Positions 1 through 34,181 of a DNA stretch of 34,181 bases are shown here, piece by piece. A program made the translations under genes and the position numbers. Numbering within the stretch: position 1 is the first letter of the stretch; every line of letters begins with the position of its first letter. This DNA is from Planctomycetota bacterium (lineage in GTDB: Bacteria; Planctomycetota; Phycisphaerae; WQYP01): positions 1 through 34,181 of the forward strand of contig JAKBMM010000033.1 of assembly GCA_021831565.1 (NCBI GenBank), read 5' to 3'. The notes beneath the pieces were generated by a model, which was not told the DNA's origin, did not search any database, and worked only from the letters and a program-made list of their open reading frames with translations.

Positions 1-99
1 ATCAAAGTGAGTGACGAAGAGCTCGCACGCCTGCGCTTGACCCCCCACCCCTTCCACGGAGACTGGAACTATACCTTATCGCCGGGCCGGCATAATTGA
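1..99 (+). CDS. C-terminal end of an ISAzo13/Rhodopirellula-type transposase (partial)
   Basis: Frame 1 is open from the first base to a TGA at 97-99 and encodes 32 residues. They include the motif HPFHGDWNYTLSPG. From memory, this resembles the conserved C-terminus of DDE transposases of the ISAzo13 (Rhodopirellula transposase) family, which usually end with a HGxWNYT-type motif. The start and catalytic core lie outside the window, so nothing can be said about activity. The stop is only 22 bases from the convergent argJ stop codon, so any right-end inverted repeat of the element would have to lie in or against the 3' end of argJ. In frame 2 the bases from 92 onward read IIEQVIVERALS, which could mean a frameshifted tail, but this is not demonstrable from one sequence. 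The family call rests on a short motif. Confidence 0.55.
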   Translation: MKVSDEELARLRLTPHPFHGDWNYTLSPGRHN

Positions 100-121
100 A
101 CAGGTTATTGTTGAGCGCGCC

Positions 122-1342
122 CTAAGTATGATAATCGGCATTGATTTCGATATAACGGCGGGAAAGATCGCAGGTGTAAACGCGGCATCGGCCTTTGCCA
201 CCGGTGCCCAGGTCCACGGTGATATCCAGCTCGCTTTGTTTCATAATCGCTTCCACGGCGGCCATATCCGCTTCCGTCGGCCGGCCGAGTTTGAATACCT
301 CAATGTCGCCGACGCGGCAGCGGGCGCGATCGGGATTCATTTTTGCTCCGCTGTAACCGGCGGCGCTGACGAAGCGCCCCCAGTTCGGATCGCCGCCGTG
401 AATGGCGGTTTTCACCAGCGGGCTGTTGGCGATGGCCAGGGCGGCTTGGCGCGCCTCGGTTTCGGAGGCGGCGCCGGTGACAAAAACACGCACGAGTTTG
501 GTGGCCCCTTCGCCATCCGCGGCGATCTGGCGGCAGAGCGAATCACATACCTCCCGCAACGCCGCGGTGAATTTTTTCCAGGCGGTCGATAGAAAAGTAA
601 TCCGGCGATTGCCCGCCAGGCCATTGGCCAGGCAGGCAAACATATCACTGGTGCTGGTGTGCTGATCGATGGTGAGGCAGTTAAACGTGTCGTGGGCGAC
701 AAGCCGGACCGCGGCCCGCAGCGCCGCGGCGTCGATAGCGGCGTCTGTGGCGACGAAGGCAAGCATGGTGGCCATGTTCGGCGCGATCATGCCCGATCCC
801 TTGCACCAACCGGTAATGGCGATCCGCCGGCCGGAGATGGATAGAACGGCCTGGGCGATTTTCCGGCGCGTATCGGTGGTGAGAATTCCCTGGGCAAATG
901 CCTGGGCGTGCTCGCGGGAATCGCCCAGAACACCGGCCAGACGCGCAATGCCGCCGCGCAGGGCGTCCATCGGCAGAAAACGGCCGATGACGCCGGTGCT
1001 GGCGGGAAGAATCTGGTTGGCGGCGGCGTCAAGGGCGATGGAGCGCAATGCGGCCGCGGTAAGAGAACACATCTCGCGGGCGTCGGAAAGGCCGCGCTCG
1101 CCGGTGCACACATTGGCGCGGCCGCTGTTGATGACGCAGGCATGCAGGATGCCGCGGCGAATATGGCGCTGGGCGACCACCACGGGGGCTCCGAGGATTT
1201 TGTTGGTGGTAAAGACGGCCGCGGCCGTCGCCGGCACGCGGCTGACCAGCATGGCCAGATCGGGCTTGCCGGATTCCTTAATTCCGCAATGCAAAGCGCC
1301 GGCAAGGAAACCGGGGGGGATTGTTATAATATCAGAATTCAT
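122..1342 (-). CDS. argJ: Bifunctional glutamate N-acetyltransferase / ornithine acetyltransferase (ArgJ)
   Basis: ArgJ moves the acetyl group from N-acetylornithine to glutamate, the recycling step of arginine biosynthesis in the cytoplasm. Bifunctional members can also use acetyl-CoA. The protein (406 residues from this start, normal for the family) shows the hallmark KGSGMIAPNMATMLAF block. ArgJ precursors cleave themselves before the Thr in this block (here about Thr192) to give alpha and beta chains. Other family blocks are the N-terminal GFLAGALHCGIK segment, the STGVIGRFLP motif, FNCLTIDQHTSTSD and GGDPNWGRF near the C-terminus. Two adjacent ATGs (1345 and 1342) are possible. An AGGTG sequence 5 to 8 bases upstream suits either, and I chose the second for spacing. 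A TTG further upstream is in frame but has no ribosome site. No other arg genes are visible nearby. Whether it is bifunctional or only monofunctional cannot be read from the sequence. Confidence 0.95.
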   Translation of the reverse strand: MNSDIITIPPGFLAGALHCGIKESGKPDLAMLVSRVPATAAAVFTTNKILGAPVVVAQRHIRRGILHACVINSGRANVCTGERGLSDAREMCSLTAAALRSIALDAAANQILPASTGVIGRFLPMDALRGGIARLAGVLGDSREHAQAFAQGILTTDTRRKIAQAVLSISGRRIAITGWCKGSGMIAPNMATMLAFVATDAAIDAAALRAAVRLVAHDTFNCLTIDQHTSTSDMFACLANGLAGNRRITFLSTAWKKFTAALREVCDSLCRQIAADGEGATKLVRVFVTGAASETEARQAALAIANSPLVKTAIHGGDPNWGRFVSAAGYSGAKMNPDRARCRVGDIEVFKLGRPTEADMAAVEAIMKQSELDITVDLGTGGKGRCRVYTCDLSRRYIEINADYHT

Positions 1343-1410
1343 CATATACACACCTATACACAATAATTATTCCGCGTTATAAGATAACATCGGGGAATTT
1401 TACCATCAAA

Positions 1411-1456
1411 ACCAAAAATAAAGCCCCCGCCCGGGACAAATCATTCGGGCGGGAGC
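1411..1456 (-). terminator. Intrinsic terminator-like hairpin upstream of argJ (possible attenuator)
   Basis: On the minus strand an 11-bp stem forms between bases 1456-1446 and 1433-1423. It has one G-T wobble, a GC-rich composition and a 12-base loop. It is followed directly by the T-rich stretch TTTATTTTTGGTTTT. No minus-strand gene precedes it, and the argJ start lies only about 70-80 bases further downstream. It could therefore be an attenuator in a long argJ leader, a terminator of a non-coding transcript, or a fortuitous hairpin. The sequence supports the structure, and its function is inferred. Confidence 0.5.
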
Positions 1457-1590
1457 GCCCGTTGGGGTTTTCCAAAAAAGCGGGAATGAAGTACGCTGGA
1501 GCCGTTCGAAAGTGGAGCGCGGCCAGGATGGCTTGGCAGAAACGCAAAATCCATGCGGCCGAATGATAGGCAGAACCTGTTTCCGCCATC

Positions 1591-1661
1591 GTAGCAGGCG
1601 CCCTCCGTATGCCGTGGAATAGGCGGGATAGAGGACTTACACGAGGGACCGCGCCTGCTAC
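1591..1661. repeat. Long imperfect palindrome in the argJ-GH2 intergenic region
   Basis: GTAGCAGGCGC (1591-1601) and GCGCCTGCTAC (1651-1661) are perfect 11-bp inverted arms. The pairing continues inward: CCCTCCGT after the left arm pairs with ACGAGGG before the right arm, with one bulged C and an unpaired GACC. The whole makes a stem of about 18 bp around a loop of about 30 bases. There is no T-run, so it is not an ordinary terminator. It looks like a dispersed palindromic repeat or a structured leader, but no second copy is present in this window. The 1343-1720 gap (378 bases) otherwise holds the terminator-like hairpin and no supported gene. Confidence 0.6.
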
Positions 1662-1720
1662 TGAATAATTTTGCGTTCCTGCTTTGTATCCCGGCCGCCG
1701 GCATTTGCGGAGAACAAGAT

Positions 1721-4700
1721 ATGAGAATAAACATCGCTGTTGCGTTGGGGATGCTTGTGGCTATTGCGGGACCATATTCGGCCTTCGCCGGGGCCCTGCC
1801 CGGCAGTCCGGCATTTAAGTCCGCATCGCACGCACCCTCGCCCCTGCGGGGAGGGATCACGCCGGGGGCCGACCTGCCCGGCAGTCCGCCGATCAAGTTC
1901 GCGCATGTTTTCGCACCTCTCCCGGGACGGGTCACTCGCTATGAGCGGCCCTATCGGAAAGAGATATGCCTCAATGGTTTATGGCAATTTGAGCCGGTGG
2001 CATTGCCCAAGAGGTATCAGCCAGGTTCCGGCCCGCCAAGGCTGCCGCCGCCAATACCGAACGGGTGGTCGAAAACATTGATTCGTATCCCTTCCCCATG
2101 GAATGTTGATTCATTTTCTGCGGGCGATGGCGGTGATTTCGACTGTTTTCCCAGTTATCCGGCGAGTTGGAACGCGGCGCGAATGGGTTGGCTCAAGTGT
2201 ACGTTCAAAGTTCCCGCTTCCTGGAAAAAAAAGAAAATTTATCTGCGTTTTCAAGCTATCGCCGGAGATGCGCGGATTATTGTTAACGGCCGGCGATTGG
2301 CCGACCATTTCGATGACTTCCTTCCATTCGAGGTGGACATTACGCATGTGGTCCGGTTCAAGGGGAACAATGAACTGCTGGTCGGCGTGCGCCGCGCGGA
2401 CCTGTTCAATATCAAGGGTCCTTATGGCAGCAAGTACACATATCCAACCGGATCGTTCTGGGGCATGCACATCGTGGGCATCTGGCAGGATGTATTTCTC
2501 CAGGCCCGGCCCCTGCTGCACGTGCGGAACGTGTTCATCCAGCCGTGGGTAAACCGGAACAAGCTTGTGCTGGCCGTCACCGTGACGAACCGGACGAGCC
2601 GTCGCCAGACTTTCACGCTGGGCGCCCAGGTGCGGCCCTGGAAATGGTTGGACGAAAAAAGCATGCTTACCGCGCCCGAGTCCAAGTGGACGCTCGGGGG
2701 GACGGTCCTGCATATCGCGGGGCCGCGCTGCCGGCTTGCCCCCGGACAAACCGGAACGTTCCGGCTGAAAACCGCGGTCAACCGGCGCCTGGCTTTGTGG
2801 TCGCTCCATTCGCCGCGGCTTTACGGTGTGCTTACGACGATTCGCCAGGGCCGGCGGACAATTGATTGCCGGTACCAGCGGTTCGGCTGGCGGCAGTGGT
2901 CCATCAGGGGAAAGCGCCTTTTGCTCAATGGCCGGCCCATAGAGCTTCGTGGCGATGCGTGGCATTTCATGGGCGTTCCGGAGATGACCCCGCGTTATGC
3001 CTGGGCGTGGTTCACGATGTTAAAGGATGCCCATTGCAACGCGGTGCGCCTGCATGCCCAGCCGTACCCGACATTTTTCCTGAATATGGCCGACCAGATG
3101 GGCATAGCCGTGCTGGATGAAAGCGGTATCTGGGCGAGTCAGTGCGGATTCAATTATGAACAACCGGTGACGTGGCGGCGTTTCCAGGCACAGCTTGCGG
3201 CGCTGGTAAGGAGAGATCGCAATCAGGCCTGCGTTTTCGGCTGGAGCATCGCCAATGAAATCATTCCCGCATTGGGAGCCGTGGGGGCTTCGCCGACTTC
3301 GGCTTACTGGAAGCTGGCGACCGGCAATATCGGCAAGCTGGCGCACATGGTCGAGGCGATGGACCCAACCCGGCCGTGGGTGGAGAGCAATGGCGATGGC
3401 GACATGAATGGCCGGTTACCGGTTTATTCCGAGCACTACGGAAATCCCCGGCAATGGAAACACCATGCTCCCGCCAACAAACCATTTGAAGTCGGGGAGG
3501 CCACGGCGGCATATTATGGAATGCCGCCGCGGGTTTCCAAATATAATGGCGATCGGGCTTATGAAAGCATGGAAGGAAGAATGGAGGGGCTGGCCGTTCA
3601 GGCATATCGCGACGCGGCGGCGCAACGGGGGCTTTGCGCGTATGGTTGCGTCTTCAATCTGGTCTGGTACGGATTAAAACCGCTGCCGCTGGGACTGGCG
3701 GATTTGTCCAGACCGCCCACGCTGCGGGATGGCGTGTTCTTCGGACCTTACGTCCCAGGCCGGCCGGGGATGCAACCGGAGCGACTGGGACCTTACTGCA
3801 CGACGCTCAACCCGGGATACGATCCGAAGCTTGCGCTTTTTGAACCGTGGCCGTATTTTCTGGCGGTAGAGGCGGCCAACGCGCCAGGCGGACCGGCGCC
3901 TTGTCTGTGGGAAAAACCGCCGGTGAAAAAGCCATTGCCTTCGCCCCCGCCGCCGGCGATTCATCAGATTGGTTTCATAGGCGATACGGGAGGCAAGCTT
4001 TGCGCGTGGTTGCAGGCCATGGGTATCCCGGTCCGAGTTTTCGTATCCAATTCTTCGGTTCCCAAGCTGCTTATTATTGATGGCGCAACTATCTCGCAAG
4101 GCCAGATTCGCCAGGCCCGGCGCGGCATCCAAGCGGTGCTGCGCCGCGGAGGCGACGCGGCGGTTCTGGATGTCACGAAAAGCGAAGTCGGCATCATCAA
4201 CCGCATCCTTCCGGAAAATATCCTGCTGACGCCGCGCCGGGCGGAATCGCTCCTGGCCAGTCGCCACAATTCCCTGACCGCCCCGATTTCCCTGGCGGAT
4301 TTATACTTCGTGCAAAACAACAATCATTGCATCATGACGCATGGACTTGCCGGCCCCCTGGTCAAACATGGCCGGACGCTGGTGTGGGCGTGCCCGACGG
4401 ACTGGACCCGCTTCAGCGAGGATCCGGAGAACATCAAAACGGCGGCGATTCTCCGATCGCAGCGCCAGAAAAAGCCCGCCGGCGCCGCTTTGGTGGAATA
4501 TCGGCGGGGAACCGGGCGGTTATATGTTTCGACGGTTCGACTCGCGTCCGAAAACGGGGTTGCGGTTAACCTGCTGAAACATTTGCTGCGGGATATGGCG
4601 GTGGCGATTGAGCCTTCCCGGAAAATACCGGCGAGCAGCTTTCTCCATGACGGAGGCGGAATTCAATTCCAGCCATCCAGCGAGGGAAGTACGGATGCCT

Positions 4701-5056
4701 GCTGGATTTCCAACGGCTCTTGGATGGAATTCAAACCACGGAATTTCACCGGAAAAAAGGGAATTGTGATTCGGGTCGCCAGCCAGGCCCAGGGAGGCAC
4801 CATTGAGGTCCGACTCAACAGCCTCCACGGCCCCCTGGCCGCAACCCTGCAAGTTCCTCCGACCGGCGGCTGGCAACATTGGATCAATATCGCCGCCCTG
4901 TTGCACCCTCTGACCGGCAGGCACACGGTGTTTTTCCAATTCGTCGGCGGCAAGGGGAATCTATTTAACGTCGAGCAGTTCGAGCTTAACCCCGCATCGT
5001 CACACTCGTCCGCGGCGCCCGGCAAGCCGGGAACGAATCATAAAATAAGATCGTGA
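1721..5056 (+). CDS. Secreted multidomain glycoside hydrolase family 2 protein (beta-galactosidase-like)
   Basis: A 1111-residue exported enzyme predicted to cleave beta-glycosidic bonds in polysaccharide or glycoconjugate; the substrate is not readable. Residues 1-23 form a signal peptide ending in SAFA. A low-complexity linker (about 24-70) precedes the GH2 sugar-binding jelly roll (LNGLWQFEP; GWLKCTFKVP; ARIIVNGR), an immunoglobulin-like domain, and the catalytic barrel starting near residue 398 (LNGRPIELRGDAWHFMG). The acid/base is probably Glu513 in WSIANEI. The nucleophile should be one of the glutamates in YSEHYG (571) or FEVGEATAAYYG (590/593). After about residue 745 comes a class-I-glutamine-amidotransferase-like fold (PKLLIIDGATIS, about 745-960). 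A CBM6-like carbohydrate-binding domain follows at about 973-1097 (GGWQHWINI, GRHTVFFQFVGG). The start has GGAG 8 bases upstream. Family assignment is firm, while the C-terminal domain calls are pattern-based. Confidence 0.88.
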   Translation: MRINIAVALGMLVAIAGPYSAFAGALPGSPAFKSASHAPSPLRGGITPGADLPGSPPIKFAHVFAPLPGRVTRYERPYRKEICLNGLWQFEPVALPKRYQPGSGPPRLPPPIPNGWSKTLIRIPSPWNVDSFSAGDGGDFDCFPSYPASWNAARMGWLKCTFKVPASWKKKKIYLRFQAIAGDARIIVNGRRLADHFDDFLPFEVDITHVVRFKGNNELLVGVRRADLFNIKGPYGSKYTYPTGSFWGMHIVGIWQDVFLQARPLLHVRNVFIQPWVNRNKLVLAVTVTNRTSRRQTFTLGAQVRPWKWLDEKSMLTAPESKWTLGGTVLHIAGPRCRLAPGQTGTFRLKTAVNRRLALWSLHSPRLYGVLTTIRQGRRTIDCRYQRFGWRQWSIRGKRLLLNGRPIELRGDAWHFMGVPEMTPRYAWAWFTMLKDAHCNAVRLHAQPYPTFFLNMADQMGIAVLDESGIWASQCGFNYEQPVTWRRFQAQLAALVRRDRNQACVFGWSIANEIIPALGAVGASPTSAYWKLATGNIGKLAHMVEAMDPTRPWVESNGDGDMNGRLPVYSEHYGNPRQWKHHAPANKPFEVGEATAAYYGMPPRVSKYNGDRAYESMEGRMEGLAVQAYRDAAAQRGLCAYGCVFNLVWYGLKPLPLGLADLSRPPTLRDGVFFGPYVPGRPGMQPERLGPYCTTLNPGYDPKLALFEPWPYFLAVEAANAPGGPAPCLWEKPPVKKPLPSPPPPAIHQIGFIGDTGGKLCAWLQAMGIPVRVFVSNSSVPKLLIIDGATISQGQIRQARRGIQAVLRRGGDAAVLDVTKSEVGIINRILPENILLTPRRAESLLASRHNSLTAPISLADLYFVQNNNHCIMTHGLAGPLVKHGRTLVWACPTDWTRFSEDPENIKTAAILRSQRQKKPAGAALVEYRRGTGRLYVSTVRLASENGVAVNLLKHLLRDMAVAIEPSRKIPASSFLHDGGGIQFQPSSEGSTDACWISNGSWMEFKPRNFTGKKGIVIRVASQAQGGTIEVRLNSLHGPLAATLQVPPTGGWQHWINIAALLHPLTGRHTVFFQFVGGKGNLFNVEQFELNPASSHSSAAPGKPGTNHKIRS
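1795..1888 (+). repeat. 16-bp direct repeat inside the GH2 linker
   Basis: The 16 bases CCTGCCCGGCAGTCCG occur at 1795-1810 and again, identical, at 1873-1888. The encoded peptide LPGSP is repeated as well. The spacer includes a GC hairpin (CCCTCGCCCC-TGC-GGGGAGGG). Both lie between the signal peptide and the first folded domain, so the stretch may be an in-frame insertion or duplication in a tolerant linker. Confidence 0.7.
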
Positions 5057-5443
5057 GTACAATTATGTTGCGGAATAAATCCATCCTCATGGTAGTTACC
5101 AGCCATCCGGATCATGATAGAGCCTTATGCCATTTTGACACCTATTGATCCTGCTGGCCAAGTGTTAAACCGCCGCCTGATGGAGACGCCGACACATACA
5201 TAACTCACTGTAAAACGGGCACTTGCAAATCTACATCTTTTTTTTCTGATGGTTTTGGCACGCGATTTGTACATCACGACTTTCGTGCTCGGCGATATGA
5301 ACTGTCTGAGCCGGCAAATTTTCCCGCCCCGTTTAAGGCGCCACACGGAGCGAGGTTTTCCAGCTCATTCGTCCACCGTTCGAGCAGAAAGACTCTGTCA
5401 TGACGTCGCCCGTGACACCGACCGCCAAGAAAGGAGAAAAACC
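5057..5443. other. Long intergenic region upstream of the Hsp20 cluster
   Basis: This 387-base gap is less GC-rich than its neighbours and holds the sigma-54 type promoter described separately. An imperfect inverted repeat, TTTGACAC (5134-5141) and GTGTTAAA (5162-5169), lies about 90-120 bases upstream of that promoter, where enhancer-binding proteins usually bind; this is suggestive only. At the left edge a GTG at 5053, overlapping the GH2 stop, opens a 31-codon frame ending at 5148. I treat it as a probable remnant or chance ORF. No other gene is supported. Confidence 0.5.
5256..5270 (+). promoter_or_regulatory. Sigma-54 (RpoN) type -24/-12 promoter for the Hsp20 operon
   Basis: TGGCACGCGATTTGT matches the sigma-54 consensus TGGCAC-N5-TTGC at all but the last base. 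The invariant GG (5257-5258) and the downstream G (5269) have the exact 12-base spacing. The preceding base is T, as the consensus prefers. Transcription would start near 5282, giving a leader of about 160 bases before the first Hsp20 gene. Such a promoter needs an ATP-dependent enhancer-binding activator, and no activator gene lies in the window. Confidence 0.6.
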
Positions 5444-5884
5444 ATGTTGGACCTGTTATATCCCGTAAGAATGCCCCTGTATGATCTGCACGATCAGGTC
5501 AGCCGGCTGTTTGAAGACTTCTACCGTGAGGCTTCGCCTTGGATGGGTGAGGAGTTGAACCGTTTTCCTGCGATTAACATCTGGGAGGATGGCGAGACTT
5601 CTCATCTGGAGGTGGAACTTCCGGGCGTCAAAATGGATGATGTGGAAATCCTCGTGTCCGGCAACCAACTGAAGCTGGTTGTGCAGCGGCGGGAACCCGA
5701 AAATGGCAAGCATACGTGGCATCGGCGGGAACGGCTGGTGGGCCGTTTCACCCGCGTGTTGACCCTGCCTTGGGAATTGAACCCCGACAAGGTTCAGGCC
5801 CGGTTGAAGGATGGTGTGTTGACAGCGGACCTGTCGAAGGCCGACTCCGCCAAACCACGGAAGATCAAACTTTTGACGGATTAA
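5444..5884 (+). CDS. Small heat-shock protein, Hsp20/alpha-crystallin family (first of three)
   Basis: An ATP-independent chaperone that holds unfolding proteins for later refolding by other chaperones in the cytoplasm. The 146-residue protein has a short N-terminal arm (about 1-45), then the alpha-crystallin domain (about 46-140). That domain shows the characteristic VELPGVKMDDVEI strand, a FTRVLTLP strand and the LKDGVLTADL block. The end has an IxL-type tail (RKIKLL) like the C-terminal anchor used in oligomer assembly. The ATG at 5444 has AAGGAG 7 bases upstream. Longer in-frame reading from 5249 lacks both conservation and a ribosome site. It is the first gene after the sigma-54 type promoter and probably heads a three-gene operon. 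Confidence 0.93.
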   Translation: MLDLLYPVRMPLYDLHDQVSRLFEDFYREASPWMGEELNRFPAINIWEDGETSHLEVELPGVKMDDVEILVSGNQLKLVVQRREPENGKHTWHRRERLVGRFTRVLTLPWELNPDKVQARLKDGVLTADLSKADSAKPRKIKLLTD

Positions 5885-5890
5885 GTTCAA

Positions 5891-5925
5891 CAACCCGCGG
5901 CCGCCGTTCACGTGTCTGCGGGTTG
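5891..5925 (+). other. Intercistronic hairpin between Hsp20 genes 1 and 2
   Basis: CAACCCGC (5891-5898) and GCGGGTTG (5918-5925) form a perfect 8-bp stem with a 19-base loop. The hairpin ends 15 bases before the AAAGGAG ribosome site of the second Hsp20 gene. It has no T-run, so it is more likely an mRNA processing, stability or translation element than a terminator. Confidence 0.5.
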
Positions 5926-5955
5926 CCGGATAACAAAAAGAAAGGAGACACAACC

Positions 5956-6354
5956 ATGACAACGCAAGCACTGGTAACACGCCACCCTTCGGACGACAAA
6001 CCCGAACGGCTGGACAATGCAACCTGGTATTCGCCCGCGGCGGATATCATGGAAGATCGGGATGGTTTTACCCTGAAGCTGGATATGCCCGGTGTGCGGC
6101 CCGCCGACGTGGACATTACCTACGATGACGGCGTGTTGAGCGTGGAAGGCAAAACGCCGGACAGCAAGCGGGCCGCCGACCGGCATTACCTCGTCCATGA
6201 ATACGACATCGGACCGTATCGCCGCTCTTTCAGCATCCGCACTCCGGTCGATGCGGACGGCATCGAAGGGCACTTGAAGGATGGCGAGTTGTCCATTCGT
6301 GTGCCCAAGGCGGCGGAAGCTAAAGCCAGGAAGATTGCCGTTCGTGACAACTGA
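5956..6354 (+). CDS. Small heat-shock protein, Hsp20/alpha-crystallin family (second of three)
   Basis: A 132-residue holding chaperone. The short N-terminal arm (about 1-25) is followed by an alpha-crystallin domain containing LKLDMPGVRPADVDI, the strand VLSVEGK, a YRRSFSIRTP strand and the diagnostic LKDGELSIRVPK block. The final IAV tripeptide fits the IxI/V anchor. The ATG at 5956 has a strong AAAGGAG site 8 bases upstream. It lies 71 bases downstream of the first Hsp20 gene on the same strand. Apart from the domain motifs it differs markedly from both neighbours, so the three are old paralogues and not a recent tandem duplication. Confidence 0.94.
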   Translation: MTTQALVTRHPSDDKPERLDNATWYSPAADIMEDRDGFTLKLDMPGVRPADVDITYDDGVLSVEGKTPDSKRAADRHYLVHEYDIGPYRRSFSIRTPVDADGIEGHLKDGELSIRVPKAAEAKARKIAVRDN

Positions 6355-6378
6355 TGAACCAAACCGCGGCAGCGGCCA

Positions 6379-6413
6379 CCGTCCGGCCCCGTCGCGTTTT
6401 GCCGGCATAACGG
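6379..6413 (+). other. Intercistronic hairpin between Hsp20 genes 2 and 3
   Basis: CCGTCCGGC (6379-6387) pairs with GCCGG (6401-6405) and, after a 4-base bulge, ACGG (6410-6413). The hairpin ends about 10 bases before the AAAGGAGG ribosome site of the third Hsp20 gene. Its position parallels the hairpin in the previous spacer, although the sequence differs. Confidence 0.35.
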
Positions 6414-6437
6414 AAAGGACCTGAAAGGAGGCTTGCA

Positions 6438-6938
6438 ATGAAAAAGTTGATGAAACGATCACCCGAACCTTCAGCGTCAAATGACGCACGCGCCAGCCTG
6501 CTCAAGCGTGTCAGGCCCGAAAATGTACTGCCACGCTTCCGGCGTGAAATTGATGAAGCCTTTGGCCGGATGTGGCGAAAACTCCAGTCCGGCTGGCCCG
6601 CGGCCGGGGACTTGACCTGGCCGGCGGTGGACATCGGCGAAGACGAGCATACGTTCCGCATAAGCGTGGATGCTCCGGGCGTTAATCAGAAAGACCTGGA
6701 TGTGGAGGTGTCCGGAAATCTGCTGACCATCCGCGGATCGCGCCAGAGCGAATACAATGAGAAAAGAGGCGGATGGCAGCGGCAGGAACGCGTAGCGGGC
6801 AGCTTTTATCGCACGATTCCACTGCCTGATTATGTCGACTCCGCAAAGATCCAAGCCAGGTATAACCAGGGGGTTTTAAGCATTCAGATCGAGAAAATTC
6901 CGGGGCAAGGTCCGAAACGCGTGGCCATCAATACGTAA
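6438..6938 (+). CDS. Small heat-shock protein, Hsp20/alpha-crystallin family (third of three)
   Basis: A 166-residue holding chaperone with a longer, basic N-terminal arm (about 1-55, starting MKKLMKRS). The alpha-crystallin domain follows: RISVDAPGVNQKDLDVEV, then LLTIRGSR, a SFYRTIPLP strand and the YNQGVLSIQI block where the usual A/LxxGxL motif sits. The C-terminal VAI fits the oligomer anchor. The ATG at 6438 has a very strong AAAGGAGG site 6 bases upstream. The gene ends 24 bases before the convergent stop of the beta-helix protein gene, with no obvious terminator between them. Confidence 0.93.
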   Translation: MKKLMKRSPEPSASNDARASLLKRVRPENVLPRFRREIDEAFGRMWRKLQSGWPAAGDLTWPAVDIGEDEHTFRISVDAPGVNQKDLDVEVSGNLLTIRGSRQSEYNEKRGGWQRQERVAGSFYRTIPLPDYVDSAKIQARYNQGVLSIQIEKIPGQGPKRVAINT

Positions 6939-6962
6939 GCGGTTCTACTATCATTATGACAT

Positions 6963-8399
6963 TTATGCGCTTGCGCGGTGATATGCCGACGTATCTTTCC
7001 CCGTGGCAACATTGGAGTGAATCTGGAACTTCGCCCGGGGCAACGGCCCCGGGCGGTCCACAACAAAGGCTTTGCCCTGGAAAGTATTGCCGGTGATGAC
7101 GGCCGTGGCGCAGCGTTTGGTGATGGCGATGGCTTTTCGCGTGCCGCTGAGAAAAAACAGGCATTGGGAGATTGTGGCCGGGGCCCCATCACAGAGAACC
7201 GCCGGCTCGCCGCGATTGTTTTTATCCCAGTTCTGAAAATTGCAGCCGATCAGACTGACCGGGCCGGTTCCCTGGATGGTTCCGATGCGGTTGGAGAGTC
7301 CCCAGAAAGCACAGTTGTTCATGATGACCTGCCCCGTGTTTTTCGGCCCGATCACAAATCCCTGGGCTTCCGCGCCGACCATGGCGACGAACAAGCCGTT
7401 GGTGAACAACAGACCGCCGTCGGGCTGCCCCGCGTCCACGCGAATCGCCTCAAAGGTCGAGTCCGCTCCCAGACCAAGGAAATTACCATAGCAGGAGCCG
7501 CTGGGGGTCTGCACAAAGTGGTAGCCGGTATGGTACTGGAGGCAAACGGTATTAAACACATACTGCCCATCGCTGCGGCCAAAGCGAAACGCGGTTCCAT
7601 GGTCCTGTATCCATTTGGTGATGGGGATGCCGCAGGGCCAGAAGGGCCATACAAAATGCGCGTTTTCGATGCGGCCGGTATCGTAGCACTGGTCCACATA
7701 AATCCCGATGAGAATCGGCCTGCCGAAAACCCGGTCTATATAGTGCCGCCGGGCAAGCGTCAGATCGATTCCCTGATAGGCGTTGGTCAGATTGACATCA
7801 ATCACCGAGAGGCCCGCCGATCCATCTCCGCCAAACGGCGGATGTCCCGTGGGTGGCCGGCTGATATTCTGAATCGTCCATGGATAGGGCGCCGGCGCGG
7901 CGGCGTCGGCATGCTGTTGCGGATAATAGATGCCAAGGCCGCGGATCGTACAGTTTACGCCGCGGACGCTGATAAACGCCGGGCCGTCGGGATGGCCGCG
8001 TCCTTCCGTCGGCATCAGCACCGTACCTTTTGCGAGTTTGCCGAAAAAACCCGCGGGTGGGCCGGCGAATACCCCCAGCAGCGCCGTATTGGACGGCATT
8101 GTTAAATGTCCCTTGAATAGAAACCGGCCCGCCGGCACAAGTACAATTCCCCCGCCGGCGGCATGAACGGCGTCCAGCGCTTTTTGAAACGCCGCCGTAT
8201 TATCCGTTTTGGCGTCACCCCGGGCGCCGAACTCCAGCACATTGCGGGCGAAAGACGATAGGGGCGATTCGTTGCCGTGGGCCTGGCCCATGAGCATTCC
8301 CGTATGGGGAGGCGCACCGCCAACGCTGCGCCCACCGAGGGAGGAAACGCCCGCCATAGCCAATGCGGCCATCCAATTGCGTCGCGAGAAATCAGCCAT
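6963..8399 (-). CDS. Tat-exported right-handed beta-helix (pectate-lyase-3-like) protein
   Basis: A 478-residue protein with a twin-arginine type leader (FSRRNWMAALAMAG), so probably exported folded. The region VLEFGARGDAKTDNTAAFQKAL (about 56-77) followed by GGGIVLVPAGRFLFKG is the typical N-terminus of the pectate-lyase-3 / GH28-like beta-helix superfamily. That block is followed by many short strands of repeating length (for example VIMNNCAFWGLSN and VSLIGCNFQNWDKNN), consistent with a parallel beta-helix. Members include polysaccharide lyases, hydrolases and epimerases, and I see no motif that fixes the reaction. The start has TTGGAG about 7 bases upstream. It lies next to other glycan enzymes but is not in an operon with them. 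Confidence 0.8.
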   Translation of the reverse strand: MADFSRRNWMAALAMAGVSSLGGRSVGGAPPHTGMLMGQAHGNESPLSSFARNVLEFGARGDAKTDNTAAFQKALDAVHAAGGGIVLVPAGRFLFKGHLTMPSNTALLGVFAGPPAGFFGKLAKGTVLMPTEGRGHPDGPAFISVRGVNCTIRGLGIYYPQQHADAAAPAPYPWTIQNISRPPTGHPPFGGDGSAGLSVIDVNLTNAYQGIDLTLARRHYIDRVFGRPILIGIYVDQCYDTGRIENAHFVWPFWPCGIPITKWIQDHGTAFRFGRSDGQYVFNTVCLQYHTGYHFVQTPSGSCYGNFLGLGADSTFEAIRVDAGQPDGGLLFTNGLFVAMVGAEAQGFVIGPKNTGQVIMNNCAFWGLSNRIGTIQGTGPVSLIGCNFQNWDKNNRGEPAVLCDGAPATISQCLFFLSGTRKAIAITKRCATAVITGNTFQGKAFVVDRPGPLPRAKFQIHSNVATGKDTSAYHRASA

Positions 8400-8739
8400 G
8401 CTATAACTCCAAGTAACCGTTCACGGGTACAACATATGTAATAGTTGGGCAAAACTATTTCAAGTTGGCAGCCTTATTTGGTTGGCTCAAGGCCCGATGT
8501 GGTGATAAATTGAAAATAGGAGCCTCCATTTTGGCGAAAGCGTCCGGCCGGGTTATCCCGGCGCGTTGGGGACGTAAATCACCGCGACGCCTCAGCCACC
8601 CAGCCGCGAGGATCGCAATCCCACGGCACACAACCCCGCAGCCGTTTTCCGCGCCGCCGTTAACGGTTACACTATTTTTAATTGTGCAGACGGTGTCTGC
8701 ACAATTGGCGGGTAATCCAACGCCACAGGAAAAGGATTC
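8400..8739. other. Divergent intergenic region between the beta-helix and membrane protein genes
   Basis: These 340 bases separate two divergent genes. Apart from the 27-base palindrome described separately at the right end, I see no gene with a ribosome site and no convincing RNA gene. Promoters for both flanking genes must lie here, but no clean -35/-10 pair stands out. Confidence 0.4.
8680..8706. promoter_or_regulatory. Perfect 12-bp-arm palindrome upstream of the membrane protein gene
   Basis: AATTGTGCAGAC (8680-8691) and GTCTGCACAATT (8695-8706) are exact inverted repeats separated by GGT. The element ends 33 bases before the ATG at 8740. The AT-rich outer ends, the symmetric GTGCAGAC/GTCTGCAC core and the location suit an operator for a dimeric repressor. 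As RNA it would be a tight hairpin, but no T-run follows. Which of these applies is inference. Confidence 0.55.
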
Positions 8740-9516
8740 ATGCCAATGATTGGCGGATCGACTTCGCGTTTCCGGGCCCGCATGGCGCAACGTGTTCTGC
8801 TGCTTGTCGGAGCGCTGTTGTTCCTGGGCGGATTATTCTGTCTTTTCTCGCCGTGGCTTGGCTTAAAGTCTTTGTCTTGTCCTGGCTTATTGGGCACGCC
8901 AGCGGAGCCGCTAAGCGTCAACAACGGCTTCATCTACATTATTTTTACCACGATGTATCTTGGTCTGTTCCTCCTTGCAGAAGCCATATTTCTCTGGCCG
9001 CACGGCAAATGGCGGCTGGCGCTCGCCGGGCAAGGTCGTCCGCTCAGGGGGGCGGCCATCGGGGCCGGACTGATGGGCATGCTGCTTTCAATCGCGTTCA
9101 TCGCCACACTTATGGAGATTCCACCCTGGCCATCCCATCACCACTCTAAGTCCATCAGTTTCTGGCTGCGTTTTAATTCCTCTACAGCGGACTCCATTAC
9201 CGTACTGGGCGTGATGCTTGTGCTCTGGGCGGTTTGGGCGATCCTGTTCTTTCGCTACTGGCGGGGAGCGAACCAGTTGCCGCGCGTCGAGCGCGTGATT
9301 CGCTGGATGATTGCCGGCAGCATACTGGATGTGCTTGTGGCCTCGGTAGTGCAGGCCTTCACTCCGGGCAACCGGGATTGCTATTGCGCCAAAGGTTCCT
9401 ACACGGGCCTCGTGTTCGGCGGGACAGCGCTGATCTGGCTTTTCGGCCCGGGAATTCTTTTCATCGGTCTGCGCGAATACCAGCGCCGGAAAGCGGATGG
9501 GCCGGCGACGGTGTGA
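8740..9516 (+). CDS. Polytopic membrane protein of unknown function
   Basis: A 258-residue integral membrane protein with about five to six hydrophobic segments (approximately residues 17-37, 62-84, 100-122, 150-171, 186-206 and 222-243). The C-terminal part contains a Cys-x-Cys pair followed by GSYTGLVFGGTALIWLFGPG, which looks like a conserved family signature, although I cannot name the family. A loop near residue 132 carries three consecutive histidines. The tail is short and basic (REYQRRKAD), so it is probably cytoplasmic. The ATG at 8740 has AGGAAAAGGA upstream. The gene stands alone, convergent with the CYTH gene and divergent from the beta-helix gene. The neighbours give no functional hint. 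Confidence 0.75.
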   Translation: MPMIGGSTSRFRARMAQRVLLLVGALLFLGGLFCLFSPWLGLKSLSCPGLLGTPAEPLSVNNGFIYIIFTTMYLGLFLLAEAIFLWPHGKWRLALAGQGRPLRGAAIGAGLMGMLLSIAFIATLMEIPPWPSHHHSKSISFWLRFNSSTADSITVLGVMLVLWAVWAILFFRYWRGANQLPRVERVIRWMIAGSILDVLVASVVQAFTPGNRDCYCAKGSYTGLVFGGTALIWLFGPGILFIGLREYQRRKADGPATV

Positions 9517-9586
9517 TTTTCGGTCCCGGACTATAAGGAGTAAGGAGGGAAGGCGAAGCGGCGGGAGCGGGCGCCGCCGCGCGGCG

Positions 9587-10207
9587 TCAAAATCGCAGTG
9601 TGTTTTCCGGCGCAGGATGCGCCTGCAAATACCGGCTCACCATGGCCAGATAGGTGGCCGGTTCGTTGGGAATCGCTTCCAGTCCCAGTTTTCCGCGCAC
9701 CGCCAGCACGGCGTTTTCATCCGGCCCTTCAATTTCCACAAAGCGGCCCAGCACGGGTAATTCATCCAACTCCACCCGGCAATCGTCCAGCCGCCACGAT
9801 TCCCGGCGCTTCTCAAACGCCACCGTCGGCACAAAGCCCAAAGCTTGTAAAAAGCCGCCGGGCAGATCCGCCGGCGTCACCGTTAAATCAAACGAGGCGC
9901 GATTGTGCATCACCCCGCGGCCTTCCGGACCTTTCCAGGTTAAAAGCCCGGCGGGCGCGGCAGCGCCTTGGCGCCGGATCAGCCGCAAACGCAGCCCGCA
10001 GCCGGCGGCCCGCAAAGAGGCGTCCGGCCGATCATAAAAGGTATTCAATTCCACCACGCGTTCGATAAATTCCGCACTGGCCCGAAGCAAAGCCGCGCGC
10101 GGTAAATTCATATCCGGCACGCGGAGCTTGATCTCAATTTCGCGGGGCGCGGCGCTACCGGCGGGATTCACCGGCAAGCCGTGTGCGGGGGAGTCGGAGC
10201 GGGTCAT
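9587..10207 (-). CDS. CYTH-domain protein (triphosphate tunnel metalloenzyme; class IV cyclase or triphosphatase-like)
   Basis: CYTH proteins fold as a beta-tunnel and act on nucleoside or organic triphosphates with divalent metals. Known members include class IV adenylate cyclase (CyaB), thiamine triphosphatase and inorganic triphosphatases. This 206-residue protein has the diagnostic ExExK motif (Glu23, Glu25, Lys27 in REIEIKLRV). Further CYTH blocks follow: NTFYDRPDASLRAAG, GLRLR, TWKGP, FEKRRESW and the acidic strand RFVEIEGP. About 20 residues precede the domain. The start has GAGGA 5 bases upstream. The sequence best resembles the CyaB-like branch, but the actual substrate cannot be told. 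It is last in the minus-strand gene train and separated from the FIST gene by a palindromic element. Confidence 0.85.
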   Translation of the reverse strand: MTRSDSPAHGLPVNPAGSAAPREIEIKLRVPDMNLPRAALLRASAEFIERVVELNTFYDRPDASLRAAGCGLRLRLIRRQGAAAPAGLLTWKGPEGRGVMHNRASFDLTVTPADLPGGFLQALGFVPTVAFEKRRESWRLDDCRVELDELPVLGRFVEIEGPDENAVLAVRGKLGLEAIPNEPATYLAMVSRYLQAHPAPENTLRF

Positions 10208-10220
10208 GAATTCCTCGCTT

Positions 10221-10386
10221 TAAGGGCCGTCAAGAAATAACCTTTCCAATCTGACTTGTTCTTTTGGCCTCTGGCTACGTTGCTCACTCGTTACAGATCC
10301 CTGCGGATATGCTCCTCGCCGGCGCCTTGCCAGAGGCCAAAATCCCGGCGTCATATTTGTAAACCTTATTTCTTGACGGCCCCTTA
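10221..10386. repeat. Nested inverted-repeat element (MITE- or BIME-like)
   Basis: Outer arms: TAAGGGCCGTCAAGAAATAA (10221-10240) and its complement at 10366-10386, which carries one extra base. Inner arms: TTTTGGCCTCTGGC (10262-10275) and GCCAGAGGCCAAAA (10329-10342), perfect over 14 bp. Between the inner arms, 53 bases contain a further small hairpin (ATCC-CTGC-GGAT). The whole 166 bp can therefore fold into a long cruciform. It has no coding capacity. It lies between the CYTH and FIST genes, and its left-strand TTA (10384-10386) is the complement of the FIST stop codon. It is probably a mobile or dispersed palindromic element. Confidence 0.75.
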
Positions 10387-11553
10387 TCGAAACAGAGCCA
10401 GGCTGACCGTCTGGCCGTGAATGAAATTTCTGCCCCCGACCGGCCCGAGTTCGCCGGCGCAGAAAAACCCCGCCACCGGTATCGGGCCGAGGATATCGCC
10501 GAGCGCCTGGATATCATGGTTCGGCGTCTGAAACAAATGGGTCCCGCGTCCGTTGCAACTGAACATCAGCGCTCCCCGCGGCGCGTTGGACAGCAGCAGT
10601 TCTCCCTCCAGCAACAGCCGGAGGTCTTCGTTCGCCGTGCGGGCATCCTGCACCTGAAACTGTACGATCTGGCCGCTTTGCACCATATCCCCGATGGACA
10701 GACCGTGCGAGGGCCGATGGATTCCCAGAATGTTGCGCACCAGGAAATCGCCCCGCCCGAAGTTTCCTTTCCTTTCGTCGATCACCCGGCCGATCTGCAA
10801 TCCCCGCTGTTCCATCAGATCGCGGTCCGCCGGCGGCAGTTGGTCGATCATTTTCCGCAACGTCCGCAGCGCGGGCTCATGGTCGAGTTCTTCAATAATG
10901 TTATCATGTCCGCGTGTAATTATAAACGTTTTTCCGATGGGCCGGCACCCCTGCGAAACCACGCAATCCACCTCCAGCGGCCCGGCGAAGGAAACACCGA
11001 TCAGGCCGGAACTGAAGATATTATCGCCGATCGCCAGGCGCGTTTCGCCGGGGCGCATCATGCCGCTGGCCATACCGCCCACGATCGGAGCGTGGGGAAA
11101 CTCGCGCGAGCAGGCGTCCAGAAGCTGCACCACCGGCGTGGTGAAGGGATCGCCGAACATGAGCAACAGCCGCAGGTCGGGACCGGTCTCCAGCCGCGCG
11201 CGCAGCGCTTTGCCTTCGCCCATCAGCTCGGGCCATTCCTCTTCGGCGAAACGGAAGGGGCCGATGGTGACGCCCGGCAGCGATATCGCCATCGCGGAGA
11301 CCGCCGCCTGCCGCTCAATTTCCCGCCCCCCTCCCAGGACGCTCTCGGCTGTGCAGGCCAGCATGGACCGAGCGCCAAGCTGCCGGCCAATCTGGCCGGT
11401 GATCCCGCCAAAATGCTTCTGGAGGGCCGTGGAAACAAACAGCAAAAGCAGATCCGCCGGATCGCCTTCCAAGCCTTGCCGCAACTGTTGCGTTAATTCA
11501 CCAATAATTCGTCCCGGTTCTTCCTGGGAAGCAATGGCCGAAACCATTCGCAT
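10384..11553 (-). CDS. FIST-domain (FIST_N + FIST_C) sensory protein
   Basis: FIST domains are predicted small-ligand sensors, often attached to kinases or cyclases. Here the pair stands alone in 389 residues. The N-terminal FIST domain includes the GARSMLACTAESVLGGGRE segment and IVGGMASG. The C-terminal domain starts after LIGVSFAGPLEVDCVVSQG and ends with MFSCNGRG and GFFCAGELGPVGGRNFIHG, both typical of FIST_C. There is no membrane segment or output domain, so it would act through a partner. The start has AAGGAG 8 bases upstream. It follows the aroDE gene by 72 bases on the same strand. The stop codon lies inside the palindromic element arm. If that element inserted here, the original C-terminus may have been altered, though the end LALFR looks natural. 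Confidence 0.88.
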   Translation of the reverse strand: MRMVSAIASQEEPGRIIGELTQQLRQGLEGDPADLLLLFVSTALQKHFGGITGQIGRQLGARSMLACTAESVLGGGREIERQAAVSAMAISLPGVTIGPFRFAEEEWPELMGEGKALRARLETGPDLRLLLMFGDPFTTPVVQLLDACSREFPHAPIVGGMASGMMRPGETRLAIGDNIFSSGLIGVSFAGPLEVDCVVSQGCRPIGKTFIITRGHDNIIEELDHEPALRTLRKMIDQLPPADRDLMEQRGLQIGRVIDERKGNFGRGDFLVRNILGIHRPSHGLSIGDMVQSGQIVQFQVQDARTANEDLRLLLEGELLLSNAPRGALMFSCNGRGTHLFQTPNHDIQALGDILGPIPVAGFFCAGELGPVGGRNFIHGQTVSLALFR

Positions 11554-11625
11554 AACGCCGACTCCTTGCGTGTGAGCAGTATAGCTCCCGGGCCGGTCCG
11601 CATCCGGCTAATATCCCCGCCGGCC

Positions 11626-13224
11626 TTACTCGGCCAGCGCCGCCAGAGCGGCGCGGCGCATGGCATCCAGAGGAGCGGGGCGCAAGGTGAATCCCTCAAA
11701 CTGCACCGCCGCCTGCCGCCAGAGCATCTCCATCCCCTCCACGACGTGCGCGCCTTGTTCCCGCGCCAGCTTAAGCAATCGGGTCTGACGCGGATTGTAG
11801 ACGGTGTCGAACACCACCATGTCCCGATGTAGGGGTAGAGTGTCCGGTATCGGCAGCGCCTGGATATTCGGCGTCATGCCCAGGGGCGTGCAGTTGATGA
11901 GCACCCGGCAGGTGGTGTGGGGAAACTCTTCCAATGGCGCCGCCCGCACCCGGCCGGTTGCACCGCCGAATTCACGGGCCAGTTCCCGCCCATGCTCCAA
12001 GGTACGATTGTAGATCACCACGACGGCTCCATAAGAAGCCAGGCCGGCCACGATTGCGCGCGCCGCCCCGCCCGCCCCGATCACCGCGACTTCGTATCCG
12101 CCCAGACATTCGGGCGCGATACCCAGCGCGACGGTTAAGGCGTCGCGCGCCCCCATCCAGTCGGAGTTGATTCCGCCGATGGATCCGTCCGGATGAAAAA
12201 AGATCGTGTTAATCGCCCGGATGCGGCGGGCTGTTTCATCGAGCGTTCCCCCGCGCTCCGACACGTACCGGAAGGCATTTTGTTTGTGCGGAATCGTGAC
12301 GCTAAGGCCGGCCAGGCGCAGTTCCCGGAAATTCCGCGCCGCATCCACCGCGGCCACGAATGTTTCCCAACCCGGTTCGATCGGCAGCGGCACATAGACG
12401 CCGGGGAACCCCAGCTCCCGGAACCCCGCATTGTGAATCGCCGGGCTGATCGAATGCGAGACCGGCCAGCCGGCCAGGGCGAATACGCTCCAATCCGCCC
12501 GCTGGCGATCAAAGCGATAGACATTTTTCAAATCATCAATTCGTGGTTGCGCCGGCGCGGTCCCGGTTTGATCGGCCGGCGTCGCGAATGTGAACGCGGC
12601 CTCGAATTTCGCCGCCAGCAGCCGGGATATCCGTCCCGCTTCATCCATGGCGATGCTGACCAGCGGCCGCGGGTCCAAGCGGCGGGCGTGGTCGTAGAGC
12701 CGCAGCGCCGCAAATGCGTCGTGAACATTCCGGGCGCGAAAGGCGATTTTCAGAAGACTCGCCGCGCGCACCGCCGCCAGCGCCGCGAAATGATTTTCCA
12801 TGTTCGGTGGAGCGCCGGAAAAATCGTGGGTGGAAATTATCAGACGCGGCCCGTTCCCCGCGGGCGACTCGAAGGGGGTGATTTTATCAGTCAGAACACT
12901 CCGGAATTTGTCCGATTGATTCCACGCCGCCAGTTCCACGTCCAGAAAATCCGCGCTGGTCAGGCGCCGGCAGGCCAATGCCAGCAATTGCAGACGGTCC
13001 TGCTCACCGCCGCGATAATCACCGCCTTCCCATACCGGTCGAATCGTCACAATCAACCGCGTCCGGTGTATTTCGGGCCGCCCCAGCAAGGTTTCCATCG
13101 TTTCCGGGGTCGCCCGGTCGCAGCGCAGTTCCAGGGCGTCGGCCCCCTCCCGCCGGGCGGTTAGCATTTGCGCCAGCGTCGCGTCGACATCCGAGACAAA
13201 AATGGGAGCAACGATCCAAGTCAT
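11626..13224 (-). CDS. aroDE: Bifunctional 3-dehydroquinate dehydratase (type I) / shikimate dehydrogenase
   Basis: The fusion carries out two consecutive steps of the shikimate pathway: 3-dehydroquinate to 3-dehydroshikimate, then NADPH reduction to shikimate. Residues 1 to about 225 are the type I dehydratase, with catalytic His133 in STHDF and Schiff-base Lys159 in LLKIAF. Residues about 245-532 are shikimate dehydrogenase: GWPVSHSISPAIHN, Lys314 in VTIPHKQ, Asp355 in NSDWMGA, the nucleotide motif VIGAGGAARA, NRT, and INCTPLGM. This domain order is known from plants, chlamydiae and planctomycetes. The start codon overlaps the nfo stop as ATGA, which implies translational coupling. A FIST gene follows after 72 bases. 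No other aro gene is nearby. Confidence 0.95.
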   Translation of the reverse strand: MTWIVAPIFVSDVDATLAQMLTARREGADALELRCDRATPETMETLLGRPEIHRTRLIVTIRPVWEGGDYRGGEQDRLQLLALACRRLTSADFLDVELAAWNQSDKFRSVLTDKITPFESPAGNGPRLIISTHDFSGAPPNMENHFAALAAVRAASLLKIAFRARNVHDAFAALRLYDHARRLDPRPLVSIAMDEAGRISRLLAAKFEAAFTFATPADQTGTAPAQPRIDDLKNVYRFDRQRADWSVFALAGWPVSHSISPAIHNAGFRELGFPGVYVPLPIEPGWETFVAAVDAARNFRELRLAGLSVTIPHKQNAFRYVSERGGTLDETARRIRAINTIFFHPDGSIGGINSDWMGARDALTVALGIAPECLGGYEVAVIGAGGAARAIVAGLASYGAVVVIYNRTLEHGRELAREFGGATGRVRAAPLEEFPHTTCRVLINCTPLGMTPNIQALPIPDTLPLHRDMVVFDTVYNPRQTRLLKLAREQGAHVVEGMEMLWRQAAVQFEGFTLRPAPLDAMRRAALAALAE

Positions 13225-14210
13225 GGCCGTCCTTTTATCCGACGTTGCGCTGCTTTGGCGGCGCGACCGCCCACCGCACGGGGTCGCCGCCCCGCGGCCC
13301 GGTGCGGCGGAACGCCTGCCTCCGAGCGCCGGCCTGATCCAGCAAATGGAGCGGCCTTACCCGCCGCCAGGGCGCGAAGGATGGAAAGATTAATTTGATC
13401 CCAGGGTCGGCCATCGGGCGCCGTTTCCTTGGGTGTTTCAAGAATTTTGGGAATCGGCAAAAACCGGGCGTCGCGGCACAGATACGCAAACGCCGGCAGG
13501 CCGACATGGCCCAGTCCGATATGGGCGTGCCGGTCCACCCGGCTGCCAAGCGGCTTAAGACTGTCGTTGACGTGGATTACCCGCAATCGATTCAGCCCGA
13601 TGATGCGGTCAAACTCACTGATCGTCCGGCGGATTCCCTGTTCCGTGGTGATATCGTAACCCGCGGCGAGCACGTGGCAGGTATCCAGGCACACACCCAG
13701 GCGTTCCGGGTCGCGCACGCCGGCGATGATGTCGGCCAAATGCTCAAACCGCCAGCCCAGCGCAGCGCCCTGGCCGGCCGTGGTCTCCAGACAAACGATC
13801 ACCCGTTTGTCGGCGGCGGCGGCCAGCGCCTCATTGAGCGAGTCGATCAGACGACGGATTCCCCGCGCTTCTCCGGCGCCGCCATGCGAGCCGCCGTGCG
13901 TGACGAGAAACGAAATGCCAAGCTGCGAGCATCGTTGCAGTTCTCCGGTAAAGGCGGCGATGCTCTTTTGCCGCAGTTGTTCATCGCCCGCCGCCAGATT
14001 GACCAGGTAGGAGTCGTGCGCGACGATTCGCGTGATTCCAAGCCGGTCCGCTTCCGCACGGAACCGGCAAACCTCCGGATTTTTGAGCGGGGGAGCATCC
14101 CACCGCCGCTGGTTGCGGGTGAATATCTGAACCGTTTGCAGGTTCAGTTCGGCCGCGGCCAGCAGCGCCTGATGCAGGCCGCCGGCGATGGAAAGATGGG
14201 ATCCAAACAT
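13221..14210 (-). CDS. nfo: Endonuclease IV (apurinic/apyrimidinic endonuclease, Nfo)
   Basis: A zinc-dependent DNA repair enzyme that cuts the backbone 5' to abasic sites in base-excision repair. The N-terminus FGSHLSIAGG and the barrel strands match the family. Metal-ligand blocks are all present: AHDSYLVNLA, THGGSHGG, CLETTAGQG, CLDTCHVLAAGYD, VIHVNDS, DRHAHIGLG and ILETPKE. The normal core ends near residue 285. About 45 further residues are very rich in Arg, Ala and Gly and form an unusual basic tail that could bind DNA or simply be disordered. It begins 4 bases after the upstream NfeD stop, and its stop overlaps the aroDE start. The initiation site has only a distant GGAGG, so translation may be coupled. 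Confidence 0.95.
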   Translation of the reverse strand: MFGSHLSIAGGLHQALLAAAELNLQTVQIFTRNQRRWDAPPLKNPEVCRFRAEADRLGITRIVAHDSYLVNLAAGDEQLRQKSIAAFTGELQRCSQLGISFLVTHGGSHGGAGEARGIRRLIDSLNEALAAAADKRVIVCLETTAGQGAALGWRFEHLADIIAGVRDPERLGVCLDTCHVLAAGYDITTEQGIRRTISEFDRIIGLNRLRVIHVNDSLKPLGSRVDRHAHIGLGHVGLPAFAYLCRDARFLPIPKILETPKETAPDGRPWDQINLSILRALAAGKAAPFAGSGRRSEAGVPPHRAAGRRPRAVGGRAAKAAQRRIKGRP

Positions 14211-14214
14211 ACAC

Positions 14215-14721
14215 TTACCCGCCCGCCTCCTTCGCCGCGCGGACCACCACCTGCGCCCCGGAAACGCCGATCACCACAACCCTGGTTCCACTCGTGATAA
14301 TCATTCCTTCGCTAACCGAGGCGAGGCGGCGCTCCTCAAACGCGCATACGCCCGCCGGCCGCAGCGTTGTGACCGCGACGCCCGCCCGACCGACCATGTC
14401 CGCAAGTTCCTTCCGGTGATCGGAAAATCCCTTGATTGAATCCGGATTCGGCTGGCTCATCAATATCCGCCGTCCCACCGGACTTTTCGGGTAGTAGCGC
14501 ACACCCGTGAAAAGCAACAGAGGACCGAACACCATGACCGCCAGAATGCTTACGGTTCCGAAAACCGGTCCGATATAAAAGCAGGTGATAATCCCTCCAA
14601 GCGTCAAAAAGCCACAGAGAATCGCCAGCAACCCGTGCGCGGGCACAAACAATTCCGCAACCAGAAAAACCACGGCAGCGGCGAACAGCAGTATGGCGGC
14701 GATAAGCAGATCTATCGGCAT
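14215..14721 (-). CDS. Short NfeD-family membrane protein
   Basis: A 168-residue membrane protein with two or three hydrophobic segments at the N-terminus (about residues 3-70: LLIAAILLFAAAVVFLVAEL, LLAILCGFLTLGGIITCFYI, ILAVMVFGPLLLF). A soluble OB-fold type domain follows (about 105-165), with the GRAGVAVTTLRPAGVCAFEE strand typical of NfeD. NfeD proteins pair with SPFH/stomatin-type or protease partners in membrane quality control. I chose the ATG at 14721 because MPIDLLIAAILL begins the first membrane segment and a purine-rich AAAAAGGG lies just upstream. An in-frame reading further upstream is the shadow of the preceding gene. It lies 59 bases after the NfeD1b gene and 4 bases before nfo. 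Confidence 0.85.
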   Translation of the reverse strand: MPIDLLIAAILLFAAAVVFLVAELFVPAHGLLAILCGFLTLGGIITCFYIGPVFGTVSILAVMVFGPLLLFTGVRYYPKSPVGRRILMSQPNPDSIKGFSDHRKELADMVGRAGVAVTTLRPAGVCAFEERRLASVSEGMIITSGTRVVVIGVSGAQVVVRAAKEAGG

Positions 14722-14780
14722 AGCAACCCTTTTTCCCATTCGACCGGCCGGATGCCCGCCGCAGCGCCTCATTAAAGCAA

Positions 14781-16388
14781 CTATCCTTTTTCCGGCACGG
14801 GACAAACCATCACCTGATTCTCCGTTATTCGGGTGATTTCGACCACTCGCGCCCGGGCGATGAATTCCCCGTCCGCCACCACATCCACCAGTTGCTCGCC
14901 GAAATAGGCCTTGCCGGCGGGGCGCAGATCGGAAGCCGCCCGGCCAATCGCGCCGACGAAAATAATCTGCCGGGCCGCGTCCGGTTCGCGAAAAAGACGG
15001 CTCGAGTCGGGGGCCGTCGCCGGTTGCAGCGCCAGCCGGCGAAGTCCCGGCGTGATGTCCAGATACCGCACCAGCAGCAGAATAATCACCATCGCGCAAG
15101 CCAGCCCGAGAACGATCACCGAAATGCCCGTCTGCAAGGCATGGCCGGCGCCGGACTCTCCCACCGGTACGAACGATCCGATCAACCCGACCAGCACCAG
15201 GAGAAAACCGGGAATCGCCAGCAGTCCCAGTCCGCCGAAATGGACAATATCAATGATGATAAGCAACACCCCCAGAACCACCAAGGCGATTTCCCACCAG
15301 TTGGCCAGGCCGGTAATCATCGGTCCGCCGAACATCAACGCCAGCGCGGCCAGAGCAATCAATGCCGGAGCGATCAGCCCCGGATGGCTCAACTCGATGT
15401 AGCCGCACACGACCATGATAACAAACAGAATAAAACGAACCCCCGGCGCCGTGAGCCAGCGGGCCAACCGTTCCATAAAATCCAGTCGCAGAATGTAAAT
15501 ATGCCGACCGGTAATATTCAAAATTGCCGGAAGGGCGGCGTTGTTGCCGGCCTCGGCCTGGCAAATCCCCATCGGTTTGGCCCGGCGCGGACCAAGAGTT
15601 AAAAGTGTTCCACGGCGTTTGACCCGGCGAACGAAAAACCACGGATGCACCGGAGCCTGGCCCGGGCGGGCCTGTTGCATGCGCACCAGCGCCCGGCGGA
15701 CGGCCGGCGTTACAAAACGAATTTGGCCATTGAGTTTATTCCGTACCTGGTCGATCTGAATCGATCGGTCCACCATGGCCAGCAGAATCGCCGGGGAATA
15801 GCCGTTGGCTCTGGCCGACGCCTGCAGATCGCGCAGCACCGGCGAAGAAGAGACAAGCAGTGGATTCGCCGCCGCCTGTTGCGCCGTCTTTCCCTGGAGT
15901 TCAAACGCCTGGCCATCGCCCAGATGTGCCCGCGGCGCCATCACGATTTGCCGGCACGAGACCGCAACCAGCGCGGCCGGGCCAATGGCCGATTCGGAAA
16001 TGTACGCCACCGTGGGCAGTCCGATATGACGCGTGAAATGGGCGAGGCGCAGCGCCGGAGAGAGCATCCCGCCGATGCTGTTGATGCGATACACAATAAG
16101 CGAGCAGCCGAGCTTGCGCGCCGCAGTTACCCGCCGCCGCACGCTGGTCCACGTGACCTGGTCCACCGGTCCGCGGATGGTAATAATGGCCGCCCGATGG
16201 TGTGGGCGCTTCTGAATCGGCTGCATACCCGCTTGGCCGACCAACAATCCCTGTCCCCGAATTGCACCGCCGAGCGCACAAAAGAAAATCAATGGCAATA
16301 GGAAAACCGCCGCCGGCAGCCGCTTGGCGCAATAGGAACATCGCCGGTGTTTCCAGGATTGATCGGTCGGCCCACGAGAAGCGATCAT
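14781..16388 (-). CDS. NfeD1b-type membrane protein with ClpP-like protease domain (catalytic Ser apparently absent)
   Basis: A 535-residue membrane protein. An N-terminal hydrophobic segment (about 25-45) is followed by a ClpP-class domain (about 66-240), four or five membrane segments (about 335-470) and a C-terminal NfeD OB domain (about 478-533, with GRAASDLRPAGKAYFG). Family members cleave membrane-associated substrates with a Ser-Lys dyad. The glycine-rich oxyanion turn is present (NSIGGMLSPALRL). The block that normally reads about ALSAGALIAL here reads SAIGPAALVAV, which puts Gly136 at the nucleophile position. The protease domain may therefore be inactive or use another residue. The start has AGGAG 9 bases upstream. 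It heads the minus-strand gene train and is followed by a second NfeD protein. Confidence 0.87.
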   Translation of the reverse strand: MIASRGPTDQSWKHRRCSYCAKRLPAAVFLLPLIFFCALGGAIRGQGLLVGQAGMQPIQKRPHHRAAIITIRGPVDQVTWTSVRRRVTAARKLGCSLIVYRINSIGGMLSPALRLAHFTRHIGLPTVAYISESAIGPAALVAVSCRQIVMAPRAHLGDGQAFELQGKTAQQAAANPLLVSSSPVLRDLQASARANGYSPAILLAMVDRSIQIDQVRNKLNGQIRFVTPAVRRALVRMQQARPGQAPVHPWFFVRRVKRRGTLLTLGPRRAKPMGICQAEAGNNAALPAILNITGRHIYILRLDFMERLARWLTAPGVRFILFVIMVVCGYIELSHPGLIAPALIALAALALMFGGPMITGLANWWEIALVVLGVLLIIIDIVHFGGLGLLAIPGFLLVLVGLIGSFVPVGESGAGHALQTGISVIVLGLACAMVIILLLVRYLDITPGLRRLALQPATAPDSSRLFREPDAARQIIFVGAIGRAASDLRPAGKAYFGEQLVDVVADGEFIARARVVEITRITENQVMVCPVPEKG

Positions 16389-16427
16389 GGAAATATTCTC
16401 CTGTTAATTGATTATCATAACAGCCGT

Positions 16428-16456
16428 TTGGCGCAGCGCCTGCTGATCATTATCCT
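16428..16456 (+). promoter_or_regulatory. Possible sigma-70 type promoter for the GH20-pfkB-thpR train
   Basis: TTGGCG (16428-16433) and TATCCT (16451-16456) are separated by 17 bases, and each matches the sigma-70 consensus at four of six positions. The start would lie about 23 bases before the GH20 ATG. The match is moderate. Confidence 0.3.
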
Positions 16457-16485
16457 TGCCCCAACCTGTTCAGGAGAAATACCTT

Positions 16486-18360
16486 ATGCCTCCCCTTCCC
16501 CTGATACCCCCGCCCCGCCGGATCCGCCGGGACGCCGGCCAATGGGTGTTGCCCGCGGTGGGAAGCATCTTCATCGGTTGTGACGACGAACCTGTGACTT
16601 TAGCCGCTCGTTCGCTCCAGCAGTTGTTGGAAAAGGGGACGGGAAAATGGCGACTGAGCCATACTCCACCGACCCGGCGGGAAATCACCCTGCGGTTAGA
16701 CCCCGATGGCGAGCACGAACAAGGTTATAGGATCGACATCCGCCCGGAGGGAGTGATCGCACGCGCCAAAACGGCACAAGGCCTTTTCTACGCCGTTGCG
16801 ACGCTGCGGCAGATCGCCCGCCACTGCCGGCGCACCTGGCCGTGCCTGCGCATCATCGATCAACCCGATTTTTCCCGCCGCGGCTTCTATCACGACGTTT
16901 CCCGCGGCAAAGTGCCGAAGGTGCAAACCATTCTGTGGCTGGTGGATAAACTGGCCGAGCTGAAAATCAACGAGTTTCAGCTTTATATTGAAAACGTGTT
17001 TGAATTCCGCCGCCATCCCGACTTTTATTTCGACACCACTCCACTTACCGCCGCTGAAATTCGCCGGATCGACGCCGCCTGCCGGCAAAGATATATCGAT
17101 TTCGTCCCCTCGCTGAGTTCGTTGGGACATTTCGAGAAGATTCTTCGGTTGCCGCGCTATCGGCATTTGGCGGAAGCCGAACCGGCGGATCTGAAGAAAC
17201 AGGGGATCAAGATTGGAAACGAACTTCCCTGGTCGCTTTGTGTAACCGATCCGAAAGCCAAAAAACTTCTTGCCGACATGTACGATGAATTCCTCCCGAA
17301 TTTTTCCAGCCCGATTTTCAATATCTGCTGCGATGAATCGTATGACCTGGGGCTGGGTCGCAGCCGGACCGCGGCGCGGGAAAAAGGCGCCGGGCGATTG
17401 TATGTCGATTGGGTGAAATATTGCGCCGCCGCAGCGGCCAAACACACCAAGCGCGTGCAGCTTTGGGGCGATATCATTCTGCATCATCCCGAACTCATCG
17501 ACGAATTGCCGCCGGAAGCCACGGTGCTCGAATGGGGTTATGAAGCCGAACACCCCTTCTTGCGGCATGGGGAACTCTTCGGGGCCGCCGGCCGCCCCTT
17601 TTACGTCTGTCCCGGTACGTCATGCTGGAGTTCGCTCGGAGGGCGAACGGCCAACGCCCTGGCCAATATGCGGGTTGCGGCGCGGGCGGGCCTGCAACAC
17701 GGCGCCACCGGATATCTCAACACCGACTGGGGCGATAACGGCCACCAGCAGATGCTGGCGGTGAGCCTTTTACCCATGGCTTTCGGCGCGTCGATCTCCT
17801 GGAATCATCGCCAGCCGCACGATTGGCCATTTCTCAACGCGGCAAGTGAATATATGTTCGATGATCCCGGCGGAAAAATAGCCCGGCTGGCCGCGGATAT
17901 CGGTCTTGTCTACCAGCGCATCAATCGGGATCGGTTGTCCAACAGTTCGCTTGATTTTCATCTTTTCCGCGAGCCGTGGGATCAGACAACCTATCTGACC
18001 CGGGCTCGTCTTAACCAGTTCCCCGGAGAAATCGCCCGGCTGAACCGCTATCTTGCCGTGCTGGAACGGGCGCCTTTCCACAGCCGGTCACAGGCGTTGA
18101 TAGTGGACGAACTTTCATTCACGGTGCGGCTGATCCGGCATACGCTGCGGCGGACAATCCTCCGGGCGCAAGGCGCTCGACTCTCGGACCAGTTTCAATC
18201 GGAAGTTGTTGCGCTCGGGAATGATATCCGCAAACTGAAACGCGAATTCCGGGCGCTATGGCGCATGCGCAACAAGGAATCCCGCCTGGCGGATGTTGTG
18301 GCGCATTTTGATCGGCGGGCGGCGGAATACCGCCTGCTCGTTTATACTCCCGCGTCGTAG
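16486..18360 (+). CDS. Glycoside hydrolase family 20 protein (beta-N-acetylhexosaminidase-like)
   Basis: GH20 enzymes release terminal N-acetylglucosamine or N-acetylgalactosamine by substrate-assisted catalysis using a neighbouring Asp-Glu pair. This 624-residue protein has the zincin-like N-terminal domain (about 1-115, ending in the FYAVATLRQI block). A barrel follows, starting at RRGFYHDVSRGKVP, and contains Asp283-Glu284 in NICCDESYDLG at the expected catalytic spot. The C-terminal 130 residues are mostly helical. There is no signal peptide, so it is probably cytoplasmic and acts on imported oligosaccharides. The ATG at 16486 has AGGAG 9 bases upstream, and a nearby TTG start has no site. 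A PfkB-type kinase follows after 53 bases, which fits intracellular sugar breakdown followed by phosphorylation. The exact substrate is uncertain. Confidence 0.85.
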   Translation: MPPLPLIPPPRRIRRDAGQWVLPAVGSIFIGCDDEPVTLAARSLQQLLEKGTGKWRLSHTPPTRREITLRLDPDGEHEQGYRIDIRPEGVIARAKTAQGLFYAVATLRQIARHCRRTWPCLRIIDQPDFSRRGFYHDVSRGKVPKVQTILWLVDKLAELKINEFQLYIENVFEFRRHPDFYFDTTPLTAAEIRRIDAACRQRYIDFVPSLSSLGHFEKILRLPRYRHLAEAEPADLKKQGIKIGNELPWSLCVTDPKAKKLLADMYDEFLPNFSSPIFNICCDESYDLGLGRSRTAAREKGAGRLYVDWVKYCAAAAAKHTKRVQLWGDIILHHPELIDELPPEATVLEWGYEAEHPFLRHGELFGAAGRPFYVCPGTSCWSSLGGRTANALANMRVAARAGLQHGATGYLNTDWGDNGHQQMLAVSLLPMAFGASISWNHRQPHDWPFLNAASEYMFDDPGGKIARLAADIGLVYQRINRDRLSNSSLDFHLFREPWDQTTYLTRARLNQFPGEIARLNRYLAVLERAPFHSRSQALIVDELSFTVRLIRHTLRRTILRAQGARLSDQFQSEVVALGNDIRKLKREFRALWRMRNKESRLADVVAHFDRRAAEYRLLVYTPAS

Positions 18361-18413
18361 AGATTGAGACCAGCCGGCCCGACCGGCGGATTGTTTTTGG
18401 AGTATATCAACAG

Positions 18414-19337
18414 ATGTCTTTACTGGTTACCGGTTCGATCGGCATCGACAATGTCAGCACGCCGCACGGCGCCGTCCGCGACGTTCTCGGCGGTTCGGCG
18501 GTTTATTTCAGTTGGGCGGCGGCGGCGTTCTGCAAAGTGCGGTTGGTGGCGGTGGTTGGTGAAGATTTTCCTCCACGGTTCCGCCACGCTTTGATCCACC
18601 CCAACATCGACACGCGGGGCCTGGAGCGCCGCGCCGGCAGCAAGACTTTCCGCTGGAGCGGCCGCTACGACGCCACCATGAACGAGGCCACCACCACCGC
18701 CGTGGACCTGAATGTACTGGCGGAAAAAACGCCGAAAGTGCCGGACGCATTCACCGACAGCAAGGTGGTTTTTTTGGCCGCGACACATCCACTGTTACAG
18801 ATGGATCTGCTTTCCCAGGTGAAAAGGCCGAAACTGGTGGTGGCCGACACGCGCGACCTCTGGATTCGCAATTACACCAAGGAACTGCTCCGGAGTCTTA
18901 AAAACGTCGATGGCCTGGTCCTGAATGATCTGGAAGCGCGCCTGCTGACCGGCAAGACGAATCTGGTCGCGGCGCTGGAACAGATTCGCCGGTTGCTCAA
19001 ACCTTCCGGACCGCGCCTGGTGGTATTGAAAAAGGGCGAGCACGGCTGCCTGGCGGCCTTCGGCCAATCATTTTTCCCCATGCCCGCCTTCCCCACCACC
19101 GAAGTGATTGATCCCACCGGCGCCGGCGACAGTTTCGCCGGCGGCCTGTTGGGCTATCTGGCCGGCCGGCCCCGCTGGAATCCAGCGGCGTTCAAACAGG
19201 CGGTGGTGGCGGGAACCATCATGGCCAGCTTTACCATTGAGGCTTTTTCCCTGGCCGGTTTGCGCCGGGCCGATTTCCGCGGCATTGGCCGGCGGGTCAT
19301 GACGTTTCGAAAGATGCTCACGGGGGGCCTGGTGTAA
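18414..19337 (+). CDS. PfkB-family carbohydrate or nucleoside kinase
   Basis: A 307-residue ribokinase-like enzyme that would phosphorylate a sugar, sugar derivative or nucleoside with ATP. The N-terminal motif LLVTGSIGIDNVSTPHG and the GGSAVYFSWAAAAF block form the substrate side. The C-terminal signature DPTGAGDSFAGGLLGYLAG contains the catalytic base Asp239 and the anion hole. VVLKKGEHGCLAAF is the usual preceding strand. GGAG lies 11 bases before the ATG. Placement between a GH20 enzyme and thpR suggests, but does not prove, that the substrate is a sugar released by the hydrolase. Related planctomycete and actinobacterial kinases are often annotated only as PfkB, and I would not go further. 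Confidence 0.9.
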   Translation: MSLLVTGSIGIDNVSTPHGAVRDVLGGSAVYFSWAAAAFCKVRLVAVVGEDFPPRFRHALIHPNIDTRGLERRAGSKTFRWSGRYDATMNEATTTAVDLNVLAEKTPKVPDAFTDSKVVFLAATHPLLQMDLLSQVKRPKLVVADTRDLWIRNYTKELLRSLKNVDGLVLNDLEARLLTGKTNLVAALEQIRRLLKPSGPRLVVLKKGEHGCLAAFGQSFFPMPAFPTTEVIDPTGAGDSFAGGLLGYLAGRPRWNPAAFKQAVVAGTIMASFTIEAFSLAGLRRADFRGIGRRVMTFRKMLTGGLV

Positions 19338-19418
19338 AACCGGAGGCGGCGGCCCGGACCGCGATACCTCGCAACTCCCGCAAGTTCCGACGCGCCGGGA
19401 TTTTCCGAGGACCTTGTC

Positions 19419-20021
19419 ATGCGGCTCTTTGTCGCTCTTGATGTGCGCGGCGATATCGGCGAGCAATTATTTGCCTGGCAGCGGCGGCTCCAGCAGACGC
19501 CCGCCCAGGTTCGCTGGGTCCGCCCCGATCAGTATCACATCACCGTGAAATTCATCGGATTCGCGGAAACGGCGCAACTCGATCCGATATGCCGCCGCCT
19601 GGATCAAGCCGCCGCGCAAGTACCCGCATTTCCCCTGGTGATTCAGGGGTTGTCCCGGCTGGAATCGCGCGGCAAGGTGCGGATCATCATGGCTGAAATT
19701 GGTTCACCCGGCAGGCGCATCACGCGGCTGCACCGTTTGATCGATCAGGAGATGGGCGCGCTGGGATTCGACCTGGACACGCGACCGCTGCGGCCGCACT
19801 TAACGCTCGGCCGCGTGCGGAGCAATCATTCTCTTAACAAACTGCTGCGGCGATTGGAGCATTACAACGCGGACCGGATGGATCCGCTCGGTCCGTGGTG
19901 GATAAGCGAGGCGCTGCTGATGGAAAGCATCCCCTCGCCTGAAGGAACCAGCTATCGCCGCCTGCACCGCGCTCCCCTGCCGCCAGCGGCGCCAAGCGAT
20001 CCGGCCAACCATCATGCATAG
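19419..20021 (+). CDS. thpR: RNA 2',3'-cyclic phosphodiesterase (ThpR / LigT family)
   Basis: A 2H-phosphoesterase that opens 2',3'-cyclic phosphates on RNA ends to 2'-phosphates and in vitro can join tRNA halves. The 200-residue protein begins MRLFVALDV as usual. It carries both catalytic HxTx motifs: His40 in YHITVKFIG and His127 in RPHLTLGRV. The family's WVRPDQYH block precedes the first. About 15 extra proline- and alanine-rich residues end the protein. GAGG precedes the ATG by 8 bases. It lies 81 bases after the kinase gene, so it may be co-transcribed, and it converges with ilvN across a 62-base gap that shows no clear terminator. Confidence 0.93.
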   Translation: MRLFVALDVRGDIGEQLFAWQRRLQQTPAQVRWVRPDQYHITVKFIGFAETAQLDPICRRLDQAAAQVPAFPLVIQGLSRLESRGKVRIIMAEIGSPGRRITRLHRLIDQEMGALGFDLDTRPLRPHLTLGRVRSNHSLNKLLRRLEHYNADRMDPLGPWWISEALLMESIPSPEGTSYRRLHRAPLPPAAPSDPANHHA

Positions 20022-20083
20022 ACCGGTACGTACGGATCGCTATCAATGGCCGCACCCAACGCCGGGCGTCCAGGCGTCGGGCG

Positions 20084-20671
20084 TCAACCCGGCGGCGTGG
20101 CTTCCAGTTCCGCTTGCGTAGGCTGGCGCGGGGCCGCAGACACCGCCTTGCCGGTCGCAGGGCGCGGCTCCTCTCCACCCGCCGAGCGCACGGATTCGGC
20201 GCCCCGGGCCATGGCGATCACGCCCGTTCGGGCCAGTTCCCGAATACCGTAGGGCCGCACCAGTTCGACGAACGCGTCGAGTTTGCCTTCTTCGCCGGAT
20301 ACTTCCACCAGGATCGTATTGTGGCTCACGTCGACGATTCGTCCGCGGAACAGGTCGGCCAGTTCGATGACTTCGCTGCGCGTGCGCGGGGTGGCGCTGA
20401 GTTTTACCAGCATCAGGTCGCGGGACACGAACGGCAAATCCTTGAAGTCGCGCACCTTGACCACCGCAACAATCTTGGCGAGTTGCTTGCGAACCTGGTC
20501 CAGCGTGCGTTCGTCCGCGATGACCACAATGGTCATGCGCGAAAGGTTTGGATCTTCCGTGCGCCCCACCACCAGGGAATCAATATTGAAACCGCGGGCC
20601 GAAAACATTCCCGCCACGTGCGCCAGCACGCCGGGTTCATTCATCACCAAGGCGGTAATCACATGTTTCAT
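20084..20671 (-). CDS. ilvN: Acetolactate synthase small (regulatory) subunit
   Basis: The regulatory partner of IlvB in valine, leucine and isoleucine synthesis; it stimulates the large subunit and usually carries valine feedback inhibition. The 195-residue protein starts with the ACT domain (HVITALVMNEPGVLAHVAGMFSARGFNIDSL, with the GRTED segment). The second domain follows, including SRDLMLVKLSA and the glycine-rich YGIRELARTGVIAMARG end. The last 40 residues (Pro-, Ala- and Glu-rich) extend beyond the usual family length. The ATG has AAGAGG 9 bases upstream. It follows ilvB by 36 bases, a standard ilvBN operon. Some authors name the same gene ilvH. Confidence 0.95.
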   Translation of the reverse strand: MKHVITALVMNEPGVLAHVAGMFSARGFNIDSLVVGRTEDPNLSRMTIVVIADERTLDQVRKQLAKIVAVVKVRDFKDLPFVSRDLMLVKLSATPRTRSEVIELADLFRGRIVDVSHNTILVEVSGEEGKLDAFVELVRPYGIRELARTGVIAMARGAESVRSAGGEEPRPATGKAVSAAPRQPTQAELEATPPG

Positions 20672-20707
20672 GGGCGGAACCTCTTGTTGTTGCGATGGAA
20701 AAACTTA

Positions 20708-22615
20708 TCAGGCCAACGATCCCATTTCACGACCGCTGTTGGGCGGCGTTTCGCCCACCACGCCCATTTCCATCTCGTGGAGTCCTTTGCCGCTGGCCAC
20801 CATCGGATACACGTTTTCATCGGTTTCACAGATAAAATCAACCACGCAGGGGCCGGGGTATTGGACCATTTCCTCCACAATGCGCGGGACATCCTCTTTC
20901 TTGTCACAGCGGACGCCCCGTATGCCGAAACTCGCCGCCAGGGCGGCAAAATCAGGGTTGATCATTTCGGTATGCGAAAAGCGGCCGCCGTAGAAAAGCT
21001 TCTGCCATTGGCGGACCATACCCTGGAAACGGTTGTTGAGAATCGCCACCTTCACCGGCAAATTGTACTGGTGCATGGTGGCCAATTCCATAACCGTCAT
21101 GAGAAGGGATCCATCGCCGTCGATATCGATGACCAACTCGCCCGGTCGGCCCACCTGCGCGCCGATCGCCGCCGGCAGACCGTAGCCCATGGTGCCCAGA
21201 CCGCCGCTGGTGATCATGCTGCGCGGAATGCTCCACCGGATAAACTGGGCCGCCCACATCTGGTGCTGGCCCACACCCGTCGTGAAAATCGCCCGTCCCC
21301 TGGTCAGCTTGTTGATCGCTTCAATGATCGCCTGTGGTTTGGGCAACGGCGAATCATCCTTCCAGGTGAACGGGTAACGGCTCTTCCATTGGTTAATCCG
21401 GTCAAACCATTCCCGCCGCGGTTGATATTCGATGTGCGCCAGCATGTCCTGCAAGCACAGGCGGGCGTCGCCGACCACCGGCACATCCACCCGCACGTTC
21501 TTGCTGATGCTCGATGGGTCTATATCCAGGTGAATAATCTTCGCCTTGGGAGCGAAAAGTTTCAGGTTGCCCGTCACGCGGTCGTCAAAACGAGCGCCCA
21601 AGGCGATCAGGCAGTCCGATTCCTGCACGGCGTAATTCGCGTACGCGCTGCCGTGCATTCCCAGCATGTGCAGGCTCAGCGGACTGTTCTCATCGAACGC
21701 GCCCAGCCCCAGCAACGTGGTCGTGGCTGGAATATTTCCCTTTTCCGCAAGCTGGCGGACTTCCGGCCAAGCCCGGCTGATAATCACTCCGCCGCCCACA
21801 TACAACACCGGCCGCTGAGCGGCGTTGATCATCTCCGCCGCCGCCTTGACCATCCGGCTGTTGCCGCCCTTGTAAATGCGGTAGCCCGGCAGGTTCGGAG
21901 TGTCGTCGATGATTTCCTCCACCCTGGCGGTGCTCACGTCCACCGGCAGATCCACCAGGACCGGTCCCGGCCGGCCGGTCGTGGCGATGATAAACGCCTC
22001 GTTGATGACCCGCGGCAAATCCTTGACGTTTTTGACCAGGTAATTGCGCTTCGTGACCGGCCGCGAGATTCCCGTGACATCCGCCTCCTGGAAAGCGTCG
22101 TTACCGATCACATACGTCCGCACCTGGCCGGAGAAGACGATTATCGGGATCGAATCCATGCAGGCGGTGGCCAGCGGCGTGATGGTATTGGTCGCCCCGG
22201 GTCCGCTGGTGACAATGACTATGCCCGGCTTGCCGGTGGCGCGAGCGTAGCCGTCGGCCATGTGGCCGGCGCCCTGTTCATGCCGCACCAGAATAAAATT
22301 CAGCTTATTCTCGTAAAGCTGGTCGAAAGTCGGCAGGATCGCTCCGCCCGGATAACCAAACGCATCCGTTACGCCGTGCTCATGGAGCATCTGGAGAAGA
22401 ATCTGCGCGCCGGTTAAGCCGATGTAACGATCCGTTCGGCCCGTACGATAGCCCAGCACCGGCAAATGGCCGGCCCTGGTCTGCTCGTCCGCAACGCTGA
22501 TCGGCACAGTTGCCGCCTCTTTTTTCTTGTCGGCCGGTTGGGGAGTTGAACTGGATGGGGAACCGGCGGCGGGCGCAATACCCACCGCCCCCGTGGGAGG
22601 AGGTTTAGTAGACAT
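20708..22615 (-). CDS. ilvB: Acetolactate synthase large (catalytic) subunit
   Basis: A thiamine-diphosphate enzyme that condenses two pyruvates, or pyruvate with 2-ketobutyrate, in the first shared step of branched-chain amino acid synthesis. The 635-residue protein has the catalytic Glu113 in RHEQGAGHMADGYARATGKP, a central FAD-type domain (ALGARFDDRVTGNL) and the TPP motif GDGSLLMTVMELATMHQYNL with a following NN. The first 65 or so residues (STKPPPTGAVGIAPAAG and on) are a proline- and alanine-rich extension before the normal GAQILLQMLHEHGV start of the domain. I chose the second ATG of ATGTTTATG because AAAGG sits 8 bases before it. It precedes ilvN, and a promoter is recognisable about 120 bases upstream. 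Confidence 0.95.
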   Translation of the reverse strand: MSTKPPPTGAVGIAPAAGSPSSSTPQPADKKKEAATVPISVADEQTRAGHLPVLGYRTGRTDRYIGLTGAQILLQMLHEHGVTDAFGYPGGAILPTFDQLYENKLNFILVRHEQGAGHMADGYARATGKPGIVIVTSGPGATNTITPLATACMDSIPIIVFSGQVRTYVIGNDAFQEADVTGISRPVTKRNYLVKNVKDLPRVINEAFIIATTGRPGPVLVDLPVDVSTARVEEIIDDTPNLPGYRIYKGGNSRMVKAAAEMINAAQRPVLYVGGGVIISRAWPEVRQLAEKGNIPATTTLLGLGAFDENSPLSLHMLGMHGSAYANYAVQESDCLIALGARFDDRVTGNLKLFAPKAKIIHLDIDPSSISKNVRVDVPVVGDARLCLQDMLAHIEYQPRREWFDRINQWKSRYPFTWKDDSPLPKPQAIIEAINKLTRGRAIFTTGVGQHQMWAAQFIRWSIPRSMITSGGLGTMGYGLPAAIGAQVGRPGELVIDIDGDGSLLMTVMELATMHQYNLPVKVAILNNRFQGMVRQWQKLFYGGRFSHTEMINPDFAALAASFGIRGVRCDKKEDVPRIVEEMVQYPGPCVVDFICETDENVYPMVASGKGLHEMEMGVVGETPPNSGREMGSLA

Positions 22616-22734
22616 AAACATAACCTTTACAACATCGGCTGCATTGAAACGGTTGGCGGGCGTCCGCGGCAAGCGAATTACACCCGCGCCTTTTCAAGCC
22701 GCCGTTTTCATCCGAAAATCACGAGCCAACCGGC

Positions 22735-22764
22735 ATCATAGCCTGGTACCGCTCGCTGTCGCAA
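22735..22764 (-). promoter_or_regulatory. Sigma-70 type promoter of ilvBN
   Basis: On the minus strand TTGCGA (22764-22759) and TATGAT (22740-22735) are separated by 18 bases. They match the -35 consensus at four of six positions and the -10 consensus at five of six. Transcription would start near 22728, leaving a leader of about 113 bases before ilvB. I see no leader peptide or terminator-antiterminator pair in that leader. Confidence 0.5.
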
Positions 22765-22787
22765 CAATTTATCCGTGTCGGCAGACA

Positions 22788-22931
22788 TCAATCGCCGACA
22801 AGAAGGCGGGGCATATTGCAAAGCATCCGCCGGGCTTCCAGCCTCGCCTGCTTGCGATGCTGGAAAGCGCCCTTGTTAAAACCAATCTTGTGGGAACGAA
22901 CCTTGGCTCCGGACGTGCGGCGATGTGCCAT
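22788..22931 (-). CDS. Small basic protein of 47 residues, function unknown
   Basis: The frame starts at an ATG with GGAGG 6 bases upstream, one of the best ribosome sites in the window, and ends at a TGA at 22790-22788. It encodes 47 residues, about a third of them Lys, Arg or His, including MAHRRTSGAKVRSHKIG and HRKQARLEARRML. It has no membrane segment or cysteine pair. The size, charge and start context resemble small ribosomal or ribosome-associated proteins, but I do not recognise the family. It stands alone on the minus strand upstream of ilvB, whose promoter begins only about 25 bases beyond its stop. Read-through into ilvB is possible because I see no terminator. Confidence 0.55.
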   Translation of the reverse strand: MAHRRTSGAKVRSHKIGFNKGAFQHRKQARLEARRMLCNMPRLLVGD

Positions 22932-23161
22932 GTCTGGCCTCCGTGCAAAGCAAGAACCAGTAGAACACTCTAATTCATGGTAGCATGGTTCATCAGGCAA
23001 AACAAGCGTCGAAATTTCCCAGTCTTCCATTTTTTTTGTTGGGGCCACGACTATAATTCACATCGGCAAGAAGTGTTAACCCGTGGCGACGAATTGTCGT
23101 TGCCGCAAGAGCGGTTATTGCCGAAACATGATAGGCCCCTGATTTTGATAAGGAGTTTGCC
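22932..23161. other. Divergent region between the small basic protein gene and wrbA
   Basis: 230 bases with lower GC content. On the plus strand TATAAT (23052-23057) is a perfect -10 box, but the -35 position is only a T-run, so wrbA may use a weak or factor-dependent promoter starting near 23064. An eight-T run (23031-23037 and flanks) lies just before it without a hairpin. A promoter for the minus-strand small gene should also lie here, but I could not pick one. Confidence 0.35.
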
Positions 23162-23782
23162 GTGGCCACCAAGGTTTATGTCGTGTTCTACAGCATGTAC
23201 GGCCATATCTGGAAAATGGCCGAGGCTATCGCCGCCGGCGCCCGCGAGGTTCCCCACACCGAGGTCAGTCTCTTTCAGACCCCGGAATTAGTCCCGCCGG
23301 AGACGCTCGAGAAAATGGGGGCCGCGGCGGCGCGTAAACAGTTTGCACATATTCCGGTGATCAAGCCCGACCAATTGGCCGAGGCGGATGCGCTGATCTT
23401 CGGCACACCGACTCGCTTTGGAAATATGGCCGCCCAGATGCGCCATTTGCTGGATCAGACAGGCCCGTTGTGGCTGCGGGGCGGCCTTATCGGAAAAGTC
23501 GGCGGAGTGTTTACCAGCACCGCCAGCCAGCACGGCGGCCAGGAAACCACCATCACCAGTTTCCACACTACGCTGCTGCATCACGGCATGGTGATTGTGG
23601 GAGCGCCTTATTCCGAGTCGCGTCTGCTAAATATGAATGAAATCACCGGCGGTTCGCCTTACGGCGCCACCACGCTGGCCGGCGCGCGAGGCGAACGCCA
23701 ACCGAGCGAAAACGAGCTGGCAATCGCCCGTTTCCAAGGCAAGCATACGGCCCAGGTCGCCGCGAAACTCGCGGCGCCGTAA
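23162..23782 (+). CDS. wrbA: WrbA-type NAD(P)H:quinone oxidoreductase (flavodoxin-like)
   Basis: An FMN-binding enzyme that reduces quinones by two electrons, protecting the cell from semiquinone and oxidative stress. The 206-residue protein shows the FMN phosphate loop ([17 protein letters not shown]), the [21 protein letters not shown] block and the WrbA signature [14 protein letters not shown]. Other family blocks are HHGMVIVG and [12 protein letters not shown]. The start is GTG at 23162, supported by AAGGAG 6 bases upstream and by the family's usual N-terminus (TKVYVVFYS). dnaE follows after 47 bases without a terminator, so the two may be co-transcribed, though they share no pathway. Confidence 0.96.
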
Positions 23783-23829
23783 GAATTCATCTCAATAGCG
23801 GATTATTTTCCGAGCAGGGAGGCGCACGC

Positions 23830-26800
23830 ATGTCGAATCAAAATGATTCTTTTGTTCATTTGCACGGTCATTCGCATTATTCCCTGCTTGATGGCGGCGC
23901 TACAATCCCCGCACTATGCCGAAGGGCCGTCGAACTGGGCATGCCCGCCCTGGCGCTAACCGATCACGGAAACCTTTTCGGACTGGTGGAGTTCCATCAG
24001 GAAGCGAAGACAGCCGGCCTCAAACCGATCATCGGCTGCGAATTGTATGTCGCGCCCGGTTCCCGTTTTGATAGAGATGCCCATGGCATCGGCGATGCCG
24101 CCTATCATCTGGTGGTGCTGGCGAAAAATCAGGCTGGTTACCGAAATCTGCTCAAACTGGCCAGCCTGGCCTACCTGGAAGGTTTCTACTACCGCCCCCG
24201 CGTGGACAAGGAGCTATTGGCCCGCTACGCCGAGGGGTTGGTGGTCATCAACGGCCACCTAGGCACGGAAATAGCCGCGTGCCTGACGCGCAACGACTTA
24301 TCCGCCGCCGTAGGCGTGGCGGGACAGTACAAGGAAATGTTCGGTGATAATTTTTTTGTGGAATTGCAGAACCACGAAGATCCGGTCCAGATTGAACAGC
24401 TTCCGCGGCTCATGGAGGTGGCCCGCCGCGCCGGTTGCCCGGTGGTGGCCACCAACGATTACCACTACCTGCTGAAGGAAGATTACGACGCGCACGACGT
24501 GCTTTGCTGCATCAGCATGGGCAAAACGCTCGACGCGAAGGACCGCTTACGCTATTCCCGCCAGCTTTACCTGAAAAGCGCGCGGGAAATGCGGGCTGTT
24601 TTCAAGGACATGCCCGAAGCCTGCGACAATACCCTGAAAATCGCCGAAATGTGCGACCTGGATCTCGATTTTTCCCGGCGCCACGCCCCCGTTTTCACGC
24701 CGCCGGCCGATACGAAAACCAACCGGCCAACCACGGCCGACGATTATCTTCGGCAGTTGTGCGAGCAGGGAGTCAGCCGGCGCTATGGCCGGTTCAACGA
24801 CATACTTCACCGGCGATTGGAGCAGGAGCTCAAAGTTATCCAGGATAAGGGCTTTTCCAGCTACTTTCTGATCGTATGGGACTTCTGCAATTACGCCCGG
24901 CAGAACGGCATACCGGTCGGCGCCAGGGGTTCGGGTGTGGGCACGCTGGTGGGTTACGCGCTGGAACTCTGCGACGTGGATCCTATCCGCTACGACCTGC
25001 TTTTCGAGCGGTTCATGGACCCGAGCCGTTCGGAAATGCCCGACATCGACATTGACATCTGCCAGGAAGGCCGGGCGAAAGTTATTGAATACGTCCGGCA
25101 AAAATACGGCAATGTATCGCAGATCATCACTTTTTCCACGCTGGGGGCCAAGGCGGCCATTAAGGACGTCGGGCGCGTGCTGGGCATGCCCCTGCCGGAA
25201 GTGGACAGAATTACCAAGCTGATTCCCGGTGGCATAGGCGTAACACTGGAAAGCGCCTTGCAGACGGCCGATCTTAAAAAACTTTACCAGGAAGATCCCA
25301 ATGTCACACGATTGATTGACATAGCCCGGCGCCTGGAAGGCCTGTGCCGCAACGCCGGCATGCACGCCGCGGGCGTGATCGTCTGCGACAAACCGATCGA
25401 TCAGGTGGTTCCGCTGTACAAAAATGGGACCGACGTCATGACGCAGTGGGATGGGCCGACGTGTGAAAAGGCCGGCCTGCTGAAAATAGACTTTTTAGGC
25501 CTGCGCACGCTGACCATTCTGGAACGGGCGCTGCAACTGATCGAAAAAGACTTCGCCGGTGGTTTGCCTCCGCGCCACACGTGGGACGACAAGCAGGGCG
25601 GGGAAGATTCTCCCATCGCGGTCCCTCATCCGGTCCTGCAGGGTCGCCCCGGTCGCATCGACCTGGAGAAAATCGATCTGGCCGATCCGCGGATCTACCG
25701 GCACATTTTCCAGAAGGGTCGGACGAAGGGTGTTTTTCAGTTTGAATCGCCGGGTATGCGCGAGCTGCTGATCCGGATGAAACCCGACCGCATTGAGGAC
25801 CTGATCGCCGCCAATGCCCTGTTTCGTCCTGGCCCGATGGAATTGATTCCCGATTATTGCGCCCGCAAGCATTCGCGCCAGCAGGTTCCAGAGGTTCACC
25901 CGATCATGGACAAAATCCTGTCGGAAACCTACGGCATCATGGTGTACCAGGAACAGGTGATGCGGATATTCAACCAGCTTGGCAATATTCCGCTGGCCCG
26001 AGCCTACAAGATTATCAAGGCCATCAGCAAAAAACACACCGCCGTCATCGCGGCGGAAAGGCAGCATTTCATTGACGGCGCCGCCGGCAACGGCATTGAT
26101 CGGGAATCGGCCGGACGAATATTCGCTCTGATCGAAGAATTCGGCAAGTACGGTTTTAACAAAAGCCATTCCACCCGCTACGCCCACGTGGCGTTTGAGA
26201 CGGCGTACCTGAAAACCTACTTTCCGCTGCAATACATGGCCGCCCTGCTCACCTTTGAAATGACCGATCAATCCAAAACCACCGAATACATTGAGGAATG
26301 CCGTTTCCTGCCACGAGCCGACGGGCGCGTAGGCATTGCCATTCTGCCGCCGGACATCAATAAAAGCATCGCCGATTTCAGCGTGGTGGAAGGAACCATC
26401 CGCTTCGGCCTAGCCGCGGTCAAGGGAGTGGGCGAAAAGGCGGTTGAGGCGATCCTGGCGGCGCGGGGCGATTCGGCTGGCGGCGCCGGCAAACCGTTCA
26501 CCAGTCTCCATGATTTCTGCGAACGGGTGGATCTGCGGGTGGTCAACAAATCGGTTCTGGAGGCGCTGATTAAATGCGGCGCATTTGATTCGCTGCATGC
26601 CAACCGTGCCGCCGTTCTGGCCGCGGTGGAACACGCCGTCCAAGTGGGAGGAGCGGCGCAGGAAGCGCGGCGCGCGGGTCAGGAAAGCCTCTTTGGCGGC
26701 GGTGGCCCCGCAGCGAGGGTTGATTTCAAGCTGCCAGCGGCGCCGGAATGGACGTCCTCCCAGAAAATGACCCATGAAAAGGCCGCGCTGGGCTTTTACG

Positions 26801-27486
26801 TCACAAGCCATCCGCTGCGCGACGTGGAAAACGTGCTGGTCCATTTCACCACGCTGGATAGTCAGACTATTTTGGAAGCGCCGGATCGCCGGGAGGGCAT
26901 CGTTGGCGGTCTGATTTCCAAAGTCAATCTGATGATCGCCCGCACGGGAGCGCGGGCCGGCCAGAAATGGGCGACCCTGATTATCGAAGACCTGCACGGC
27001 ACGCTCAAGGCGCTGGTTTTTTCCAACGAATACCAGCGATACGCCGGCCAATTGGCGCCGGAGGCGATCCTGTTTTTCCGCGGCGCCGTGGACCGGTCGC
27101 GTGAACAGCCGTGTTTCCGCGTTACTGAAATATTCACGCCGCGCCAAATTGTCGAAAAGCTCGCCAGTGAAGTGGTGTTGGTCGCCCCGGCTTCGGCCAT
27201 GGAGCCAACCGCGGTGGATAAACTCGACCAGGTTCTACGCCGGCACGCCGGCGGTCGCGTAGCGGTGAAAATGGATTTGCTCGATGAAAGCCAACAGCCG
27301 GCGCTTAGAACCATCCTGGACCTTCGCCGGAAAATTGTAATGACTCCACAGGCCGAAGAAGATTTGCGCTCCGTTTTTTCCGGTCTGTCTCTTCTCTGGC
27401 GCGGACCCGGTTCACCGCAGGAGTATTTCTCAAAAGTTCCGCCGGATGCGGAATCTGGAACCAAGGTTCCAAGAGCAAGCTCGTGA
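23830..27486 (+). CDS. dnaE: DNA polymerase III alpha subunit (replicative polymerase)
   Basis: The catalytic subunit of the chromosomal replicase. The 1218-residue protein starts with a PHP domain (FVHLHGHSHYSLLDGG, residues 8-21). The polymerase core has catalytic aspartates 405 and 407 in MPDIDIDIC and 554 in KIDFLGLRTL. The finger block PGPMELIPDYCARK and the helix-hairpin-helix region follow. The C-terminal OB domain is about residues 1020-1110 (GGLISKVNLMIARTG, WATLIIEDLHG). It is slightly longer than the E. coli protein (1160), partly through an insertion of about 40 residues at about 577-620. The PHP metal-binding histidines look retained, so proofreading within the subunit is conceivable. 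The ATG has GGGAGG 8 bases upstream. The gene ends at a strong intrinsic terminator. Confidence 0.97.
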   Translation: MSNQNDSFVHLHGHSHYSLLDGGATIPALCRRAVELGMPALALTDHGNLFGLVEFHQEAKTAGLKPIIGCELYVAPGSRFDRDAHGIGDAAYHLVVLAKNQAGYRNLLKLASLAYLEGFYYRPRVDKELLARYAEGLVVINGHLGTEIAACLTRNDLSAAVGVAGQYKEMFGDNFFVELQNHEDPVQIEQLPRLMEVARRAGCPVVATNDYHYLLKEDYDAHDVLCCISMGKTLDAKDRLRYSRQLYLKSAREMRAVFKDMPEACDNTLKIAEMCDLDLDFSRRHAPVFTPPADTKTNRPTTADDYLRQLCEQGVSRRYGRFNDILHRRLEQELKVIQDKGFSSYFLIVWDFCNYARQNGIPVGARGSGVGTLVGYALELCDVDPIRYDLLFERFMDPSRSEMPDIDIDICQEGRAKVIEYVRQKYGNVSQIITFSTLGAKAAIKDVGRVLGMPLPEVDRITKLIPGGIGVTLESALQTADLKKLYQEDPNVTRLIDIARRLEGLCRNAGMHAAGVIVCDKPIDQVVPLYKNGTDVMTQWDGPTCEKAGLLKIDFLGLRTLTILERALQLIEKDFAGGLPPRHTWDDKQGGEDSPIAVPHPVLQGRPGRIDLEKIDLADPRIYRHIFQKGRTKGVFQFESPGMRELLIRMKPDRIEDLIAANALFRPGPMELIPDYCARKHSRQQVPEVHPIMDKILSETYGIMVYQEQVMRIFNQLGNIPLARAYKIIKAISKKHTAVIAAERQHFIDGAAGNGIDRESAGRIFALIEEFGKYGFNKSHSTRYAHVAFETAYLKTYFPLQYMAALLTFEMTDQSKTTEYIEECRFLPRADGRVGIAILPPDINKSIADFSVVEGTIRFGLAAVKGVGEKAVEAILAARGDSAGGAGKPFTSLHDFCERVDLRVVNKSVLEALIKCGAFDSLHANRAAVLAAVEHAVQVGGAAQEARRAGQESLFGGGGPAARVDFKLPAAPEWTSSQKMTHEKAALGFYVTSHPLRDVENVLVHFTTLDSQTILEAPDRREGIVGGLISKVNLMIARTGARAGQKWATLIIEDLHGTLKALVFSNEYQRYAGQLAPEAILFFRGAVDRSREQPCFRVTEIFTPRQIVEKLASEVVLVAPASAMEPTAVDKLDQVLRRHAGGRVAVKMDLLDESQQPALRTILDLRRKIVMTPQAEEDLRSVFSGLSLLWRGPGSPQEYFSKVPPDAESGTKVPRASS

Positions 27487-27495
27487 AGCGCCGCA

Positions 27496-27528
27496 CAATT
27501 CCGGGGGCTAAGAGCGGAATTGCTTTTT
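27496..27528 (+). terminator. Intrinsic terminator of dnaE
   Basis: CAATTCCG (27496-27503) and CGGAATTG (27515-27522) form a perfect 8-bp stem with an 11-base loop, followed by CTTTTT (27523-27528). It begins 10 bases after the dnaE stop codon. Confidence 0.85.
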
Positions 27529-27619
27529 GGCGCGGCCGGCGTGTTCCCGCAGCAGGAATTATTTTCGAGAACCGGTCCGGCCGCGGCGCGGATGACCCCG
27601 CAACCCGCCGCTGTTTCGG

Positions 27620-30211
27620 CTACAACTTGACGTTGAGCAGATTTCCCCGGGTATCGTAAACTTCCATCAGCACGGCGTCGCCCGGCAAAGCGGGGTCGGA
27701 GAGCACGTGAATCTGTTTGTTAATCGTGTTCTCCAGTTCGACGAGCCGCCGGCGTTTGCGGTTGAGAAGATACGCGGCGACCGATGAATGAACCCGCGCT
27801 TCAATACGAACCGCGTCGCGGTGCAACGCCCCGGCGGCCAGGCGGCGGAGCACGTCCAGCGAAACGCTTTCCGGGTTTTTAATCAGCGCGGCGCCGTGGC
27901 AATACGGGCAATCCTGGTAAATGCCGCGTTTGAGGCTCGGTTTGACGCGTTGACGGGTCATCTCAATCATGCAGAACTGGCTCATCCGCAGCACTTTGGT
28001 TTTGGCGCGGTCCTGCTTGAGCTGATCCCGCAGCAAACGTTCAATATCGCGCTTGTGGCGATCCTCGCGCATGTCGATTAAGTCGATCACGATCACGCCG
28101 CCGAGGTCTCGAAGCCGCAGTTGCCGGCAAATCTCCTGGACGGCGTCTTTGTTGATGTTGTAAGAGGTAAGCTCGGCATCGCGGTGTTCGCGATAACGGC
28201 CGGAATTCACGTCAATGGCGACGAGAGCCTCGGTGGAGTCAATCACCAGCGAGCCGCCGTTGGACATTTCCACCCGGCGGGCGTTGATCTTTTCAATTTC
28301 CTGCTCCACGTTGTGGCGCTGGAACAGCGGCAGGGCGTCGGAATATACACTTACCATTTCCGCCGAGCGCGGGCTGACGATCGATAAAAATTCGCGAACC
28401 CGCTCGGCGACGGCGGCGTCATCCACCAGAATTCGGTCCATGTCGTGGACAACCAGATCACGAATGGTGCGGATCACCAGATCGCTTTCCTGATAAAGCT
28501 CCACCGGAGCGGGCAGAGTTTCCAGCCGATGAGCGATGCGTTTCCACAGCCGTACCAGATAATGCAGATCCTGCTGGAGTTCCCGGCGAGTCCGGTCGAT
28601 GCCCGCCGTGCGGATGATAAAACCGAGATTGTGCGGCGGATCGAGTTCCTGGAGTATTTTTTTCAAGGCGCGACGCTGGTCGATATTCTCAATCTTACGG
28701 GATACACCAAGTTGGCTCATGCCGGGCATCATCACGAGGTAGCGCCCCGGTACGCTGATGTAGCTGGTGAGCGTGGGTCCTTTGTTGCCAATACCTTCCT
28801 TAGTGACCTGGACGATGATTTCCTGCCCGCGCCGCAGGCACTGCTGAATAGGCGGGCGACTGTGGCGCGGTGTTTTACGACCAACCTTTTCCATGGGCAA
28901 AATGTGGTCCTGATCGACCCGCAGGTCCGCGGCTTCCAGCAGTTCATCGGCCAGTTGCGGGTATATGTCGCCGTAGACGCCCTCCGGGGCTTCCCGTTCG
29001 TCATCACCGGACGGCGCCGTATTGTCAGGGGATTCTCCGGCGGCAGGTTTATGCGCGCCGGTGGCGGGACGCCCCGCACGACCGGCATGGCCGGGAAAAT
29101 ATTGCGGGTGCAGATCGCTGATGTGCAGAAAGCCGTTCCGGCCAATACCGAAGTCAATAAATGCCGCTTGAATGGACGGCTCCACGTTGAGCACCCGGCC
29201 CTTATAGATATTGCCGACGTGTAATTCCGTGCTGGTTCGTTCGACGTAAAGTTCTTCGAGCCGCCCCTGGCAAATGACGGCGATGCGGACTTCGTCTTTT
29301 TCCTGCGCATTGATGAGCATTTGTCGCGGCGGGCCTTGCTGACGGCCGCGGGCGGGTTCGATCGCGCTCTCTTGCGCCGCGGAAATCGCGTCCGCTGCAC
29401 CGGCCGGGGCTACTGCGGGCGTATCGTTGGTTGCCAATACCGGCGGGTCCGGCGCCGGTACGCTTCCCTCGTGAGAATACAAGCCGACTTCCATGGCCGG
29501 CTCAAAAATTCCCTCATTGTCCACGGGAGCGGTTGGATTGATGGTATTCGGCAAAGTTGGGGCGGTGGCGTTTTCGCGCACACCTGTTACCGGCCGCGAT
29601 TCCACCTCGGACGGAACCTTTGGATTCAGGTCCGAACCGGGCGGCCGCGCGGGAACCCCGGGAACCACCGGAGGTTCGCCGGCAGGAGGTACGGTGCTGG
29701 GACGAAACTGATGGCGAACGCGACCGCCCCCTCCAAACGAGCGACGGCCAAAGTGGCGTGTCGTTCCCGGAGCGGCCCGCGCCACGACTCTTCCCGCGCC
29801 GGGACGATGCGTCAAAGTCTCCCCGCTGACGATTTGCGGCTTATCTGCCGACGTAACGGGATGATCGACGGGTTTCCACACCGCGCTTGCGGATTCATCC
29901 GGTGCGGGAACGACATGCGGTTCCGCAATCACAGTCGACGCCACCGGCGGGCGCGCAGGAGTTTCCCGTACCGATGATTCTCGTGTTGACCGGGATTCTC
30001 CCGTGGGACCGGTTGCCTGCGGTACGACGGATACCGATTGATTCTGGGACCTGCTCCCCCCTGGGCCGCGTCCGCGCCGCCCGCGCCCCCGACCGCCGCG
30101 GCGGCGCCGCGGCCGTCCCTGTGCGGAGTGGCGGCCTGTCTGAGAATCCACCGGTGAATCCGCGGATGGGCCGGCGGTCGCACCGGAAGCGGAGCCTTTC
30201 TCCACAGCCAT
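27620..30211 (-). CDS. Ribonuclease E/G family protein with long disordered N-terminal extension
   Basis: Endoribonuclease for mRNA decay and rRNA processing. The conserved part begins at Met298 (MLINAQEKDEVRIAVICQG). An S1 domain follows (GNIYKGRVLNVEPSIQAAFIDFG), interrupted by an insertion of about 90 residues. The catalytic domain holds Asp667 in IDVNSG and Asp710/Asp713 in IDLIDM, and the zinc-link cysteines are Cys768 and Cys771 (CPYC). Residues 1-297 are Pro-, Arg-, Gly- and Ala-rich, with an RRRRGGRGRGRRGRG stretch near residue 36, so likely disordered and RNA-binding. In E. coli RNase E the disordered scaffold is C-terminal. The start at 30211 lacks a clear ribosome site. Because the extension stays open with similar composition throughout, I keep it, but initiation at Met298 cannot be excluded. 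RNase E or G cannot be decided. Confidence 0.9.
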   Translation of the reverse strand: MAVEKGSASGATAGPSADSPVDSQTGRHSAQGRPRRRRGGRGRGRRGRGPGGSRSQNQSVSVVPQATGPTGESRSTRESSVRETPARPPVASTVIAEPHVVPAPDESASAVWKPVDHPVTSADKPQIVSGETLTHRPGAGRVVARAAPGTTRHFGRRSFGGGGRVRHQFRPSTVPPAGEPPVVPGVPARPPGSDLNPKVPSEVESRPVTGVRENATAPTLPNTINPTAPVDNEGIFEPAMEVGLYSHEGSVPAPDPPVLATNDTPAVAPAGAADAISAAQESAIEPARGRQQGPPRQMLINAQEKDEVRIAVICQGRLEELYVERTSTELHVGNIYKGRVLNVEPSIQAAFIDFGIGRNGFLHISDLHPQYFPGHAGRAGRPATGAHKPAAGESPDNTAPSGDDEREAPEGVYGDIYPQLADELLEAADLRVDQDHILPMEKVGRKTPRHSRPPIQQCLRRGQEIIVQVTKEGIGNKGPTLTSYISVPGRYLVMMPGMSQLGVSRKIENIDQRRALKKILQELDPPHNLGFIIRTAGIDRTRRELQQDLHYLVRLWKRIAHRLETLPAPVELYQESDLVIRTIRDLVVHDMDRILVDDAAVAERVREFLSIVSPRSAEMVSVYSDALPLFQRHNVEQEIEKINARRVEMSNGGSLVIDSTEALVAIDVNSGRYREHRDAELTSYNINKDAVQEICRQLRLRDLGGVIVIDLIDMREDRHKRDIERLLRDQLKQDRAKTKVLRMSQFCMIEMTRQRVKPSLKRGIYQDCPYCHGAALIKNPESVSLDVLRRLAAGALHRDAVRIEARVHSSVAAYLLNRKRRRLVELENTINKQIHVLSDPALPGDAVLMEVYDTRGNLLNVKL

Positions 30212-30522
30212 GGACGGCGAGGCTTCGCTACCGGTAATGGACCAACTCCGTCGGGATGGTTCGATTTCTTCTATGCTGATGCGCCAACCTCGTTAAGCGT
30301 CTATTCCACCTTAATTATTGCCGTGGACGGCCGGTTACGTTCCACCCACATCATAGAATTATATTTGTTCGCCTTGGACAAGTCCATACATTCGGAAATC
30401 GGCAATCCCGGCTCGGTCTTGTCCGTGGGGCGTGTGTCTATGGGACAAGAATGCTGTAGAGCCAGGGCGGATAAACTGCTAGAATCATATCGTTATTTTC
30501 ACTGGCGATAACGGGGACATTC
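30212..30522. other. Divergent region between the RNase E/G gene and secA
   Basis: 311 bases. The heptamer GGACAAG occurs at 30376-30382 and 30443-30449, and its complement CTTGTCC at 30418-30424, so the middle copy can pair with either neighbour. A TAGAAT -10-like box lies at 30480-30485, and another at 30354-30359, but neither has a good -35 box. A 62-codon frame (30323-30511) ends just before secA but lacks a ribosome site. Confidence 0.4.

Positions 30523-34181
<3,659 letters not shown>

Follow-up and report, generated by a model that had tools for sequence, protein, structure and literature searches.

A planctomycete MITE with a conserved structured core and apparently exchangeable ends

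MITEs are usually viewed as decayed copies of a single insertion sequence (IS), with functional ends around a middle of no importance. Some bacterial MITEs are mobilised by an IS acting in trans, such as RUP of Streptococcus pneumoniae with IS630-Spn1, and also NEMIS/Correia and Nezha (PMC2229807, PMC3733652). The REPs are palindromes of 20-40 bp that carry an unpaired GTAG or CGTC tag and lack the pair of terminal inverted repeats (TIRs) and target-site duplication (TSD). The GTAG types go with RAYT genes, and for the CGTC repeats the possibility that they are served by a wide range of transposases has also been raised (PMC3733652).

The element described here lies in the window, i.e. the whole stretch of 34,181 nucleotides that was analysed. 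Like RUP, NEMIS/Correia and Nezha, it is short and non-coding, bears TIRs and a TSD, is present in many copies, forms a hairpin and has ends similar to those of a candidate helper IS. Unlike them, it apparently has an ISAzo13-family helper and a TWA target of 3 bp, and its core is conserved across phyla among elements with different ends. It shares GG..AAATAA ends and TTA/TAA flanks with the ISAzo13 ISs (PF07592) of its bacterial family, whereas it has no transposase gene and its core is unseen in the fetched IS copies. As for the GTAG/CGTC REPs, the element is hairpin-forming and extragenic as they are, but it has TIRs and a TSD and no unpaired tag. No apparent description was found in the open-access literature on MITEs with Planctomycetes, Verrucomicrobia or ISAzo13 (subscription papers were outside the scope), and this repeat family of many planctomycete and verrucomicrobial genomes is apparently undescribed. 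What is new is the association with ISAzo13-type ISs and, more importantly, the occurrence in two phyla of a structured core that is conserved while the ends are exchangeable. In contrast to the usual view of MITEs, the middle is conserved here and the ends look replaceable. The change of transposase by a non-autonomous element becomes directly testable in genome data, and the core suggests that mobile DNA contains a structured motif under selection.

Limits, copies and insertion sites of the element

The initial annotation had placed an inverted-repeat element of 166 bp at positions 10221-10386. The element itself is confirmed, with the corrected limits 10223-10383 (161 bp), since the former ones also covered the right TSD and part (two bases) of the left TSD. 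The features are the following (coordinates, strand, description):

10220..10222, no strand, left target-site duplication TTA
10223..10383, no strand, mobile element of 161 bp, with 14 full copies in the host genome counting this one, and an empty site in G001
10223..10240, plus strand, left terminal inverted repeat, (G>A)GGGCCGTCAAGAAATAA
10242..10361, minus strand, module matched by the covariance model R1 (128 bits)
10262..10275, plus strand, inner arm of the core hairpin, pairs with 10329-10342
10273..10331, minus strand, 59-nt conserved core GGCAAGGCGC..GCAACGTAGCC
10287..10290, minus strand, CGAG, 3' strand of the inner tandem G.A step, faces 10315-10318 (alignment columns 84-87)
10315..10318, minus strand, CGAG, 5' strand of the inner tandem G.A step, faces 10287-10290 (alignment columns 46-49)
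10329..10342, plus strand, inner arm of the core hairpin, pairs with 10262-10275
10366..10383, minus strand, right terminal inverted repeat, GGGGCCGTCAAGAAATAA, 18 bp
10384..10386, no strand, right target-site duplication TTA, which reads as the FIST stop codon TAA on the minus strand

The two nested pairs of inverted arms that had been reported, the outer of about 20 bp with one extra base and the inner perfect over 14 bp, are both present. The outer arms (10224-10249/10357-10382) are complementary at 88% over 26 nt and the inner arms (10262-10275/10329-10342) at 100% over 14 nt. The element folds far below the shuffles: as RNA, the element strand reaches -70.5 kcal/mol versus -42.4 +/- 4.2 for shuffled sequences (z -6.7), and folded as DNA it has a z of -8.4 versus shuffled sequence. 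The position given between the CYTH and FIST genes is also correct, CYTH (9587-10207) and FIST (10384-11553) being co-directional on the minus strand. The element contains no transposase gene, and the comparison with the Rfam 15 covariance models gave no match at E values up to 1.

The host genome (G000; 2.8 Mb, 86 contigs) contains 14 full copies of the element at unrelated loci, together with one copy truncated at the end of a contig, half of another copy and a 38-bp fusion of the two ends alone. In the bacterial family, an exact 3-bp TSD, mostly TTA or TAA, flanks 22 of 26 copies. The genome G001, of the same genus, has an empty site where the window copy lies; the alignment covers 303 bases at 95%, contains TTA only once and already includes the stop codon of FIST. 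The sites of two other copies (L008 and L009) are likewise empty in G001, which also aligns across the join at 85-87% for L013 and L014. On the simplest reading of these alignments, the insertion in the window would be younger than the split from G001, the alternative being a precise loss in G001.

The anatomy of the element is that of a MITE, a known kind. This is how the initial annotation had read it, and the genome-wide search that it proposed has recovered many dispersed copies with TSDs, to which are added the empty orthologous site and the similar IS ends in the bacterial family. It had opposed to this reading a single copy, or a conservation restricted to the interval between CYTH and FIST; copies are found elsewhere and the G001 site is empty. 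Insertions on stop codons concern 10 of the 26 copies for 5.5 expected (P = 0.013). A special mechanism targeting stop codons was considered and rejected, as the excess largely follows from the TWA target and the avoidance of coding DNA.

Two observations concern other short repeats. The 38-bp palindrome consists of both ends only and sits on a stop codon (L028 1500-1545, G000:C40:71310-71350; also L330), and the orthologous G001 site carries a different short palindrome, TAAGAGCCTGTCTCAATAGACAGGCTCTTA. A GC-rich sequence of about 30 bp in the flank of the L004 copy (G000:C5; query bases 631-661) represents another short repeat family, found at dozens of places in G001 and at some in G009.

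The ISAzo13 family as candidate mobiliser

Of the 28 genomes of the bacterial family, 20 contain genes of ISAzo13-family transposases (PF07592) above the curated cut-off. The ISAzo13 copies of this family begin with GG..AAATAA and lie between TTA or TAA repeats (L138, L139, L142, L159). The nearest ISAzo13 ends (L160, L158 and L161) share 21-22 of 27 bases with the element, the best of 2000 shuffles reaching 17, and the ends of the core locus L171 match the ISAzo13 end L142 at 25 of 27 positions. No IS with exactly the ends of the element was found (closest 22/27). By eye, the core was not seen in the fetched ISAzo13 copies, and the resemblance noted to the IS is confined to the ends. Because these ends are similar and none is identical, we infer the helper from likeness only: an ISAzo13 transposase would move the element in trans. 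One ISAzo13 tail is found in the window itself:

1..122, plus strand, 3' end of an ISAzo13-family IS, with the last 32 transposase codons (1-99) and the terminal repeat; TAA at 123-125

This relic, located outside the element, is possibly a relative of the mobiliser. Several other contigs of the host genome begin with a similar ISAzo13 tail, as would be expected of a repeated IS that interrupts assemblies, so that contig ends mark IS copies.

Two other candidates were rejected. The DDE_Tnp_1 (PF01609) transposases were considered as helper, and a pair of the element's ends was found at none of their 30 loci. The single TIR matches do not represent full-length ISs, as no pair of transposase size was found and the paired ones are core-replaced or decayed elements. 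In ten more distant core-bearing genomes, ISAzo13 is present in four, with no matching ends where these are readable.

Distribution and structure of the core

The centre pattern of the element matches 15 contigs among 84,980 species. One match (L174) looks like chance. The others are metagenome-assembled genomes (MAGs), mostly labelled Verrucomicrobia, with one 'Phycisphaerae bacterium MAG 18' (L180) that is the same place as the copy of G023 (identical coordinates), a genome of the window's own family. The identity of RpoB to the host is mostly 51-52% in the Verrucomicrobia-labelled genomes (43% in one partial row), 60-62% in G128 and G208 of the same phylum and 69% in G339 of the same class, in a comparison that leaves out rows G137 and G223, which had been translated in a wrong frame (17-18% identity). 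These values agree with the Verrucomicrobia-labelled genomes forming a group distinct from that of the host. The titles of MAGs are unreliable, since Akkermansia muciniphila and Bordetella parapertussis occur as titles among the centre-pattern matches (L171, L174, L180 group).

The covariance model R1 was built from 35 cores and covers, besides the core, no more than the margin of the ends. With this model, at least 27 genomes in 25 genera were detected among 392 genomes of the host's phylum (Planctomycetota) at E <= 1e-6, a census that is a lower bound as nine candidates were scored per genome; 79 matched copies were fetched for comparison. Of 29 distant loci, 26 are still recovered by a core model that uses the sequence only, and the matches are therefore not merely any long hairpin. 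The genome G208 contains about 80 copies of a core-bearing element. The core pattern gave no exact match in viral contigs. Judged from these searches, the core is far more widely spread than the ends; most of the genomes surveyed are MAGs and some cross-phylum matches could be binning errors.

In the alignment of the 35 cores, 92.9% of the pair cells are standard and two-sided changes are observed in 15 of 31 pairs, versus 8.3 in shuffled and 5-8 in slid alignments. In 77 wider copies, two-sided changes occur in 35 of 36 pairs and in 637 cells (191 shuffled, 88-176 slid), in an alignment fitted to the model, which favours its covariation score. The central 'loop' can close, as CGAG faces CGAG to give the succession C-G, G.A, A.G, G-C. 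This inner tandem step is conserved in the 35 copies (G.A in 35 and A.G in 33), and the pair closing it switches as a unit (GC in 18 copies, CG in 16). The G.A pairs are assumed to be sheared. In the window copy, read from its sequence, the inner G.A step is intact and the outer one is decayed. Across the 77 copies, there is hardly any variation in the bases around the asymmetric internal loop (GGC-NAGGCGC with GCAACGNNGCC). A kink-turn was rejected as reading of this loop, since the bulge does not fall on the side of the G.A pairs that this motif requires. Part of the covariation of a palindrome can result from arm-to-arm conversion. Such conversion would erase the G.A mismatches while making standard pairs co-vary, and the persistence of G.A thus argues for selection.

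Ends of the core-bearing elements and readings of the family

Among the core copies with enough flank, 61 of 69, from 22 of 25 genomes, are flanked by an inverted repeat that exceeds the 99th percentile obtained with shuffled flanks. The core-bearing elements have at least two types of target, TWA and CTAG, and several kinds of ends: the TWA-type GG..AAATAA, the CTAG-type (CTAGTGTCC.., CTAGTGTGG..) and the CTAAGCGG-type. The ends in the Verrucomicrobia-labelled genomes mostly differ from those of the window, and G208 contains 165 CTAG-type ends. Within one genome, the loci L214 and L217 have cores that are 88% identical and ends at 50-54% (45 +/- 16% for unrelated 26-mers). Between different phyla, L003 and L177 share 56 of the 59 core bases; the window-type right end shares 14 of 26 bases with the L177 end. 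The locus L061 combines, by eye, the left end of one subtype with the subterminal right end of another, and is an apparent left/right chimera. From these comparisons, the whole resembles a superfamily of MITEs that have a structured core in common and whose ends can be exchanged.

Elements of 190-490 bp that have good ends but carry unrelated sequence within the core or in its place were found in two genomes:

G002 and G020: L090 (1630-2043), L091, L092, L093, L102, L103, L104, core-replaced or interrupted elements

Because some of these have intact ends (L093, L102-L104), the core is perhaps dispensable for movement; either it is not strictly required or these copies decayed after insertion.

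The presence of a conserved middle could be explained by an ordinary, internally deleted IS remnant, whose core would be old filler without any specific property, passed on vertically and by horizontal transfer. Known MITEs need only their ends for mobility, core-replaced elements exist, and horizontal transfer also accounts for the 56 identities of 59 between phyla. However, covariation in very diverged copies whose ends differ is hard to obtain without selection, as are near-invariant G.A mismatches and invariant loop bases, and no core-like sequence was seen in the fetched IS copies; we regard this explanation as unlikely.

Much less probable still is a palindrome of the REP/BIME type handled by a Y1 (RAYT) transposase, an option that the initial annotation had also offered. 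The element is indeed palindromic and extragenic, and Y1 genes exist in the host genome, but it measures 161 bp and not 20-40 bp, has TIRs with a 3-bp TSD and shows no GTAG or CGTC tag at its ends, and G208 gave no match to Y1_Tnp or tnpA(REP) despite its roughly 80 core-bearing copies. The strong fold and the position between two co-directional genes would suit an RNA structure that is a fixed part of the FIST-CYTH operon and acts in cis, for instance in processing or attenuation. As an origin, this is contradicted by G001, of the same genus, which has no element at the FIST-CYTH site, and by the copies at unrelated loci, and we consider it the most improbable of these explanations. The element may have a secondary effect on the transcript between CYTH and FIST.

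The element is probably moved by ISAzo13 and composed of a separable conserved core, most likely selected as a single strand, and of ends (hence a transposase) that apparently can change. An ISAzo13-family transposase made elsewhere would recognise the 18-bp ends (GGGGCCGTCAAGAAATAA) and insert the element at TTA or TAA with duplication of 3 bp; in the window, the insertion would have fallen on the stop codon of FIST, which the duplication left intact. The central hairpin is a separate module, kept in sequence and fold across many families of the phylum and in Verrucomicrobiota while the ends vary. Elements would thereby change their ends, and so their transposase, and retain the core, perhaps because the shared core allows recombination or template switching. 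Conservation of the core most likely reflects a selected property of its single-stranded form, RNA or extruded ssDNA. Because the core-replaced elements keep intact ends, this property may be other than transposase binding, perhaps the binding of a protein to the single strand or a lower cost of insertion. A wider proposal, which we advance only tentatively, is that the structured module (tandem sheared G.A, invariant asymmetric loop) persists as a passenger in at least two PVC phyla and has repeatedly gained new terminal repeats, thereby being served by several unrelated transposase families, its single strand being useful to itself or to the host, e.g. by binding a conserved protein or reducing harm to mRNAs.

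Concerning the CTAG-type ends, no partner was found, and no end pair of autonomous size is present among the G208 matches listed. The IS630 (PF13358) of G208 was rejected as partner of the CTAG-ended elements: the CTAG target and the GTG start are common to both, and the remainder of the end beyond GTG is different. Six near-identical copies of this IS630 (L297, L298, L301, L304, L306 and L307) directly adjoin a core-bearing CTAG-type element and use its terminal CTAG jointly with it. The core-bearing CTAG-type element may be a landing site for IS630.
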